This document shows positions 1-64,000 of a stretch of 64,000 bases of DNA, in pieces. Where the stretch lies: positions 5,394,001 to 5,458,000 of the forward strand of contig NZ_CP049143.1 of the NCBI RefSeq assembly GCF_011044495.1, read 5' to 3'. A model generated the notes under the pieces. That model did not search any database, was not told where the DNA came from, and was given only the letters and a program-made list of their open reading frames with translations. Source of the stretch: Roseimicrobium sp. ORNL1. GTDB taxonomy: Bacteria; Verrucomicrobiota; Verrucomicrobiia; Verrucomicrobiales; Verrucomicrobiaceae. The translations under genes and the position numbers were made by a program. Position 1 is the first letter of the stretch; every line of letters starts with the position of its first letter.

Positions 1-1419
1 ATGCCGGTGCAAAAGTTTCTGGAGGGGTTCGGCAACTACGCGAAAGAGAATGACATCACCGCCTGGGCTCAGGTCCCCACGGTCTACTGGCTGGGCTACA
101 GCGATGCGATGGTGCAGTGGCTGTGCTGGGGTGCCTGCGCTGCCGCAGTGCTGGTGATGGCAGGTGTGCTGCAGGGCCCTCTGCTGCTCGCGCTGTGGTT
201 TGGTTACCTTTCCATCTGCACCACGGGAAATGTCTTTCTCAGTTTCCAGTGGGACATCCTGCTGCTGGAAGCAGGTTTCATTGCCGCACTCATTTCCCCA
301 TGGCGCTTGTTCGTAGGGCGTATCCGCGAGAGCACGCCAGCACCGTCACGCGCGCAGATGCTGCTGCCACAGGCGCTGATCCTCAAACTGATGTTTCTCT
401 CGGGACTTACAAAGATCCTCGCCGGAGATCCCAATTGGCTGAACTTTACCGCGCTGACCTACCACTACGAGACGCAACCCATTCCCACGTGGGTCGCCTG
501 GTATGTGCATCACTTCCCGCTCTGGTTTCACAAGGTCTCCTGCTTCGTGATGTTTCTCGTGGAGCTTGGCGTACCCACCCTCATCCCGGTGGCGTGGATC
601 TTGGAGCTCATCATCCCTTCCTGGGTACGCACCCTTCGCGTCCTGAAGATAGGCATCGCCGCGTCCTTCACGGGATTGATGATCATTACCCTCCTCACGG
701 GGAACTACACCTTCTTCAACTGGCTGACCATCCTCCTCGCGCTTTCGATGCTCGACGATGGATGCTGGCCCGCAGTCATGAAGCGCCTGCTGCGCTGGAC
801 AGAAACATCACCACCTCGCCCCATGTGGAGGCTTGCCGGAGAAGGTGTCGCGGTCTCGCTGATGCTGTCACTCAGCCTTGTCGTCGCCATTCGCGACAAT
901 GCGCCGAGTGGAGGGATTCTCTCCAATACACTCTATTCGAAAACGCATTGGCTGGCTCCCTTCCGCAGCATCAACAGCTACGGTCTCTTCCGCGTGATGA
1001 CCACGGAGCGCAATGAGATCGTCATCGAGGTGAGTGACGATGGCGTGTACTTCCAGCCGCTCGAGTTCAAGTGGAAACCGGGCCGCGTGGATCGCCCACC
1101 TCCCTTCGTGGCGCCACACCAGCCGCGACTGGACTGGCAGATGTGGTTCGCCGCGCTGCATCCGGGTTTCATACCACAGCGGGACATGCAGAACGCGAGC
1201 ATGATTTGGTTCGGCAAATTCCTGGAGCAGCTCCTGCAGCACAACGAGCAAGTATACGCCCTCGTGGAGCCGCCACCCTTCCCCATCGAATCCATCCGCG
1301 CGGTGCGCGCAAGGTTCTACCGTTACGAGTTCACGGAAGCAGAAACACGCAAGGAGACCGGCGAATGGTGGAAAGCCACGCCCCGGGGCGACTATTCACC
1401 CACGTTCACGAAACGGTAA
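1..1419 (+). CDS. Lipase maturation factor family membrane protein (5' partial)
   Basis: This is a multi-pass membrane protein of the lipase maturation factor (LMF) family. It shows the family signature FQWDILLLEAGF near residues 80-92, several hydrophobic helices, and a polar C-terminal domain from about residue 320. The eukaryotic LMF1 helps lipases fold in the ER, and the bacterial role is not established. The reading frame is open from the first base of the window. Family members normally begin with another transmembrane helix and a conserved segment before the part seen here, so the true start probably lies upstream and residue 1 is probably internal. It converges on the histidine kinase gene, with only 17 bases between the two stops. 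Confidence 0.8.
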   Translation: MPVQKFLEGFGNYAKENDITAWAQVPTVYWLGYSDAMVQWLCWGACAAAVLVMAGVLQGPLLLALWFGYLSICTTGNVFLSFQWDILLLEAGFIAALISPWRLFVGRIRESTPAPSRAQMLLPQALILKLMFLSGLTKILAGDPNWLNFTALTYHYETQPIPTWVAWYVHHFPLWFHKVSCFVMFLVELGVPTLIPVAWILELIIPSWVRTLRVLKIGIAASFTGLMIITLLTGNYTFFNWLTILLALSMLDDGCWPAVMKRLLRWTETSPPRPMWRLAGEGVAVSLMLSLSLVVAIRDNAPSGGILSNTLYSKTHWLAPFRSINSYGLFRVMTTERNEIVIEVSDDGVYFQPLEFKWKPGRVDRPPPFVAPHQPRLDWQMWFAALHPGFIPQRDMQNASMIWFGKFLEQLLQHNEQVYALVEPPPFPIESIRAVRARFYRYEFTEAETRKETGEWWKATPRGDYSPTFTKR

Positions 1420-1436
1420 CGCAGCCAAGCGTAAGC

Positions 1437-3119
1437 TCAAGCTGCCCGACCGGAGTGCTCACCCTTGATGTCTTTCATCAGGACCTGATGCACCACATCC
1501 GCGACGTCCGCCGCGAGGTACGGCTTGGGCAGGATGTCGCAGAACCCCTCGGAGATGAAACCTTCGCGTGACTCCTCCAGCATGCCACCGCTGGAGGCGA
1601 TGACCCTGGCGGAAGGATCCATGGCACAGATTTCCTTCATCGCCTGCTCGCCCGAGAGGGTACCCTTGAGGGTGAGATCCATGATGACCATGTCCACGTC
1701 ATCATTCTGACGCAGGAGCTGACGATAGGTCTGCACCGCGTCTTCACCGTTGGAAGCTTCGAACACACGATAACCACAACGCTTCAGCACAGCGTGCACC
1801 ACGTTGCGCAGGCGTTCCTCGTCATCCACCACCAGGATGGTGCCGAGACCGGACCTGACCCGGGGTGGCGTCATGGGAGCAGCATCCTTTCCCTGCTGCT
1901 GTTGGGGCTGGGTGGCCGGCAGCCAGAACATGAACTCCGTGCCCACATTCTTCATGGAGGACACGGCAATCTGGCCGCCGTGCTCGGTGATGATGTGTTT
2001 GCACGTGGTGAGCCCCACCCCGTTGCCATTCTCCTTGCGAGTGAAGGATTCATGCAGGGCGCGCGCGGCATCTTCCGGGTCCATGCCGCAGCCACGATCG
2101 CGCACGAGAATCTCCACGTACGGTCCGGGACGGAGCGCGTGGTGCCCCTGCGGAGCCACGATATTCCGGGCCAGCACATCCATGTGGCCTCGATTGTTCA
2201 TCGCCTGGATGCCGTTCAGGATCAGATTCTGTAGGACCTGGGAAATGCGGGGGGCATCCGCCATGGCCCACCAGAGGTCCTTGGGCAGGCTCATGTGCAG
2301 GTTCACGCCGCTGCCGCTCTGCGTGATGCGGGCGGTCATGCGGATGATCTGCGCCACATCCGAGGGCGCGCGATTCTCCGGCATGCCCTTCGCCATGCGC
2401 ATGGTTTCCTTCACGAAATCACAGGCCTGTCTCGCTGCCGCGAGGGCTTCCTCCACATGGGATCTGACCTGTCCCTGCGCGGGCGAGATGGTGACCGCCT
2501 CAGAGAGGTTGGTCATCATGATGCCGAGCAGGTTGTTCAGATCATGGAAGACACCGATTGCCATGGTGGCGAGGTTGTCATTCCGCAGGCGGCGGGAGTC
2601 ATCCGTGACGGCCGGGGCTGGCACTGGCGAGAAGCTGCTGCGGTCAGGAGCCGCAGTCACTGGGGTCGGTGAGGGTGTCACAGCGAGTGTATAGTTGTAC
2701 ACGCGGCCGTGCTCATCCATGACCGCACGGATGCGCCAGATGCAGCGCACCACCTTGTCTCCGAAAAAGGTCTTCATGCCACCTTCCCACTGGGCAGCGC
2801 CACCCTGCTTCACGGTGCAGCGCAGCACGCGCAGCAGGTCTCCAGCCTCCTCCTCGGTGGCAGCCAGCTGCGTGAGGAAGCGATCGCAGAGTCCCCTGCT
2901 CGGTTCCGCGCCCACCAGCGCCGCCATCCTCGTGTTGTGCAGGAGAATGCGGGGGCCGAGGTGAGGCTGGAACGCGGGAGCCACAATCATGATGCCCTCG
3001 CTCGCCTGGTCCAGCGCGGTTCGCAGGAAGGAGTTGGCCATGTGGGCCGCGCTCACCGGGTCGACCGTAAGTCCTTCCGGGATGCGCGAACGGGGGTTCT
3101 CAACAACTAGGGAAGACAT
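1437..3119 (-). CDS. Hybrid sensor histidine kinase with C-terminal receiver domain
   Basis: A cytoplasmic hybrid two-component kinase of about 560 residues with no membrane segment. A PAS-like sensor region lies at about 30-150. The phosphoacceptor helix carries FHDLNNLL with His192, which resembles the NtrB/CckA-type HDxNN motif. The ATPase domain spans about 250-400, with N-box LILNGIQAM and G-boxes DRGCGM and GNGVGL. After a glutamine-rich linker comes a receiver domain with DDE at about 432, Asp481 in VIMDL as the phosphoacceptor, and Lys532. The lack of membrane helices points to an intracellular signal. The start at 3119 is chosen for a weak AGAG just upstream. An in-frame ATG at 3149 would add ten residues. 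No response regulator with an output domain is adjacent, so the partner is unknown. Confidence 0.88.
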   Translation of the reverse strand: MSSLVVENPRSRIPEGLTVDPVSAAHMANSFLRTALDQASEGIMIVAPAFQPHLGPRILLHNTRMAALVGAEPSRGLCDRFLTQLAATEEEAGDLLRVLRCTVKQGGAAQWEGGMKTFFGDKVVRCIWRIRAVMDEHGRVYNYTLAVTPSPTPVTAAPDRSSFSPVPAPAVTDDSRRLRNDNLATMAIGVFHDLNNLLGIMMTNLSEAVTISPAQGQVRSHVEEALAAARQACDFVKETMRMAKGMPENRAPSDVAQIIRMTARITQSGSGVNLHMSLPKDLWWAMADAPRISQVLQNLILNGIQAMNNRGHMDVLARNIVAPQGHHALRPGPYVEILVRDRGCGMDPEDAARALHESFTRKENGNGVGLTTCKHIITEHGGQIAVSSMKNVGTEFMFWLPATQPQQQQGKDAAPMTPPRVRSGLGTILVVDDEERLRNVVHAVLKRCGYRVFEASNGEDAVQTYRQLLRQNDDVDMVIMDLTLKGTLSGEQAMKEICAMDPSARVIASSGGMLEESREGFISEGFCDILPKPYLAADVADVVHQVLMKDIKGEHSGRAA

Positions 3120-3161
3120 ACGCTCTAAAAGGTTAACAATGATTAGCATTTAGCAGTCGCC

Positions 3162-3185
3162 GAGCTTTCAGGGAAGCTCTTTTTT
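3162..3185 (+). terminator. Hairpin followed by six T, upstream of the kinase gene
   Basis: GAGCTT and AAGCTC form a 6-bp stem around a 6-base loop, followed directly by TTTTTT on the + strand. It has the form of an intrinsic terminator read rightwards. No + strand gene ends nearby, because the lipase maturation factor gene ends 1.7 kb upstream. It could instead be a leader structure of the kinase mRNA, where the T run becomes an A run before the stem. Function is uncertain. Confidence 0.3.
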
Positions 3186-3430
3186 CAGGAACTGTTAAAT
3201 TCTCATTTCTGAAACTAACCTTGAGTGCCCATCGAGAAATTGATGCTGAAATCCGGTAGCAACCTGCACGATCGCCTGTCTCGCGACATTCCGCGCATTT
3301 CATTATTGACCTCAGCCTCAGGACTGAGACTCAATCATGCACATACACGGCTCACGGGACTAATGGAGAATCGCTCCACGGCCCGTTTTTGCCTGTTTTT
3401 GTAGCCTAAACTCTGGCTCAGATTCGCCCC
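3186..3430. other. Intergenic region without recognisable gene
   Basis: About 250 bases separate the kinase leader from the stop of the putative lipoprotein gene. I see no credible ORF, RNA gene or strong repeat. The start regions of the two flanking - strand genes imply that it holds the kinase promoter, but no convincing -35/-10 pair stands out. Confidence 0.4.
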
Positions 3431-4240
3431 TCACTCAGCCCCGGGAGGCGGGGTGGGCGTGGCGCCGTTGGTGGAGGGAATCGGCGGATCTTCATCCGGC
3501 ACGAGAAGCTTGGGTAGGTCGCTGGAGTGCTGCACCGGCGGCAGCAAGGGGCTGGCCCGCATCTCCGCAGGCACGACCGAGGGCGTGAGCGCCGGCAGCA
3601 GCGGATTGGGACCATCTTTCCAAGCACGACGCCAGGTGGGTTCGATATCAAAGCTGGGGCGAATGGTGCCACCGTGCGGGCTTTCGATGCCACCCTCCTG
3701 TTTCGCGAGGCGATGCTTGCCGATGACCTGCAGGCGTGTCCCCTTGATGTAAAACACTGTCGTTTCGCTCAAGCCTTCCACCACACTGCGACCACGCTTC
3801 AGGAGAGGGCGGCCACGGAGAATGACCTCGCCGTCAGACTCAATGTAAGCCTCCTGCGCCAGCGCCACGAGCTTCTCGCGGAAGTCGATCTGCAGGAAGA
3901 CTTTGCCCCTGGCCCTCACCCGCTGGGGCTGTCCGTTCGAGCCTGTCTTCAGCACGGTAATCTCATCCGCTGTCAGCTTGTAAAAGGGCGGCACGATCAG
4001 GCTCTGGGGGCTGATCTTTCGGGACTCCTCAAAGGTCATGGAGAGGAGCTTGCCGACGTCCACCCCTTCCTGCTTGTCCGCGAGTTCGGCTTCGGTCAGC
4101 GGCTTGCCATTGGCTGCTGCCGTGGCAGCCGTGACTGCGGTGGAGTCCGGGGAGGTGTTGGACTGGCACATGGGAAGCACCAGGCCGCAAGCACAGACAA
4201 GACTCAGGCGCAAAAGTTGAGGAAGCAGATTCTTCGGCAT
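3431..4240 (-). CDS. Putative exported lipoprotein, possibly LptA/OstA-like
   Basis: A 269-residue protein. Its N-terminus has a positively charged residue, a hydrophobic helix and a Cys at about residue 25 in VLPMC. That resembles a lipobox, although Met before Cys is atypical. Residues 45-190 alternate in short strand-like segments, for example IESDGEVILRGRPLLKRG. This is reminiscent of the LptA/OstA beta-jellyroll that carries lipopolysaccharide, but the likeness is only by eye. The C-terminus is proline-rich. The start at 4240 is favoured by GGAG six bases upstream; an in-frame ATG at 4252 is possible. A much longer reading frame upstream has no support because it crosses the divergent GYF_2 gene. 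Function unproven. Confidence 0.6.
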   Translation of the reverse strand: MPKNLLPQLLRLSLVCACGLVLPMCQSNTSPDSTAVTAATAAANGKPLTEAELADKQEGVDVGKLLSMTFEESRKISPQSLIVPPFYKLTADEITVLKTGSNGQPQRVRARGKVFLQIDFREKLVALAQEAYIESDGEVILRGRPLLKRGRSVVEGLSETTVFYIKGTRLQVIGKHRLAKQEGGIESPHGGTIRPSFDIEPTWRRAWKDGPNPLLPALTPSVVPAEMRASPLLPPVQHSSDLPKLLVPDEDPPIPSTNGATPTPPPGAE

Positions 4241-4372
4241 CGGTGACTCCATAGATTCAAGCTCAAGATAAACAACAGGTCGCGACCAAACCAAGACCAA
4301 AACGAGGAATCCTCCCCTGTCTGTGCTTTTTTCTCTTGGAAGCGACCGGTCCGTCCCGCTAGAATCCTGAGC

Positions 4373-4918
4373 ATGAGCGACAATTCGTGGTATCTCCTCA
4401 AGGTCACGGACAATGAAGTATTTGGTCCGGCTCCCCTGGAACAGCTCAGAATCTGGGCGGCAGGCGCAAAGATCTCGCCACTTGACCGCGTGAGCAATGA
4501 TGAAAAGATCACCTGGCGGCGCGCTCCCATGGTGGCGGAACTGCAAATGGACTGGCTCATTGAGATGCCGGACAATTTTCTCTACGGACCCACGAGCGTG
4601 GGCACGCTCCAGGAGTTCCTCGCCACCGGAGAAATCGACGACCACGTGACGGTGATCAACACGGCCGATGGCAACCGCAGCCGCATCAGCGAGATGCCCT
4701 TCTTCAAAGCGAGCCCCCACCGAGTGCGCGGCACCTTGGAGTCCGGCGTGGGCTACGGGGAGGATAGTACTGCGGAAGGAGGCGGCGCCACGCGTGGCCG
4801 CGCGGTGTGGCTGGAGCGGCAGAACATGGAACTGCAGCGGGACATCGTGCGCTGGCAGGAGCGCTATGACAGCGTGAGGCAGCAGTATGTGGAAGCCACA
4901 GGCCGCGATCCGCGGTAG
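4373..4918 (+). CDS. GYF_2 domain-containing protein
   Basis: A 181-residue soluble protein. Residues 5-55 match a GYF_2 domain: WYLLKVTDNEVFGPAPLEQL, then a Leu/Ile-rich core and a Trp at the end (TWRRAPM). Residues 60-110 look like a second, weaker copy (FLYGPTSVGTLQEFL). The C-terminal 50 residues are charged and Gln/Glu-rich and probably coiled coil. GYF_2 domains are usually protein-interaction modules in larger bacterial membrane proteins; here the domain stands alone. It is transcribed divergently from the putative lipoprotein, with 132 bases between the two starts. Confidence 0.78.
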   Translation: MSDNSWYLLKVTDNEVFGPAPLEQLRIWAAGAKISPLDRVSNDEKITWRRAPMVAELQMDWLIEMPDNFLYGPTSVGTLQEFLATGEIDDHVTVINTADGNRSRISEMPFFKASPHRVRGTLESGVGYGEDSTAEGGGATRGRAVWLERQNMELQRDIVRWQERYDSVRQQYVEATGRDPR

Positions 4919-5010
4919 CCGCCCCCCTACCCCATCTTGCCCCGACATCTTTTGGTCCGTCCCTGGAAAGGGCCGGACCATTTTATTGTCAGTTAAAGTG
5001 CTCAAACTGC

Positions 5011-5038
5011 TTGCACACACCGCGATGCTACGCATACT
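5011..5038 (+). promoter_or_regulatory. Possible sigma-70-type promoter of tRNA-Leu
   Basis: TTGCAC at 5011-5016 and CATACT at 5033-5038 are 16 bases apart. The start of transcription would fall a few bases before the tRNA 5' end. The match to consensus is moderate (3 of 6 and 4 of 6), so the position next to the tRNA is the main argument. Confidence 0.35.
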
Positions 5039-5052
5039 CCTAGTCCCCTCCC

Positions 5053-5137
5053 GCTCGGGTGGCGGAATTGGTATACGCGCAAGACTAAGGATCTTGTGCC
5101 GAAAGGCTTAAGGGTTCGAGTCCCTTCCCGAGCACCA
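5053..5137 (+). tRNA. tRNA-Leu, anticodon AAG
   Basis: A complete cloverleaf can be drawn by hand. The acceptor stem GCTCGGG pairs with CCCGAGC at 5127-5133, and a 3-bp D stem GCG/CGC is typical of class II tRNA. The anticodon stem CAAGA/TCTTG has loop CTAAGGA. There is a long variable arm GCC-GAAA-GGC, a T stem AAGGG/CCCTT with loop TTCGAGT, discriminator A, and an encoded CCA at 5135-5137. The long variable arm and discriminator A73 fit tRNA-Leu. U33 is followed by AAG, which reads CUU. Most bacteria use GAG for CUU/CUC, so A34 is unusual. Confidence 0.95.
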
Positions 5138-5238
5138 CTCTTTTAAATGGAGTGGATCTGCCCAGTGGGCTCTGATTCCCCTTGAGTTTGGGATTGCGAC
5201 GGTGAAATAAGCACGCGCATCGTAAAAAATTCTAGCCT

Positions 5239-6489
5239 ATGCACTGGACGCTCCGTTTGCTCTTGGGTGACGAACGCTATGAAGCCCTGTCGGACTTCGA
5301 CTGCTTCATGAAGGCTTTTCCCACCACCCTCTGGCAGGGCTGGGGAAGCATGCTCCGGGAGACACCGTCAGAGCAGTTCCAGTCCGCGAGTGTCAGCCAG
5401 GACGGCGTGGGCATCGCCATCCTCATTGAGCGCTCTGAATCCGAGGGCCTTCTCATGCAGGCGGCCTACCCCATGGTAGTAGACGGCGCACCGACGGAGG
5501 CAGAATTGCTGGATACTCTGGAGGACGACGACATCCCGTGTGCTGGCGCCCAGTTGCTGCTGACGCCACGGCGCGTGCAGCTCGCGGCATTCGACCCGGA
5601 CTATGCAGATCACCTGCCACTGTTGCGCCCGGGTGCCCACTACACCTGCGAGCTCAGTGCGCTGGTATCCTCATTGTCACCCATGGAGTCGAGCTTTGAA
5701 ATCACTCAAGGTCCGCTGCTGGAAATCCAGCGCGCCATGAGGCAGGAGCAAGAGCCAGGGTTCAATCCCAGCGACCTCTCCAAGGTCACCATTTCCAACG
5801 AAGGACTTCGATCGTTCCTGGCTTCGGACGAGCCCCTTTGGTACACCTTCGTGACCAAAGTGGAAAATCTGCGGGCCATCGAGTTCTTCGGAAACAAAGG
5901 ATGGATGTTCGAAGGAACGGTCGAAAGTGAAGACTCCAAGGACCACGTTCCGCCTCTCAGACTTCGCTTCATGGTCATGGACCATGCCACCTCCGGTTAC
6001 ATTCCCCGCGAGGGAGCCCTCGTCTCGGGTAGCGCATTTCTGGAAGTGCAGATGAAGGAACACCTGCCATACGCAGGCACACCATGGTCCGACCGGCCAG
6101 GTGCCTCCGACTACCTCAGGGAAGACATTCTCAGCGCGCTGCGCGCAGGAGAATCTTGGAGTGGCACCCCTCCGGCGGTTCAAATCACGGCGCAACTACT
6201 CTCCCAGAACGGCTGGGATGTAAGCTCGCCCGGGATCTGGAACGGTCCTGTCGAGCACCACCCCCCTCTGATCCAGGCGAAGCGCGGGGATGTGATCCAT
6301 CTCATTGGCCTCAAGGTGAATGGCAGTGAGCCACCTCCCTGCGAGTTCATTCTCCAGGTCACCTGCCAGCGCCAGGGAGAGGGTCACGAAGTGAAGCTCG
6401 ATGCCCAAGATGCCACGGTCACCCATTTGAATCTTCGGACTCTGGGAATGTGGTGCAAAGATGGACCATCGATGCTCCCGCACGGGTAG
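5239..6489 (+). CDS. Hypothetical protein
   Basis: A 416-residue soluble protein with no signal peptide or membrane helix. I recognise no domain. It is acidic, with an early motif LLLGDERYEALSDFDCF and a Trp-rich stretch TTLWQGWGSML. Regular alternation of hydrophobic and polar residues suggests a mixed alpha/beta fold, with possible repeated beta segments in the C-terminal half (GPVEHHPPLIQAKRGDVIHL). It lies between tRNA-Leu and purU on the same strand. The gap to the purU start is 61 bases, so co-transcription is possible. Codon use resembles its neighbours. Function unknown. Confidence 0.7.
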   Translation: MHWTLRLLLGDERYEALSDFDCFMKAFPTTLWQGWGSMLRETPSEQFQSASVSQDGVGIAILIERSESEGLLMQAAYPMVVDGAPTEAELLDTLEDDDIPCAGAQLLLTPRRVQLAAFDPDYADHLPLLRPGAHYTCELSALVSSLSPMESSFEITQGPLLEIQRAMRQEQEPGFNPSDLSKVTISNEGLRSFLASDEPLWYTFVTKVENLRAIEFFGNKGWMFEGTVESEDSKDHVPPLRLRFMVMDHATSGYIPREGALVSGSAFLEVQMKEHLPYAGTPWSDRPGASDYLREDILSALRAGESWSGTPPAVQITAQLLSQNGWDVSSPGIWNGPVEHHPPLIQAKRGDVIHLIGLKVNGSEPPPCEFILQVTCQRQGEGHEVKLDAQDATVTHLNLRTLGMWCKDGPSMLPHG

Positions 6490-6550
6490 CATCCGACCTC
6501 TCATGTGGGCTGAGAGTTGCCGACCTCCGAAATCCATCGACAATGATCGA

Positions 6551-7411
6551 ATGCCCTCCTCTGACACGGCCACCCTGCTCATCCACTGCCCGGACCAGCC
6601 TGGACTGGTGCATGACGTGACCGGGTTCATCTTTTCCCACGGTGGGAATATCCTCGACCTCGAGCAGCACATTGATCCACTGGGCAACCTCTTCTTCATG
6701 CGCGTGGAGTGGTCGCTGGAGAAGTTCAACCTCGAGAAGGAGGAAATCGACTCCCGCTTCTCTATCTTGGGACGCCGCCACCAGATGTGGTGGAAGCTGC
6801 ACTTCGCCAGCCAGCGGAAGCGGCTCGCCCTCTTCGTTTCGAAGGAAAGCCATTGCCTGTACGATCTGCTCTCGCGTCATGAAGCGGGTGAGCTGCCGGT
6901 GGAAATCCCGCTGGTGGTCAGCAATCACGAAGTGCTGCGTCCCGCGGCGGAGCGCTTTGGCATTCCGTTTCACCACTTCCCCATCACGCCGGCGAACAAG
7001 GCCGCGCAGGAAGACGCTCAAATTGCCCTCCTCCGCGAACACTCGGTCGATACTGTGGTGCTCGCGCGCTACATGCAGATCGTGAGCCCGGCGCTCATCC
7101 GTGAGTTCCCGGATGCCATCCTGAACATCCACCACTCCTTCCTTCCCGCCTTCGTCGGCGCCAAACCGTACCATCAGGCGTTTGAGCGGGGTGTGAAGAT
7201 CATTGGCGCGACCAGTCACTACGTGACGGAGGATCTTGATCAGGGACCCATCATTCACCAGGACGTGATGCGTGTGTCCCATGACAACTCCGTGGCCGAT
7301 CTGGTGCGTCTCGGGAAGGACCTGGAAAAGACCGTCCTCGCCAAGGCCCTCTGGTGGCATGTGATGAATCGTCTGCTGGTGTACCGGAACAAGACGGTGG
7401 TGTTTTCTTGA
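6551..7411 (+). CDS. purU: Formyltetrahydrofolate deformylase
   Basis: PurU hydrolyses 10-formyl-THF to formate and THF, balancing the one-carbon pool and supplying formate for purine synthesis. At 286 residues it has the usual family length. An N-terminal ACT domain (about 8-80, starting LLIHCPDQPGLVHDV) is the regulatory part. The formyltransferase-type catalytic domain (about 90-280) contains the triad context NIHHSFLPAF (Asn192, His194) and ATSHYVTEDLDQGPI (Asp230). The start at 6551 is chosen because it puts the ACT domain at the very N-terminus; an upstream in-frame ATG at 6461 would overlap the preceding gene. Confidence 0.95.
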   Translation: MPSSDTATLLIHCPDQPGLVHDVTGFIFSHGGNILDLEQHIDPLGNLFFMRVEWSLEKFNLEKEEIDSRFSILGRRHQMWWKLHFASQRKRLALFVSKESHCLYDLLSRHEAGELPVEIPLVVSNHEVLRPAAERFGIPFHHFPITPANKAAQEDAQIALLREHSVDTVVLARYMQIVSPALIREFPDAILNIHHSFLPAFVGAKPYHQAFERGVKIIGATSHYVTEDLDQGPIIHQDVMRVSHDNSVADLVRLGKDLEKTVLAKALWWHVMNRLLVYRNKTVVFS

Positions 7412-7523
7412 AGCCCCGAGGGGTGCATGGCACGGCAGGGAATCGCGTGTGCCGAATGTGCGCACGTTCCCTCGGTTTGTGATACGGCATGAAGAATGCG
7501 TGCGTCCCAGCGTACCTCCACGC

Positions 7524-8981
7524 ATGACACGCCGATTTCTCCTTCCTGTGTTACTTGCTGTGTGCGGGTGCTGCTTGATGCTGACTTCCCTTCACGCAGC
7601 GGAGGCACTGCGCGCGGGCGCCTACGCGCAGGACATTTCTCCGACCAAGTTCCCCATCCCGGTAAACGGCAGCATGAAGGGCGCCTTTGCCCAGGGGATC
7701 ACCGACCCGATGCACGCACGTTGCGTGGCCATCCACGATGGGACGACAGAGATCATCCTGTGCGTGGTGGATGCGTGCATGATCCCGCAGGACATCTGCG
7801 ACAAGGCGAAGGAAATCGCAGCCAAGAAGACCGGTGTGCCCGCAAACCACATGATGATCTCCGCCACGCACACGCACTCTGCCGCCGCCCTCGGCCCGGC
7901 ATTCCAGAGCGATCCCGACATGGAGTATGTGGCCACCGTGCCGGCGCGCATCGCCGAAGGATTGATCAAAGCCCATGAGAACCTGGAACCCGCGGAGATC
8001 GCCTGGGGATTCGGCAGTGATCCTTCGCAGGTCTTCAACCGCCGGTGGCGCGTGAAGGAACAGGAGCAGTATGAGAACCCCTTCTCCATCACCACGGACC
8101 GCGCGTGGATGAACCCCGGCGCGCAGAATCCCAAGGTCTCCGTCCCCGCCGGCCCGGTGGATCCCGATGTGGGCATCCTCGCCGTGCGCTCGGCCGCAGA
8201 CAAGCGTCCCATTGCCGTGCTCGCGAACTACAGCCTGCACTACGTCGGCGGGAATCCCGCCATCTCTGCGGACTACTACGCCGCCTTTGCGAATGAGATG
8301 GCGGAGCGACTCAAGGCCACCGATGCGCGCTATCAGGGCAAGCCGGCCTTTGTCGGCATCATGTCGAACGGCACCAGCGGCGACATCAACAACATCAACT
8401 TCGCCTCCCCCATTCGCCTGAAACGCGAACCGGGTGAACAGATCAAGATCGTGGCCCGCAGTGTGGCCGATGCCGCCATGACTGCCTACGATACCATGAA
8501 GTGGTCACCCACCACAAAACTGGCGGCGGAAGAAACCGTCCTGCAGCTCGGTGTGCGCAAGGCGGATGCTGCTGGCTTGGCCCAGGCAAAACAAACGCTC
8601 GAGGCCACCCCCAAGGACAAGGACGGCCAGTGGGCCGACCGCAAGGCCATCTATGCCCGTGAGACCGTGAAGCTCGCCGATTATCCGGACAAGGTGCCCG
8701 TGAAGCTCCAGGCCTATCGCATCGGCGACCTCAGCATTGCCACCCTCCCGTGTGAGACCTTTGTGGAAATCGGCCTCGACCTGAAGAAGAGCACCCCCTT
8801 CACCCGCCACTTCACCGTCTCCCTCGCGAATGGCTACAACGGCTACCTTCCCACTCCCGAGCAGCACAAACTCGGCGGCTACGAAACCTGGCGCGCCCGC
8901 AGCGCCTACCTGGAAGTAGAGGCCTCTACGAAGATCGCGGAGAAGCTGAAGGGGATGCTGGCGAAGTTGAAGGGGAAGTGA
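7524..8981 (+). CDS. Secreted neutral/alkaline ceramidase-like protein
   Basis: A 485-residue exported protein. A signal peptide occupies about 1-25 (hydrophobic LLPVLLAVCGCCLML, then SLHAA). The mature part begins LRAGAYAQDISP, typical of the neutral/alkaline non-lysosomal ceramidase superfamily that verrucomicrobia and planctomycetes carry in many copies. Metal-binding residues are visible in SATHTHSAAA (His116, His118). It is shorter than true ceramidases (about 650-700) and appears to lack their C-terminal immunoglobulin-like domain. Hydrolysis of an N-acyl or amide bond in the periplasm is therefore likely, but the substrate is unknown. The start at 7524 places the signal peptide correctly; upstream in-frame codons would only extend it. 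Confidence 0.82.
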   Translation: MTRRFLLPVLLAVCGCCLMLTSLHAAEALRAGAYAQDISPTKFPIPVNGSMKGAFAQGITDPMHARCVAIHDGTTEIILCVVDACMIPQDICDKAKEIAAKKTGVPANHMMISATHTHSAAALGPAFQSDPDMEYVATVPARIAEGLIKAHENLEPAEIAWGFGSDPSQVFNRRWRVKEQEQYENPFSITTDRAWMNPGAQNPKVSVPAGPVDPDVGILAVRSAADKRPIAVLANYSLHYVGGNPAISADYYAAFANEMAERLKATDARYQGKPAFVGIMSNGTSGDINNINFASPIRLKREPGEQIKIVARSVADAAMTAYDTMKWSPTTKLAAEETVLQLGVRKADAAGLAQAKQTLEATPKDKDGQWADRKAIYARETVKLADYPDKVPVKLQAYRIGDLSIATLPCETFVEIGLDLKKSTPFTRHFTVSLANGYNGYLPTPEQHKLGGYETWRARSAYLEVEASTKIAEKLKGMLAKLKGK

Positions 8982-9020
8982 GTGGGCATCGCAGCGCTGC
9001 GTGAGGTAGTGAGAGCGGGG

Positions 9021-9317
9021 AACCACTAATAGGCACTAACGAACACTAATTCTGAGGAAGGTTGATGGGATTGGGGGTCCGCTAATTGACGCTAACAAAC
9101 GCTAATGTTGGGAACGAAGTGGTTGGTGCGGTGGTAGCTTGCTCCTGCCTCTTGCTGACCAGCCGCCCAGCCGCCCAGGCGCCCAGGCGCCCAGGCGCCC
9201 ATCGCCAATGCGCACTGCCAGGCCTTGGAGCTACTGAACCATTAGCGAACATCAGCGTCCATTAGCGGTCCCTTTTAGTATCTTACAATTAGTGTTCGTT
9301 AGTGCCTATTAGTGGTT
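9021..9317. repeat. Nested palindromes built from 10-bp CRCTAAY units
   Basis: The outer arms at 9021-9050 and 9288-9317 are near-perfect inverted copies over about 30 bp. Each holds three CACTAAT-type heptamers spaced exactly 10 bp apart (units at 9024, 9034, 9044; and reversed at 9288, 9298, 9308). The inner arms at 9077-9107 and 9240-9270 have the same layout with CGCTAAT-type heptamers. This region fills the gap between the ceramidase-like gene and the thioesterase gene and holds no credible ORF. It matches the repeat that flanks the insertion sequence near 10.7-11.8 kb. Confidence 0.85.
9161..9200. repeat. Tandem 8-bp GC-rich repeat, five copies
   Basis: Five consecutive octamers: two of AGCCGCCC and three of AGGCGCCC. 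They lie in the centre of the nested palindrome described above. The array could vary in copy number by slippage. No coding role is visible. Confidence 0.8.
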
Positions 9318-9399
9318 TCCGAAGCTCACCATCGCCCCCAACGGACCAGCATCCCCACTTGCCTGCGGCGAACCACTTTCCATGGTGCTTCACCTCATC

Positions 9400-9894
9400 A
9401 TGTCCACCGATCCTCAGCACCTGTGCCGATCCACCGAGGAGTATCTTCACGCCCAGATTCCCATCACCCGCGCGATGGGTGTGGGCATCGAGTCGTATGA
9501 GCCGACGACAGGCCACCTTGTTCTCACCGCACCGTTGCAGGTCAATCACAACCACCTTGGCACCGCCTTCGGTGGAAGCCTGAGTGCGCTGTGCACACTC
9601 GCCGGCTATGCGCTGCTGTGGCTGGAGCTAGCAAGGCAGAGCAATGATGACATAGACGGGTCTCCGGCCACTCAAGCACACGTCGTGGTGAAAGAGAGCA
9701 CCATTTCCTACCGACGCCCCGTGAAGGACTCCTTGATTCGCGTGGTGTGTGAACGTCCTGACACCGACGTCATGAGCACGTTCCACCATCAGTTCTCCCA
9801 GAAGGGGAAGGCACGCGTCGTTCTCTCGTGCAGCGTCATTGAGAGCGGGCAGATCAGTGTCGTGTTCACAGGCACCTACGTCGCCATTCGGTAG
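9400..9894 (+). CDS. YiiD C-terminal-type thioesterase domain protein
   Basis: A 164-residue protein of the hotdog fold, most like the putative thioesterase domain found at the C-terminus of YiiD. The family features seen are an N-terminal helix (CRSTEEYLHAQIPITRAMGV) and the central loop and helix NHNHLGTAFGGSLSALCTLAGY. The conserved LGTAFGGSL forms the substrate-binding helix of the hotdog fold. The usual acyltransferase half of YiiD is absent. The substrate, presumably an acyl-CoA or acyl-ACP, is unknown. An in-frame ATG at 9382 would add six residues; neither start has a clear ribosome-binding site. Confidence 0.78.
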   Translation: MSTDPQHLCRSTEEYLHAQIPITRAMGVGIESYEPTTGHLVLTAPLQVNHNHLGTAFGGSLSALCTLAGYALLWLELARQSNDDIDGSPATQAHVVVKESTISYRRPVKDSLIRVVCERPDTDVMSTFHHQFSQKGKARVVLSCSVIESGQISVVFTGTYVAIR

Positions 9895-10016
9895 GCGGCA
9901 CCTGCATTGCGCCTTTCTTTGAAGCGCCGTCGTACCTTCCAGCAAGCTCCAGGCGATTGGCCTGATTCATGCGGCAGGACCTGCACTCTGGAGCAAAACT
10001 CCCACTCCCCTCTCCC

Positions 10017-10655
10017 ATGCAGATCCTCTCCGTGAACATCGCCATGCCCCGAGTGATCGAAATCAACGGCAAGGCAGTGCCCACGGGCATCTACAAGGAG
10101 CCGGTGACCGGTCCGGTAGAGGTTCGCAAACTCGGGCTCTCAGGTGATGGACAGGCGGACCTGACCGTCCACGGTGGTGAGCATCAGGCCGTGTACGCCT
10201 ACCCCATCGAGCACTACGCGCACTGGGCAACGTTTCTCGGTGCCGCTTCATTGGAGCACGGCACCTTCGGTGAGAACCTCACCACCAGCGGTCTCATCGA
10301 GACAGAAGTCTGCATCGGCGATGTCCATCGCATGAGCAACGTCCTGCTCCAGGTTACCTGTGAGCGCCTGCCTTGCTTCAAGTTCGCACACAAGGTCAGC
10401 CGTCCCGACATCTTGAAACCCTTCTTGCAGAGCGGCCACAGCGGATTCTACTACAAAGTCCTTCAGGAAGGCACCATCACCGCGGGCGATTCCATCGAAG
10501 TGGTGGAGAAGGAGCCCCAGTGCATCAGCGTACGTGCTCTACTCGGCGTCCACCGTCTCAATGAAGACGACATCGAGACGATGGAAAAGCTGCTCAAGGT
10601 GGAAGCCCTCGCTCCCGGCGTGCGGAAGGATATCGAGAAGCGCCTTGCCCATTGA
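10017..10655 (+). CDS. MOSC domain-containing protein, YiiM-like
   Basis: A 212-residue protein with the MOSC fold over almost its whole length, followed by a C-terminal helical segment of about 50 residues as in E. coli YiiM. Characteristic stretches are GLSGDGQADLTVHGGEHQAV and the conserved Cys in CERLPCFKF, which in this superfamily is placed to bind molybdenum cofactor. YiiM reduces N-hydroxylated base analogues such as 6-N-hydroxylaminopurine, so a detoxification role is likely by family. The start at 10017 (MQILSVNIAMP) matches the usual family N-terminus; a longer in-frame start at 9969 is less likely. Confidence 0.88.
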   Translation: MQILSVNIAMPRVIEINGKAVPTGIYKEPVTGPVEVRKLGLSGDGQADLTVHGGEHQAVYAYPIEHYAHWATFLGAASLEHGTFGENLTTSGLIETEVCIGDVHRMSNVLLQVTCERLPCFKFAHKVSRPDILKPFLQSGHSGFYYKVLQEGTITAGDSIEVVEKEPQCISVRALLGVHRLNEDDIETMEKLLKVEALAPGVRKDIEKRLAH

Positions 10656-10674
10656 CGCGGCCCTCTCGACCAAA

Positions 10675-10747
10675 TGGACCGCTAATCGGCGCTAACAATC
10701 GCTGATAGTACAAGCATCTGTCCGTGCTGTGGCTGCTCGAAACATTA
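10675..10747. repeat. Left part of palindromic CRCTAAY element split by the IS
   Basis: GGACCGCTAATCGGCGCTAAC and CGCTGAT give three heptamers in a 10-bp period (10680, 10690, 10700). They are followed by the spacer and the first four bases of the opposite arm (ATTA at 10744-10747). The rest of that arm lies beyond the insertion sequence at 11758. Confidence 0.8.
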
Positions 10748-10760
10748 GAGCATTTTCTAT

Positions 10761-11327
10761 TTAATTTGTCGCATAATTGGCATGGCGGAAGAAATTGGCG
10801 CAGTGTTCTGGTGAGAACATGTCCAGAGCTTGCGCGACGGCGGCTTCCAAGCCCTCAAAGGTGCGCTGTGCTGCATGGCGCACATGTGCTTTGAGTTTGG
10901 CAAAAGCCATTTCAATGGGATTGAGGTCGGGGCTGTACGCAGGCAGGTAAATCAAGCGTGCGCCTCGTGCTTCGATCGCCTGTGCCACGCCGCTGACCTT
11001 GTGACTGGCAAGATTGTCGCAGATGACAATGTCACCGGGTGTGAGTTGCGGAGCCAAGAACTGTTCGATGTAGGCTAGGAATGCAGACCCGTTCATGGGT
11101 CCATCCAGCACACACGGAGCACAAAGGCGATCCTGACGCAGCGCCACCACCAAAGTCGCCGTGTGCCAATGTCCAAAGGGCACCGCACAACGGCAGCGCT
11201 GCCCACTGGCCGAACGTCCATACAACCGGCTCATTTTGGTATTGAGTCCCGTCTCGTCCAAGAAGACCAAGTGGCGGCCTTCCCATTGGCTTTGCTGCTC
11301 ACGCCAGAGCTGGCGAGCCGCTTGCAA
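10761..11327 (-). CDS. IS630 transposase, DDE catalytic part (second frame)
   Basis: This frame encodes the DDE_3 catalytic domain. HLVFLDETGLN holds the first Asp, GDIVICDNLASHK the second Asp, and LPAYSPDLNPIEMAFAKLK the final Glu. It has no ATG of its own near the start; the open frame extends upstream to an A8 run at about 11361-11368. It should be expressed as a fusion with the preceding frame. Going from the first frame to this one requires a +1 (or -2) shift, or loss of one A by transcriptional slippage. Confidence 0.9.
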   Translation of the reverse strand: MQAARQLWREQQSQWEGRHLVFLDETGLNTKMSRLYGRSASGQRCRCAVPFGHWHTATLVVALRQDRLCAPCVLDGPMNGSAFLAYIEQFLAPQLTPGDIVICDNLASHKVSGVAQAIEARGARLIYLPAYSPDLNPIEMAFAKLKAHVRHAAQRTFEGLEAAVAQALDMFSPEHCANFFRHANYATN

Positions 11328-11328
11328 G

Positions 11329-11703
11329 TCAGGCCGCTCTTGCTCGGCGGCGTGCAGCGTTTTTTTTATAGCTCAAGCCCAGCTTCTCCAGCCGATGCCA
11401 CAGGGCGGTGGTGCCGATGTTGATGTCCAACTGCTTGTTCAAACGCTCGCTCATCTCCTCCAGGCTCAAATCAGGTTGCTGGGAGATCCATTGATGCAAC
11501 AGCTCATCATGTCCTTCCAGGCGGGAGCGGCGGTAACCACCTCGTTGCTTGGGTTCCACCGTGCCCTCCTCCAAGTGACGCTTCCAGAAGCGTTCGACGC
11601 TGCGTTTGGAAACCCCAAAGAGTCGCGCGAGTTCCTCGGCGCTTTGTCCCCGTCGCCGACCGGCCACCAGTCGCTTACGCAGATCCATGCTGAAGCTCTT
11701 CAT
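11329..11703 (-). CDS. IS630 transposase, helix-turn-helix part (first frame)
   Basis: A 124-residue product with the N-terminal DNA-binding half of an IS630 transposase: MDLRKRLVAGRRRGQSAEEL, then FGVSKRSVERFWKRH as the recognition helix region, and a second helical domain (LSLEEMSERLNKQ). The last shared residues before the frame change are LGLSYKKN, encoded across TAT followed by eight A. After the A run this frame only reads an Arg/Ala tail and stops, while the catalytic domain continues in another frame. Confidence 0.88.
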   Translation of the reverse strand: MKSFSMDLRKRLVAGRRRGQSAEELARLFGVSKRSVERFWKRHLEEGTVEPKQRGGYRRSRLEGHDELLHQWISQQPDLSLEEMSERLNKQLDINIGTTALWHRLEKLGLSYKKNAARRRARAA

Positions 11704-11757
11704 GAGCTACTCTAGCATCATCCTCAGTTTGCGACAAATTAAACAGAAAACGCTCTA

Positions 11758-11786
11758 GCGAAAATTAGCGTCCATTAGCGGTCCAT
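11758..11786. repeat. Right arm of the palindromic CRCTAAY element
   Basis: GCG (completing the ATTAGCG unit begun left of the IS), AAA, ATTAGCG, TCC, ATTAGCG, GTCCAT. Removing the IS and one TA restores three units with a perfect 10-bp period. The result mirrors the left arm at 10675-10706 and matches the inner arm at 9240-9270. Confidence 0.8.
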
Positions 11787-11793
11787 AAAATTA

Positions 11794-12453
11794 TCAAGGT
11801 TGCTTCCAAAGGAGAGAGCAATTGTGACTCAGCGCCTCGTAGGCCACGCCACCAGAAAACCCGGGCAGGTCTTCGCGATGATGCTTGCAGTAGAGCAGAT
11901 AGTTGCCGGACTTGCCGATGACGAACTTGGCCTTGCCATCCTTGTCCGTCGTGATTTCCTCTTCCTTGCCTTCCGGTGGCACTACGAAAACCTTCGTGTC
12001 AGCCATGGGTTTACCACGGAAGAACACCTGCACCTCGCCGGGGGTCGCCGTGGGCACGATGTCGAACATCATGGCGGGCTTGGCCTCACCCGCGCCGGCG
12101 TGGTGCCAACGCGCGTAGAAGTTCGGCTTGCGAGCCGGAGCATCACCACGCTTCATCACGGGAAAGCCGGTCTCTGCCATGGCGCCTTTGGCCGTGGTAG
12201 CGCCTTCCAGCAGGAAGTGGTCTGCCTTCTTCTGCACCTCGAAGGGTGCTGGCTTGCCATCTTCTCCCGTGGTCCAGGCCTGCGGTGTGATCAGGGAATC
12301 AAGGTGACCCGGTGACTTCTCATACTCCTCACCGTATTCGGCAAAGCGGACTACGAGCTTGCCATCCAGTTCTTCAATCCAGACTTCATGCGCGGAAACA
12401 GTGGAAGCAAGGCATAGCAAAACGGATAGTATGGCGAACAAACGTGACAACAT
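11794..12453 (-). CDS. DUF4198 domain-containing exported protein
   Basis: A 219-residue protein with a signal peptide (about 1-21, ending VSA before HEVWIEE). The mature N-terminus HEVW is typical of DUF4198, a periplasmic beta-sandwich family related to NikM/CbiK-type metal uptake substrate-binding proteins. A distal segment (MADTKVFVVPPEGKEEEITT) resembles a carboxypeptidase-regulatory or Ig-like strand pattern, and HHRED with a C-terminal Cys lies near the end. A role in divalent metal or cofactor handling is inferred only. It lies 66 bases downstream of the Kelch gene on the same strand, probably in one transcript. Confidence 0.78.
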   Translation of the reverse strand: MLSRLFAILSVLLCLASTVSAHEVWIEELDGKLVVRFAEYGEEYEKSPGHLDSLITPQAWTTGEDGKPAPFEVQKKADHFLLEGATTAKGAMAETGFPVMKRGDAPARKPNFYARWHHAGAGEAKPAMMFDIVPTATPGEVQVFFRGKPMADTKVFVVPPEGKEEEITTDKDGKAKFVIGKSGNYLLYCKHHREDLPGFSGGVAYEALSHNCSLLWKQP

Positions 12454-12519
12454 GGTGTGATGTAGATGGATAGATTGCTGTGGTGGGTGGTTGCGTGATA
12501 TCTGGAGAAAGGAGCAAGG

Positions 12520-13572
12520 CTACTTCGCGCTTACCGTCGCAGGCGGGGCGATGGAAACAATTTCCACGCTGTCGGTCGGCTTCGTACCCTTCGTTCCGCC
12601 AAGGGCAACTACCTGGCTGTTTTTCCACGGCTCAATCTGGTGGAAGAGACGAGGCGTCTGCAGCTGGCCGACCTCCACCCATGATTTCGCGTCTGGCGAG
12701 AGCGCGAAGATCTTGCCTCCCGCAGGGCTCACGAGCACGCGTCCATCCAGCTCGCAAGCCGCCGTGGCAAAGGCCTTCGTCTTCTTAGACACAACGGGAA
12801 TCTCCGGCAGCTTCTCCCACTTGCCGGACTTCACGTCGTACACATCGGCGTCTGCCGTGACCTCGTTCTTTTCATTCATCCCGCCAAGGGCGTAGATCTT
12901 TCCCTGGCTCGCCACCACGGAAAGGGCGCGGCGTTGGAAAGGCTGTGGCACGCTCTGCCAGGCATCCGGCTTGGCGAGATCCAGCACGAGCATGGTTTTG
13001 TGATAGCCACGCTCCACCTCTGCATCATCCGGTTTGGTCTCAGACTTGCGCGTATCGAGCGGCCATCCACCCACCACGTAGAGTTTGCCATCCAGCACCG
13101 CCACTTCATGACTCGAGCGTCCCTCAGGCAGGTCAGGAAGTTTTTTCCAATCCTTGGTCGCCGGATCAAACATGGTGGCATGATTCAGCGAAAACAGTTC
13201 CGGCTTCGCACCCTCCTTGTTCTGCGGTTGCATGCCGCCGACGAGATAGACCTTCCCGGCATGCACCGCGAGACCCGGGCTCTGCACCTTCGGCCCTTCG
13301 CCCAGTGTTTCCCAGGCAGAGCCTGGCTTGGTAAGATCAAGACGATTCAGTTTGCCGCTCGTGGTATCGAGCGACCACTCATGCGTGCCCGCCTTGTGGC
13401 CGCCATACGCAAAGAGCTGGCCATCTTCGCTGATCGCGCCACCAAAACTGGTCACCGCCTCTGGCAGCGGGGGAAGTGAAGGTGGCGGAGTCTCCGCAGT
13501 GGTGATAGATGCCGTCGCCAGAAGAGCCAGCGCAGCAAGAGGAACCGTTCCGAGAACAAATCGAGAAATCAT
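12520..13572 (-). CDS. Exported Kelch-repeat protein
   Basis: A 350-residue protein with a signal peptide (about 1-26, ending TTA before ETPPP). At least five Kelch-type blades follow, with repeated GG plus hydrophobic strand patterns: KVYLVGGMQP, KLYVVGGWPL, KIYALGGMNE, VVALGGTKG. The fold should be a six-bladed beta-propeller in the periplasm or on the cell surface. Some relatives are N-acetylneuraminate epimerase-like, but no active-site assignment can be made here. It precedes the DUF4198 gene. Confidence 0.85.
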   Translation of the reverse strand: MISRFVLGTVPLAALALLATASITTAETPPPSLPPLPEAVTSFGGAISEDGQLFAYGGHKAGTHEWSLDTTSGKLNRLDLTKPGSAWETLGEGPKVQSPGLAVHAGKVYLVGGMQPQNKEGAKPELFSLNHATMFDPATKDWKKLPDLPEGRSSHEVAVLDGKLYVVGGWPLDTRKSETKPDDAEVERGYHKTMLVLDLAKPDAWQSVPQPFQRRALSVVASQGKIYALGGMNEKNEVTADADVYDVKSGKWEKLPEIPVVSKKTKAFATAACELDGRVLVSPAGGKIFALSPDAKSWVEVGQLQTPRLFHQIEPWKNSQVVALGGTKGTKPTDSVEIVSIAPPATVSAK

Positions 13573-13637
13573 GAGAAAAAAGAAAAGGTTGATCGGCAGA
13601 TTACAAATCAGGGTGCGAGGTGCGAACGTGGCATCCT

Positions 13638-16600
13638 TCAGGCAGATACCACGGTACGCATCAGAACCCGATCCTCTGACAATGGATTCGCATGAGAACG
13701 GCGTCGACGGAGCACCATAATGATCCCAGCACCCAGCAGCAACACCATTCTCGTGGGTTCGGGCACCGATGCATACTTCACATAGAGGCTGTTCCCCTCT
13801 TGGGCGATGGAGAATTTGCCGCCGGCTTCCTCCCCGGTGAATCCGCTGTAATCAAAGGTGAAGACATCCATGTCGAAGCCTTCAATGCCCTCGCTCGCCG
13901 TGAGAATCTGCCAGCTGTAGTCCTCATATGGATCGAAGTCCGCAATCGCTCCCGCGAGGAGGCTCGTATTGAGTGACTTCAGGCTTAAAATGAATTGGTC
14001 TTCCTCGGTCGCGGTGATCGTGAGGGTGCCGTTGATGTCGACCAAGTCCCAGCCAATACCTGGACCGGAATCCACATCGGAGATTTCCCACTGGTACTGG
14101 CCTCCACCGGTCCACGTCTGGCTCAGAGTGGAGAGTGTGCCCGGACTATTGCCCGGAGCGAGCACATTGAGTTGACCAACCCCTCCACCGACGGTGAGGG
14201 CCTGATTCAACGTACCACCGCCAACGAGCGTGCCACCGTTGAACTCAACGTTTCCACTCAGGCTCGACGAATTCAGGTGCAGCGTGCCGCCCTTGTTCAA
14301 GACGATGTTGTTGGCAAGGGATACACCACTGTTCACACGAAGCGTGGCGCCGCTCTGAATCGTGGCGACCCCGGTGCCGAGTGCATTGTTCGCCGCAGCG
14401 ACAAATGTTCCTGCGCCGATGTTCGTTCCTCCGGTGTAAGTGCTGCTACCTTTCACTTCGAGAGCGCCCGCTCCCACCTTGTAGAGCTGGTAGTTGCCGT
14501 CGACTCCACCCACGGAGGTGGTGATGCCACCATTCACGATGACCATACCCTCTCTGGCGAGGGTCACCCGCCCCGTGCCGAAGTCCAGATTGTGCGCTCC
14601 CGCGAAGGTGACGTTTCCATTCCAAACCTGATTATTGTTGTTGGCGAGCGTGATGTGCGCACCGGAGCTGTTGTGGACCTCCACACCGTTGCCCAAATAG
14701 AGCGTGCCCGTCCCCAATGCCTGGGCATGATTCACTGCAAGCGAACCCTGGTTCATATAGGTCCCTCCCGAGTGTGAATTCGCCCCGGTAAGGTACAAGA
14801 ATCCCGCACCGCTCTTGACCAACGTCACGGCTCCAGTGCCATTGTCCAAAATGGAGGCCCCGATGTAGGCACCGGAGGCGCTGGAATACACTGCGAGTTC
14901 AGCAGGTGTGTTGATGGCGCTGCCTGCCGTGATCGTGCCGTTGTTGATGTAGCTCCGGCGGGTGCTGTTACCACCGCTGAAGATGATGCCGCCAGCAGCA
15001 ACCCTCAATTGTTGACCGGCAAGGTCCAGCAGGTTCTGCGTATTGGTACCTGCAGTGGGACCCACCATGGCGAGGGCGTTGACAGTGCGGCCAGCCGTGA
15101 GCGTGTTGGTGACCCCCGCGGCGCCTCCGGTGATCTTCACCGTATTTGCCGCGGTCCAGGTGCTCTCTCCTGTAGTCGTATACGCGGTGAATGCGGTGAC
15201 TCCAGTGGTGCCGTTGTAGGTGGCAAATTCATTGCCCACAGTCGCCCATCCACCAATGATGCCATTCTGGAGCGTCGGCGCGGTGCCCAGCATGATACTG
15301 TTCCGGGTGCCCAGCGTCGCGGCGGTGAAGTTCACGGTGGAGCCCACCGATCTTTCGAGTTCCACGATGTTGAGGACATTGGTGAACCCTGCGGCCACCT
15401 GGGTGGTCGTCACGGTCGTGGCGCCCTTTTCAAGATCCAGTTTTCCAATGGTTTCGCTAAAGTTGGCGCTGCCGGTATTGCTGACATTGATGATACCACC
15501 GGTCGATACGATGGTCGCCGAGTCTTCAACGCGATCTCCGGAATTGGCGGCGGCGGTGTTGGTCAACTGGAAGGTTCCACCTCCCGCAACCGTCACATCA
15601 CCGTCAATCGATCCAGTAGCGCCAGCCACGGCAAACGTCCCGGCTTCGACTGAAGTGCCACCGGTGTAGGTGTTTGCATTGGTTACTTCCAAGGTACCGT
15701 CTCCCTGCTTACGCAAAGCGCCAGATCCACTGACCACGCCTGTGAGACGACCATCCACAGCAGCAGAGCCATTAAGCGTCTGCACCACGCGATCTTCGCT
15801 GCCCAGGTTGATGGCGTTCGCGAACTCCACCGTGTTGTTGGCATAGCCATGGGAAAGGACCAGAGCGTCTCCATCCGCCACGAAGCTGCCTGCGCCCCAA
15901 GTGACCTGGGCACCGGCTCCTCCGAGGTTCACGGTGCGAACAGCGCCGTAGGCGGCGAAACCGCTGCTGCTTTTGAACTCAACCTGCCCGGCGCCAGTGC
16001 CAAGACTCCAGGTGAAGTTCCCAGCACCGAGTCCCAGAACTCCTCCATCGAGCACCAGATGGCTGGCGGTGGACAAGGCCGTGGTGGAGTCGAGCCGCAG
16101 CATGCCTGCTTCAATCACCGTATCCCCCACATACGTTCCGGTGCCGCCGATTGCCTGCACACCGCCACCGGTCTTAACGAGGGAAATGTTATTCTCGTTC
16201 GTCCCGGCCCCACCGATATTGCCCCAGTATTCAACGGGAGCCCCACTGGCAACGTTGGTCGTCAGTGTTGAGATTTCAGCACTGCCACCCACGATGGATG
16301 CATTGGATGCGGTACCCGTGGACGAAGTTCCTGTGGCTTCATCAAAGATGGTCATCTGGGCAGCCATGATGCCCGTAAAGGTCTGATCCGATTTCCCGGA
16401 GGCATCTCCCAGCACCAGCTTGGCATTTTCCTCCCCAACGAAGGTGGCACCGTCCACCACACGCCTGCTGTACAGTTGGACCGTGAAGTTTGAACTCAGA
16501 CGGTCGTCGCCACCATGCAGCGTCACGGTGGTGTTCTTCATGTTCAGCTCGAGCGCGCCTGCTCCCGTGTAGACATTCTCCCCGCTGATGAAATTCTCTC

Positions 16601-17828
16601 CACCGGTGATGATGAGCCTGTTGAAGGAATTCCCGGTGAAGGTGTTGTTGCCTTCAAGGCGCAAAGTGCCTTCCCCCTTCTTGTAGAAGCCAGGACCCGT
16701 GATGCTTCCGGCCATGGTGAGCGTCGTATCCTCCGCGATATTGATGAGATTGAACTCACTGATCTGCACGGGCGCGCTGACGGTGTAGTTCACCACATTG
16801 CCACCGCCGTCAGCCGTGATGCCGCCTGCTCCGACAGTGAGTGTGGAAGATCCGTTGCTGGAGAGTGTGAAATTCCCGGTAGTTTGAATGGCGAGGGACT
16901 CAACCGTCTGGTCCACGTCGAGCACCGCGGCCGTGCCTTGGGCGAACAGCACCTCACGGCCATTGGCTGGCTGTGTATTGCCACTCCAGTTGGCCGCAGT
17001 GCTCCACAGGTTGTTGCCACCACCCGCATCCCACTCAGCAGCCTGCGGGAAGATGTTCGTCGCATGCAATACATTGCTGGTGTCCAGCTGCATCGCATAC
17101 GCCTGGGCATGCTGCACACCGGTGAACTGGACCTCATAGGAGAGAATGGGATCGGTGACTCCATCGAGATTAAACTGGACACCCCAGGTGTTGCGATAAA
17201 TGTCTTCATACCCGGTTGGCATGAGAATATCTCCCGTATAGATCTGGGAGATGCGGTCGGAATAGGTGGCGGTCATCTCGAACGTTCCCAGCGAGGTCGT
17301 GTAGACCAGTTTCGGGAGCACGTCGTTGAAGAGGTCATACCCACTCGCCTCCCCAATATCCAACTGGAACGCGATGGTCTTCACGCCTGCCAGCGGAGTG
17401 GTATCCACCACCCCCAAGGTTCCACCATTGATATTGGGGTCACCGGAGAAACCGCCGAAGTAAATGGAGCCACCTGCGGGATAAGGTCCGCCACCGGCGC
17501 CATTGGATACCTTGTAGAGGAGCGCATCCCCAGAGCCTGCCGTATTCGAGCCAATGGCACCCACGTTCCCTGAGCCCGGATTGTAGGCAGTCCAGTTCCC
17601 ACCTGTGGTCGGCCACGCTCCCGACCCGGGGAAGCTCACGCCGGTGTATCCACCTGCTGCCGAGAGATTGATCCATCCATCATAAGTAGTGGTCCCGAGA
17701 AGACTGAGCGAAACGGGCGAGGCCTGGAGCACGGAGGAAAAGGCAAACATGAAGATAATGCTGGCTTGGAGCACCAGCCTTATCAGACGAGATGGAGGGG
17801 CTGTAGGTCGTTGTGTCGTTGTGTTCAT
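13638..17828 (-). CDS. Giant PEP-CTERM protein with autotransporter-associated beta-strand repeats
   Basis: A 1396-residue exported protein. A signal peptide lies at about 12-36 (VLQASIIFMFAFSSVL). The body is Gly/Thr/Asn-rich beta-helix with several passenger-associated repeats of the type NTYTGGTSVEAGTF (near residues 390, 765, 1075 and 1175). Near the C-terminus is a PEP-CTERM sorting signal: VPEPTRM, a hydrophobic helix, then RRRR. Unusually, about 18 more residues follow the arginines. Family knowledge says such signals are cut by exosortase and the protein reaches the surface or matrix. It is the last gene of a three-gene operon, 27 bases after the preceding PEP-CTERM gene. Confidence 0.9.
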   Translation of the reverse strand: MNTTTQRPTAPPSRLIRLVLQASIIFMFAFSSVLQASPVSLSLLGTTTYDGWINLSAAGGYTGVSFPGSGAWPTTGGNWTAYNPGSGNVGAIGSNTAGSGDALLYKVSNGAGGGPYPAGGSIYFGGFSGDPNINGGTLGVVDTTPLAGVKTIAFQLDIGEASGYDLFNDVLPKLVYTTSLGTFEMTATYSDRISQIYTGDILMPTGYEDIYRNTWGVQFNLDGVTDPILSYEVQFTGVQHAQAYAMQLDTSNVLHATNIFPQAAEWDAGGGNNLWSTAANWSGNTQPANGREVLFAQGTAAVLDVDQTVESLAIQTTGNFTLSSNGSSTLTVGAGGITADGGGNVVNYTVSAPVQISEFNLINIAEDTTLTMAGSITGPGFYKKGEGTLRLEGNNTFTGNSFNRLIITGGENFISGENVYTGAGALELNMKNTTVTLHGGDDRLSSNFTVQLYSRRVVDGATFVGEENAKLVLGDASGKSDQTFTGIMAAQMTIFDEATGTSSTGTASNASIVGGSAEISTLTTNVASGAPVEYWGNIGGAGTNENNISLVKTGGGVQAIGGTGTYVGDTVIEAGMLRLDSTTALSTASHLVLDGGVLGLGAGNFTWSLGTGAGQVEFKSSSGFAAYGAVRTVNLGGAGAQVTWGAGSFVADGDALVLSHGYANNTVEFANAINLGSEDRVVQTLNGSAAVDGRLTGVVSGSGALRKQGDGTLEVTNANTYTGGTSVEAGTFAVAGATGSIDGDVTVAGGGTFQLTNTAAANSGDRVEDSATIVSTGGIINVSNTGSANFSETIGKLDLEKGATTVTTTQVAAGFTNVLNIVELERSVGSTVNFTAATLGTRNSIMLGTAPTLQNGIIGGWATVGNEFATYNGTTGVTAFTAYTTTGESTWTAANTVKITGGAAGVTNTLTAGRTVNALAMVGPTAGTNTQNLLDLAGQQLRVAAGGIIFSGGNSTRRSYINNGTITAGSAINTPAELAVYSSASGAYIGASILDNGTGAVTLVKSGAGFLYLTGANSHSGGTYMNQGSLAVNHAQALGTGTLYLGNGVEVHNSSGAHITLANNNNQVWNGNVTFAGAHNLDFGTGRVTLAREGMVIVNGGITTSVGGVDGNYQLYKVGAGALEVKGSSTYTGGTNIGAGTFVAAANNALGTGVATIQSGATLRVNSGVSLANNIVLNKGGTLHLNSSSLSGNVEFNGGTLVGGGTLNQALTVGGGVGQLNVLAPGNSPGTLSTLSQTWTGGGQYQWEISDVDSGPGIGWDLVDINGTLTITATEEDQFILSLKSLNTSLLAGAIADFDPYEDYSWQILTASEGIEGFDMDVFTFDYSGFTGEEAGGKFSIAQEGNSLYVKYASVPEPTRMVLLLGAGIIMVLRRRRSHANPLSEDRVLMRTVVSA

Positions 17829-17855
17829 GGGATGCAGGATGCAGCGGTGTTGTAA

Positions 17856-20330
17856 TCAGATTGAAAAACTCGGGCGGCGACGGCGGCGCAGCAGCGCTGT
17901 GGCTGCGGCAAAAAAGAGGAGCATGGAGCGGCCAGGCTCGGGAACAGCGACTGGATTGTAGTGAAGCACCAGGCTCTCCGAGCCATCTCCGTGGGCTAGT
18001 TTCCCGATGCTGAAGTTGCTGCTGTGCGGCCCCACAAAAGAGGCCAGATCCAGGGAGAACTTGTCCGCCGAGAATCCCACGATGCCATCCAGCGCGGTGA
18101 GAATGGTCCAGTCGTACAGTTCGTAAGGATCGAATCCCGTGGGAATTCCCTGCACACCGGAGAGATTTAGTGTGACCAGTTCAACCTCGAAGCGATTGGC
18201 GCTTGTAGCGGTAATATTGAGTTTCCCCTCGATCGTCAGGAGGTCCCATCCCGTGCCTTCATCCCCGGAGGCATTCTGCATTTCCCAACTGAAGACCCCG
18301 CCCCCTCCAAACAGCAGGTCACCTATCACTGTCAGCGTTCCCACACTGTTGCCGGGACTGATGGTCGCACCATTGGCAATGGAGAAGCCGCGTTGTACGG
18401 TTCCGGTGCCACTGATGGTACCGGAGACTGCAAGCTGACCCGTGCCTCCGAGGGTGCCGTTCACCTTGAGTTTGGCACCCGCATCCACCGTGACGTTTCC
18501 ATTTCCCGTCAGCGCCACGCCCGAGTCGATGAGAAGCGTGCCCTTCTTCACCAGTGTGGCGTTCTGGTAGGTCTTGTTGACACCGGTGTAGGCGACGGTG
18601 CCCTCTCCATCGATGATGACCCGCTTGCTGGTACTGCCACCCGCAAGCTGTCCAGAGAACCTCACCACGTCAGATGCGTTCTGCGCGGTCAGATAAACTT
18701 CTCCTGCCGCCGAATCCGCACTGTCAGGATTGCTCGATGTCGTGCCAAAAACAATATTTCCGGAGAACGTCGCTCCTCCCGTGGCATTCATGCCTCCCAA
18801 CCGCTTGCCAAAGTCTCCTGCGGCGAGACCGATATCGCGCGAGAGGGTTCTGTTCCCATTCAGCATGATCTCCGCCATGAGCACCTGCCCCCCTCCTATG
18901 TAGGCATAGAGCCCGGCATCAGCACCGAGGGCGATCTCGCTGCTGGAGTTGCCCAAAGCTCCCGTGGCCCCCGCATCAGCACCGAGCACCAGCCTGCCGT
19001 TGATGACCGTGGTGCCGCCGGTGTAGGCATTGGTACCGTTGACGACAATGGTGCCATCCTGCACTCCGAGAAATCCGGTAAAGGTGTTGTTGTTCCCCAG
19101 CACCAGCGTCCCATCTCCTGACTTCACGATGCCGTATGCGCCGGAGATCACGCCATTCATGTTGACGGTACCCGCGTTAATTTCGAAGAAGTTCAGGGCA
19201 CCAAGCGCAAAGTTCGAATTGATGGTATAGTTTCCCGTTGCTGTGTCTCTCGTGGTCACACCCGTATTGGAGGTGAGCCTGTATCCTGAGAGGGAATTGA
19301 TGGTTACATTCGAGGCCGATTCGAAAATCACTTCTCCAACCGTGTGGTGCCCATCATTGATGGTCAGAACTGCGGGGGACGTGTTATCAAATCGGATGTT
19401 CCCATTGGCCTGTGGCAGCGTCGTTCCGACCGCACTATGCATTTGCCAGTTGCCAGACTGGTTCCAGTTTCCCGTGGCTCCCACCCACGTGGCGCCGGCA
19501 GGAATGCCTGCGTCATAAGTATCGGCTGTCACCAGATCCGCCTTCTGAAAGCTCATGCTGGAGCTCTCCGCTTCCCAGTAAATCTTGTAGGAGGTAATGG
19601 GATCACCAAACTGGTCGACCGCCTCGGTCATGTCCCACTGGATGGCGACGCGATTGGAATACCCTCCGGAGGCACTCCAATGTCCGCTGGCCGTATTACG
19701 GTACTCCCTGAGATACTCCGCCTCCGTGGCATAAATGGTGTGGTCGTTCACCCCGTCATTCCACACCAATTTGATTTTTGAAAAATCCACCAGCGCTCCA
19801 TCCGTGTGGAACTGGAAGATCACCGTACCGAGCTGATCGTAGTCAGGATTATTCGCGAGGACGTAGGAGGTCTTCTGCTGGAAGCTGTAGATATTCCCGG
19901 AGATATCGGGCCCGATGATGAAGGTCGTGTTGGTACCAGTCTGGGTGATGGTAGGATTTCGCGTGTCCCAGAAGGCGAGCGGGTCAGCAGGATTGAAGAT
20001 ACCCGCACCCACCGGGAAGGTGCCATAACCGGCATTTTGCGGATTAAGATTCGCTGCACTGCGTTGCTCAGGAGTCCATTCACCAGGATTGGCCCCCGGA
20101 AGCCCTCCGTAGGGAGCGAAGATATCCGGGTAGTTTGCAAGCGTATGGGGAGCATAGAAGATGTCCCAGGCGCTGTACTCATAGATGAGTCCGTCGAAAT
20201 CAATCGCTGGGGTTTGGAAGCTGTTGGGTGTGGCATTCGCTCCTGGCACGAACAAGTACTCCGCCCTTGCGGGGGGCGACAGAAGGAGAGCCACGGCAAT
20301 GAGGCCTGTGATAGACCGCAGGCTCATCAT
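17856..20330 (-). CDS. PEP-CTERM protein with autotransporter-associated beta-strand repeats
   Basis: An 824-residue exported protein. A short signal peptide (ITGLIAVALLLSPPARA) is followed by a roughly 270-residue N-terminal region rich in aromatic residues that has counterparts in the next gene. A beta-helix follows with passenger repeats such as NTFTGFLGVQDGTI and NAYTGGTTVINGRL. The C-terminus has AVPEPGRS, a hydrophobic helix and RRRRR, a classical PEP-CTERM signal. The start ATG at 20330 has GGAGG six bases upstream and overlaps the stop of the pseudopilin gene in ATGA, indicating translational coupling. A longer upstream frame lacks support. Confidence 0.9.
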   Translation of the reverse strand: MMSLRSITGLIAVALLLSPPARAEYLFVPGANATPNSFQTPAIDFDGLIYEYSAWDIFYAPHTLANYPDIFAPYGGLPGANPGEWTPEQRSAANLNPQNAGYGTFPVGAGIFNPADPLAFWDTRNPTITQTGTNTTFIIGPDISGNIYSFQQKTSYVLANNPDYDQLGTVIFQFHTDGALVDFSKIKLVWNDGVNDHTIYATEAEYLREYRNTASGHWSASGGYSNRVAIQWDMTEAVDQFGDPITSYKIYWEAESSSMSFQKADLVTADTYDAGIPAGATWVGATGNWNQSGNWQMHSAVGTTLPQANGNIRFDNTSPAVLTINDGHHTVGEVIFESASNVTINSLSGYRLTSNTGVTTRDTATGNYTINSNFALGALNFFEINAGTVNMNGVISGAYGIVKSGDGTLVLGNNNTFTGFLGVQDGTIVVNGTNAYTGGTTVINGRLVLGADAGATGALGNSSSEIALGADAGLYAYIGGGQVLMAEIMLNGNRTLSRDIGLAAGDFGKRLGGMNATGGATFSGNIVFGTTSSNPDSADSAAGEVYLTAQNASDVVRFSGQLAGGSTSKRVIIDGEGTVAYTGVNKTYQNATLVKKGTLLIDSGVALTGNGNVTVDAGAKLKVNGTLGGTGQLAVSGTISGTGTVQRGFSIANGATISPGNSVGTLTVIGDLLFGGGGVFSWEMQNASGDEGTGWDLLTIEGKLNITATSANRFEVELVTLNLSGVQGIPTGFDPYELYDWTILTALDGIVGFSADKFSLDLASFVGPHSSNFSIGKLAHGDGSESLVLHYNPVAVPEPGRSMLLFFAAATALLRRRRRPSFSI

Positions 20331-21220
20331 CTCCGTCCTCCACGTCCTCCACCAATCCCGCCACTGCTCGACGCCTTCACCACGTAATTTTCGTCGTCGA
20401 GCATCGCTGCGCGCATGCTCCACAGCCTCATGTCCCGCAGCTCTTCAATGGTGTAGGTACGCACGCTTCCATCCAAGAAGGCACACACCGCCTTGCCGCC
20501 GTAGCGCGCATCTACGTGCAGGTTCGCATCCCATAGTTTAGCCCGGTAAGAAGGTGGTTCGACGCCATAGCGCCCGTCGATCTTCTTGCCTCCCACCTCG
20601 GTGAATGCCGACGCGAACACCAGCAACGATTCGGCGCTGCCCACCTGCGACAGATTGGTGGCGCAATCCGCCGCACCAGCCACTTCGCTCCCTGTCTTCA
20701 GACCTCCTACGAAATAGTAGTTGATGCCCAGGGCAGGACAAAGGCTTGTGCCATAGTTGAACTGGGAGGAAGAGAAGGCGTCGCGAATCTGCCCCGCGTT
20801 GCGGTTCACGAGAATGGTCCCGTCAATCTTATCCTCCATATAGGGCGCAAGCCGGAATGGATAACGGTGCAACTCCGCACCACTCACCTCATCACCATTG
20901 GGCAGCTCATACGCCTCCTCGTCCAGCTCCGGAACAGCTCCCTCATAATGCCCCACCATCAATGATCCATTGTGATCCAGGGGATAAGCCAGATATGCAG
21001 TTATAATAGTCTTCGCAGCACCTATCTCATTCGCCTTTCTCGCCTGCTGAGTTGCAGCCGAAAAGACAGCAAACGCAAGAGAGCACAACACGGCAATGAT
21101 GGAGGCAACCACAAGCATCTCCACCAGAGTGAAAGCAGGATACCCATGCCTCTTGGAGACACGGAGTGGCAGCGATAACCTGCCGCGAATAGTGATCGAT
21201 CCACACGATTGTTGTGACAT
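20327..21220 (-). CDS. Prepilin-type (type II pseudopilin-like) protein
   Basis: A 297-residue protein with an N-terminal prepilin cleavage and methylation motif: AFTLVEMLVVASIIAVL, with the conserved Glu five residues after the cleavage point. It fits the large family of verrucomicrobial/planctomycetal pseudopilins whose C-terminal region is a globular beta domain (FLDGSVRTYTIEEL near the end). Prepilin peptidase should cut before Phe. It is the first gene of the operon with the two PEP-CTERM proteins and overlaps the first by four bases. The start at 21220 (ATG) is preferred over an upstream GTG at 21244. Confidence 0.88.
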   Translation of the reverse strand: MSQQSCGSITIRGRLSLPLRVSKRHGYPAFTLVEMLVVASIIAVLCSLAFAVFSAATQQARKANEIGAAKTIITAYLAYPLDHNGSLMVGHYEGAVPELDEEAYELPNGDEVSGAELHRYPFRLAPYMEDKIDGTILVNRNAGQIRDAFSSSQFNYGTSLCPALGINYYFVGGLKTGSEVAGAADCATNLSQVGSAESLLVFASAFTEVGGKKIDGRYGVEPPSYRAKLWDANLHVDARYGGKAVCAFLDGSVRTYTIEELRDMRLWSMRAAMLDDENYVVKASSSGGIGGGRGGRR

Positions 21221-21244
21221 GACCTTTGAGTGACGTTGAACCAC

Positions 21245-22318
21245 TCTTCATGTAGCAAGGTTTGCATGCATCGCTTGCCTCACCTTGGTCATCATTCGTC
21301 CAGCATTGACTGATATGGTGTATCTTAATGTATTAACCTACGGTTGCCATCACGAATGATTTTTCTTCATCAAGAACCCGTTGCATCAACCCAGCGCTTA
21401 TTCACCCCCGCAACCAAAGCACATGCTGTGCAGGCGTTGCCTTTAATCAGACTACACAGCCATGACACTTGGGACATATCGGCCATTCAACGCAGTGAAT
21501 CCGGGCGTCTGTTATCACCACTTCACATGCAATGCCATCACACCAGGCAAGGAACACGGGTATTCAAATCTGCTGCCAGACTAGAGCGTTCTAACTAGAA
21601 CTATGGCCTATCGTGAAACTAAGTCGCGAAGCGACGCCCGTGTCTTAGCCCGGCCTTTCAAGGCCGGGTGGAAGGTCGGTTATCAGTGTCGCGGAGCGAC
21701 CCCCGAATCCGTGACATCCACCCCAGTTTCACCGGTTCGGGCGTCGCTCCGCGACTGAAACTGAAACACCCATGGAGAATCGATGCTTCCGTACTTGCAT
21801 GCGCTTTCAACGGCTTCTCATCGTCGCCGATAATTCGCAGCAGCCACTCCTTACTTCTGCACTCCGCTGGTGTCCCTGCTCACGTCGGGAGATGTTCGGG
21901 AGTCACTACCTGACCAGATGGAGACCTCCATCTCTTTAGTGCCCTCATGCAACGACAGGGACCCTCAAGGCCACGCAGCATTCATGTGCCCGCGTGTTGG
22001 CCGCCTTGATACAGCGGCTCAGTGCACTCACTGATGAGGGATTGGACATCCCGCCGGCCGCACCATTTTTTGTGCTGACAGTTGCTCAGGCCATCAGCAT
22101 GGATACGGCCAGCAGGATGCCCCTCACCCGGCACCACCCGGTGCCGAAATTGGTCCTCGCTGGGAGGTGAAATTGTTATTCGACTGATCGTCGATGTCTG
22201 CCACTTCGAAAGAGTTCATCGCAGTCGCCACGAGTCTGGCCGACCCGTTTAAAGCGTTATTGCGATTTCGTCTCAAGTGCATGTCCAGAGTTTACCCAGT
22301 CGGTGGCGATTGCTTGAC
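21245..22318. other. Gene-free region with short GTCGC hairpins
   Basis: About 1.07 kb between divergently placed - strand genes. I find no ORF with coding character. It contains the likely promoter of the pseudopilin operon in its first 100 bases. Around 21620-21760 it holds a cluster of short hairpins. From about 21900 to 22310 I see nothing beyond ordinary intergenic sequence. Confidence 0.55.
21612..21760. repeat. Cluster of GTCGC-NNN-GCGAC hairpins
   Basis: Three related 13-bp palindromes lie at 21623-21635, 21688-21700 and 21743-21755 (GTCGCGAAGCGAC, GTCGCGGAGCGAC, GTCGCTCCGCGAC). A 9-bp stem CCCGGCCTT/AAGGCCGGG lies at 21649-21668. The first and third units with their flanks (AGTCGCG...GCCCG) are inverted copies of one another, so the cluster also forms one large palindrome. 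It resembles REP-type extragenic repeats. Confidence 0.7.
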
Positions 22319-23233
22319 TCAGTTTGCTTCCGACTGTGCCGCGATTGGCAAAGCGACGTCACTGCCTTGAGCGCGATACGTGGTGGGAGTCGCTCCCACT
22401 TCACGGACGAAGGCGCGAGTGAAGGCACTGAAGCTTTCGTAGCCCACTGAGAGGGCGATTTCGCTCACGCTGTGGCGCGTGGTGCGCAGCATCAGCGCAG
22501 CGCGTTCCATGCGCTTTTGCCTGAGGAATTCCGGCATGGTCTTCCCGGTGACTTTTCCGAAGAGCCTGCTGAGATGGAATGGCCCGCAACCCACCTCCTG
22601 AGCCAGCATTTCCAGCGTGGGAGGATTCTCAAGGTCGCGTTCAAGGAGGAAGAGCGCGCGCTCGAGGCTCTCTCGTCCAGCAGGTTCGGTCGGCTTGTTC
22701 ATGGGGGGGATGGCGGGTGCAAACAGGGTGAGTGAGGCGAGTTCCATCACCTTGGCCTGGAACCAGATGGGAAGGCAGGCGGTGTGAGCGGGCGGCGTGC
22801 TGAGTTGCTGGGCAAGACTGAGTACCGCCGTGGGCACCCGGGAAACATCTCCCTGCCCGATGCGATTCACCGTGATGCTCTGGGCGTGCTGCTGGAGCGG
22901 GCCATGACCGGTGCCGCGAAGCTGCTCCAGCATCTGTGGAGCCATCTCAATCAAGAGCCCGCGATGCCGCCCCCCCTCCAGCGCAATCCATTGGGTCTCA
23001 GGCTTCAACTGCGATGCAACCACGAGCTGTTCTGACGAAATGCGCACCTGGCCATCCGAGCTGGCGAACACCAGGCGACCAGCGAAGCTCATGGCCATCA
23101 CCGTGGACTCCGATGCGATGCCGAACTCCAGACGTGTGTCCCGGCCCGCATGAAACTGCCAGAGCCGGATGCGAAAGCCATCTGCGCGCAAATCTCCGTG
23201 GAGGGTCTCCGGGCGAAAGGTGGCTGCCATCAT
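22319..23233 (-). CDS. AraC-family transcriptional regulator
   Basis: A 304-residue regulator. Residues 1-185 form an effector or dimerisation domain without a recognised cofactor motif. Residues 200-290 hold two helix-turn-helix units of the AraC type: LEMLAQEVGCGPFHLSRLFG and VSEIALSVGYESFSAFTRAF, ending with the conserved GATPTTYR. It is an isolated gene beside a large intergenic region and just upstream of no obvious target on its own strand. The inducer is unknown. Confidence 0.92.
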   Translation of the reverse strand: MMAATFRPETLHGDLRADGFRIRLWQFHAGRDTRLEFGIASESTVMAMSFAGRLVFASSDGQVRISSEQLVVASQLKPETQWIALEGGRHRGLLIEMAPQMLEQLRGTGHGPLQQHAQSITVNRIGQGDVSRVPTAVLSLAQQLSTPPAHTACLPIWFQAKVMELASLTLFAPAIPPMNKPTEPAGRESLERALFLLERDLENPPTLEMLAQEVGCGPFHLSRLFGKVTGKTMPEFLRQKRMERAALMLRTTRHSVSEIALSVGYESFSAFTRAFVREVGATPTTYRAQGSDVALPIAAQSEAN

Positions 23234-23363
23234 GCCGCCGTCATAAAGCTTCTGAGACGCAATTGCAATAAGAATTCAGCTAACCATTCAAATTATCCAG
23301 GCACCAGGCTTGCTCACCAAGACCACTCCACCGTCGCTCGCCCTTGGCCAGCAGTCCGCCCCA

Positions 23364-23864
23364 CTACCAGTTGCCGACGTCATCAGCGGTGCCATCCACC
23401 CCATCCTCACCCACGGAGTAGACGTCATATTCCTTCTTCGATTTCACCGCTGGATACCGGTACTTGTAAGGCTGGTTCCAGGGATCCTTGGGCAACATCG
23501 GGAGATACGGATACCAGCGGCTGGGAACGGGATCCGTGGTCGGCTTTTCTGTGAGGGCTTCCAATCCCTGCTCGGTGGTCGGGTAGCTGCCGGCGGTGTA
23601 GCGATAGGCATCAAGGGCGGTGGCAAAGACCTGTTTGTCAGACGCGAGGACCTGCTGCGCCACCTCTCCGAAGGACTCCTTCTTCTTACCCATAATAGAG
23701 CTCGTGAAAAAAGACCCTCCCACAAAGATCACCCCGCCCATCAGCAAGAGCACCAGTCCCACACACCCCCAGCGCCCCATGCCGAATCCTTTCTTTTCAG
23801 GCTCCCGATCAAACAGCTCATCAGACGAAGGCAATCCGGGAGGCAGGGGTGAAGGCTCGGACAT
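23364..23864 (-). CDS. GspG-like C-terminal domain on an ordinary membrane anchor
   Basis: A 166-residue protein. Residues 75-166 match the globular domain of the major type II pseudopilin GspG (YPTTEQGLEALTEKP, LPKDPWNQPYKYRYPA, DVYSVGEDGVDGTADDVGNW), including the calcium-site-like acidic C-terminus. The N-terminus is not a prepilin leader. It has about 30 polar residues and then a hydrophobic helix VGLVLLLMGGVIFVGGSFF, with no FTLxE motif. It should therefore be an uncleaved, type II-oriented membrane protein and not a pilus subunit. No other secretion genes lie nearby. Confidence 0.82.
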   Translation of the reverse strand: MSEPSPLPPGLPSSDELFDREPEKKGFGMGRWGCVGLVLLLMGGVIFVGGSFFTSSIMGKKKESFGEVAQQVLASDKQVFATALDAYRYTAGSYPTTEQGLEALTEKPTTDPVPSRWYPYLPMLPKDPWNQPYKYRYPAVKSKKEYDVYSVGEDGVDGTADDVGNW

Positions 23865-24057
23865 GGTCGGGTAAGCAGGACGATGAGATCGGGCAGATAT
23901 GAGGACGGCCTGTCAAAAAATCAAACAAGCCTGTTCGCTCCGCTTGGAGGTTATACCCAACTTAACAGTGGCACGCACCAAGTTCCGCGCTGTTCTTCCC
24001 GCACAGGCGGGTGACTACCAAAAGCCCAATTCACCTCCTTCACCTGCTCCGTTTGAG

Positions 24058-24402
24058 TCAGGCGGCGACACCCAGAGCCTGTTTGCCTGCAATCTCCCCG
24101 GCAACCTTCGCAAAAACTTCTGCGCAGCCTCCGATGTCCTCAGCCTGCTGGAGCCAGTACCTGGCCTCCTCAGCATTGCCCAAGCGATGATGTGCCCTTG
24201 CCATGAAACAGCAGGAAATGCCGCGATCCATCTGGGAATTGGCAGCACCGGTGCAGGGTTTCAAGATGTCCATGCCAGCCTGGCAACTCCCGTTCTCGAT
24301 GAGAATGGAGCCGTAGGTGCCACAGAGCGTAACCGACGAAGGGAACATCCTGTAAGCCTCCTCTGCCCAAGCCTGAGCTCCCTCACGGGCTGCCTCGTGC
24401 AT
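24058..24402 (-). pseudogene. Detached TPR-like C-terminus of the M50 protease gene
   Basis: This reading frame encodes AQAWAEEAYRMFPSSVTLCG, IENGSCQAGMDILKP and ARAHHRLGNAEEARYWLQQA, a pair of TPR-like helices. It directly continues the sense of the upstream M50-type frame, whose last residues (LDSMACQYVQHA) look like the first half of the same TPR. The two frames overlap by about 20 bases, with the second in a +1 relationship, as expected if one base had been inserted in a once continuous gene. Independent translation from the ATG at 24402 is possible but less likely. Confidence 0.6.
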
Positions 24403-25129
24403 GCTGAACGTACTGACAGGCCATGGAATCGAGCACTTGTGCCCGCTCGCCTGGCAGCAATTCCCCCGACTCAAGAATGATGCCGCATGCCTCCAAATAT
24501 CCAGAGCTTCGGCCTTCCTTATACTCCGACAGCGCCCTCTGGTGAACTTCCTGCAGCTTTGAGTCACCTCGATAGGCAACCGACTTGCGGACATCAAACT
24601 CAGGGTCGTAGCGTCGAATGTTTATCTCATACTCCCTCAGCAAACGTAGGGCCACTCTTCCAGTGACGTAGTCCAGGAACTGCTTGCCATCAGTGCCAAT
24701 GCGAGAGCCATTGAGCTCCCTCTCGTCAGGGATGACATTCACGAAGATAATCCAGGCTTCCCAAATCAGCGCTGCTTTCACCAGGCTCCGGGCGGTGCCT
24801 TCCACCAAATCCCGCTCGAGAATCTGCCAGAGGCCCCACGCCATCACCCCGTTGGCCAGTAACCCAGCGATGGCATATGCCGAGCCCCGCCATCGCATCC
24901 ACCTCAACGGCATCCCTTCCACGTAAGCGGCGCCGATTGTGGGCCACGCAGCAAACACCACCTCCACGCCCCGGACGCGCATCCGCAACCACTCCCGACC
25001 TTTGCCAACGCGGAGTGATTTTGGGCGCAACCCCATCATCCACCCCAAGGAGAGATGGGCCAGCTCATGCATGAGCAGCGAGAACGTCGCCCAGCCATAG
25101 ACTCCGGCTATCAGGAGGATGAAGTCCAT
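24383..25129 (-). CDS. Site-2-protease (M50)-like membrane peptidase, probably frameshifted
   Basis: A 248-residue integral membrane protein. The zinc motif HELAH is at residues 21-25, within the first hydrophobic helix. A second conserved region IPDERELNGSRIGTDG resembles the NPxxxxDG-type loop of M50 peptidases that supplies the third ligand. Residues 180-248 are soluble and start a TPR-like repeat that is cut short (ends HARGSP). The missing part is found in another frame just downstream. The start at 25129 is used because AAGGGG lies at suitable distance. It follows the CPBP gene by 16 bases, in the same transcription unit. Confidence 0.7.
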   Translation of the reverse strand: MDFILLIAGVYGWATFSLLMHELAHLSLGWMMGLRPKSLRVGKGREWLRMRVRGVEVVFAAWPTIGAAYVEGMPLRWMRWRGSAYAIAGLLANGVMAWGLWQILERDLVEGTARSLVKAALIWEAWIIFVNVIPDERELNGSRIGTDGKQFLDYVTGRVALRLLREYEINIRRYDPEFDVRKSVAYRGDSKLQEVHQRALSEYKEGRSSGYLEACGIILESGELLPGERAQVLDSMACQYVQHARGSP

Positions 25130-25145
25130 CATACACCCCTTCCAT

Positions 25146-25901
25146 TCACCAGAAACCCCACTGCTTCGTGCTGACCACATAGAGCCCCAGCAGCAGATTC
25201 GCCACGGCATGCATCACGACGCAGGCAGCGAGACTCTTCGTCCGCACAGCCACGAAGTACACCAAGGTGCCCCAGATGAGAGCGCCAAGGTAGTCCGAGG
25301 GCTGATGCGCAATCACCACGCCCGCGGTGACAATGGCAAACGAGAGCCACGTGTGCGTTCCGAAGGGAACTTTTCGGAAATCCTCTCCATCCGCCACGAG
25401 GTAGCGCATCAGGAAGCCACGCCAGAAGATTTCCTCCACCAGCGGCACGAGGATCACGAGGCGGATGAACCGCATGAGCAACGCCGCAGGATACCAGAAC
25501 GGCTCGCTCTGGAAGAAGCTGGGATCAAAACCGTCCTTCCGCTCCGCAAACCCAAACCACTCGGCCCATTCAGGAACGGTGTGGCCTGCTTCCGTGAGCT
25601 TCTGCCAGAGAAGCGCCGGCAGGCACCACAAGACAATACCAAGGATCCCCAGCATTGCCGCCAGACCGAACCCCTTGAACGGACGAAACTGGTAGTGACG
25701 CCAGCCCAGCGCAAGCACCACGGCGACAATCACCGTCTGTGCCGGATACACCCACTGCTCTGGCGAGTGCTTCCACCAGGGCATGTCGGAATTCTCCACG
25801 CCCACCGCAGCAGGCACGGCGTTGAGCAGCATGAAGAGCGCCAGCGGCAGCACATGCGCCACCGCCGGGGATTTGATGACTGGGGGAGAAATGTGCGGCA
25901 T
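25146..25901 (-). CDS. CPBP/CAAX-type intramembrane protease, exosortase-associated type
   Basis: A 251-residue multi-pass membrane protein with the Abi/CPBP motifs: VPLVEEIFWRGFLMR (Glu156-Glu157, Arg161), His199 in VIAHQPSDY, and His231 in VVMHAVANLLLG. The C-terminal ending LYVVSTKQWGFW fits the subgroup of CAAX protease-related proteins found in species with PEP-CTERM/exosortase systems, which agrees with the three PEP-CTERM proteins here. The substrate is unknown. It is upstream of the M50-like gene, with 16 bases between them. Confidence 0.85.
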   Translation of the reverse strand: MPHISPPVIKSPAVAHVLPLALFMLLNAVPAAVGVENSDMPWWKHSPEQWVYPAQTVIVAVVLALGWRHYQFRPFKGFGLAAMLGILGIVLWCLPALLWQKLTEAGHTVPEWAEWFGFAERKDGFDPSFFQSEPFWYPAALLMRFIRLVILVPLVEEIFWRGFLMRYLVADGEDFRKVPFGTHTWLSFAIVTAGVVIAHQPSDYLGALIWGTLVYFVAVRTKSLAACVVMHAVANLLLGLYVVSTKQWGFW

Positions 25902-25946
25902 GCCGGGTAGCGGACTGCGAAGTGGCTACGCGGCACGCCGTGAGAA

Positions 25947-27140
25947 TCAAGCCACCTTTCGTGACTTCACAAACTCCTCCATGCCATCCATGGCCTTCAC
26001 GAGAAGATCCGGCGCCGTGGCGTAGCAGCAGCGCACGCACTTCTCACCCGTGGGACCGAAGGCATTCCCCGGGACCACAGCGACACTCTTTTCTTCCAGC
26101 AGTTTCAGAGCGAAGTCACGGCCGGAGAGACCCGTCGAGCTCACATCCGGGAAGACATAGAAGGCACCACCGGGATTGAAGCAGCTCAGCCCCATTTCAT
26201 TCAGCCGGCGCACCACGAAGTTGCGGCGCTCCTCATAGCTCTGACGCATGGGTTCGATGACCGCGGTACCCTGATGCAGGGCCTCCAGCGCTGCGACCTG
26301 GCTCATGATGGGAGCGCAGAGCATGCAGTACTGGTGAATCTTCATCATCGCCTCACGCAGCGGCGCAGGCGCACAGGCATAGCCAAGGCGCCAGCCCGTC
26401 ATGGCAAAGGCCTTGGAGAAACCATGCAGCAGCACGGTGCGCTCACGCATGCCGGGAAATTCCACGATGCTCTTGTGCTGGCCGCCGTCATACAGCAGCT
26501 CGCTGTAGATCTCGTCCGTGAAGCAGAGCAGGTCATGCTTCACGCAGAGCTGGGCAATCTTCTCCAGTTCCTCCGGTGGCTCGATGGCCCCGGTGGGATT
26601 TGTGGGGAAGTTCAGCGCGATGACCTTCGTCTTCGGCGTGATGGCCTTTTCGACATCGGAGGCACGCAGCGCGAAGTTGTCTTCCAGTCGCGTGTTCACC
26701 GGCACGGGCACGCCGTAGGCCATGGTGATGCTGGGGCCGTAGGACACGTAGCACGGCTGGTGGTAGATGACTTCGTCACCCGGATCCAGCACCGCGCGGA
26801 AGGCCAGGTCCAGCGCCTCACTCACGCCCACGGTTACAAGGATTTCCGTCTTCGGGTCATAGGTCACGCGGAACTGACCGGTGACGTACTCGCTGATAGC
26901 GATGCGCAGCGATTCCAGGCCGAGATTGCTCGTGTAGCTGGTCTGTCCCTTTTCGAGGGAGCGAATGGCAGCTTCACGGATGGGCCACGGCGTGGGCTTG
27001 TCCGGCTCCCCTACTCCGAGGGAAATGACGTCGCTTCGTCCGATGACGAGCTCGAAGAAGTCACGAATGCCACTGCGCGGGATGCCGCTGAGCTGGCGGG
27101 ACAGTTTGCTTTCAATGTCCATTTTGCGGGGCAGGCTCAT
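25947..27140 (-). CDS. PLP-dependent class I aminotransferase
   Basis: A 397-residue fold-type I aminotransferase. The PLP-binding lysine is Lys243 in HGFSKAFAMTGWRLGY. Asn181 is in NFPTNPTG, Asp209 and Tyr212 are in TDEIYSELLY, and the substrate-carboxylate arginine lies near the C-terminus in CVRCCYAT. It resembles aspartate/alanine-type or aromatic aminotransferases of subgroup I-gamma, and exact specificity cannot be read from sequence. Its start overlaps the stop of the preceding Lrp-type regulator in ATGA, so the two are translationally coupled. The regulator probably controls this enzyme in response to an amino acid. Confidence 0.92.
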   Translation of the reverse strand: MSLPRKMDIESKLSRQLSGIPRSGIRDFFELVIGRSDVISLGVGEPDKPTPWPIREAAIRSLEKGQTSYTSNLGLESLRIAISEYVTGQFRVTYDPKTEILVTVGVSEALDLAFRAVLDPGDEVIYHQPCYVSYGPSITMAYGVPVPVNTRLEDNFALRASDVEKAITPKTKVIALNFPTNPTGAIEPPEELEKIAQLCVKHDLLCFTDEIYSELLYDGGQHKSIVEFPGMRERTVLLHGFSKAFAMTGWRLGYACAPAPLREAMMKIHQYCMLCAPIMSQVAALEALHQGTAVIEPMRQSYEERRNFVVRRLNEMGLSCFNPGGAFYVFPDVSSTGLSGRDFALKLLEEKSVAVVPGNAFGPTGEKCVRCCYATAPDLLVKAMDGMEEFVKSRKVA

Positions 27141-27616
27141 GGCGATACTGGCAGGGGACCTTCCGTGGACGGCGTATTCAGCAGGAAGCCGTCATGCTTG
27201 TAAGTGCGGAGCTGGAAATGCGTCGCCGTAGAAAGGACGACGTCCAGCGTGCTGAGCTTTTCCGCCACGAAGCGGGCCACGTCGTAAAGGTCCGCGCCCT
27301 CCACGACCACGACAAGATCGTAGCCACCGCTCATGAGGTAGCAGCTTCTCACCTGTTCATACTGGGAGATGCGGCGCGCAAACCGATCGAAGCCGCCGCC
27401 GCTCTCCGGCGTGACCTTCACCTCGATGAACGCAGTGACGCCACGCTTGCCGATCTTCTCCTGATCGATCACCGCATGGTATCCGAGGACGGTACCGGAC
27501 TTCTCGAGCTCGGCCACGCGGAAGGCGACATCGGCCTCGGCGAGACCGAGACGGGTGGCGATTTCCTTGTTCGTGAGGCGAGAATTTTCTCGAAGTAGTT
27601 CCAGTATTCGTTCCAT
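27137..27616 (-). CDS. Lrp/AsnC-family transcriptional regulator
   Basis: A 159-residue regulator. A winged helix-turn-helix lies at about 1-55 (LLRENSRLTNKEIATRLGLA), followed by a RAM (Lrp ligand-binding) domain at about 70-145 with YLMSGGYDLVVVVEG, the typical amino-acid-sensing core. An additional tail of about 20 residues is present. The start at 27616 (MERILELL) fits the family; the upstream in-frame extension is unlikely. It is coupled by a 4-base overlap to the aminotransferase gene. Confidence 0.92.
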   Translation of the reverse strand: MERILELLRENSRLTNKEIATRLGLAEADVAFRVAELEKSGTVLGYHAVIDQEKIGKRGVTAFIEVKVTPESGGGFDRFARRISQYEQVRSCYLMSGGYDLVVVVEGADLYDVARFVAEKLSTLDVVLSTATHFQLRTYKHDGFLLNTPSTEGPLPVSP

Positions 27617-27735
27617 GGTGGCCGGAACGCTAGCGCATTCCGGCCCGGAAGCCAGTGGATTCAATGCTGTGCAAGGACACCTTTTGACCTTCTGAACAGG
27701 TCTTCAGGGGTCCTTGCCTGCTACTGCTTCTGCCT

Positions 27736-28821
27736 TTAGCGGTCCCCAAAGCTGATGCCCACGGCGCGGGCGGCCTGGACGACTTCGCTGGTGGGCTGCA
27801 CAAGGCGCAGCTTGTTCACCGCCTCCTCGATGGGCACGTCACCCACGTGGTAGCTCTGGTAGCTGACCATGCGGCCGTACTTCTGCTCCTTGATGAGGTG
27901 CACGGCTTTCACGCCGAAGCGGGTGCCCAGGATGCGGTCCAGCGGCGTGGGAGAGCCCCCGCGCTGGAGGTGGCCCAGACGCACGTCGCGCGTCTCATGG
28001 CCGGTCATCTTTTCCACGCTCTTCGCCACGTACTCGCCGATGCCGCCCAGCTTCACCTGGCGCTTCTCGGCATCCATCTGCTCGCGGGTCATGAGACCGC
28101 CACCTTCCATCTCGGCGCCTTCCGCCACAACGATGAGCACGGAGCGATGGCCCGCTGCGTAGAGACGCTTCACATGCTCAGCCACATTCTCCATCGTGAA
28201 CTTGATCTCAGGCAGGAGCACGATATCCGCGCCACCGCCGATGCCGCCATAAAGGGCAATCCAGCCGGCGTGGCGGCCCATCACTTCCACCACCATCACA
28301 CGCTGGTGGCTGTCCGCCGTCGTGTGCAGGCGGTCGAGAGCATCCACCACCGCAGCGACTGCGGAGTCAAAGCCGAAGGTCATGGCCGTGGCCTGCAGGT
28401 CGTTGTCGATCGTCTTCGGCACGCCCACGACGGGCACACCTTCCTGGCAGAGTTGCAGACCCGTGGTGAGGGAGCCGTCACCGCCGACCACAATCAGGGC
28501 CTCGATGCCGAGGTATTTGATGGTGGCCTTCGCCTGCTCCATGATGTCCGCCGCGACCTGGGCCACATTATCCACGCCGATTTTCACGGCGAAGTTGCCC
28601 TTGTTGGTGGTGCCCAGGATGGTGCCACCAAGCTTCAGAATGCCGATGGTGCGCTCGGGGTCGAGCTTCACGTGACCAGGACCATTCGGAAGGAGACCTT
28701 CAAATCCGTCGCGGAAGCCAATCACCTCCCAGCCCAGTTCCGTGGCCGCTCCCACCACGCCGTGAATCACTGCATTGAGTCCTGGACAATCGCCGCCGCT
28801 GTTGAGAATGCCGATGCGCAT
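27736..28821 (-). CDS. pfkA: 6-phosphofructokinase (group III, ATP-type residues)
   Basis: A 361-residue PFK that phosphorylates fructose 6-phosphate to the 1,6-bisphosphate in glycolysis. N-terminal GILNSGGDCPGLNA, phosphate-donor loop GGDGS (113-117), catalytic PKTIDND (135-141, base Asp139) and substrate motif MGRHAGW are all visible. Gly at 116 suggests ATP as donor. Lys136 in PKTIDND is typical of the longer group III or mixed-substrate PFKs and not of E. coli PfkA, which has Gly there. It lies 63 bases downstream of the S11-like gene on the same strand. Confidence 0.93.
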   Translation of the reverse strand: MRIGILNSGGDCPGLNAVIHGVVGAATELGWEVIGFRDGFEGLLPNGPGHVKLDPERTIGILKLGGTILGTTNKGNFAVKIGVDNVAQVAADIMEQAKATIKYLGIEALIVVGGDGSLTTGLQLCQEGVPVVGVPKTIDNDLQATAMTFGFDSAVAAVVDALDRLHTTADSHQRVMVVEVMGRHAGWIALYGGIGGGADIVLLPEIKFTMENVAEHVKRLYAAGHRSVLIVVAEGAEMEGGGLMTREQMDAEKRQVKLGGIGEYVAKSVEKMTGHETRDVRLGHLQRGGSPTPLDRILGTRFGVKAVHLIKEQKYGRMVSYQSYHVGDVPIEEAVNKLRLVQPTSEVVQAARAVGISFGDR

Positions 28822-28884
28822 GGGTGTTGGGGTGTCTGAGTCTTGGGAGTTTGAGGTGGGAGTATTGAGAGAAAAGAAGCAGAA

Positions 28885-29862
28885 TCAGAAGGTGCCCAGC
28901 AGTTCCTTGGCATCGTGCACCGGCCTGCCGGACTGGAGCCACTGGTCATAGCCGCCCCAGCCCTGCTGCAATACGGCGAGCCCTTCTGTGAATGGATCGG
29001 CAGAACCCAGGACCACGGCCACCATGCGATGGCGGAACACCACGTTCGCGCCGGAGGTGGGGTCCTTGCCCACCGTGCCGGGGCGTTCTTCGGTGACGAT
29101 GACGCAGCCGCCGGACATGGGAGTGTTACCGGTCTTGATGCCATCGATATTGCCTCGCCGCAGGAGCGCGTTGGTATTCTGCAGGGGCACCGTAATCGGA
29201 GCGCCACCGCGCAGCACGGTGATGTTCCGCGAGCGCTGGTTCGTGTAAAAGCGGAAGGGTGCACGCGAGATGGCGTACATGCTCAGCCTCGCCATGTCCG
29301 CCGCCGTGGAGAAAGGCGTGTTGCGGCTGTTCTCAAATCCGTGCGGATTCGTGAAGCGGGTTTTCTTCATGCCTTCACGTGCGGCGAGCTTGTTCATCTC
29401 ACCCACGAAGGTGCCAATGGCATCACCACCGCGGCCGCGGCGTGCATTGATGTCATTTCCCACAAAGGCAGCCAGCGTGGTGGCAGCCACATTGTCTGAG
29501 GACATCATCGCGGCATAGATGAGGTCACGCAGGGTGATCTGGTCGCCGGGGGCCAGGCCGAGGCTGTTCGAGCCAGCAATCTGGAGATCCGTGGGCGAGA
29601 CCGTGGCGAGGGTGTTCAGCGGCACCTTGGTCACGTCTGACCAGTCCAGCGCCACCAGCGCGGTAGCCACCTTTGCCAATCCACCCACCGGCCGCTTCGT
29701 GTTGCCCCCTGACTCCACGTGAATCTTCTTGTTGTACACATCCACTGCAATGACGCTCGTCTGAGCAGAAAGCGCGCCAGTCACCAGGCACATGCCGGAA
29801 AGGAGCAGCAGACGCAGGAGGCCGGAAACGCGTGCGGTCAAAGCGGGGGTCAGGCGGAGCAT
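28885..29862 (-). CDS. S11 (D,D-carboxypeptidase)-like protein with Gly at the serine position
   Basis: A 325-residue exported protein with a signal peptide (about 12-33, LLRLLLLSGMCLVTGALSA). The fold is the penicillin-binding S11 type. The SxN motif is SDN (122-124) and the third motif is KTG (243-245) in DGIKTGNT. The first motif, normally SxxK, reads GLAK (61-64) in RPVGGLAKVATAL; the codon for residue 61 is GGA. The nucleophile serine is thus missing, and the protein may be catalytically inactive. The start at 29862 places the signal peptide at the N-terminus. It is upstream of pfkA. Confidence 0.85.
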   Translation of the reverse strand: MLRLTPALTARVSGLLRLLLLSGMCLVTGALSAQTSVIAVDVYNKKIHVESGGNTKRPVGGLAKVATALVALDWSDVTKVPLNTLATVSPTDLQIAGSNSLGLAPGDQITLRDLIYAAMMSSDNVAATTLAAFVGNDINARRGRGGDAIGTFVGEMNKLAAREGMKKTRFTNPHGFENSRNTPFSTAADMARLSMYAISRAPFRFYTNQRSRNITVLRGGAPITVPLQNTNALLRRGNIDGIKTGNTPMSGGCVIVTEERPGTVGKDPTSGANVVFRHRMVAVVLGSADPFTEGLAVLQQGWGGYDQWLQSGRPVHDAKELLGTF

Positions 29863-30056
29863 GGGCGGGCAGAATAGCGGTGCTAAAGGACGGTGCAAGT
29901 TTTCCCTCCACCCGGCGGGGAAGCGCGCGGGAGCGGAAAACACATGCCCGCGTCTCCCCAACCCATGCATTTCCGGTTGCGCAGGATGCGAGCCATTTGC
30001 ATGGAATCCTTTTACGGCAGCCAGCTCCAGCCCACTTCCCAGCCCTCCTCCTCGTC

Positions 30057-30476
30057 ATGTCCTCACCCCGCGAAGCCTCCCTCGCCCTCATCACCCGCTA
30101 CTACGATACCTTCAACGCGGGGGATCGGGAGGCCTTCCTGCAACTGCTCACGGACGACGTGAAGCACGACATCAACCAGGGCGACTGCGATGCAGGGAAA
30201 GAGAACTTCCGCATCTTCCTCCAGCGCATGGATCGCTCCTATCGGGAACAGGTGTGTGAACTCCAGGTCTTCGCCTCGGACGACGGCTCCCGCGGCGCCG
30301 CGGAATTTTTCATCGATGGCAAATACGTCAGCACGGACGAAGGCCTTCCTGAAGCCAACGGCCAGACCTACTACCTGCGCGTGGGCGCCTTCTTCGACAT
30401 CCGTGACGGAAAAGTCGCCCGCATCACCAACTACTACAACCTGCAGGACTGGCTGAAGCAGGTGGGGGCGGCGTGA
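30057..30476 (+). CDS. SnoaL/ketosteroid isomerase-related protein
   Basis: A 139-residue protein of the NTF2-like fold. It starts LITRYYDTFNAGDREAFLQL and ends DGKVARITNYYNLQDWLKQV, both typical of ketosteroid isomerase-related proteins (TIGR02096-like). A catalytic role has not been established for the group. The start at 30057 lies at the beginning of the conserved helix. It is divergent from the S11-like gene and ends 34 bases before a strong hairpin. Confidence 0.85.
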   Translation: MSSPREASLALITRYYDTFNAGDREAFLQLLTDDVKHDINQGDCDAGKENFRIFLQRMDRSYREQVCELQVFASDDGSRGAAEFFIDGKYVSTDEGLPEANGQTYYLRVGAFFDIRDGKVARITNYYNLQDWLKQVGAA

Positions 30477-30510
30477 GCGCGTTAGCAGAGGCATCGAGCC
30501 TCTCAAGGAG

Positions 30511-30534
30511 TGGGGCCATTCCTGGCCCCATTTT
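30511..30534 (+). terminator. Intrinsic terminator hairpin, shared repeat type
   Basis: TGGGGCCATTCCTGGCCCCA forms an 8-bp stem followed by TTTT, 34 bases after the stop of the SnoaL-like gene. It is preceded by CTCAAGGAG, a flank shared with two other copies in the window (30626-30655 reversed, and 51830-51866). Confidence 0.75.
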
Positions 30535-30625
30535 GGGCCGCAGCCGATTGGCTACGAAAACATCAAGTTCGGACCATTTCACCGCGAGGACACATCACAA
30601 TGCCTACGCTCTGTTAACGCTCCAA

Positions 30626-30655
30626 TGGGGGCAGGAATGCCCCCACTCCTTGACC
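30626..30655 (-). terminator. Hairpin of the same repeat, opposite orientation
   Basis: On the - strand this reads CTCAAGGAGTGGGGGCATTC, then CTGCCCCCATTG. It lies about 60 bases beyond the stop of the DUF423 gene (30713). The T run is weak on this side. It may be a bidirectional terminator or simply a dispersed copy of the repeat. Confidence 0.55.
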
Positions 30656-30712
30656 GCTGCAACGCAATGGGTGAGTTCGAACCGCAAACGCGACTTATAC
30701 TGTTCCAACACC

Positions 30713-31096
30713 TCACTTCCTCAGCGCCGTCAAAACCCAGCCAATGAGCAGTAGGACACCGCCGACCGGCACAATGGCACCCATCCATCTCAGGCCCGTA
30801 AGGCTGTACATGTAGAGGGTGCCACTGAAGATATTGACGCCGATCACGAAGCAATAGCTTGCCAGCTTTGCCTGATGCTTCTCGGGGCATCCGAAGGCCA
30901 GAACGAGAAGAACGATGGCGTGGGTCAATTGATAGAAGACTCCCGTCTCCCAATTCGCAAGGCGCTTGGCCGCCACCGCAGCCTCAAGCGTAGCCTCCCA
31001 GTGATCCTTGAGGCCATGAGCACCAAAGGCACCCAGCGCGACTCCCGTAAATCCCAAAACGCAGGCGGCACGAAGCTTGACGGGCGAGAAGTTCAT
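30713..31096 (-). CDS. DUF423 (YgdD-like) membrane protein
   Basis: A 127-residue small membrane protein with four predicted helices. The family hallmark GFTGVALGAFGAHGLKD is near the N-terminus and FSGTLYMYSLTG is in the third helix. DUF423 proteins are common inner-membrane proteins without established function. Confidence 0.92.
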   Translation of the reverse strand: MNFSPVKLRAACVLGFTGVALGAFGAHGLKDHWEATLEAAVAAKRLANWETGVFYQLTHAIVLLVLAFGCPEKHQAKLASYCFVIGVNIFSGTLYMYSLTGLRWMGAIVPVGGVLLLIGWVLTALRK

Positions 31097-31199
31097 CCCA
31101 CCAAGCTAGGCGGGCTCTCGTGAACCGCAACCAAGATGGAACATGCCTGGATACACCGGCGATCCGCGATTGCATGAAGCCCCACCGGGCTAGGCGCTC

Positions 31200-32588
31200 T
31201 TACTGAGTGCCCAGCCTCTTCAGCGCGGTCTGCGCGGCGGTCGCGCCCATGCGCATGGCGGCATGCATATTAGGATACTTGAATCCGCCCTGACGACCGG
31301 TGGTCTGCAGGTTTGGAATGCTCTTCACCCAGCTGGTCACCTTTTCGAGATGCGGTTCGAAGCCGAGCGCAAAAATCGGATACCCGGTCTCGCCGTGAAG
31401 CACATGTGTCTCCACCACATCTGCCTTGGTGCAAATCTTCTCAGCCTCGAGATCCTTGAAGATGCGGTCCTTCATCTCCTCGGTGCCCTGCCACTTGGCA
31501 TCACCGATCTCACACGTGGTTTCCACAATGAGGACGGTATGTCCCTCGGGCTTCACGGCCAGGCCGGCGTTCTTCGGCTCGCCCACGCGATGGAAGGCGC
31601 GATCACGGTAGTAGATGTACAACCCATCGAGGCACTTCTCCTTCTTCACGAGAAGTCCGTAGATGGCGATGGGCTTGAAGCGCAATTCCTTCGCGGCCTC
31701 AATCACCTCCGGCGGGGGCGCAGGCTCTGCCCGCTGCACGAGCCACGGCATGGGAATGGTGGAGATGCACTCATCGCATGCCAGCGAGTGTTCCACGCCG
31801 TCCTTTTTGTAGTACACCTTGGAGACGCGACCTTCCTGAGTCTCGATGCGCGATACGTCGGCCCCAACGATGACTTCACCACCCTGCTCCACGATCGCTT
31901 TGGCAATGGCGCGCGGCATGGCCTCGGCACCGGTGCGGGAGTAGTGCAACGTCTCTTCGTGAAGGGCGCTGTCCACAGCCTTCACTCCCTTATCCTTCAC
32001 ACCAAGCTTGCCGAACGCCTTCTTCAACACGTCCACCGCACTCAGGCGAGGCATCTTCGTGGTGATGAAAGTGGCGCTCAACTCCTTGGGGTGGATGCCC
32101 CAGTAGCGGTGCGTGAAGTCCTTGAAGAAAAAGCGGTACAGCGGGGAGCCGTAAAGCTGGATGAGCGCCTGCTCCGCATTCTTGGGAGTCCAGGGCACCA
32201 GCGTCTTGCGAATCTGCGCGTAGAAGAGGCCGATGGTGTAGAAAGCCAGGATGGGCAGCGGGATGCCCTTGATCATGTCCTGGAACTGCAGGGGGTAGCG
32301 GTAGAAAGCACCGGCCCAGCGGATCTTCGCATCCAGTTGCACGGGGATGCTCTCATCCCCCATGAGCTCCATGATGTCCTCGTAGATCTCCTTGTCGAAC
32401 TCGTGCAGCATGTGGCAGCCGAGGTCGTACCAGTTTCCTCCACGCTGATGCGAGGTGGCGAGGCCGCCGGGACGCACGTCCTTCTCGATCAGCGTCACCT
32501 TTACACCTACCCGGGAGAGCACCCGGGCTGCATACAGGCCGCAGGGCCCTCCGCCGAGGATCGCGACATGCTTGTTCGAGGAAGACAT
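31200..32588 (-). CDS. FAD-dependent oxidoreductase (amine oxidase / UGM-like)
   Basis: A 462-residue flavoprotein. The FAD-binding beta-alpha-beta starts VAILGGGPCGLYAARVLSR, followed by the acidic end IEKDVRPGGLATSH typical of the flavin-containing amine oxidase, protoporphyrinogen oxidase and UDP-galactopyranose mutase superfamily. The C-terminal FAD closing segment is NLQTTGRQGGFKYPNMHAAM. A middle domain with HRYWGIHPKELSATF is found in relatives near polysaccharide genes. It is 22 bases downstream of the dehydrogenase-like gene and probably co-transcribed with it. The substrate is unknown. Confidence 0.85.
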   Translation of the reverse strand: MSSSNKHVAILGGGPCGLYAARVLSRVGVKVTLIEKDVRPGGLATSHQRGGNWYDLGCHMLHEFDKEIYEDIMELMGDESIPVQLDAKIRWAGAFYRYPLQFQDMIKGIPLPILAFYTIGLFYAQIRKTLVPWTPKNAEQALIQLYGSPLYRFFFKDFTHRYWGIHPKELSATFITTKMPRLSAVDVLKKAFGKLGVKDKGVKAVDSALHEETLHYSRTGAEAMPRAIAKAIVEQGGEVIVGADVSRIETQEGRVSKVYYKKDGVEHSLACDECISTIPMPWLVQRAEPAPPPEVIEAAKELRFKPIAIYGLLVKKEKCLDGLYIYYRDRAFHRVGEPKNAGLAVKPEGHTVLIVETTCEIGDAKWQGTEEMKDRIFKDLEAEKICTKADVVETHVLHGETGYPIFALGFEPHLEKVTSWVKSIPNLQTTGRQGGFKYPNMHAAMRMGATAAQTALKRLGTQ

Positions 32589-32610
32589 TCCTGCTGGTGT
32601 GGCTGGTGCC

Positions 32611-33861
32611 TTAGCGGGTGGCGGCGAAGAGTGCCTTCTGCTTCTCCCAGAGCTCCGTCATGCGGTTGGCGGGAATCTCGATATCATCCCACGTGAGAGG
32701 CTGGTCCTTCTTCACCGCACGCTTGAAGACGGGGCGGGCGTCCGAATCTTCGATGTCCAGCACGCCTTGGGGCACGTGGTTGGCGGCATCCGCCTTCTTC
32801 GCCTCGTCGATGAGACCGTAGACTTCATTGCCGCCGATGGCGTGCTCCACGCGGGTACCGGCGGGAGCGTCCGCCTTGATGTACGCAAAGGTATCCGTCA
32901 CACGGCCAGCGCGCATGGTCAGCACCGCCTTGCCGTACATGGCCGCCAGGGCCACGGCACGCGGTGTTTCCAGGTGGCACAGGTGGTAGGGGCGCAGGAA
33001 GACGTAGTACGGGTGCTTGTTCGTCACCTTGTAGTAGTTCATGTAGCGCTGCTGGAACTCGCTGTCGCAGCGCGCCACTACGTACACACCGCCGCCGTGT
33101 TCCTTGGCGCCGAGGACGTAGTCCACACGACCCTGGCCGTTGTACTTGTCGAACTCGAAGAGGTCCACCACGTCCTGCATCTTGGTGGCGCGGGGGCCTT
33201 CCATGCCGGGAACGATGGGCGTCAGGCCGTACTCATTCGCGATGACGGACATTTCGATGTTCAGCTTGGAACCGTCCGTATAGGCAAGACACTGCACCGT
33301 GGAAAGACCGAGCTGCTTCGCGATGGGCTCGATGCCTTCCAGCGTCTGGTGGCGATCGAGGAAGCCCTTCATGTTGCCGGCCTGAACGATGTCGAAGCCC
33401 CACATTTCGATTTCTTCCATCATGCGGGCAAGCACGCCATGCTGGTCACCGGCGTCGCTGGTCACAATGACATTTTGCTTACGGGCGAAGTCGCGGAGGA
33501 GGTAGCCGAGAATGGCATCCACCTCAGCGTTCATCAGCACGCAGTGGGCACCGCGATCGATGGCTGCCACGCAGTAGTCGTAAGCGGCGATGACGGAGTT
33601 GGTGGCTTCTACAAAGACATCAACCTTCGTGTTCGGGTCGCCCAAAGCAGCCAGGCAGTCCGTGGTGATCTTGGTCGGCTTGCCGTAGCGGGCGGCGCCG
33701 TTTTCGGCAGCCTTGATATCCTTGTCGGCGACAAACGAGAGCCTCATGCCCGGCGTCCTGCCAATCTGGTACGCGATGCCTGAGCCCATGGCGCCAGCGC
33801 CCACTAGACCTACATGGATGAAATTGCCGTCCTTCTCGCGTTGTTTAAGTTCCTGAAGCAT
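32611..33861 (-). CDS. Homoserine-dehydrogenase-like NAD(P)-binding protein with SAF-like C-terminus
   Basis: A 416-residue enzyme. The Rossmann fold starts IHVGLVGAGAMGSGIAYQIG. The middle region (VTSDAGDQHGVLARMMEE, KLNIEMSVIANEYGL) resembles the homoserine dehydrogenase-like catalytic domain found in a family often annotated as SAF domain-containing oxidoreductases. The C-terminal part (AAMYGKAVLTMRAGRVTDTF) fits a SAF-like beta clip. Such proteins lie in sugar or surface-polysaccharide loci in other bacteria, so a sugar-modifying role is possible. The start at 33861 fits the family; the longer upstream frame runs into a promoter-like, non-coding stretch. First gene of a pair with the FAD enzyme. 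Confidence 0.78.
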   Translation of the reverse strand: MLQELKQREKDGNFIHVGLVGAGAMGSGIAYQIGRTPGMRLSFVADKDIKAAENGAARYGKPTKITTDCLAALGDPNTKVDVFVEATNSVIAAYDYCVAAIDRGAHCVLMNAEVDAILGYLLRDFARKQNVIVTSDAGDQHGVLARMMEEIEMWGFDIVQAGNMKGFLDRHQTLEGIEPIAKQLGLSTVQCLAYTDGSKLNIEMSVIANEYGLTPIVPGMEGPRATKMQDVVDLFEFDKYNGQGRVDYVLGAKEHGGGVYVVARCDSEFQQRYMNYYKVTNKHPYYVFLRPYHLCHLETPRAVALAAMYGKAVLTMRAGRVTDTFAYIKADAPAGTRVEHAIGGNEVYGLIDEAKKADAANHVPQGVLDIEDSDARPVFKRAVKKDQPLTWDDIEIPANRMTELWEKQKALFAATR

Positions 33862-34090
33862 GATCTGGAAGGCCGATTCAACACGCGAACGTGGGGCTGT
33901 CAAACGGTATGGGCAATGTGCAAGTCCCTCGCCAACGACACAGGACTGCCTGACAACGAGGGAAATCTTGCGAAAACGCCTTTGCCGCGCACCCGCAACG
34001 CCGGATAAATTTTGTCGGTAAAACCCCTTCCCCCTCCCTCTCTGGAAGCGCCTCAGGTCCAAGCCCCCTTGTTTTTCCCAACCCTCGCTC

Positions 34091-34813
34091 ATGAAATCCA
34101 ACCTCACCCTCCCGACGTTCTCACTCCGGCTTCTGACCACCCTTGCCTGCGTCTGGACGATGCTGGCTAAACAATCGGCAGAAGCTCAGGCCCCTGCCTC
34201 CAGCCAGCCGCAGAAAGTCCTCATCCTCGGCAACAGCATCACCCGGCACGGCCCCAAGGCAGACATCGGCTGGACCGGAAACTGGGGCATGGCAGCCAGC
34301 GCAGAAGAGAAGGACTTTGTCCACCTCATCGAAAAGGCCCTCACCGAAAGGGCGGGTGCGAACGCGAAACCCAAGGTGCTGGCGGTCAACATCGCTGAAT
34401 TCGAACGGAACTACGCCACCTATGACGTGGCCGCCAAGCTGAAGGAAGCCACCACCTTCGGCGCGGATCTCATCATCCTGGCCATCGGTGAGAACGTGCC
34501 GGCCCTGACGACCGAAGACTCCAAAGCCCAGTTCAAATTCAGCGTGCTGAAGCTGCTGGCAGCGCTGAAGGGAGACCGCAGCCCTCGCATCATCGTGCGC
34601 AGCCCCTTCTGGGCCAATCCCGCCAAGGACGAAACTCTCAAGCAGGTAGCCCAGGAAACAGGCGGTGTGTTTGTGGATATCAGCGCCTTGGGCAAGGATG
34701 AATCCAACTACGCCCGCTCCGAGCGCCCCTTCAAAAACGAGGGCGTGGCCCGGCATCCCGGAGACAAGGGCATGCAGGCGATCGCGGATGCGATCATGAG
34801 CAAGGCTCCCTAG
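34091..34813 (+). CDS. SGNH/GDSL-type hydrolase, exported
   Basis: A 240-residue secreted protein. The signal peptide is about 1-32 (hydrophobic LLTTLACVWTML). The catalytic Ser is in block I, ILGNSITRHG. A conserved Gly-Glu-Asn is in block III (AIGENV). The Asp/His pair is in ARHPGDKGM near the C-terminus. It is a typical SGNH esterase, probably acting on acetylated carbohydrate in the periplasm. The substrate is not known. Confidence 0.87.
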   Translation: MKSNLTLPTFSLRLLTTLACVWTMLAKQSAEAQAPASSQPQKVLILGNSITRHGPKADIGWTGNWGMAASAEEKDFVHLIEKALTERAGANAKPKVLAVNIAEFERNYATYDVAAKLKEATTFGADLIILAIGENVPALTTEDSKAQFKFSVLKLLAALKGDRSPRIIVRSPFWANPAKDETLKQVAQETGGVFVDISALGKDESNYARSERPFKNEGVARHPGDKGMQAIADAIMSKAP

Positions 34814-34988
34814 CCATCGCATTTCATCGACAGGCATTCGGACACCTCGCTGGCCATGGGGCACACGCGCCTCGCTGTTTTTTCAGCATCATAACCGGCG
34901 GAGCAATCCTCCGTATTCAGTCCTTGGGCAGAACATCTCCCCGCCTGCCCAGGCAACACACCGAACCAATCCCCAGCACATCACCACC

Positions 34989-36446
34989 ATGGACCCAGAA
35001 GTACTCAAGGAAAGAACAGACGAATTACTGGAACGCACGCTCCGTCTCGAAGTGGAGATCGAGATGCGCACCCGGGAAATCGAATCCGTGAAGACGTTCT
35101 CCAGGCTGGCCACTGGTGGCAAAAGACCGGACTACCGCCAGTTCTCCGACGAAGAGCTCAGGACCATCTTCGAGCTGGGCATGACGACCCCTTCCTTCAA
35201 CGACCTTCCCGTCGACATAGGTCGCAACGGAATGCCCACGGAAGATTCGCACCCCTACAACTACCGCACGTTTGTGGACATGCACGGAGTGCCGACCTTC
35301 AATTACAACGACCTCTCTCGCAGTGACCTGATCGAAGTCATCGACTCATTCCTGGAGCATCACAATTACGATGTGGATCCGATGGAGATCGCGCGCGCTC
35401 AGGACAACATGATCGAAAAGCGCAGCATGCATTTGAGCGGAACTCACTCCGCACTCAAAGAGAGAGTCAAGCAACTGCAAGAGCAGCAGTCCGGGGACAT
35501 CGGCCAGGAATATACCGACGAGCTCCTCACCGAAAAAATCAACACCTCGAAGGAACACCTCACGACTTTCGAAAAGAAGGTCAAGCAAACCTCACTGGAG
35601 GTGGTGCAGATGGCCCTCAACCAGAAACTCAGCTCAGCCCAGGGCAAGTCCCCGGAAGAGGTCCATGAGATCATCGAACAAGCGAAAGCGGCGACGAGAA
35701 ATCAGGGCCTGGTCGGCGAGGACCTCGATGAGGTGACTGAAACCGGCCTGGAGCTCAATGGGATCGATCTCACCGGAGTCGATCTCAGCGAGAGTGACCT
35801 GACAGGCATCGCGATCGAAGCTGAGACGCTTTCCAAAGCACACGGCTTGGAATCTGTGAAGGGCGTGAGCGAAAGCACCCTGGAACTGGTATCGGCATTC
35901 CGGACACCGGAGTTCGCCAGGATCAAAAAGTACGAGGCCGAATTGGATCGTTTGGAGAAGCCAGGAATCCTCGACCACCTCAAGGCCATCCGCCACGGCG
36001 GCATCGAGGGCGCCAAGCGGCATCTCCTCGACAAGATCGACAAGGCCAAGATCGAACTCACCCACAAGATGGACGCCGATCTGTCAGCAGAGGTCCAGCA
36101 GCATGACCAGGCCTCCCTCGAAAGGCTGGAAGAAAAGCAGGAGAAACTGATTCAGAAAACGATCGCCTACCGTGAGGCGAAGCAGACGGTCAAAGGCACG
36201 CTCTCGATGGAAGCTCTGTCCAAGACCGGCATCGGCGGTGGCATGTCCCAGGAAGACTCGGAAAAACTCCAAAAGAGTCGCGAAGAGAACCTGGAAATCA
36301 TGAGCGACAACAGGGCGGGCCACAAGAAATACAAACAAAACGAGAAGGAGATCGAAGCCCTCAAGAAGGACATCTCGGTCCGCGACAAGGTTGGCGGAAG
36401 AACGAAACCAGAAGACAACAACCCTGGCCGCAGCGTCACTCTGTAA
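34989..36446 (+). CDS. Coiled-coil protein, paralogue A, with short pentapeptide segment
   Basis: A 485-residue protein, not recognised as a known family. It lacks a signal peptide or membrane helix and is rich in Glu, Lys and Leu. Coiled coils are likely at 5-40, 150-200 and 370-460. Motif SRLATGGKRPDYRQFSDEEL near residue 40 is shared with its neighbour. At about 255-280, IDLTGVDLSESDLTGIAI makes three to four pentapeptide-like steps, followed by a strongly shared segment AIRHGGIEGAKRHL. It is a tandem paralogue of the gene at 37225. A strong terminator follows, so each has its own transcript. Function unknown; a secreted effector or structural role is speculative. Confidence 0.75.
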   Translation: MDPEVLKERTDELLERTLRLEVEIEMRTREIESVKTFSRLATGGKRPDYRQFSDEELRTIFELGMTTPSFNDLPVDIGRNGMPTEDSHPYNYRTFVDMHGVPTFNYNDLSRSDLIEVIDSFLEHHNYDVDPMEIARAQDNMIEKRSMHLSGTHSALKERVKQLQEQQSGDIGQEYTDELLTEKINTSKEHLTTFEKKVKQTSLEVVQMALNQKLSSAQGKSPEEVHEIIEQAKAATRNQGLVGEDLDEVTETGLELNGIDLTGVDLSESDLTGIAIEAETLSKAHGLESVKGVSESTLELVSAFRTPEFARIKKYEAELDRLEKPGILDHLKAIRHGGIEGAKRHLLDKIDKAKIELTHKMDADLSAEVQQHDQASLERLEEKQEKLIQKTIAYREAKQTVKGTLSMEALSKTGIGGGMSQEDSEKLQKSREENLEIMSDNRAGHKKYKQNEKEIEALKKDISVRDKVGGRTKPEDNNPGRSVTL

Positions 36447-36507
36447 AGCTCGATGGCTTGGGCTGATGTGGGCTCTGAACGAGAAACGATCAGCCTGAAA
36501 TGAGTCG

Positions 36508-36548
36508 TGATCGGAAATGGCAGTCGCCATTTCCGATCATTGTTTTTT
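36508..36548 (+). terminator. Strong intrinsic terminator
   Basis: TGATCGGAAATGGC pairs perfectly with GCCATTTCCGATCA over 14 bp around AGTC, followed by TTGTTTTTT. It lies 62 bases after the stop of the first coiled-coil paralogue and should end its transcript. Confidence 0.9.
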
Positions 36549-36713
36549 GAGAGCGAGGCGAGGCCCCTGGACGGAAGATTCAGCGGCAAGGTGAAGATGA
36601 GGCGACAGCCCAGGATCGGGGGCACTCCTGCCATAACCGTTAATCTGCGGATTCATCCGTGACGGAGAAACAATAGCCCACGCTGGATTCAAGAGTGATG
36701 ACCTGCGTGCATC

Positions 36714-37022
36714 ATCGAAACGAATACGCACTGGAGCCCCTGAGGCACCAATAGCTCGGCATCTTAACGCCCTTCCCCCCAAAGAGGCGGTAGGGATGCG
36801 CTCCTGCGCGCCCGGCTTTAGGTGGGCGGAGGCGGTGCGGAGCTGGGGCATGAAACGGCCTCACCACGTGGCTTCTCCCTCCACCTCCGCCCGCCATTTA
36901 CGGACGCGCAGGAGCGCATCCCTACCGTCCACTTTGTAAGGAAGGGCGTTTGCCTTGAAGGGCGCAATCCGTGGAGCCGCTTCAATTGGGCATCATAGGT
37001 CGCCGCGAAAGACATCTGCTCG
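36714..37022. repeat. Palindromic MITE-like element, copy A
   Basis: An element of about 310 bp. The best arms are 36788-36810 (CGGTAGGGATGCGCTCCTGC followed by GCG) and 36905-36927, its perfect complement. Weaker inverted complementarity extends both inward (GGTGGGCGGAGG against CCACCTCCGCCC) and outward. Its ends and interior match copy B at 58024-58328. No ORF with coding character is present. It lies between the two paralogous coiled-coil genes. Confidence 0.85.
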
Positions 37023-37224
37023 CTGGAAGCCTTCGGCACACTCTCATTTCGGTGAATGCGTGCGGGCACTCCTGCCCCCTTTTGCAGTGAGCCTACATTG
37101 TAGCAACATCGTCTCTCCCGTGAGATCGACGTAACTCAGAGATCGTTTTCCCGATATGTCCTGTAACCGGGCGCATCTCGATAAACCCCCTCAACAGCCC
37201 GAGAACCTCAATCCCCTACTGGCC

Positions 37225-38664
37225 ATGCCCCCCGAAGAACTTGAACGCAGAACCAAAGAGATCACCGAAACGATTACCCAGCTCGAACAGATCATCGTCT
37301 CGGACACCGAGCGTTTGCGCAAGGTGGAGACGCTTTCCAAACTGGCCACCGGCGGCAAGAAACCGGACTACGACAAACTCACGGATCAGGAACTGCGCGA
37401 CATGTTCGATGTGGGGATCAAGTCCACCACCATCAACAACCTGCCCGACGGCACCGATTCGAATACCGGGCTTGTCAAAGGACAGCACCCTCACAGCACG
37501 ATGGGTGTGATGGAGAGCGGCCTGGACTCCAGCACCATGACGCGGGAAGAACTCGTCACCGCGGTCGATGACCTGCTGAAGCACAACAATTATGACATCC
37601 AGCCCATGGTCCTTGCCGAGGCCCAGATCATGATGATCTCCGCCGGCAGTGCGGCAATGGATGGCAATGTGGAGAAGGTCATGTTCGACAACATGAACCT
37701 GGAGTCGGAGGAGGGCGAAGGCTACAAGAACGAAGAGGTCGGCAAGCAACTCAAGCAGCTGAAGTCCAATTCGAAGGAATTCGCCAAGACGGTGGAGAAC
37801 ACCTCCACCTCCATCATTCAGGGCGCGCTCCACAAGCAACTCGGTGCAGCCGAGGGCAAGAGTGCAGAAGAAGTGGCCCAAATCATCCAGCATGCCAAGG
37901 GACGGATGGATGCCACCGACATGAGCGGCGGCACCAAGTCCGTGGCAAAGGTGAAGGACCAGAAACTGGACCTCAGCAAAGCGAACCTCAAAGGAGTGGA
38001 CCTCAGCAAGAGCGATCTCACCGGCATCACCATCGACCCCAGGACCCTTTCACAGGCCAAGGGTGTTTCCCAAGTGCGTGGCGTTGATCCCAGCGTGAAG
38101 ATGGCGGCCCTCGCCTACCAGAACATCGACAAGATGAAGGCGGAATTCGACAAGCTGAAGAACCCCAGCATTCTCGACCGCATCAAATCCATCATCCACG
38201 GCGGCATCGAAGGCGCCAAGGAGAACCTCACCAAAAAAATGGACCAGGCCAAGATGGACGTCCTCAAGCTCATGGACCCTGCCCTCGTGGAAACGATGCG
38301 GAAGCAAAATCTGAAATCGATCGATGACCTTCAGAACAGGCAGGGAGAGCTGCTCTCCAGCGAACGCCAGTACACCAAAGCGGAACAGCAACTGCAAAGT
38401 GCACACGTGACCAAGGTAGTCGCTGAAAGCCCCTTCGGTGAAGGACTGTCGTCCAAAGAAAGAAGGGAGCTTCGCACCATTGAGAAGGAGAGCAGGAAAG
38501 TGATGAGCAAAACCGAAGGCGCTCATGACGAGTACCAAAAGAATGAATCGGAAATCGAGTCCCTGAAAAGGAACACCAGCGTCCGCGAAACTCTGGGCAG
38601 CAAGGAGAAGACAGGTCAAGAAGTACCCAAGGTGGGCCAGAGCCAGGGCGCCAAGATGAAGTGA
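37225..38664 (+). CDS. Coiled-coil protein, paralogue B, with short pentapeptide segment
   Basis: A 479-residue protein, paralogous to the gene at 34989 over its full length. The N-terminus MPPEELERRTKEITETITQL aligns with MDPEVLKERTDELLERTLRL, which is why the start at 37225 is chosen over the ATG at 37156. Shared motifs are SKLATGGKKPDYDKLTDQEL, the pentapeptide-like LDLSKANLKGVDLSKSDLTG near residue 250, and IIHGGIEGAKENL. It is soluble, without signal peptide or membrane helix, with coiled coils at both ends. A hairpin follows the stop. Function unknown. Confidence 0.77.
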   Translation: MPPEELERRTKEITETITQLEQIIVSDTERLRKVETLSKLATGGKKPDYDKLTDQELRDMFDVGIKSTTINNLPDGTDSNTGLVKGQHPHSTMGVMESGLDSSTMTREELVTAVDDLLKHNNYDIQPMVLAEAQIMMISAGSAAMDGNVEKVMFDNMNLESEEGEGYKNEEVGKQLKQLKSNSKEFAKTVENTSTSIIQGALHKQLGAAEGKSAEEVAQIIQHAKGRMDATDMSGGTKSVAKVKDQKLDLSKANLKGVDLSKSDLTGITIDPRTLSQAKGVSQVRGVDPSVKMAALAYQNIDKMKAEFDKLKNPSILDRIKSIIHGGIEGAKENLTKKMDQAKMDVLKLMDPALVETMRKQNLKSIDDLQNRQGELLSSERQYTKAEQQLQSAHVTKVVAESPFGEGLSSKERRELRTIEKESRKVMSKTEGAHDEYQKNESEIESLKRNTSVRETLGSKEKTGQEVPKVGQSQGAKMK

Positions 38665-38672
38665 CACTTCAA

Positions 38673-38700
38673 GGACTGGGAGCAAAGACGTTCCCAGTCC
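38673..38700 (+). terminator. Hairpin downstream of paralogue B
   Basis: GGACTGGGA and TCCCAGTCC form a 9-bp stem directly after the stop. There is no T run on either side, so it is a possible Rho-independent-like or mRNA-stabilising structure and may serve the convergent gene at 38704 as well. Confidence 0.4.
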
Positions 38701-38703
38701 AGC

Positions 38704-39171
38704 TCAGGGCCAGTCGACTTCGATATATTCTCCCCCCTTCAGCACCCACGTTTCGGGGGCACCCGATTTGACCACCTTCACCAGGTCACGCCTGCCCCAC
38801 CTCTGCAACCAGTCATAGACGGGACCTGTGATGGGGCGGGGTCGGTTGTAGTACCATGCCTTGTGCAAGAAGGACACGGTGCGATAAGGAATTCGCGACA
38901 GCTTCCATTGCGGCACGCGGCTCACGGAAATCCGATACCCTGGCCGGATCGATTCCGAACCCCTCACTTCGTCCAAAGCATCCTGGACCCGCAGACCTTT
39001 CCGCAAGGTTACCTGATGCAGGTTCCATCCCTCCACCTTGACGTTCACGAGATTTCCAGCGCCCTCATGACTCAGCATGAGTAACGCGGCCAGCAACCCC
39101 AGCGCTACCCCAAGCAGCAAGGACGTCGCCTTGGGGGAACGTCCCGCCTTCATTCGAGTTGGCTCGTCCAT
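38704..39171 (-). CDS. Hypothetical single-pass membrane protein, possibly SLBB-like
   Basis: A 155-residue protein. An N-terminal membrane helix (SLLLGVALGLLAALLML, about 19-35) is followed by a periplasmic domain. Residues 43-90 (VNVKVEGWNLHQVTLRKGLR, then VQDALDEV and ISVSRVP) have the strand-helix-strand pattern of an SLBB beta-grasp found in polysaccharide export proteins. This is a by-eye resemblance. The C-terminal part is Trp- and Arg-rich. The start at 39171 gives a normal N-terminus. It is on the same strand as asparagine synthase, 44 bases downstream of it. Function unknown. Confidence 0.6.
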   Translation of the reverse strand: MDEPTRMKAGRSPKATSLLLGVALGLLAALLMLSHEGAGNLVNVKVEGWNLHQVTLRKGLRVQDALDEVRGSESIRPGYRISVSRVPQWKLSRIPYRTVSFLHKAWYYNRPRPITGPVYDWLQRWGRRDLVKVVKSGAPETWVLKGGEYIEVDWP

Positions 39172-39215
39172 GGCGCGTGTTTTTTCTACGCACACCATAG
39201 TCCGCCCACCCGCTT

Positions 39216-41147
39216 TCAGTCAAACCTAATGCTCTTGTCCACAAACACCCGGTGCCAGAGTTCCAGCACCACGAGGGACATGACCTGCTTGCAGTACACG
39301 AACTCGCGCGTGCTGCGCATGTTTTCCAGCAGGCGGGTCACCTTGGCAGGGTCGAAGTAACCACGCTTCTTCACGGCATCCGGATTGAGCGTGTCCGCGA
39401 CCAACGCCTTGAACTGCGGCTGGTCCAGGAAGTACTCCACGGGCAGGTAGAAGGGAATCTTCTGGCGGCGCGCGATGTGCTGCGGGAAGACCTTGTCCGC
39501 GAGCTGGCGCTCGATGAACTTGTCCGTGCCCTTGTTGATCTTCAGATGCGCGGGCATGGTGAAGGCCAGCTCGATAAGACGATGATCCAGGAAGGGCAGG
39601 CGGTACTCCAGCGAGTGCGCCATGGTGTTCTTATCCTGGCGAATCAACGCCCAGTCCTGCAGCCACTCGTCATACTGCAACTTCAGAAGGCGATCGAGGA
39701 AGGGGCCATTCTTGTCCTTGTCCTTCTCCTTCGCCATCCAGGCATCGGTAGCCAGGTTCTTGAACTTCTCAGAGTACGTGTCGCGTCGCTCGTCCTCACT
39801 CCACAACGTGCGCAGGGCATTGAAGTTGTGATTCAGATCGCGGCTGCCGTACTTGGAAAGGAACTCCACCACGCGCTTCTTCCCCTGGCTGCCGAGGTCG
39901 GCCGGGAAGGTGAAGAACTTGTTCAGGATGCCCGGAGGTGTGGCTGCGAAAATGGGAGCCGCGATGGACGTCACGCCTGGAATCATGCGGCGCATCTTCT
40001 CCACCTTGGTGATGACACCCTGGAAGGAGTACCCCGCAAAGGCCTCATCCGCGCCTTCGCCACCGAGCACCACTTTGAGATCCTTGCTGGCGCCTTCCGC
40101 CAGTTTGTAGAAGGCGATGAGCAGCGCATCCCCAACGGGGCGATCCATGTGCCACACGATCTTCGGCAGCAGATCGAAATCCTCCGGCTGGCAGATGATC
40201 TCATGGTGCTTCGTGCCGAGGAAAGCCGCCGTCTCGCGGGCCGCCGGTGTCTCATCCACCGGTGAGTCAAAGCCCACGCTGTAGGTGTTGATGTTGCTGC
40301 TGTAGCGGGTCATCGCCGCCACGGTGAGCGAGGAGTCCACCCCAGCGCTGAGATACGCGCCCACGGGTACGTCACTGCGCATGCAGAGGCGCACCGAGTC
40401 ATAAAAGAGGTGCTCCAGTGCTTCGAAGTATTCGCCATCGCTCTTGTACTTCGCGGTGCGCGCATCCAGCAGCGGCACCTCCCAGTAGCGCGCGATCTTC
40501 AGTGAGTTGTCCGCCAGCTTGTAGTGCAGGTAGTGGCTCGTGGGCAGCTTGTAGATGCCCTTGAACATGGTCTGCGGCTCCGGCACGTTGCGCAGGGTGA
40601 GGTACGGATCGATGGCCTCGATGTTCACCTCCGCCGTGTAGTGCTGGCTCTGCAGGATGCTCTTGGCCTCGCTGCCGAAGAGGAACCGCCCATTTGCATG
40701 GTGGTAGTACATCGGCTTCTGGCCGCAGCGGTCGCGCGCGATGAAGAATTCCCGCTTCCGCACATCATAAATGCAGAAGCCGAACATGCCGTTCATACGC
40801 TTCAGCACGCCATCAATCCCCCACTCCTCGTACCCGTGCACGATGCACTCGGTATCGCTGTGGGTACGGAATTGGTGCCCCCTGGCCTCCAGTTCCTCTC
40901 GGAGTTCCACGTAGTTGTAGGTCTCGCCGTTGTAGCAGATGGCTACGGAGTGGTCCTCGTTGTACACGGGCTGCCAGCCGCCTTCCAGGTCGATGATGCT
41001 CAGGCGCTGCATGCCCATGCTGAAGGGCGCGCCCTCGGGAGCTTCATAGCGCCCCTGACCATCCGGTCCACGATGACGGATGACCCGCCCCATGCGGTCG
41101 AGCAGACCTTCTTCCTTGAATCCGGCGAAGCCGTAAATGCCACACAT
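39216..41147 (-). CDS. asnB: Asparagine synthase (glutamine-hydrolysing)
   Basis: A 643-residue AsnB-type enzyme making asparagine from aspartate, glutamine and ATP. It starts MCGIYGFAGF; the N-terminal Cys is the glutaminase nucleophile (class II amidotransferase, about 2-190, with RHRGPDG and SVAICYNGETYNY). The synthetase domain (about 220-620) shows SAGVDSSLTVAA as the PP-loop for ATP and LGGEGADEAFAGYSF. The length matches the group that also occurs in surface polysaccharide loci, so amidation of a sugar or another acceptor is an alternative. The start at 41147 is fixed by the need for Cys at position 2. Confidence 0.94.
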   Translation of the reverse strand: MCGIYGFAGFKEEGLLDRMGRVIRHRGPDGQGRYEAPEGAPFSMGMQRLSIIDLEGGWQPVYNEDHSVAICYNGETYNYVELREELEARGHQFRTHSDTECIVHGYEEWGIDGVLKRMNGMFGFCIYDVRKREFFIARDRCGQKPMYYHHANGRFLFGSEAKSILQSQHYTAEVNIEAIDPYLTLRNVPEPQTMFKGIYKLPTSHYLHYKLADNSLKIARYWEVPLLDARTAKYKSDGEYFEALEHLFYDSVRLCMRSDVPVGAYLSAGVDSSLTVAAMTRYSSNINTYSVGFDSPVDETPAARETAAFLGTKHHEIICQPEDFDLLPKIVWHMDRPVGDALLIAFYKLAEGASKDLKVVLGGEGADEAFAGYSFQGVITKVEKMRRMIPGVTSIAAPIFAATPPGILNKFFTFPADLGSQGKKRVVEFLSKYGSRDLNHNFNALRTLWSEDERRDTYSEKFKNLATDAWMAKEKDKDKNGPFLDRLLKLQYDEWLQDWALIRQDKNTMAHSLEYRLPFLDHRLIELAFTMPAHLKINKGTDKFIERQLADKVFPQHIARRQKIPFYLPVEYFLDQPQFKALVADTLNPDAVKKRGYFDPAKVTRLLENMRSTREFVYCKQVMSLVVLELWHRVFVDKSIRFD

Positions 41148-41235
41148 AAGAAATAGAGCAGGCACATGAGCAACCCATGTGCCGAAAAGCAAGCACGAGA
41201 TGCAGATACGAGCGCCACAGCAGGCCCGAAACAAA

Positions 41236-41268
41236 CAAAAAGGCAGCCAGCGCTCTGCTGACTGCCTT
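41236..41268 (-). terminator. Intrinsic terminator of the OprB porin gene
   Basis: Read on the - strand: AAGGCAGTCAGC, loop, GCTGGCTGCCTT, then TTT. An 11-12-bp stem with one mismatch plus a T run lies 38 bases after the porin stop. It separates the porin transcript from asnB downstream. Confidence 0.85.
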
Positions 41269-41305
41269 CGGGGAGGAGATTGTTCGGACGCTACCGACCC
41301 CGGGG

Positions 41306-42712
41306 CTAGAAGCGCAGCGTCGACTGCAGAATGAAGACCCAGGCGTTGTCGATTTCGCCGGAGCCGCCGGGATGCATGGCGTACTGGAAGCTCGGCTGGA
41401 TGGTCCACCACGCGGCGAGTTGCACCTTGTAGTTCACCTCGATAGCCGCCTCGTAGTCGGCCACCACGAAGGTGCCAGGAGCCAGTCTGTTCACCGCCTT
41501 CTGGGCGCTGCGGATGTCGTCGCTCATCTGCAGGTACGACCCACCGATGCCCAGGGTATCGTAGTCACGCCCCTTGAAGAGGCCCTTGTACACGAAGCCG
41601 CCGTCTACGCCGAACTGCGTGAGGTTGCGATCTGCCGGAGCGCCGGTGAAACGCAGGAAGGAGTAGAGGCCCTGGCAGCCCACTTCGCCCATTTGAGCTT
41701 TGCACTCATCCTCACAGTGGAGCATCTGCTCAAGGAGGGCGTAGAAGCCGTAGTTGCCGTCGTGTGTTTTGGTGCCGGAGCTGAGGCCGGCGAAGCTGCC
41801 GATCACGTCTTTGACATCGTAGAATTCATCTGTGTGGTAGAAGGCGCCCAGCTTGAGGTCGCCCGGCAGCTGCCCGCTTCCCTTCACATTCCAGCGGATA
41901 CCCGTCTCGAAGAACATGAGCGCGCCCTGGTCACCACTGAGTGAGAAGTCCGTACCGCCGTCGCCGAGGTTTGGCTCGCCGTCATAGATGCCGAAATAGG
42001 TGTAGAATTTCTCGCTCGGATTCCACTTCACCACCGCGCCGAGGGAGCCGTAAGGTGAGGAGTTCAGCGCGTGATTGCCCACTGGGAATCCGGGAACGTC
42101 GTACAGGTTGAAGACCAGCGTGGGGAAGAAGAACGTCTGGTTCAGGAAGGTGATGTTCGAGAGGGAATGGTAGAAGTCCGGCAGGATGAAATCCATGTCC
42201 GCAGCCATGAGGCCGAGCTTCACTGTGAGAGTATCATTCAGCAGCTTCTGCTCGTAGTAGGCTTCCCAGAGACGAAAGTCGCTTTGGAAGTCGACGAGGT
42301 TGCTCTTGTTGAAGTCACCCACGTGGTCCGCAGAGAACGGATTTCCATGAAGATCCACCGCGGAGACATGCAGACGCCCCCCCTTCCAGAGGCCCGCCTT
42401 TGTCGTATCGAAGTCTGCCATCATGAGCATGGCGCCCTGATAGACCGTGCCTTCCTTGATTCCCCCATGCATGTTGGTGGGCATGGAGCCGATGTAGAAA
42501 AGCTCGAACGATAGTCCATGATCGGCCAGATCCGTGCGCACACCACCCCAGTCACCCAGGAGATAGTCTTGCATGAAGAACGCCTCCAGGCTGGAAGGAG
42601 CAGGGGCAGACGGCGCTGGAGCGGGGGACGCAGGCGTACCTGCATTCACCGGGCGCAATCCCATCAGGGCCAAGGCGGCACCTGCGACAAGGCGAAGGGA
42701 GCGAAGTTTCAT
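41306..42712 (-). CDS. OprB-family carbohydrate porin
   Basis: A 468-residue outer-membrane beta-barrel. A signal peptide (about 1-24, ending VNA) and an Ala/Pro-rich linker precede the OprB start motif LLGDWGGVRTDLADHGL. Many alternating strands follow, ending in a terminal Phe (ILQSTLRF), the BAM recognition signal. OprB porins let sugars diffuse through the outer membrane. The presence confirms a diderm envelope. It has its own terminator and an AT-rich upstream region of about 170 bases (42713-42885). Confidence 0.93.
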   Translation of the reverse strand: MKLRSLRLVAGAALALMGLRPVNAGTPASPAPAPSAPAPSSLEAFFMQDYLLGDWGGVRTDLADHGLSFELFYIGSMPTNMHGGIKEGTVYQGAMLMMADFDTTKAGLWKGGRLHVSAVDLHGNPFSADHVGDFNKSNLVDFQSDFRLWEAYYEQKLLNDTLTVKLGLMAADMDFILPDFYHSLSNITFLNQTFFFPTLVFNLYDVPGFPVGNHALNSSPYGSLGAVVKWNPSEKFYTYFGIYDGEPNLGDGGTDFSLSGDQGALMFFETGIRWNVKGSGQLPGDLKLGAFYHTDEFYDVKDVIGSFAGLSSGTKTHDGNYGFYALLEQMLHCEDECKAQMGEVGCQGLYSFLRFTGAPADRNLTQFGVDGGFVYKGLFKGRDYDTLGIGGSYLQMSDDIRSAQKAVNRLAPGTFVVADYEAAIEVNYKVQLAAWWTIQPSFQYAMHPGGSGEIDNAWVFILQSTLRF

Positions 42713-42885
42713 GGGGGAGTTTTGAGGCTGAAGGAGGGGTTGATGTAAATTCTAAAAATCCTCGCTGAATCGTTGCTTCTACAATTAATACTTACAATAA
42801 TTCTTTGAAGATAGTCGCTCACGTTGAACAGAGTTTTACTCCGGAAATTGAGATTCAGCTTCCGCAGTGAACGGCAAAATTGAAG

Positions 42886-44808
42886 CTAAACCGAGGAGCA
42901 TTCCAATTTGTGCCCCTTCCTCTGCACCGCCTTGGCGACGCCGCTGAGGGCACTCGACGGGTGGATCACCAGGAACCGACCCGGCAGGACAACGGTACGC
43001 GCCAGGTTGCGCGCCAGGGCCTCATCCCGGGTGGAAGCGCCCCGGTCCGTCCATCCACGTTTCGTAGTGACGACCAGAATGAAGACTCGTCGCGAAGGCG
43101 CTGACTTGATGACCTTTCGCGCCAGCCATGCCTGCGTGGCACCCGCAGAGCGTAGAGCCTCCTGAAGTCCGGAGAGATCGCAATCGGCCAGTCCTTCCGC
43201 ACTGAACTCGTCGCTGGCCCGGATGGAACTCTCCTCCCGGGAGGCTTCCTGGTACTGTTTCTCAAGCCGGTCGAGTGTCCCTTGCAGTTCCCTCCGCTGC
43301 TGCTCCTGACCCGACCTGACGTAATGCTGTGTCAGCATCTCCCCTGAGACCATGAAAACCTCTTCAGTGTCGAGCAACTTGCGGAGCAGTGACTCTCCCT
43401 CTCCCGCCCCGCGTTTCAGGAGGATGCGACCAAGCTGGAGCGCGGCATGATGATGCTCTGGCTTGAGGGCGAGCAGTTGCCTCAGCAGCGGTTCTGCAGC
43501 AGCGTCTCCGTTGACCTCGAGCAACAGGCTCGCGCGCTCCCAGAGCACCTCGGGGCTATCAGAAAGCGGGCCTTCCGTATGCACCTCCATGCGTTGCAAC
43601 TGTCCCTGCCGGTTGCTGGCCACGGCATGCCGCTCCTTCCACATCGCCAGCACGTTCTTCTCCCAGTGAGATTGGATCGTTTCACGGAGCACCGGCAGTG
43701 AAGCTCCCAGCAACACCGGGGCCGCCGCAGGAGAAGCAGCGACAGGAAAGGGTGCCAGCGCGAAGTCGCGGACGGGAAGGCCCAGGCTTTTCAAACGGTC
43801 CGGCAGTGCAGGATGAGTATCCAGGTGGCCGGTGAGTTCCATGCAACACCGCTCCTTCCAGCGCACGGCTTTCTCCGCATCCGGAGCCTTGGAGAGGGCA
43901 ACAGTCATCCTCGAAAGCCCATCATGCGGAGGTGTGGAGGATCCCGCCGCCTCTTGCCACAGTTCCTGCCAGAAATCTTCGCTGAGCCGCTCGCCAAAAG
44001 CGCCAATGCGCCAGAGAGCCTGACCTGCTGGCTCCACCCCAGCCACCTTCGCTGCATTTCGATCCGCCTCATACTCATCCGTGCGGGAAAGCAAAAAAGC
44101 GCGAGCATGAAAACGCGGCCAGAACCACCGAACGATGCGGAGGAAAAGCTTGTTCACGAAGAAGCTGCGTCCGCGGGAGGCCGCACGCTCATCCATCTTC
44201 ACGATGAGTCCTGCCCAGATCTGGCGTTGGCGATAGATCCACGCGGAGAAAGCCGAGTGCCCACCAGCCATGTGCGTGAATTCGTGGGCAATGATCGACT
44301 TCACCTGCTCCACGCTGAGGCACTCCAGCAATGGAAGTCCCAGCACGAGGCTGTTCCGTGCCCAGCCAAGAAACCCGAGGCGCGGTCGGTAACACGCACT
44401 CGCATTGAAGTCCGGGGACAACAGCACCTCATGAAATGACCGGCACTGCAACTGACTGCGGACCTCCTCCACCAGGGCAAACAGCTCGGGAGCCTCCCCC
44501 TTGGTCAGCCGATGCCCGTTTGGCGCCTCCATTCGAATCATCAAGGTGAAGAACGCCCGCCCCGCCAGAACCAGGAAGAAGCAGGCGATGCCCATGGCGA
44601 AGAAGAACCCCGGTGAGTCCTTCCACTCCATCGTGAAGGCCAGGAAGATGAGAAAGCCCGCCACCAGCAGGAGGAGGCCTGCCCACGCGAACATCAATGC
44701 GAAGGCGGTCAGGGCGAAGAGGACCAGTTCCGCCTTCAAGCGGCCGGGCCTCTTGCCCAGCCGCTGATCCAGCCGCGCCACTAGTGCATCAAACTGCTCC
44801 CGCGTCAT
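42886..44808 (-). CDS. M48-family metallopeptidase with TPR region
   Basis: A 640-residue membrane protein. Two to three N-terminal helices lie at about 26-92. The zinc motif is HEFTH (175-179) in SIIAHEFTHMAGGH, and the third ligand Glu is probably in SRTDEYEADRNAA. The middle and C-terminal part (about 390-540) has TPR-like helices (LLRQLLALKPEHHHAALQLG). It resembles BepA/Ste24-like M48 proteases. The start overlaps the neighbourhood of the TPR/zinc-ribbon gene, which ends only 6 bases upstream, so the two form an operon. A role in envelope protein turnover is inferred. Confidence 0.88.
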   Translation of the reverse strand: MTREQFDALVARLDQRLGKRPGRLKAELVLFALTAFALMFAWAGLLLLVAGFLIFLAFTMEWKDSPGFFFAMGIACFFLVLAGRAFFTLMIRMEAPNGHRLTKGEAPELFALVEEVRSQLQCRSFHEVLLSPDFNASACYRPRLGFLGWARNSLVLGLPLLECLSVEQVKSIIAHEFTHMAGGHSAFSAWIYRQRQIWAGLIVKMDERAASRGRSFFVNKLFLRIVRWFWPRFHARAFLLSRTDEYEADRNAAKVAGVEPAGQALWRIGAFGERLSEDFWQELWQEAAGSSTPPHDGLSRMTVALSKAPDAEKAVRWKERCCMELTGHLDTHPALPDRLKSLGLPVRDFALAPFPVAASPAAAPVLLGASLPVLRETIQSHWEKNVLAMWKERHAVASNRQGQLQRMEVHTEGPLSDSPEVLWERASLLLEVNGDAAAEPLLRQLLALKPEHHHAALQLGRILLKRGAGEGESLLRKLLDTEEVFMVSGEMLTQHYVRSGQEQQRRELQGTLDRLEKQYQEASREESSIRASDEFSAEGLADCDLSGLQEALRSAGATQAWLARKVIKSAPSRRVFILVVTTKRGWTDRGASTRDEALARNLARTVVLPGRFLVIHPSSALSGVAKAVQRKGHKLECSSV

Positions 44809-44814
44809 GGTCGA

Positions 44815-47397
44815 CTAGGATTCACCGGTCACAGCACGCACCAGGTGGTAAGGCCAGCGAGGCACCACATTGAGCTTGCGCGCCAATGCCAGAAGGTCCT
44901 GCCGTTTATCCTGATGGCGTGATGCCAGGACGACACAAAGCAACGCCTTCTCCCGGGCGCTCCACGAGAGCTCCAGCACAGGATCCAGGGAGGATAGAGT
45001 TTCCAGCTTCAATACTCCGGCGATGGCCAAGAGATCCTTGTCCTTGGACTCCTCCAAAAGAGTCACGGCCTTGCCTCTCCAGCGTTCACTTTCCACGGAA
45101 TTGTTCGAGAGTTCCGCGACCGTACTCAAGGCCAGACACCCCAGGGGATCGATGGGGAATTTTTCCACCTGCACCATGGCAAGGGCATCCGCTAGTGCGC
45201 GTTTTTCACAATAGGCCGCGAATGCATACCCGGCGTAGTCCCCGCCTGCCTTCTGCGCCCCGGCCAGAAGCTCGTCGAACTCACCAAACGCGTAAGCCCG
45301 GCCCAGCGTCACGAACTCGGGCACGGTGTAGTTGGAACGATCGATGGAAAGCCCGTGGGAACGAAGCTGGCGAATGGCTTTCTCCGCTTTTTCATCTTCC
45401 TTGTTCAAGGAGTAAACCAACACCCGGTCAAGGACCGCGTGCTGAGCCTCATAGAGGCTCTTCGAGCGTACCTTGGCACTTAGCGACTTGTGGATCTCGT
45501 CGATGCGTCCACAACCCAGAAGACACTCGAAAAGGAAATCACCTCCATCCTCCGGCTTCTTTTTGACGACGAGCTCCATGAGAGACGCGGCCTTTTCCCA
45601 ATCTGCTCTTCCCGCGGCATCGTACGCGAGGGCGAGGCACGGCCAGGGATTTTCTGGATCCGCTTCACGAGACTTTCCAAACAAGGCCTGCGCCTCTTTC
45701 GGTTCCTTGGCCAGGCGACCACTCAAGTACAAGGCAGACGCGTCATTCGGATGTTCCTTGAGCACGCTGGCATACTGCGCCGCAAGCTTCTGCAAGCGCT
45801 CCGGACTGGGATCGCTCTCCTGCATCACGCGGTGCACCTCCACATGCAGCGGGACCTTGTCCAGCTCCTCCTCCAGTGTCTTTTGCGCCTCCGCCTCCTT
45901 CCCGTGCTTGGCTGCCAGCTGAAGGTAGGCCACCAGCATCTTCGAGCCGCCTTTGTCATGGGTCACACACCACTTGAGAAGGTCCAGCGTTTTACCGGGC
46001 TTTGCCGGGTCGTAGACAGCTCCCACGGCCGTGGTCCAGTCATCGTCGAGTTGCAGGCACTGCTTCACAACGCGCTCCCGTTTGTTTTCCACGCGCAACT
46101 GCTCAGGAGGTGGCGTGAACAAGTAGTCCACGTGGGGCACGAATGAGACTGCATCCTTGTAGAGCACATCCGCATCGGGCTGCACATCCTTAAGCTGGCT
46201 TTCCTCCGCATAGGTCATGGAGTAGCGGACAATCGGAGCAGCCTGGCCCACATTGAGCACCCACACGGGATCATTTCCCCACCGGGAAAGGTAGGGGCTG
46301 GTCATGGTCGCCTCGTGGCTTTCCTTCGTGGAACCAGAGACCGTGATGCGGTGCACGCCTTCCACGAATGAGAGAACTCCACGCCCTCCCTCCGGCACAC
46401 TGATGGCAGCACCATCATCGATCGATACCTTCACCGCGCCCGGAAGTTCATTGATCACATAAAGCATGCGATGGCGCCGCTGATGATCGTTCCAGACAAG
46501 CGCGATGATGCCCACGCATAGCGCAATGACACCCGCCCATGCACCAATGCGCACCATGGGAGGATTAACATGCGGGTCTTTGCTGAAGATTCGGCGAATC
46601 GAGAATGGCTGCTTGGGAATCGCCGAGGGCGAGCCATCTCCCACGCTCTTCTCCAGCTGAAGCACGACGCCCCGGATGTGGCGGTTCTCTTTGAGATGCG
46701 GAAGTTCTTCCAGCAGATGCTTGTAGAACTTCAGGGCTTCCTCGCGTTTGCCGGTCGCATGATACTTCTCAGCGAGGACTAGGAGAGGATGGAGGTCATA
46801 AACCTGTGACGCGCCCGGCTTCTCCATGAAATCCAGCAAGGCATGAGCCTCCTCAAGCCTGCCTTCTCCCAGCTTCTTGTAGGCCAGCCCGGCACGCGCC
46901 TGGGGAAGGTCCGGTCGCAGGGTATGAGCCCGCTCAAAGTAGGGCCACGCCGCTTCCGCCTGGTGCGTTCCCAGCAATTGCCCGCCGAGCTCTGCCAGGG
47001 CTTGCGCATCCCGCCCCACGATCTCGTCCGCACCGGCACGGAACTCCGCAGCGCGATCGTTTTCGTGGAATGCGAGCATCGCCGCATGGACCTTCAGCGC
47101 ATTTTGCGGCGTCGGCTGCTTGCGAAATTCCTCCACCGCCCCGGACACATGGAGCTGCTTCCCCGCCTCATACTCCGCAGGATTCACCACGCGATGCACA
47201 CGACAGCTCGGACACATGTCCAGCACCCGTATGCGCTTCAGCGGAATCAGCGGGATGAAGACGAGGCAGAACCAAAGACGCGTGTCATAGGACTCCATCA
47301 CCGCCTGCCTTCCGCAACTCGCGCAGCTGGCGCGCCGGGTAGTGACGTTCTTCTTGCCGGCGTACGTTGTGCCGATTCCGTTGACGGTAGAGGGCAT
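44815..47397 (-). CDS. Membrane protein with N-terminal zinc ribbon and TPR repeats
   Basis: An 860-residue protein. The first 70 residues hold a zinc ribbon: CASCGR and CPSCR, about 35 residues apart, around a hydrophobic stretch LWFCLVFIPLIPLK. TPR-like repeats follow at about 100-260. One membrane helix (IGAWAGVIALCVGIIALVW) lies near 285-305, followed by a beta-rich domain and many more TPR-like repeats to the end (YASVLKEHPNDASALYLSG). It is the first gene of the operon with the M48 protease, with a 6-base gap. It may act as adaptor or substrate-binding partner of the protease; this is inference from co-location. Confidence 0.75.
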   Translation of the reverse strand: MPSTVNGIGTTYAGKKNVTTRRASCASCGRQAVMESYDTRLWFCLVFIPLIPLKRIRVLDMCPSCRVHRVVNPAEYEAGKQLHVSGAVEEFRKQPTPQNALKVHAAMLAFHENDRAAEFRAGADEIVGRDAQALAELGGQLLGTHQAEAAWPYFERAHTLRPDLPQARAGLAYKKLGEGRLEEAHALLDFMEKPGASQVYDLHPLLVLAEKYHATGKREEALKFYKHLLEELPHLKENRHIRGVVLQLEKSVGDGSPSAIPKQPFSIRRIFSKDPHVNPPMVRIGAWAGVIALCVGIIALVWNDHQRRHRMLYVINELPGAVKVSIDDGAAISVPEGGRGVLSFVEGVHRITVSGSTKESHEATMTSPYLSRWGNDPVWVLNVGQAAPIVRYSMTYAEESQLKDVQPDADVLYKDAVSFVPHVDYLFTPPPEQLRVENKRERVVKQCLQLDDDWTTAVGAVYDPAKPGKTLDLLKWCVTHDKGGSKMLVAYLQLAAKHGKEAEAQKTLEEELDKVPLHVEVHRVMQESDPSPERLQKLAAQYASVLKEHPNDASALYLSGRLAKEPKEAQALFGKSREADPENPWPCLALAYDAAGRADWEKAASLMELVVKKKPEDGGDFLFECLLGCGRIDEIHKSLSAKVRSKSLYEAQHAVLDRVLVYSLNKEDEKAEKAIRQLRSHGLSIDRSNYTVPEFVTLGRAYAFGEFDELLAGAQKAGGDYAGYAFAAYCEKRALADALAMVQVEKFPIDPLGCLALSTVAELSNNSVESERWRGKAVTLLEESKDKDLLAIAGVLKLETLSSLDPVLELSWSAREKALLCVVLASRHQDKRQDLLALARKLNVVPRWPYHLVRAVTGES

Positions 47398-47418
47398 GCT
47401 GGAGGCTGCGGGATGCGA

Positions 47419-47799
47419 TTACTTACCCGCGACGTAGTCAACCACCAGCACCTTGTCCAAGTAGGGACGAAGCGTGGCGCCAAACTCCTTGTGCGCCGGA
47501 TGCGGGAGGTAAACTTCCAGTCCGGCCTTGTCCTTGAAAGTCAAAAAGAAGCAGTGGGTGAAACCACCGTCCTTGCCCTCGGGACTCACGTTCGTGCCGA
47601 ACTCGAAGTCCACAATGGTGTCAATCTTGCCCGGCAGCGCACGGAAGGCGTCCTCCACGGACTTCACCTGTTCAGGCGTGGTGCCATCCTTGAACTTGAA
47701 GAGAACGACGTGGCGGTACGGAGTATCAGCGGCGGAGACGGAAGCAGCGGTCATCAGGAAAACCAGTACAGCAGTAAGGAAGGCAGGCAACGTTTTCAT
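47419..47799 (-). CDS. Dabb-family protein with signal peptide
   Basis: A 126-residue protein. The signal peptide is about 1-24 (FLTAVLVFLMTAASVSA). The rest is a Dabb (stress-responsive alpha-beta barrel) domain: YRHVVLFKFKDGTTPEQVKS, FTHCFFLTFKDKAGLEVYLP and HPAHKEF near the end. Dabb proteins form dimeric ferredoxin-like barrels; exported versions are frequent in verrucomicrobia and planctomycetes. Function unknown. It lies 21 bases upstream of the TPR/zinc-ribbon gene. Confidence 0.9.
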   Translation of the reverse strand: MKTLPAFLTAVLVFLMTAASVSAADTPYRHVVLFKFKDGTTPEQVKSVEDAFRALPGKIDTIVDFEFGTNVSPEGKDGGFTHCFFLTFKDKAGLEVYLPHPAHKEFGATLRPYLDKVLVVDYVAGK

Positions 47800-48046
47800 A
47801 CACGGAGCAAACGCACGGCCCGACGGGAGTCAATCAGCACCGCATAAGATCATGGGTCACTTCACTTTGTTTACAATCCGGCGAGCCAAAATAAGCCGTC
47901 CACCATCGTCACAACTTCCTCCTCGGCAATGTGTTACGTGAACGCCTATCTTTCAAGCCATCGATACGCCCGAGGCTCTGTGACCGACAAATCACAAGGT
48001 TCCCGCCCAATTCATCTTTAGTTGCGTATCCAACTGCGAAGAGATC

Positions 48047-48637
48047 ATGCCGCGCGTCCCCAAATACCTCAAGAACATCGCTTGCCTGGAATCGTTGTGG
48101 GATGAGGACTTGGAAAACCGCCTCAGCGTGCTGCCAATTCTGGAGCTGACCGCGCGCACGACCTCGGCAAAATTCATCTACCTGACGTGCAACACGCAGG
48201 AGGAACTCGAGCACAACCTCGGCCTCTTTAAACGCAAGCCGTCCTACGGCATCCTCGTGCTCGCCTTCCATGGCGTGACCGGGAAGATCGAGCTCGGCGA
48301 CAAGCTGGTGAACTTGAAAGCGCTGGCGAAGATGATGGGCAAACGCTTCCGCGGCTGGGTGGTGCATGTCGCCAGTTGCAGCACGGTGATGATCGATGAA
48401 GACCAGCTCACCCAATTCGTCGAAGCCACCGGCGTGGCCATGGTCATGGGCTACACCAAGCTCGTCGACTGGACGGAAGGTGCGGTGATGGATCTACTCC
48501 TGCTGCGCTGGCTCCAGTACTACCGCGATCTGGGCGCGCTCTGGAAGCATCTGCTGAAGAACTATCCGGACTTGATGGAGCTCACCGGGCTCCAGGCCTT
48601 CCCCGCACTCGGCGGCGGAGCCAACGGCGCTAGTTAG
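48047..48637 (+). CDS. Small caspase/CHAT-fold-like protein
   Basis: A 196-residue soluble protein without a signal peptide. The core YGILVLAFHGVTGKIELGDK (His75-Gly76 after a hydrophobic strand) and WVVHVASCSTVMID (Cys111 after a second strand) have the His-Gly and Ser-Cys spacing seen in CHAT- and caspase-like cysteine peptidases. The flanking MGYTKLVDWTEGA and a helical C-terminus complete a small alpha/beta unit. No partner domains are fused to it and no defence genes lie beside it. It may be a stand-alone peptidase or a fold relative of DUF6642-like proteins. Function unproven. Confidence 0.7.
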   Translation: MPRVPKYLKNIACLESLWDEDLENRLSVLPILELTARTTSAKFIYLTCNTQEELEHNLGLFKRKPSYGILVLAFHGVTGKIELGDKLVNLKALAKMMGKRFRGWVVHVASCSTVMIDEDQLTQFVEATGVAMVMGYTKLVDWTEGAVMDLLLLRWLQYYRDLGALWKHLLKNYPDLMELTGLQAFPALGGGANGAS

Positions 48638-48747
48638 CTATTTGCCTAGGATTGTCTTTATTTAGACATCCCGTCGAAAAAGTGCCTTGGCGCAGGCAAT
48701 TATTTTCGATACGCTCCATCGTCTCATCAATTCACCTCCATTCATTT

Positions 48748-49296
48748 ATGAAAAAACACTTTTTGCTCCCCGCCTTGATGTTGCTCGCGCTCTCGCCCGT
48801 CGCCTTGGCAGACCTGGAAAACGGAAACTTCGCCGCCGGTAAGAACAAGTGGCAGGGAGATGGCAAGGCCGAGAAGGTCGAAGGAGAAAACGTAATCAGC
48901 GTCGCACTCTCCAAAAACAACTTTTCGGAGCTCAAGCAATCCTTCCGGATGGCGCCGACCGTGAAGCGCATCAAGGTGTCCCTGCAGGTACAGGCCTCTT
49001 CGGACTACGTGCTCAACGACAAGTCCCGCTCCATTTCGGACGTCGACTTCTCCCCCAACGGGAATGTCACCTGGACCGGACTGGTACATCCCAAGTCTGA
49101 CTTCCATATCCGGCTCAAGGATGACTCCTTCAACTACAAGCTGACCAAGGTCGCGCCAGGTGGCGGCTGGGTCACATTGACTGCGGAGATTCGGGGCATC
49201 AAGAAGCCCACGGGACTCGACCTCGCGCTTGTCTTCCCTCCCGGGGACGGCACGATGGCGGTCAAGAACGTGACCGTGGAAGAGATCAAGGAGTAG
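48748..49296 (+). CDS. Exported protein, possibly carbohydrate-binding-like
   Basis: A 182-residue protein with a clear signal peptide (about 1-21, MKKHFLLPALMLLALSPVAL). The mature sequence is beta-rich: ENGNFAAGKNKWQGDG at the start resembles the entry strand of CBM-like jellyrolls (a 'G-x-F...W' pattern). A C-terminal GLDLALVFPPGDGTMAVKNV completes it. No catalytic signature is seen. Short and probably periplasmic. A weak stem-loop with four T follows. Confidence 0.72.
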   Translation: MKKHFLLPALMLLALSPVALADLENGNFAAGKNKWQGDGKAEKVEGENVISVALSKNNFSELKQSFRMAPTVKRIKVSLQVQASSDYVLNDKSRSISDVDFSPNGNVTWTGLVHPKSDFHIRLKDDSFNYKLTKVAPGGGWVTLTAEIRGIKKPTGLDLALVFPPGDGTMAVKNVTVEEIKE

Positions 49297-49310
49297 GGAC
49301 CGAATAGCAG

Positions 49311-49344
49311 GCAGGACGTTCTGTGTTCTGTCCTGCTCGGTTTT
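49311..49344 (+). terminator. Weak intrinsic terminator
   Basis: GCAGGAC and GTCCTGC form a 7-bp stem with a 12-base loop, then TCGGTTTT. It lies 15 bases after the stop of the exported protein gene. Confidence 0.5.
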
Positions 49345-49525
49345 CTGAACTTCTGACTTCTGAATACGCGGTGTGGGGCAGGCTGGCAGTCGCTGGCCTG
49401 CCCCGCGTTCGTTCCAGCCGGAACGCAGGCTCCCCTCCCCGATACTCTCCCGCTTTTGACAAATCCCCTGAGCGGAGCAAGTTGTCCATCCCCTTCCGCA
49501 GCCGCCTGCTCTTTCCCGCTCACTT

Positions 49526-51787
49526 GTGTCCTCCGTCCTGAAACGCGTCCTCTTCGTCTGCACTGGCAACACCTGCCGGAGCCCCATGGCGGAGGCGCTC
49601 TTTCGTGGCATGGTGGCGGAGCGCGTGGATTACGATGTCCTCTCTGCCGGTGTCGGCGCGCATGAGGGAGATTTCCCCAGCACCCATACGGTACAGCTCC
49701 TGAAGCAGTTGGGCTTCGACCTTTCCGGCCACCGCAGCCGGCAGATCTGTCCGGACCTGCTCAGGGACGTGACCCACATCTTCGCCATGAGCGCGGGGCA
49801 TCTCCACGCCATCGAGATGATGTACCCGGAAGTGGCGGACAAGGTGTACCTGCTCAGTGAGTTCTCACCGGATGACAGCATCCGCGGGCGGGACATCATC
49901 GATCCCTTTGGCGGGAGCCGCCGCGACTACGAGCAGACGCTCAAGACGCTGCAAAAGCTCCTCCCGACCATCCTCGCTTACATCGACCAGACTTTCGATA
50001 AGAACCACCAACCCACCGCCACCGCGACCACACCGACTGCCCAGACCATGCACTCCTCCGCCAGCGCCATCGAACCCTCCGCCGCCAACTCCTCCGACGC
50101 GCTCGTGCAGAGCATCGCACTGGGCTCTGACCACGGTGGCGTGGAACTGAAGGACGCACTCGTGGCGCACCTCCGTGGCATTGGGAAGACGGTGCATGAC
50201 CTCGGCACGCATGGAAAAGACAGCGTCGACTTCCCCGACTTCGCGGAAGAAGTGTGCGCCCGCGTGCTGAGTGGTGAAGCGGACGCAGGCGTGCTGGTGT
50301 GCACCACCGGCATCGGCATGAGCATCACGGCGAATCGCCACCCTGGCATCCAGGCTGCGCTGGTGCATGATGCGAAGACCGCCGCCATCACCCGCGAGCA
50401 CAACTCCTCCAACGTGCTCTGCCTTGCCGGCACCACGACCTCCACGGCGGAGGGCATCGCGATTCTTGAGGCCTTCATTTCCACTCCCACCGCCAGCGGC
50501 GAACGCCACCTGCGCCGCGTGGGCAAGATGAACTCCCTGCGCAAGCGCGCTGCGGATGTGGTCCGCCAGAAGGACCCCGCCATCGCGGATGTCATCGAGG
50601 GCGAAGAGCAGCGTCAGCAGGGCAACATCGAACTCATCGCGAGCGAAAACTTCGCCAGCCGCGCCGTGCAGGCTGCGCAGGGTTCCTGCCTCACGAACAA
50701 GTATGCCGAAGGCTATCCCGCACGCCGCTGGTACGGTGGCTGTGAGGAAGTGGACAAGGCCGAGCAGCTGGCCATCGACCGCGTGTGCGAACTCTTCGGT
50801 GCGAAGTATGCGAACGTGCAGCCGCATTCCGGCTCACAGGCCAATGCGGCGGTGTACTTCAGCGTGCTGCAGCCCGGCGACAAGATTTTGACCATGAACC
50901 TGGCCCACGGCGGCCACCTTACGCACGGCCACAGTGCGAACTTCAGCGGCAAGTTCTACGAAGTGACGCATTACGGCGTGAGCGAGAAGGATGAGCGCAT
51001 CGACTACGATGCCCTTGCCAAGCAGGCGCAGGAAGTGAAGCCCAAGATGATTACCGCCGGCGCCAGCGCGTATCCGCGTGTGATTGACTTCGCCCGCATG
51101 GCGGAAATCGCCAAGAGCGTGGGCGCTTATCTCTTCGTGGACATGGCCCACATCGCCGGTCTCGTGGCCGGTGGCGTGCATCCTTCTCCGATGCCGTATG
51201 CGGACTTCGTCACTTCCACCACGCACAAGAGCCTGCGAGGCCCGCGCGGCGGCATCGTACTGACCAACCAGGAAGACCTCGCGAAGAAGATCAACGCCAT
51301 GGTCTTCCCCGGAACTCAAGGCGGCCCGCTCATGCACGTGATCGCGGCCAAGGCCGTCTGCTTCCACGAAGCGCTCCAGCCCGGCTTCAAGGCGTACCAG
51401 CAGCAGATCGTGAAGAACGCCCAGGCGCTCGCCGCAGAACTGGGTGCGCTCGGCTACCGCATCGTGAGCGGTGGCACGGACAATCATCTCATGCTCGTGG
51501 ACCTTCGTCCTCGTGGCCTGAACGGCAAGATCGCCTCCGAGACACTCGACCACGCCGGCATCACCGTGAACAAGAACGGCATTCCCTTCGACACCGAGAA
51601 GATCACCCTCGGCGGCGGCATCCGCGTCGGCACCCCTGCCGTCACGACCCGCGGCATGAAGGAAGCCGAGATGAAGCAAATCGCCGCATGGATCCACGCC
51701 GCACTCGAAGGCCGTGAGAAGCCTGAAGTGCTGGCGAAGATTCGCGGCGAAGTGGCAGAGCTGAACAAGCGGTTCCCGCTGCCGTAA
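49526..51787 (+). CDS. Fusion: LMW protein-tyrosine phosphatase - ribose-5-phosphate isomerase B - serine hydroxymethyltransferase
   Basis: One uninterrupted 753-residue frame holds three enzymes. (1) Residues 5-155 are a low-molecular-weight phosphatase with CTGNTCRS (Cys12, Arg18) and [10 protein letters not shown] (Asp126). (2) After a Thr/Ala/Ser-rich linker (160-192), residues 196-333 are RpiB with [11 protein letters not shown], Cys259 in [18 protein letters not shown] and [11 protein letters not shown]. (3) Residues 335-753 are serine hydroxymethyltransferase with [26 protein letters not shown] Lys568 in [14 protein letters not shown] and a normal C-terminus. All active-site residues are kept. 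The gene starts with GTG at 49526. Met335 could be an internal start for the third part. A terminator follows. Confidence 0.92.
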
Positions 51788-51829
51788 GTGGCGCTGTGAA
51801 TCGACAAGCCTCTTCGCGAGCGCGCAGAG

Positions 51830-51866
51830 GCCTCAAGGAGTGGGGGCATTCTTGCCCCCATTTTTT
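51830..51866 (+). terminator. Intrinsic terminator of the fusion gene, shared repeat type
   Basis: CTCAAGGAG is followed by TGGGGGCATTCTTGCCCCCA (8-bp stem) and TTTTTT, 54 bases after the stop. The hairpin and its flank repeat those at 30511 and 30626. Confidence 0.9.
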
Positions 51867-51949
51867 GTGTTTGGACTGCGAAGCGAAATGAGGCGCGAGC
51901 CTCCAAGGATCGGGGGCTGTTGCCTGTTCTTTTGCTCCAGATTTTTGTC

Positions 51950-53239
51950 TTACTTCGCAACACTTGTCCCCACTACTGGCGGCGCACTCCGAATCGCCGA
52001 CAACTTCGCCAGCTCCTCCGCGCTCAGAGCCCGATCAAACACCGCCACGCCGCCAATCCATCCCGTGAACCCGACGCTGCGGCTGCTGTGGATCACACGA
52101 CCGATGGTGAAGGGCCCACCACTCTGCGCATCCTTCGGCGTGTAGATGCCGTGCGGATACCACCACGGATTCAAGCTCAGCCCTACCAGATCGCGTGACA
52201 CCTCCTTACCGTCGAGCAACGTCACTTCCACTTTCGTGTAGCGATACTCACGTACCTCGACGCGCTCGTTGCCTTGTTCCCTCACCACATCCACGTGCAC
52301 CGGCTTGTCCTCTGGTGGGTTGTAGTACTGGTCTTTCGGGAAGGATTCATCCTCACCCTCCTGCTTGCCGGGCAGCTTCGCATAGTGGCCCTGCATGTAG
52401 GCCTGGTAGGCGGAGGAGATGAGCTTGTCCTGTTTGGGATTCTCCAGCCAGCGCTGGCCTGACTTGCCATTCAGCCAACCGATGAGTTCATCCGTGGCAT
52501 CATGAAACGTGGTCGCGAAGCACTGCCAGGAAGCATCCAGCGTGGTCGCAGGAGCATCCGCGGGAACTTCGGGCGATGCGCCGACGGAGTTGCACTTGTG
52601 CAGGGCATACTTGTTGAGGAAGGAACTCGCGCCGTTTTCAGACACATGGCCGCAGGCGCTGCCCACTTTGTTCAAGCCGGCAAAGAGCGCGTACTGCCGC
52701 TGGCCGCGCTCCACCTTCGCGATGCTGGCCGTTTCCTTCTGCTGCAAATCCGTGCCCTCATGCCAGATGCCTGCCAGCGCGTGATTGCCACTTTCGCGGA
52801 TGGCCCACACCACCACGGTCACCGACTTGCCCGCACCTTTGATGTCCAGAGGCGTATCATGCAACCTTGAACGAGGCACAAAGAGGAAGGGGCGGAAATC
52901 CGGGTCGGTCTCCTTCACGATGCGAATGGCCTCGCCAAACGGCCCGCGCCCGAGCTGGGGAAAGTCGGCATACGTCGCCTCGCGTCCTGCGCCCCAGTAG
53001 TCGCGGATGTAATTCGCAGCATCCAGCGGATAATCCGTGGAGGCACCCTTGGGCACATGCGCCGTGAAACGATGCGCGCCCTCAGGCTCACGCTTCACAA
53101 AATCCCAAAACGCCACGAGACCGGGCGTGCCAGTCACTACCGCCACACATTCAGAAGCAGCATCAGCAGCGCTCACGTTTCCGGCGGTGAAGGTGAGGGT
53201 GAGTGAAAGGGAGAGAAGGCATGCGGAGAAGACTTTCAT
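51950..53239 (-). CDS. Exported LamG/concanavalin-like domain protein
   Basis: A 429-residue protein with a signal peptide (about 1-24, FSACLLSLSLTLTFTAG). The family pattern is a jellyroll of the LamG/pentaxin-like type: GLVAFWDFVKREPEGAHRF near the N-terminus, a central strand SVTVVVWAIRESGNHALAGI, and the closing strand FTGWIGGVAVFDRALSAEEL. Such proteins are very common in verrucomicrobia and planctomycetes and probably bind carbohydrate outside the cytoplasm. The start at 53239 gives the proper signal peptide. Confidence 0.85.
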   Translation of the reverse strand: MKVFSACLLSLSLTLTFTAGNVSAADAASECVAVVTGTPGLVAFWDFVKREPEGAHRFTAHVPKGASTDYPLDAANYIRDYWGAGREATYADFPQLGRGPFGEAIRIVKETDPDFRPFLFVPRSRLHDTPLDIKGAGKSVTVVVWAIRESGNHALAGIWHEGTDLQQKETASIAKVERGQRQYALFAGLNKVGSACGHVSENGASSFLNKYALHKCNSVGASPEVPADAPATTLDASWQCFATTFHDATDELIGWLNGKSGQRWLENPKQDKLISSAYQAYMQGHYAKLPGKQEGEDESFPKDQYYNPPEDKPVHVDVVREQGNERVEVREYRYTKVEVTLLDGKEVSRDLVGLSLNPWWYPHGIYTPKDAQSGGPFTIGRVIHSSRSVGFTGWIGGVAVFDRALSAEELAKLSAIRSAPPVVGTSVAK

Positions 53240-53285
53240 GACTGGTTTCACTCTGGAACAGGCACTGGCTTGCGACAAGCCAGTC

Positions 53286-54428
53286 TCACGCTTGTCGCTT
53301 CGCCCACTGATTCGCCAGCAGCCCGTTGATGAACAACTGCAGCGGATGGTAAAACATAATCGGCAGCAGAATCAGCGAAAGGTCCGCGCGTTCTCCAAAG
53401 ATGAGCATGGCCAGCGGTACGCCCATCGCGAGAGTCTTCTTCACAGAGCAGAAGTAGGCAGCAATGTAGTCCTCACGATTCAGCTTCAGCGCGCGGCAGG
53501 ACACATGCACGAGCAGTGACACCAAGGTGAAGAGCACCATCACCGCGGCGATGGTCTGCACCGTCAGCCACGCCCCATGACGATGCCAGATATCTTCCTC
53601 AATCGAGTCGCAGAAGGCGGTGTAAACGATAAACAGGATGATGCCGTTCGAGAGGCGCGCGCTCCATTTCTTGTGCGCATCCACCCAGTCCTTGAGTCGC
53701 GGACGCAGCAGCATACCCACGCCAAAGGGCAGCAACGTGAGCAGCGAGATCTTCAGCAGCAGCGGCCCAAACTCCATCGCCGCGCCCGCGCCGCTGCGCT
53801 GCATGAGCAGGTGCACGAGCACGGGGGTGAGCACCACGCCGATGATGTTCGACAGCGCGGCATTGAACAAGGCACCTGGTGTATTCCCACGTGCTACCGC
53901 CGTGAGCACCACTGAGGTGGAGATGGTGGAGGGCAACACGCACAAGTACAGAAAGCCATCCAGGATGGAACCCGGAGCCGTGGCCCAAACCTTGGGCAGC
54001 ACATAGTTCATTCCCAATCCCACCAGGGGGAAGATAAGGAAGGTGAAAGCCTGGATGACCAGATGCAGACGCCAGTTCGCCGCGCCGCTCTTGATCCGCT
54101 CGATGGCGAGCGATAGCCCCTGCAGGAACAGGATGGTCGCGATGCCGACATTATTCAGGATATCCGGATGCAGCACGCCATGCCGTGAACCCGGCCCGGG
54201 AATCAGGAACGCCAGCAGCACAGCGATGCCCAGTCCAATGATGAAGCCATTGGCACGCAGCCAATGGACGGGTGGTGACGATGCAGGGGCGGGTTTCAAA
54301 ACGGATTCCAGTGAGAGGAGGGATACGAAGCTCCATGGAAGCGAGAGGCACCGGAGAGGCAAGACAGAATGAAACCGGCCTCCGCCACACGGACGACCAC
54401 TCCCAAAGCCATGACCAAAGGGTTTCAT
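53286..54428 (-). CDS. Bile acid:sodium symporter-like (SBF) transporter
   Basis: An integral membrane protein with about ten helices. The body starts LRANGFIIGLGIAVLLAFLI. Conserved regions are FLYLCVLPSTISTSVVLTAV, ALSNIIGVVLTPVLVHLL and FCSVKKTLAMGVPLAMLIF, which match the SBF_like/YocS-type branch with its crossover motifs. The transported solute is unknown; organic anions are usual. The N-terminal 40 residues from the ATG at 54428 look non-family, so a TTG at 54299 may be the true start and give a normal first helix. Confidence 0.85.
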   Translation of the reverse strand: MKPFGHGFGSGRPCGGGRFHSVLPLRCLSLPWSFVSLLSLESVLKPAPASSPPVHWLRANGFIIGLGIAVLLAFLIPGPGSRHGVLHPDILNNVGIATILFLQGLSLAIERIKSGAANWRLHLVIQAFTFLIFPLVGLGMNYVLPKVWATAPGSILDGFLYLCVLPSTISTSVVLTAVARGNTPGALFNAALSNIIGVVLTPVLVHLLMQRSGAGAAMEFGPLLLKISLLTLLPFGVGMLLRPRLKDWVDAHKKWSARLSNGIILFIVYTAFCDSIEEDIWHRHGAWLTVQTIAAVMVLFTLVSLLVHVSCRALKLNREDYIAAYFCSVKKTLAMGVPLAMLIFGERADLSLILLPIMFYHPLQLFINGLLANQWAKRQA

Positions 54429-54509
54429 CTTTACACTCGACGAACGCCTGAAGCCCGCGAACCTTCCCACGCTCACTGTGCCCGGTCATCCACTCACCCT
54501 CCCACCGCC

Positions 54510-55235
54510 ATGACAGCCATTGATGAAATCGCTCCAGATGTGTTTCGGCTCTCGGTCTATGCCGCAGACTACGACATGCAGTTCAATCACTTCCTGGTGC
54601 GGGATGAGGAGCCCCTGCTGTTCCACACGGGGCTGAGGGCCATGTTTCCCCTGCTGAAGGACGCCGTTGCCAGCATCATCGACCCGGCCACGCTGAAGTG
54701 GATTGGCTGGAGCCACTTCGAGTCCGATGAGTGCGGCTCCCTGAATGACTGGCTGGAACTTGCCCCGCAAGCCCAACCTGTATGCACTCTCGTTGGCAAG
54801 CTGGTGTCTGTGGATGACTTCTCCTCCCGCCCGGCGCGTGGCATGACGCAGGAGGATGTGCTCACCACCGGCAAGTACCACTTCCGTTTCCACCAGTCGC
54901 CCCACATCCCCCACGGCTGGGATGCGGGCGTGCTGATTGAGGAAACCCAGAAGACCCTCTTCTGCTCAGACCTGTTTCACCACTTTGGAAACACCGAGCC
55001 ACTTACGGAGGCGGACCTCATCGACCGCACCCGCGAGGGCATGAATCGCCTCAACCAGGGTCCGCTCTCCGGCTACATGCCCTACACCCGCCAGACGGAG
55101 GGCGTCCTGCGCCGGCTTGCTGAGCTGAAACCGCAGACGCTCGCCGTCATGCACGGCTCCTCCTACACCGGGGCTTGCGACCGGCTTCTGAACGACTTAG
55201 GCGGGGTCATCCGGGAGAACTTTGACGGGGCCTAA
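54510..55235 (+). CDS. MBL-fold (flavodiiron-type) hydrolase domain protein
   Basis: A 241-residue soluble protein with the metallo-beta-lactamase fold. The metal motif HFESDECGSL (His, Glu, Asp) is of the flavodiiron oxygen-reductase type (HxExD), and further ligands lie at HIPHGWDAG and FCSDLFHHFG. The C-terminal AVMHGSSYTG supplies the last His. There is no flavodoxin domain, so this is the stand-alone diiron module; oxygen or other small-molecule binding is the family expectation. The start at 54510 is directly before the fold. Confidence 0.88.
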   Translation: MTAIDEIAPDVFRLSVYAADYDMQFNHFLVRDEEPLLFHTGLRAMFPLLKDAVASIIDPATLKWIGWSHFESDECGSLNDWLELAPQAQPVCTLVGKLVSVDDFSSRPARGMTQEDVLTTGKYHFRFHQSPHIPHGWDAGVLIEETQKTLFCSDLFHHFGNTEPLTEADLIDRTREGMNRLNQGPLSGYMPYTRQTEGVLRRLAELKPQTLAVMHGSSYTGACDRLLNDLGGVIRENFDGA

Positions 55236-55388
55236 ACGCTCCCCTTCCCCTCATTCGGCCCATGAATAGCTTTCATGGTCCCTGCTTGCTTCTCACGCCC
55301 TCGTGAGTTGCGCATTGCAGGGGTGCGGGCTAGTCTGCCCACCCCGCTGCTGGCTTCCACGGCGGCATCCCCCGTCAGCACACACTCC

Positions 55389-56927
55389 ATGTCAGAACTC
55401 GAAAATCCCTTCCAGGAAACGCTTATCCAGCGCCACCGCGCGGAGCCCTGCACCGTGGTCATCTTCGGCGCCACCGGCGACCTGACGCATCGCAAGCTCA
55501 TCCCGGCGCTCTACAACCTGGCCGCAGGCGGCGACCTTCCCCCGCAGGCCAAGGTGGTGGGCTTTGCGCGTCGCGAGAAGACGGACGAAGGCTTCCGTGC
55601 GGAACTGGAAGAGGCGAACAAGAAGCATTCCCGCCAAGGCCATGACCCGGCTCTCTGGGCCAGCTTTGGAGCGAGCATCCACTATCACAAGAGCGAGTTC
55701 CAGGATCTCGAAGGCTACAAGTCCCTGAAGGCCCTCCTCGACAAGTTCGACGAAGAGCGTGGCGTGCCCGCCAATCGCCTCTTCTACCTCGCGAGCGCTC
55801 CGGAGTTCTTCGACGAAATCATGCTCATGCTCAAGCAGAGCGGCCTGAACGAAGGCCCCCAGGGCAAGTGGGCCCGTGTCGTGTGCGAAAAGCCCTTCGG
55901 CAAGGACCTGGCCACCGCCCGCCGCCTGAACCAGGTGGTGAACGATGTCTTCGCGGAAAAGGACACCTACCGTATCGACCACTACCTCGGCAAGGAGACC
56001 GCGCAGAACATCATGGTGCTGCGCTTTGCCAACGTGATGTTCGAGCCGCTCTGGAACAGCACTTACATCGACCACGTGCAGATCACCTGCGCGGAAAACC
56101 TGGGCATGGAAGGCGGACGCGGTGGCTACTACGACACCGCCGGCGCCCTGCGTGACATGGTGCAGAATCACCTCTTCCAGCTTCTGAGTCTCGTGGCCAT
56201 GGAACCCCCGAGCGACCTCGGCGCCGATGCCGTGCGTGACGAGAAGGTGAAGGTCATCCGCTCCCTGCGCCGCTACAAGGGACCGGAGGAAGTCGCGAAG
56301 AACATCGTGCGCGCCCAGTACACCGCGGGCAGCGTGGATGGCGTGGAGCGCGTGGGTTACCGCCAGGAAGACCGCGTGAATCCCGAGTCCAAGACCGAGT
56401 CCTACGTGGCGCTGCGCCTCTTTGTGGACACCTGGCGCTGGCAGGGCGTGCCCTTCTACGTGCGTGTGGGCAAGCAGCTCCCGAAGAAGGCCACGGAAAT
56501 CTCCATCCACTTCAAGGCACCACCCCAGGTCCCCTTCCCCACGCTTGAACAGCGCGGCACGCGCAATGTGCTTGTCATTCGCATCCAGCCGGATGAAGGC
56601 ATCTCCCTGCGCATGCTCTCGAAGCTCCCCGGCGTGCAGCTCCTCATGCAGCCCGTGAAGATGGACTTCCGCTACAGCACCAGCTTCGGCAAGGCCAGCC
56701 CGGAAGCGTATGAGCGCCTCCTGCTCGACGCCATGGCGGGTGACGCCACGCTTTTCGCCCGTCGCGACGAAGTGGAGAACGCATGGGCCTTCATCGACGA
56801 ACTCGAGAACGCCTGGCACAAGTCCGGCAATCCTCCGCCCATGTGCGAGTATCCCGCCGGCTCCTGGGGTCCCAAGGAAGCAGATGAACTCCTGCAGGCA
56901 GATGGCCGTGTATGGCGCCGCCTTTGA
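55389..56927 (+). CDS. zwf: Glucose-6-phosphate dehydrogenase
   Basis: A 512-residue enzyme that oxidises glucose 6-phosphate with NADP in the oxidative pentose phosphate pathway. The dinucleotide-binding N-terminus is VVIFGATGDLTHRKLIPALY, the substrate-binding signature is YRIDHYLGKETAQNI, and the rest matches the family to its normal end. The start at 55389 (MSELENPF) gives standard length. It is 23 bases upstream of opcA, in one operon. Confidence 0.97.
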   Translation: MSELENPFQETLIQRHRAEPCTVVIFGATGDLTHRKLIPALYNLAAGGDLPPQAKVVGFARREKTDEGFRAELEEANKKHSRQGHDPALWASFGASIHYHKSEFQDLEGYKSLKALLDKFDEERGVPANRLFYLASAPEFFDEIMLMLKQSGLNEGPQGKWARVVCEKPFGKDLATARRLNQVVNDVFAEKDTYRIDHYLGKETAQNIMVLRFANVMFEPLWNSTYIDHVQITCAENLGMEGGRGGYYDTAGALRDMVQNHLFQLLSLVAMEPPSDLGADAVRDEKVKVIRSLRRYKGPEEVAKNIVRAQYTAGSVDGVERVGYRQEDRVNPESKTESYVALRLFVDTWRWQGVPFYVRVGKQLPKKATEISIHFKAPPQVPFPTLEQRGTRNVLVIRIQPDEGISLRMLSKLPGVQLLMQPVKMDFRYSTSFGKASPEAYERLLLDAMAGDATLFARRDEVENAWAFIDELENAWHKSGNPPPMCEYPAGSWGPKEADELLQADGRVWRRL

Positions 56928-56950
56928 CTCGTAAGTAAACTTATCCAGTC

Positions 56951-58006
56951 ATGAGCATCGTACTCGACACTTCCACACTCGGTCAGGAAGTCCCGCTTGG
57001 ACGCGTGGACAAGGCCCTGAAGGAACTCTGGGGTCAGGATGAAGCGAGGACCAAAGCCTCGCTCATGAACTTCGCCATTTACAGCGAGGACCCCGAGTCT
57101 CTGGACGACAACACCCGCCGGCTCGAAGAAATCACGCTGGAACACGCCTGCCGTGGCCTGCTGATTCTCGTCCTGCCTTCCGAGGGTGAACCCAAGGCCC
57201 GCGCCTGGGTCACAGCCCACTGCCAGCTTCACGAAGGACACAAGTCCGTGTGCAGCGAGCAGGTCTCCTTCGTGCTCGAAGGCGGCAACATGAACCAGGT
57301 GCGCAACATCGTCTTCGCGCACCTCGATTCCGACCTTCCCCTCTTCTGCTGGTGGCAGGGTGAGCTCAGCTCGAACTTCAACGAGCGCTTCTACAGCGTG
57401 ATGGACCTGCTGTTCTTCGACAGCGCGACCTGGACCGACCCCGCTCGTGACATGGCGATCCTGCACACCGCGCTGACGGAGAAGACCTCGAAGTTCCGCG
57501 TGTATGACCTGAGCTGGCTGCGCTCGCACCTTTTCCGTACCGCTATTGCCTCCTGCTTCTCGGATGCGACGGCTCTCGCCGAGCTTTCGAAGCTGAAGAA
57601 GATGGAAATCAGCCACTGTCCCGGCCAGCGCATCAGCGCACTGCTCCTCGTGGCGTGGCTCGGTGTGCGCCTGAAGTGCACCCTGGGTACGGAGAACGGC
57701 AGCATCCGCCTCCAGCAACCCGAAGGTCAGGTGATTGAAGTGTACCTCACCGAAAGCAGCAGCAGCGGCAGCGAAGCGGTGCAGTCCGTCACGCTGTGCT
57801 CGGAGAATGCCTGCTTCAAGGTATCCCGCGACTGCGGCACCGCGTACATCAAGACGGATGTCTCCATCGGTGGCCACCATCACGAGCAGATGCTTCCGGC
57901 GGACCTCGTCACGGATGTGGAGTTGATCACTGAGCAACTCAGCCGCCTCGGTGGCCAGAGCCTGTACGGGCAGATGATTCCGATGCTGCGGGGATTGTTG
58001 GGGTGA
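56951..58006 (+). CDS. opcA: Glucose-6-phosphate dehydrogenase assembly protein OpcA
   Basis: A 351-residue protein that matches OpcA over its length (CRGLLILVLPSEGEPKARAW, LPLFCWWQGEL, YDLSWLRSHLFRTAIASCFS). OpcA is known in cyanobacteria and actinobacteria as an activator/assembly factor of Zwf. The position directly behind zwf supports the call. Confidence 0.93.
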   Translation: MSIVLDTSTLGQEVPLGRVDKALKELWGQDEARTKASLMNFAIYSEDPESLDDNTRRLEEITLEHACRGLLILVLPSEGEPKARAWVTAHCQLHEGHKSVCSEQVSFVLEGGNMNQVRNIVFAHLDSDLPLFCWWQGELSSNFNERFYSVMDLLFFDSATWTDPARDMAILHTALTEKTSKFRVYDLSWLRSHLFRTAIASCFSDATALAELSKLKKMEISHCPGQRISALLLVAWLGVRLKCTLGTENGSIRLQQPEGQVIEVYLTESSSSGSEAVQSVTLCSENACFKVSRDCGTAYIKTDVSIGGHHHEQMLPADLVTDVELITEQLSRLGGQSLYGQMIPMLRGLLG

Positions 58007-58023
58007 ATGCCAGCGAGTGTATT

Positions 58024-58328
58024 GTCGAAGCGAATACGCACTCAAGTCCCTGAGGCACCATTGGCCCTGCACCTTAACGCCCCTCCAAAAAAATGACGGT
58101 AGGGATGCGCTCCTGCGCGTCCGTAGATAGCGGGCGGTGGTGGTGGGTGATGGCACGTGGCGAGGCCGTTTGGTGCCGCAGCTCCGCACCTCCTCCGCCC
58201 ACCTGAAGTCGGACGCGCAGGAGCGCATCCCTACCGCATCTTTGGTGGAGGGACGTTTGCCTCAAATGGCATGGTGAGCGGAATAGCTTCGACTGGGCAT
58301 CATCAATCACCGCGAAGGGCATATGCTC
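58024..58328. repeat. Palindromic MITE-like element, copy B
   Basis: Related to copy A at 36714-37022. The best arms are 58097-58123 and 58210-58236, a perfect 27-bp inverted repeat of CGGTAGGGATGCGCTCCTGC followed by GCGTCCG. The outer GTCGAAGC at 58024 is matched inverted by GCTTCGAC at 58286-58293. Homology to copy A continues about 30 bases further. It fills the gap between opcA and the FAD oxidoreductase, together with about 80 bases of ordinary spacer up to 58405. Confidence 0.88.
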
Positions 58329-58405
58329 CACACCAAGCTGGAGCAAACATCCGCCATCAGACACGCGACCTCACGTGTGCTGCCGATTCCCAGGCAGCAC
58401 ACCTC

Positions 58406-59629
58406 ATGGATCTCCGCTCTGGGCACGCCTTCTGGCTCGTTCGCAATGGCATTCTGAATGCCTATCCCGCGCTCGACAAAGACCTGCGCTGTGACGTGGT
58501 CGTCGTGGGTGGTGGCATCACCGGAGCGCTGGTGGGGTACCATCTCTCGGAGGCCGGCATTTCCACGGTGGTGCTGGATCGACGCGACATCGGCTGGGGC
58601 AGTACTTCTGCCAGCACGGCGCTGCTGCAGTATGAAATCGACACCCCGCTCGTCGAACTGAAGGAGCGCTTGGGTGAAGAGACGGCCGCGCGCTGCTACC
58701 GCTCCTGTCGGGATGCCATCTACAAACTTCGCGACCTCACTCAGAAACTGGACGACGACTGCGGCTTCTCGCTCAAGCCAAGTCTCTTCATGGCGAAGCG
58801 CGCCAGTGACACCGCATTCATGAAGCACGAGTACACGGCGCGTGCAGAGGCAGGCTTCAAGCTCGAGTGGTGGAGCGCTCGCGACGTGAAGCGGCACATG
58901 AAATTCCAGCGCCCCTGCGCGCTCTATTCCCAGGACGGCGCGCAGGTGGATGCATTTCGTCTCACACATCGCTTGCTGGAGAAAGCGCAGACAGACTTTG
59001 GCCTGCGTGTCTTTGATCGCACGGAACTCAGCGATTACCGCGTCAGTGGCAGGCAGGTCCTGGTGAAGACGAATCGGGACTGCACCATCCGCGCGAAACA
59101 CATCATCTTCGCCACGGGTTATGAGTTCAAGCAACTCAGCGACCGCAAGCTGGTGAAGCTGCACAGTACCTTCGCCTTCGTGAGCGAACCCATGCCCGCC
59201 GGGAAACTGAAGCATCTCTGGCACGAGAACTGTCTTCTCTGGGAGAAGGCGGACCCCTATCTCTACATCCGCACCACCGATGACCATCGTGTGTTGATTG
59301 GCGGTGAGGACGAGGACTTCCGCGATCCGGAGAAACGCGATGGAATGATCGCCGCGAAGTCCGCGACGCTGCAGAGGAAGTTCCGACATTTGTTTCCCCA
59401 CATCAAGCTTGAGCCAGCCTTCTGCTGGGCAGGCACCTTCGGCGAGACTGAAGACGGGCTGGCCTACATCGGCCAGCTCCCCGAGTTCCCGCGCGCTTCG
59501 TTTGCCCTGGGGTTCGGCGGAAACGGGATCACCTACAGCGTGCTCGCTGCCGAGATCCTACGCGATCACGTTCTGGGGAACTCCAATGCGTACAGCGACC
59601 TCTATCGCTTTGACCGGCATGGTGGTTGA
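58406..59629 (+). CDS. FAD-dependent (DAO-type) oxidoreductase
   Basis: A 407-residue flavoprotein. The FAD-binding motif is DVVVVGGGITGALVGYHLSE near residue 30, and the second region AISTVVLDRRDIGWGSTSAS follows. The C-terminal FAWAGTFGETEDGLAYIG-like segment (seen as FCWAGTFGETEDGLAYIGQL) and GFGGNGITYSVLAAEI close the domain. It belongs to the D-amino-acid oxidase/glycine oxidase superfamily; the substrate is unknown. An in-frame ATG at 58157 is rejected because it would translate half of the palindromic element. Confidence 0.87.
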   Translation: MDLRSGHAFWLVRNGILNAYPALDKDLRCDVVVVGGGITGALVGYHLSEAGISTVVLDRRDIGWGSTSASTALLQYEIDTPLVELKERLGEETAARCYRSCRDAIYKLRDLTQKLDDDCGFSLKPSLFMAKRASDTAFMKHEYTARAEAGFKLEWWSARDVKRHMKFQRPCALYSQDGAQVDAFRLTHRLLEKAQTDFGLRVFDRTELSDYRVSGRQVLVKTNRDCTIRAKHIIFATGYEFKQLSDRKLVKLHSTFAFVSEPMPAGKLKHLWHENCLLWEKADPYLYIRTTDDHRVLIGGEDEDFRDPEKRDGMIAAKSATLQRKFRHLFPHIKLEPAFCWAGTFGETEDGLAYIGQLPEFPRASFALGFGGNGITYSVLAAEILRDHVLGNSNAYSDLYRFDRHGG

Positions 59630-59700
59630 TACCGAGAAGAGCTGGAAACAGACCTTGGTGGGAGACCTGTGAGGGGCCATTCAATCCCAAGGTGAAGCGC

Positions 59701-59890
59701 TGGGGCATTGCAAAGGAGCGTGTACACTCTTGTCCGCCATCCCTGACGCACCACCCTCTTTCATCGGGCAGGCAAGGCCACATGCCACCCGCTGCTTCAG
59801 GGGTGTCACCAGTCATTTCCGCATGCTGGAGGTCGCTGCGCAACAGAACGGCGGACAAGAGTGTCCACGCTCCTTTGCCCAGTCCCTCGC
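59701..59890. repeat. Palindromic element with CAAAGGAGCGTG arms
   Basis: The arms at 59710-59738 and 59850-59878 are 29 bp long with one mismatch (GCAAAGGAGCGTGTACACTC, then TTGTCCGCC). Weaker complementarity continues outward. Together with short spacers it fills the gap between the FAD oxidoreductase and the PEP-CTERM gene. No coding frame is convincing. Confidence 0.85.
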
Positions 59891-60037
59891 TCCCCTGCTC
59901 GGGATCATGGACCTGACCGTCGGCACACACTCCTGACCGGCGTGACGGGCGAGTCACCCGCGCAATCCCAGACTAACAAAAATGTTAAAAACCGGTGGAC
60001 CGCCTAAATCAAACACCTAAACGTTTGCTTAGAGCCA

Positions 60038-62539
60038 ATGCTTCTCGATTCACGAAAAGCAGGTGCCCTACGAAACAGTATGCAGGGAAGTCGTATCAAG
60101 AAAGAGCTCAGGAGTCAGTTGTCGGCTCCTGGAATGGTCCATGGATTCAAGGCGCCAGCCTTCAAGGCTTCCGGGATTCTGGGGCAAGGTTTTCTCAAGC
60201 TCGCCTTCCTCCAAGCTATCCTTGCCGCCACGACCACCCTGTGCGCCTTTGCTACCGAGCAAACTGCCACCTGGACCTCCTCCAACGGGAACTGGAATAA
60301 CAGCAACGGCAACGCCTGGAGCCCCAGAGGCGTTCCCACCTCGAGCACGTCAGTCCGATTTGGCAGCTCATCGGTGAGTTCGTCCACGGTGCAGGCAACG
60401 GTGAACGGCAATAGCGTGGTCTCCGCGGGCGCCAGCATCGGCTACAGCTCGGGCAAAACGGCCACCGTGATCGTGCAAGACACTGGTGGAAATGCCGGCC
60501 TCTGGACGGCCAGCGGAACCATGACCGTGGGCGATGCTGGTACCGGCACCCTGACCATCCGGAGTGGCGGCGAAGTCAAGGTCACCACCGGCGGAGCGAA
60601 CATCGGTCAACAAAGTGATGGAGTAGGCACCGTCACCGTGACTGGCACCGGCTCCAAGTGGAACATCACGGGCGGCATGACCATTGCGAACGAAGGCCAG
60701 GGCTCCCTGACGATCAGCAGCGGGGGTGTGGTCACCTTCACAGACTATGTGAAGATTGGAGTCGCGGAATGCGCCACCGGGACCGTGTTGGTGACGGGGG
60801 CAGGATCGCAGTGGTCCGGCAGCAGCGAAACCATCAAAGTCGGCTACGAGGGCGTGGGGCAACTCACCATCGAGAACGGCGGACGTGTCCTGGCGAACGA
60901 GGTGATCCTTGGCAAAGAAGGATCGGGTGAAGGCACCCTGAACCTGAAAGGCACCACCGGAGCTCGCGGAGTCCTTGAGGTGGGCAGTATCTTGGAGGGA
61001 GAGGGATCCGGCACCATCAATTTTGATGGGGGTGTCCTCAAGGCCCGGGAATCCGGGAGCCTGTTCCAGGGCTTCGAGAAAGGCGACCTTCAGATCCTCG
61101 CAGGCGGGGCGTACATTGAAGTCGGAACAGGGCTTTCCACCTCCATCACGACTGCCATGGAAGGTACCGGTGGCCTGACCAAAACAGGGAACGGCACCCT
61201 GACTCTCAATTCCTCGACTGCAAACACCTACCAAGGTACGACGGCTGTGCAGGAGGGCACCCTGGTGCTGGCGCGCACGGCGGCCGACAGTGGCACCGTG
61301 AGAAATCTGGAAGTCGGAGACGGCACGGGCGCGGCAGGCAGCGCTGTGGTGCGACTGGACAAAAACGAACAGATCAAGAATGACGCCTCCGTCACCATCA
61401 AGAGTGACGGCGCATTCCAACTCAACGGCAAGACCGAGACTGTGGGCAGCCTTGTGAACCAGGGCGGCTCTTTCACCACAGGTGCCGGCAAGCTTACTGC
61501 GGGAGACTCCGTCACCTTTGCCGGTGGCACCAACACCATCAACTCAGGAGGAACCGTGGAGTCTGACCACGTGGTCATCTCCGGTGGCACCAACACCGTG
61601 GAAGCTGGAGGCAATCTGAAAGTACTCGCTGGTGGCGAAGGACTGGAACTCAACAATGCCTCGGTGACTCTGAACTCAAGCAAAGGTGCGGCAGGTAGCC
61701 TCACGCTTCGCGGAGACGTGACCAGCACCGGCAACTCAAGCATTGCCACCGCGGGTGTGGGTACCAATGCAGGAACGGTCAACCTTGATGGCGGCACCCG
61801 CGACTTCAACGTGGTCTCCGGACAACTTGCCGTGAGCGCCGACATCACCAATGGCGGACTGACCAAGCTGGGTACAGGCACCATGGTGGTCTCGGGGAAC
61901 AGCACTTATGCGGGAACCACAACGATCTCGGAAGGCACTCTCAACGTCACGGGCAGCCTTTCCAAGACAAGCAGTGTCGTGGTCGCCGATGGTGGAACGC
62001 TCATGCTGTCCGGCACTGCTGGCAGCAGCAAGGTGAACGACGCAGCAGCAGTCACGCTGCAGGATGGAAGCACCGTTGCCTTCGACGCAGGCTTGACCAA
62101 CCACACGGAGACCATGGGCCAGCTCACACTCTCGGGGGACTCAATCGTCGACTTTGGCGTGGGCAGCTCGAACAACATCCTGCGCTTCGCGATTTCAGGT
62201 GCGATCGATTGGACAGGCACGCTTTCGATTTACAACTACCAGCCAGGTCATCAGATCTACTTCGGTACGCAGGACAGCATCGTGAGCCTCACGCAGGAGC
62301 AACTCGACTCGATCACGTTCTACAGCGGCGCGGGCACCGGACTGCTGGGTACCGGGCAATGGACAGGAAACAATTCCGGACAGGTGGTCGTGGGGTCGGG
62401 AATCGGCGGAGAAATCGCCCCTGTGCCTGAGCCTGCGAGCGTGATGAGCGCGCTCCTGCTGCTGGGAGTGATCGGCTGGGGAGAACGCGGCTGGCTCAGT
62501 CGCCGGGGTGCTGTACGTCGCAGACTGCAGACCGCCTGA
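60038..62539 (+). CDS. PEP-CTERM protein with T5SS/PEP-CTERM-associated repeats
   Basis: An 833-residue exported protein. A basic N-terminus of about 50 residues precedes a hydrophobic segment LAFLQAILAATTTLCAFA as signal peptide; a start at the ATG encoding MQGSRIKK is also possible. The body is a Gly/Thr/Ser-rich beta-helix with T5SS/PEP-CTERM-associated repeats (VGDAGTGTLTIRSGG, IANEGQGSLTISSGG, VGYEGVGQLTIENGG) and two passenger-type repeats (TYQGTTAVQEGTLVL, TYAGTTTISEGTLNV). The C-terminus has VPEPAS, a hydrophobic helix and an Arg cluster. An exosortase should process it. It is a single-gene unit. Confidence 0.9.
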   Translation: MLLDSRKAGALRNSMQGSRIKKELRSQLSAPGMVHGFKAPAFKASGILGQGFLKLAFLQAILAATTTLCAFATEQTATWTSSNGNWNNSNGNAWSPRGVPTSSTSVRFGSSSVSSSTVQATVNGNSVVSAGASIGYSSGKTATVIVQDTGGNAGLWTASGTMTVGDAGTGTLTIRSGGEVKVTTGGANIGQQSDGVGTVTVTGTGSKWNITGGMTIANEGQGSLTISSGGVVTFTDYVKIGVAECATGTVLVTGAGSQWSGSSETIKVGYEGVGQLTIENGGRVLANEVILGKEGSGEGTLNLKGTTGARGVLEVGSILEGEGSGTINFDGGVLKARESGSLFQGFEKGDLQILAGGAYIEVGTGLSTSITTAMEGTGGLTKTGNGTLTLNSSTANTYQGTTAVQEGTLVLARTAADSGTVRNLEVGDGTGAAGSAVVRLDKNEQIKNDASVTIKSDGAFQLNGKTETVGSLVNQGGSFTTGAGKLTAGDSVTFAGGTNTINSGGTVESDHVVISGGTNTVEAGGNLKVLAGGEGLELNNASVTLNSSKGAAGSLTLRGDVTSTGNSSIATAGVGTNAGTVNLDGGTRDFNVVSGQLAVSADITNGGLTKLGTGTMVVSGNSTYAGTTTISEGTLNVTGSLSKTSSVVVADGGTLMLSGTAGSSKVNDAAAVTLQDGSTVAFDAGLTNHTETMGQLTLSGDSIVDFGVGSSNNILRFAISGAIDWTGTLSIYNYQPGHQIYFGTQDSIVSLTQEQLDSITFYSGAGTGLLGTGQWTGNNSGQVVVGSGIGGEIAPVPEPASVMSALLLLGVIGWGERGWLSRRGAVRRRLQTA

Positions 62540-62664
62540 TGATCGTCAGAAGCAAGACGAGACCGTCGGACTCAGAACTCTGGCAACCGAGGATTCTTCC
62601 GCGGAGGCCAGGCAAAAGTCCGTTGAAGTAACGCATAACTATATCCAGCGCAGTTTCTAATATA

Positions 62665-63195
62665 ATGCATCCTCTTCTCAAATTGGTCGTCTCAGGTCCC
62701 GTGGGCGCTGGTAAAACCACATTCATACGACTTCTTTCCGAAACAGAAGTAGTGGATACCGATGTGCCCTCTACTGAAGATATTGGAAAGCCCACTACCA
62801 CGGTCGCCATGGACTTCGGTTCTCTGGTAATTGACGGCTACCCCATTCATCTTTTCGGCACACCGGGACAGGAACGATTCAATTTCATGTGGGACGTGCT
62901 CTGCGAAGGAGCTCATGGAATGATGTTTCTCGTTGCTGGTGATCGCCCTCAAGACCTTCCAAATGCCCGTCTAATCCTCGACTATATCACAAGTCAAATC
63001 ACTATTCCTTTCATCGTAGGGGTGACACGACAGGATTTGGATCGAGTCTGGAGCCCCGGCGATGTCGCCGATTATTTAGACCTGCCGAAACACCTTGTGC
63101 TCGGTCTAAACGCTACTGATCACGGTGAGTGTATAGACATCCTCTACGAGCTCTTCGCGGCCATCAATGGTTCTGCGAAAAACATGCCGAACTAG
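62665..63195 (+). CDS. Ras-like small GTPase (conservon CvnD / MglA-like)
   Basis: A 176-residue GTPase. The P-loop is GPVGAGKTT (11-19). The G3 region is LFGTPGQERFNFMW (64-76), with Thr in place of the usual Asp, as in Streptomyces conservon GTPases. The G4 region reads TRQD where NKxD is expected, so guanine specificity is not certain. It is followed by a roadblock/LC7 protein, the usual partner. Such pairs act in polarity, signalling or development in other bacteria. The region is more AT-rich than the rest of the window, suggesting transfer. Confidence 0.88.
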   Translation: MHPLLKLVVSGPVGAGKTTFIRLLSETEVVDTDVPSTEDIGKPTTTVAMDFGSLVIDGYPIHLFGTPGQERFNFMWDVLCEGAHGMMFLVAGDRPQDLPNARLILDYITSQITIPFIVGVTRQDLDRVWSPGDVADYLDLPKHLVLGLNATDHGECIDILYELFAAINGSAKNMPN

Positions 63196-63319
63196 GAGAA
63201 GCCGCAGCATCTCTGTGAAATTTTTTTTCGCCTGCCGACCGACAGGCTAAGAATCAGTCAACACGTCGAAACGTGCTGCTGAATAAATAAAGTTCGGTCA
63301 AACTAAGAAATAAATACAT

Positions 63320-63682
63320 ATGGCACTTAATGCTGAACTCGAAGGAGTCCTTCAAAGACTTCGTAGCGCTGTCCCTGAAATTCAGGGATCACTTGTAGCA
63401 TCAATAGATGGATTGGTAATTGCCAGTAATACGAAAGGGGACGCTAACCGCATGGCCGCAATGATTGCGACCGCGCTCGGCTTGGGGATGAGAATCTGCG
63501 ATACCTTCTCCGCCGGAGATCTCAGCGAAACCTCTGTGACGGGAAATTCTGGCCAGATTTACGTGTATTCGACCGGCCCCAAAGGGGTTCTGGCTGTTTA
63601 TGCAGTAACAGGAGCAAACGTCGGATTGATAAATCTCGAATGTCGTGACGCGGCTAAGAAAATTGCCGCCATATTCGGCTAA
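63320..63682 (+). CDS. Roadblock/LC7 domain protein
   Basis: A 120-residue protein that is all roadblock/LC7 domain: VPEIQGSLVASIDGLVIASN, then the amphipathic helix AAMIATALGLGMRICDTF and the closing strand GVLAVYAVTGANVGLINL. Proteins of this fold (MglB-like) bind small GTPases and regulate their cycle. It lies 124 bases after the GTPase gene on the same strand. Confidence 0.93.
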   Translation: MALNAELEGVLQRLRSAVPEIQGSLVASIDGLVIASNTKGDANRMAAMIATALGLGMRICDTFSAGDLSETSVTGNSGQIYVYSTGPKGVLAVYAVTGANVGLINLECRDAAKKIAAIFG

Positions 63683-63788
63683 AGTAGAACGGACCAGTGG
63701 AATTGCGCTCGGGCGATGAACTCTACGAACTTGTTGCAAACAAGATTTAGCAAACTCTTAGCGCAAAAACTCAAAACAAAAACGCACT

Positions 63789-64000
63789 ATGAAATTACGC
63801 AAAAATTTGGATGACTTCATGAGCATCATTTGTTTCAGAGCCGCCATTGTTGGCATGGAGGATATCCTTGGAGCCGACGGTACCGCTGCTGCGCTGATCG
63901 CTGCGGGACGCAAGCGTGGAAAAGATGTTGCCGATTCACTGGGCCTCACCGGCAGTAATCCAGATGTTGGTAAGATGACCGAAACTTTGGATGAGGTCTT
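63789..64000 (+). CDS. Unknown protein of the GTPase/roadblock operon (3' partial)
   Basis: The frame is open from the ATG at 63789 to the window end with no stop (70 codons). It begins MKLRKNLDDFMSIICFRAAI, then VGMEDILGADG and IAAGRKRGKDVADSLGLTG. I do not recognise the family with confidence. Position, spacing (106 bases) and base composition link it to the roadblock gene upstream. The C-terminal part is outside the window. Confidence 0.72.
   Translation, partial: MKLRKNLDDFMSIICFRAAIVGMEDILGADGTAAALIAAGRKRGKDVADSLGLTGSNPDVGKMTETLDEV

Follow-up and report, generated by a model that had tools for sequence, protein, structure and literature searches.

Nested palindromes of phased heptamers in Roseimicrobium sp. 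ORNL1 as probable gene-less derivatives of elements encoding GxxExxY proteins

The described systems closest in style to the palindromes analyzed here are the REPIN-RAYT systems and the TIRtrons, although enzyme class and repeat design are different in our case. The enzyme gene of REPIN/REP-RAYT systems (REPtrons) is flanked by the same repeats and the repeat type matches the enzyme type; these repeats, like ours, are dispersed intergenic inverted doublets with variable loops (PMC3116915, PMC3733652, PMC8266576). RAYTs are HUH enzymes, whereas the candidate enzyme here is a predicted PD-(D/E)XK nuclease, and the arms of their repeats are small stem-loops, whereas ours consist of three direct 7-bp words and lack a GTAG tag. 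TIRtrons are RAYT-like genes in long TIRs, and families of these TIRs have been described; they also share with our elements a small nuclease gene between inverted repeats and dispersed gene-less repeats, but differ in enzyme class, while the repeat design may be shared (PMC3733652). Insertion sequences with MITEs are similar in having complete gene-bearing copies, shorter ends-only copies and two sister types; here, however, no transposase has so far been linked to the arms, a duplication of the target site was not found in the flanks of 26 pairs and the loops are mostly non-homologous. Cas4, lambda exonuclease and RecB-type nucleases resemble the GxxExxY protein introduced below in predicted fold and in the ExK...QxxxY residues, but the latter is a single small domain. 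In 23S rRNA intervening sequences with S23 genes, a small gene is located between inverted arms. The protein family is a different one, the S23 step is mostly ~7 bp, and the palindromes described here lie between genes. One paper names the GxxExxY domain together with a reverse transcriptase and a cas4 gene. No description of arm-GxxExxY-arm elements was found in the open-access literature searched, and we call them undescribed in that sense; nor did this literature describe such an element under phased heptamers at ends, PVC palindromes, inverted repeats of S23, IVS or Avd, or Cas4-like proteins with palindromes.

The window, i.e., the whole stretch of 64,000 nucleotides of Roseimicrobium sp. 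ORNL1 that was analyzed, contains two nested inverted pairs of arms at positions 9024-9314, each arm being composed of three heptamers at 10-bp steps. The heptamer type is CACTAAY in the outer and CGCTRAY in the inner pair. A second palindrome of the same family lies at 10677-11783. The features are:

9021-9050, plus strand: outer left arm, foot AAC and CACTAAT-AGG-CACTAAC-GAA-CACTAAT (units 9024-9050)
9077-9106, plus strand: inner left arm, foot GTC and CGCTAAT-TGA-CGCTAAC-AAA-CGCTAAT (units 9080-9106)
9107-9240, strandless: inner loop, 134 nt between the inner arms, with 0 listed ORFs of at least 60 aa
9241-9270, minus strand: inner right arm, foot GAC and CGCTAAT-GGA-CGCTGAT-GTT-CGCTAAT (units 9241-9267)
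9288-9317, minus strand: outer right arm, foot AAC and CACTAAT-AGG-CACTAAC-GAA-CACTAAT (units 9288-9314)
10677-10706, plus strand: left arm of the second palindrome, CGC type, CGCTAAT-CGG-CGCTAAC-AAT-CGCTGAT
10746-11758, minus strand: IS630-family IS with DDE_3 and HTH_Tnp_IS630
11756-11783, minus strand: right arm of the second palindrome, innermost heptamer split by IS630 at TA (as judged by eye)

A preliminary description of this DNA had reported nested palindromes of phased heptamers, and these are real, with all four arms where it had placed them and steps of exactly 10 bp. Its consensus CRCTAAY holds for 11 of the 12 units; the remaining one, CGCTGAT in the inner right arm, is a small deviation. 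With the foot (AAC/GTT) included, the outer pair occupies exactly 9021-9317. Phased CRCTAAY-N3-CRCTAAY pairs occur eight times in the window and in none of 200 dinucleotide shuffles. The GxxExxY gene is absent from the nested palindrome according to the inner loop and the ORF list; since this loop is too short and holds no such ORF, the nested palindrome can be at most a gene-less derivative. Comparing the 134-nt inner loop with those of the other, non-nested palindromes yielded no match. It includes an 8-bp tandem repeat (CCAGGCGC, 5.4 copies, window 9159-9201). In the congener G001 (76-83% nucleotide identity), only a relic is left at the corresponding site.

The IS630-family IS in the second palindrome is a later insertion that does not belong to the palindrome family. 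Two copies with 100% and two with 86% identity are present elsewhere in the genome. We rejected it as parent of the palindromes, as it has its own ends and sits within one arm. Opposite window 10680-11780, G001 has neither the second palindrome nor IS630. A different repeat is present at this place (L155); it belongs to the CGGTGAGCGGT kind, reads CGGTGAGCGGTGAGCGGTGC-like on the minus strand and is of the same kind as the flanks of the S23 genes L065 and L067 (see below).

The excess of phased copies anticipated in the preliminary description extends to the entire genome (7.96 Mb): 106 phased pairs were counted, each three-unit arm giving two pairs, against 1 with the pattern read backward. 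When CACTAA..CACTAA was searched in the genome with a free gap of 0-24, 59 of the 62 matches had a period of 10 or 11 (reversed control, 27 matches in all). In 21 stretches chosen around arms (20 plus the window; 626,838 strand-bases), the distances of up to 60 between neighboring CRCTAAY words were 10 (106 times), 11 (13 times), 20 (seven times) and nine others, and in an even 400-kb sample they were 10 (13 times), 11 (once) and 55 (once). The stretches hold 74 arms, 68 with three, five with two and one with eight units. These arms were picked at no more than one mismatch per unit, so that the conservation of the words, though not of the foot, is partly a matter of selection. An inspection of the list by eye revealed CAC and CGC units mixed within one arm only once (third unit at 5844818), and CACTAAT outside and CGCTAAT inside, as proposed earlier, were borne out as diverged sister types. 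The spacers between the heptamers are variable among the 74 arms. The foot, which was not used for picking arms, is tied by its first letter to the type (A in 23/23 CAC arms, G in 32/32 CGC arms): among arms of 10,10 spacing, it is AAC in all 23 of the CAC type and GAC in 31 of the 32 of the CGC type, the exception being GTC of the inner left arm in the window, and RACC is found in 54/55.

A crude gene call based on codon usage places 73 of the 74 arms between genes, compared to a coding share of 77% in the even sample, which agrees with the expectation that the copies lie between genes. That they are paired as palindromes is mostly correct: the arms form 26 same-type inverted pairs, and 22 arms are unpaired. 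The loops range from 18 to 1057 nt, the longest being the one with IS630, and are mostly unrelated, with matches in 8 of 325 comparisons, four of which are trivial nested pairs and four lie inside the 5.74-5.76 Mb cluster. The 12-nt flanks of the 26 pairs gave no direct-repeat signal indicative of a target-site duplication. Either type can form the outer pair of a nest. In the 5.74-5.80 Mb cluster it is CGC, and the CGC-to-CAC separators there measure ~53-58 nt on each side and look similar to the eye. The nested arms are two-tier ends rather than the result of a simple chance insertion into a sister. Of the earlier alternatives, an element within a sister element or two diverged layers, the two diverged types were supported, whereas simple chance insertion was not, in view of the two orders and the like separators.

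The idea of one motif per helical turn on the same DNA face applies to the own clade, in which 28 of 41 arms have steps of 10,10, but not to the sister clade, in which 27 of 53 arms have steps of 9,9 and 21 of 53 steps of 9,10; because of these 9-bp steps, the same helix face is no general rule. The number of units can shift by 10-bp steps, as seen from an eight-unit CGCTAAT arm at G000:C1:5716421-5716497 (L052) and from two copies of a longer duplicated stretch in genome G243 (L216 and L217), which have three and five units. G243 also contains mini-elements of ~80 bp (L218, L221) with three CGCTAAT on the left and three CGCGAAT on the right, the two ends differing by one letter in all units; one left unit is CGCTAAA in one copy.

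One CGC pair of the ORNL1 genome, at 5837371-5837950, encloses a minus-strand GxxExxY gene (TIGR04256/PF13366; G000:C1:5837404-5837868), and the word of its arms is the inner CGC type of the window palindrome. A search of the genome found four PF13366 genes, whose proteins all score above both curated cut-offs (TIGR04256 and PF13366). Inverted phased arms enclose every one of these genes, and the word is a different one in each case:

L059: GxxExxY locus, own genome, arms CRCAGAG-type
L060: GxxExxY locus, own genome, arms GCAAAGCAGCGAAGC-type
L061: GxxExxY locus, own genome, arms CGCTAAT (the gene named above)
L062: GxxExxY locus, own genome, arms CGCAAA-type

A PF13366 search found no partner gene of the CAC type in this genome; CACTAAT arms flank GxxExxY genes at L171, L172 and L177 of other genomes. 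In the stretches, CGCAAA pairs gave 8 matches (two of them one place in overlapping stretches) and GCAAAGCAGCGAAGC pairs 4 (two of them the L060 arms), with reversed controls of 0 in both cases; for CRCAGAG the control is uninformative, as the word is near-identical backwards (18 matches versus 15).

The association extends beyond this genome. PF13366 is present in 25 of 29 genomes (own plus relatives), and a flank inverted-repeat score of at least 13 was obtained for 24 of the 32 GxxExxY loci inspected in them, L079 and L092 being cut at contig edges and scored as misses, compared to 7 of 1000 positions drawn at random from the own genome. In a broader set from named genomes, consisting of the best 80 loci among the matches listed minus seven edge loci (one with arms), paired triple-word arms were present at 49 of 73 loci versus 1 of 409 control windows displaced by 900-1900 bp at the same loci. 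By the same test they were absent at 24 of the 73, including all three Bacteroidota loci of this set (L294, L303, L307). According to our own assignment of phylum labels, word-bearing loci occur in Verrucomicrobiota, Planctomycetota, Chloroflexota, Pseudomonadota, Desulfobacterota-type groups, Firmicutes, Nitrospira and Chitinispirillaceae. Four of eight records with a match in a plasmid collection were examined; those of Bacteroides (score 21), Bernardetia (16) and Sphingomonas (15) have arms of like style and that of Treponema has an 11-nt inverted repeat only. The length from arm to arm, gene included, is 423 to 773 bp with a median of 472 (45 named loci with inward-facing arms). At three planctomycete loci (L237, L238 and L253), a palindrome is present on each side of the gene instead of a single one enclosing it. 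Another planctomycete GxxExxY locus (L240) adjoins a tandem array of ~105-bp mini-palindromes.

Within the phylum, 226 of 387 genomes have a match to the CGCTAAT-flanked protein. CRCTAAY triple arrays are present in 46 of the 387, patchily within families: they were seen in 15 of the 22 where a close gene is present and in 31 of the 365 others. The E-value cut for a close gene was set after the words had been seen, and the genome lists were transcribed by hand. Genes of the S23/four-helix-bundle family (PF05635) are likewise found between inverted arms of short words, mostly with a step of ~7 bp. An inverted-repeat score of at least 13 was reached by 7 of 8 S23 loci in the own genome (L063-L070) and 21 of 28 in relatives (L099-L126), against 7 of 1000 random own-genome positions.

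The word follows the protein. Among the 30 loci best matching the CGCTAAT-flanked protein, query included, inspection by eye assigned arms with CRCT words to 14 loci, all at ≥48% identity, and arms with CACG words to six, all at ≤49%; no clear arms were seen at the other 10. For 50 named loci with words, word distance and protein distance were correlated (Mantel r 0.63, a value reached in 0 of 2000 permutations), and for the 831 cross-phylum pairs, the subset through which alone host phylogeny was handled, r was 0.66. Of the four variable letters, cross-phylum pairs shared 1.84, 2.60 and 3.55 at 40-50, 50-60 and ≥60% protein identity, respectively. In a tree of 64 rows, which includes near-copies and many unresolved forks, the three states of letter 4 of the word need 2 changes, the least possible, and the four-letter suffix needs 20 compared to 40.2 when shuffled (0 of 200 as low). 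G-words are split from the rest on a branch with an SH-aLRT of 97. The finer letters show less order inside the T-word clade (TAAT, 11 changes versus 14.5 shuffled). The association is strong: the arms go with GxxExxY genes across phyla, and word and protein co-vary. As arms and gene are physically linked, the concordance could in part be due to co-inheritance. This linkage does not account for the likeness of all six words within an element while the spacers drift; the fact that the words shift together between clades as the spacers vary indicates that something reads the word.

The best candidate for the reader is the GxxExxY protein. In 30 diverse rows, G36, E39, Y42, D79, E89, K91, Y107, G116 and N120 are invariant and H100 and Q103 are kept at ≥90%, a set of residues which we take to be that of the PD-(D/E)XK enzymes with the QxxxY motif of RecB, Cas4 and lambda exonuclease. 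The AlphaFold model is confident (pLDDT 92.7). A Foldseek search of the PDB placed Cas4 SSO0001 first (E 1.1e-4, TM ~0.5 or less), followed by lambda exonuclease, and a second structure aligner gave Z 8.6 for Cas4 SSO0001, both similarities being modest. A sequence search of the PDB yielded only weak matches at E 0.6-0.73, namely two endonucleases I of phage type and one Cas4. The protein thus models as a single-domain PD-(D/E)XK nuclease of the Cas4/lambda exonuclease kind. A Holliday-junction resolvase was not adopted as the main interpretation, as such enzymes gave weak matches only among those listed by the PDB sequence and fold searches.

Arm-gene-arm units that relatives lack at the syntenic site were found in two species. 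In Bacteroides finegoldii, an arm-gene-arm unit of 472 bp lies between radA and a gene for a FAD-protein; in Parabacteroides distasonis these two genes are 13 bp apart without a unit, and in Phocaeicola massiliensis a different gene, of 215 aa, lies between them. In Sphingomonas parapaucimobilis, a unit of 437 bp (L335 1480-1908) is located between fabD and fabG, with the GxxExxY gene ending or starting within 2 bp of fabG; no unit is present at this site in S. paeninsulae and Rhizobium indigoferae. These syntenic differences, seen at a divergence too high for target duplications to be delimited, can be read as gain or as loss. Copies within genome G225 show what is shared around an arm: L226, L227 and L229 have the arm and ~110-120 nt on its inner side in common, and beyond the foot ~20 purine-rich nt are still common to L227 and L229 but not to L226. 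Longer common flanks were seen for the L223 pair and for L224/L230. Owing to these shared flanks beyond the foot, the outer end is not sharply fixed by the G225 copies.

We favor, with a probability of roughly two in three, the reading that the nested palindrome derives from a GxxExxY element as a non-autonomous, REPIN-like form devoid of the gene, and that its words may be read by the cognate nuclease. A complete element consists of arm, GxxExxY gene and arm, of which a gene-less derivative would keep the arms; each arm comprises a short foot (RAC here) and three 7-bp words at 9-11-bp steps, giving six words per element. The GxxExxY protein itself presumably binds the word, each nuclease reading its own, and the three sites of an arm could load several subunits side by side. 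A 10-bp step would suit neighboring subunits on one face, but the 9-bp step of the sister clade shows that strict phase is not needed throughout the family. Inverted arms could bring the ends together, as paired double-stranded ends, as a cruciform or as a single-stranded hairpin, and cleavage at the joined ends might lead to copying or capture into new intergenic sites with the help of host repair enzymes. In this scheme, movement would be driven by the GxxExxY nuclease, and gene-less palindromes would be served in trans, those of the CGC type by the gene at G000:C1:5837404-5837868. No mechanism is known to us that would let a lone PD-(D/E)XK nuclease integrate DNA. The preliminary description had expected a cooperative DNA-binding protein or a transposase; the design of the arms does suit a dedicated protein, for which GxxExxY is the best candidate, but no classical transposase has so far been linked to them.

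A rather unlikely alternative is that an unlinked factor, such as a host recombinase or the enzyme of another element, moves the arms and that GxxExxY and S23 are passengers or maintenance genes, in which case the concordance of word and protein would reflect linkage, which makes arms and gene travel together. The occurrence of two unrelated families (PF13366, PF05635) in arms of like style also fits an outside factor with both genes as passengers, and of the 46 genomes of the phylum that carry CRCTAAY arrays, 31 have no close gene; this count includes many incomplete assemblies and covers close GxxExxY genes only. However, passengers would not account for six like words that change together between clades while spacers vary or for the invariant catalytic residues, and the step, mostly ~7 bp in S23 and 9-10 bp in GxxExxY arms, looks as if set by each protein family. 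Still less probable is a role as long RNA hairpins for termination or mRNA end protection under RNA-level selection. The predicted fold is strong (z -10.6), but any inverted repeat would give such a fold, and the direct repeats inside an arm are not needed for a stem. The distance between an arm and the closest called gene is often 10-30 bp, and there is a mild enrichment of convergent gaps (11/36 versus 33/191, p 0.07); a consensus scan of 8900-9500, however, detected no terminator-like site (GC stem plus T-run). A described RNA family was dismissed, as there was no Rfam match in 8900-11900 up to E 1. Word variants do not co-vary between arms (0.89 versus 0.88 shuffled), G243 even pairing CGCTAAT on the left with CGCGAAT on the right, and the left-right spacer match is slightly above that of shuffled partners (0.58 versus 0.47; 33 of 2000 as high). 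Stem pairing is thus not the chief conserved feature, and strict pairing as the feature maintained was rejected on account of the words.

We consider it very improbable that the arms are host chromosome-organizing sites bound by a nucleoid or segregation protein. Phased clusters of words, dense in the 5.7-5.85 Mb region, would suit such a function, but it is at odds with the restriction of the arrays to 46 of 387 genomes and their patchiness within families, with words that vary with the GxxExxY clade, also between phyla, and with units present or absent at syntenic sites. At the bottom of our scale stands the possibility that the palindromes are REPs or REPINs moved by RAYT (Y1/HUH) transposases. 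They do share the layout of dispersed, intergenic inverted doublets with variable loops, and the genome has 17 PF01797 matches; yet none of these 17 loci has CRCTAAY pairs within 1.5 kb on each side, several own different inverted repeats, and the foot is RACC rather than GTAG. The RAYT-type genes L316-L320 and L332 have their own long inverted repeats unrelated to the heptamers (L318: CCCAGGG...CCCTGGGT).

A wider reading, which we put forward tentatively and at somewhat under even odds, is that GxxExxY proteins may be the word-specific nucleases of undescribed minimal mobile elements, with gene-less palindromes multiplied in trans, a co-evolving code of word and protein and a parallel class of S23 elements with mostly ~7-bp steps. 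The reading of the nested palindrome as a derivative of a GxxExxY element gives GxxExxY (TIGR04256), annotated as a family without function, a specific candidate DNA partner and a testable activity, and it would account for many dispersed palindromes in Verrucomicrobiota and other phyla. If it is true, a Cas4-like PD-(D/E)XK enzyme joins the owners of dispersed palindromic repeats, which are best known for HUH RAYTs. The natural pairs of protein clade and word (T versus G at letter 4) are a ready specificity series. Elsewhere in the window, on the minus strand at 13638-17828, an ORF of 1396 aa gives the impression of a repeat-rich surface protein with a PEP-CTERM-like tail.
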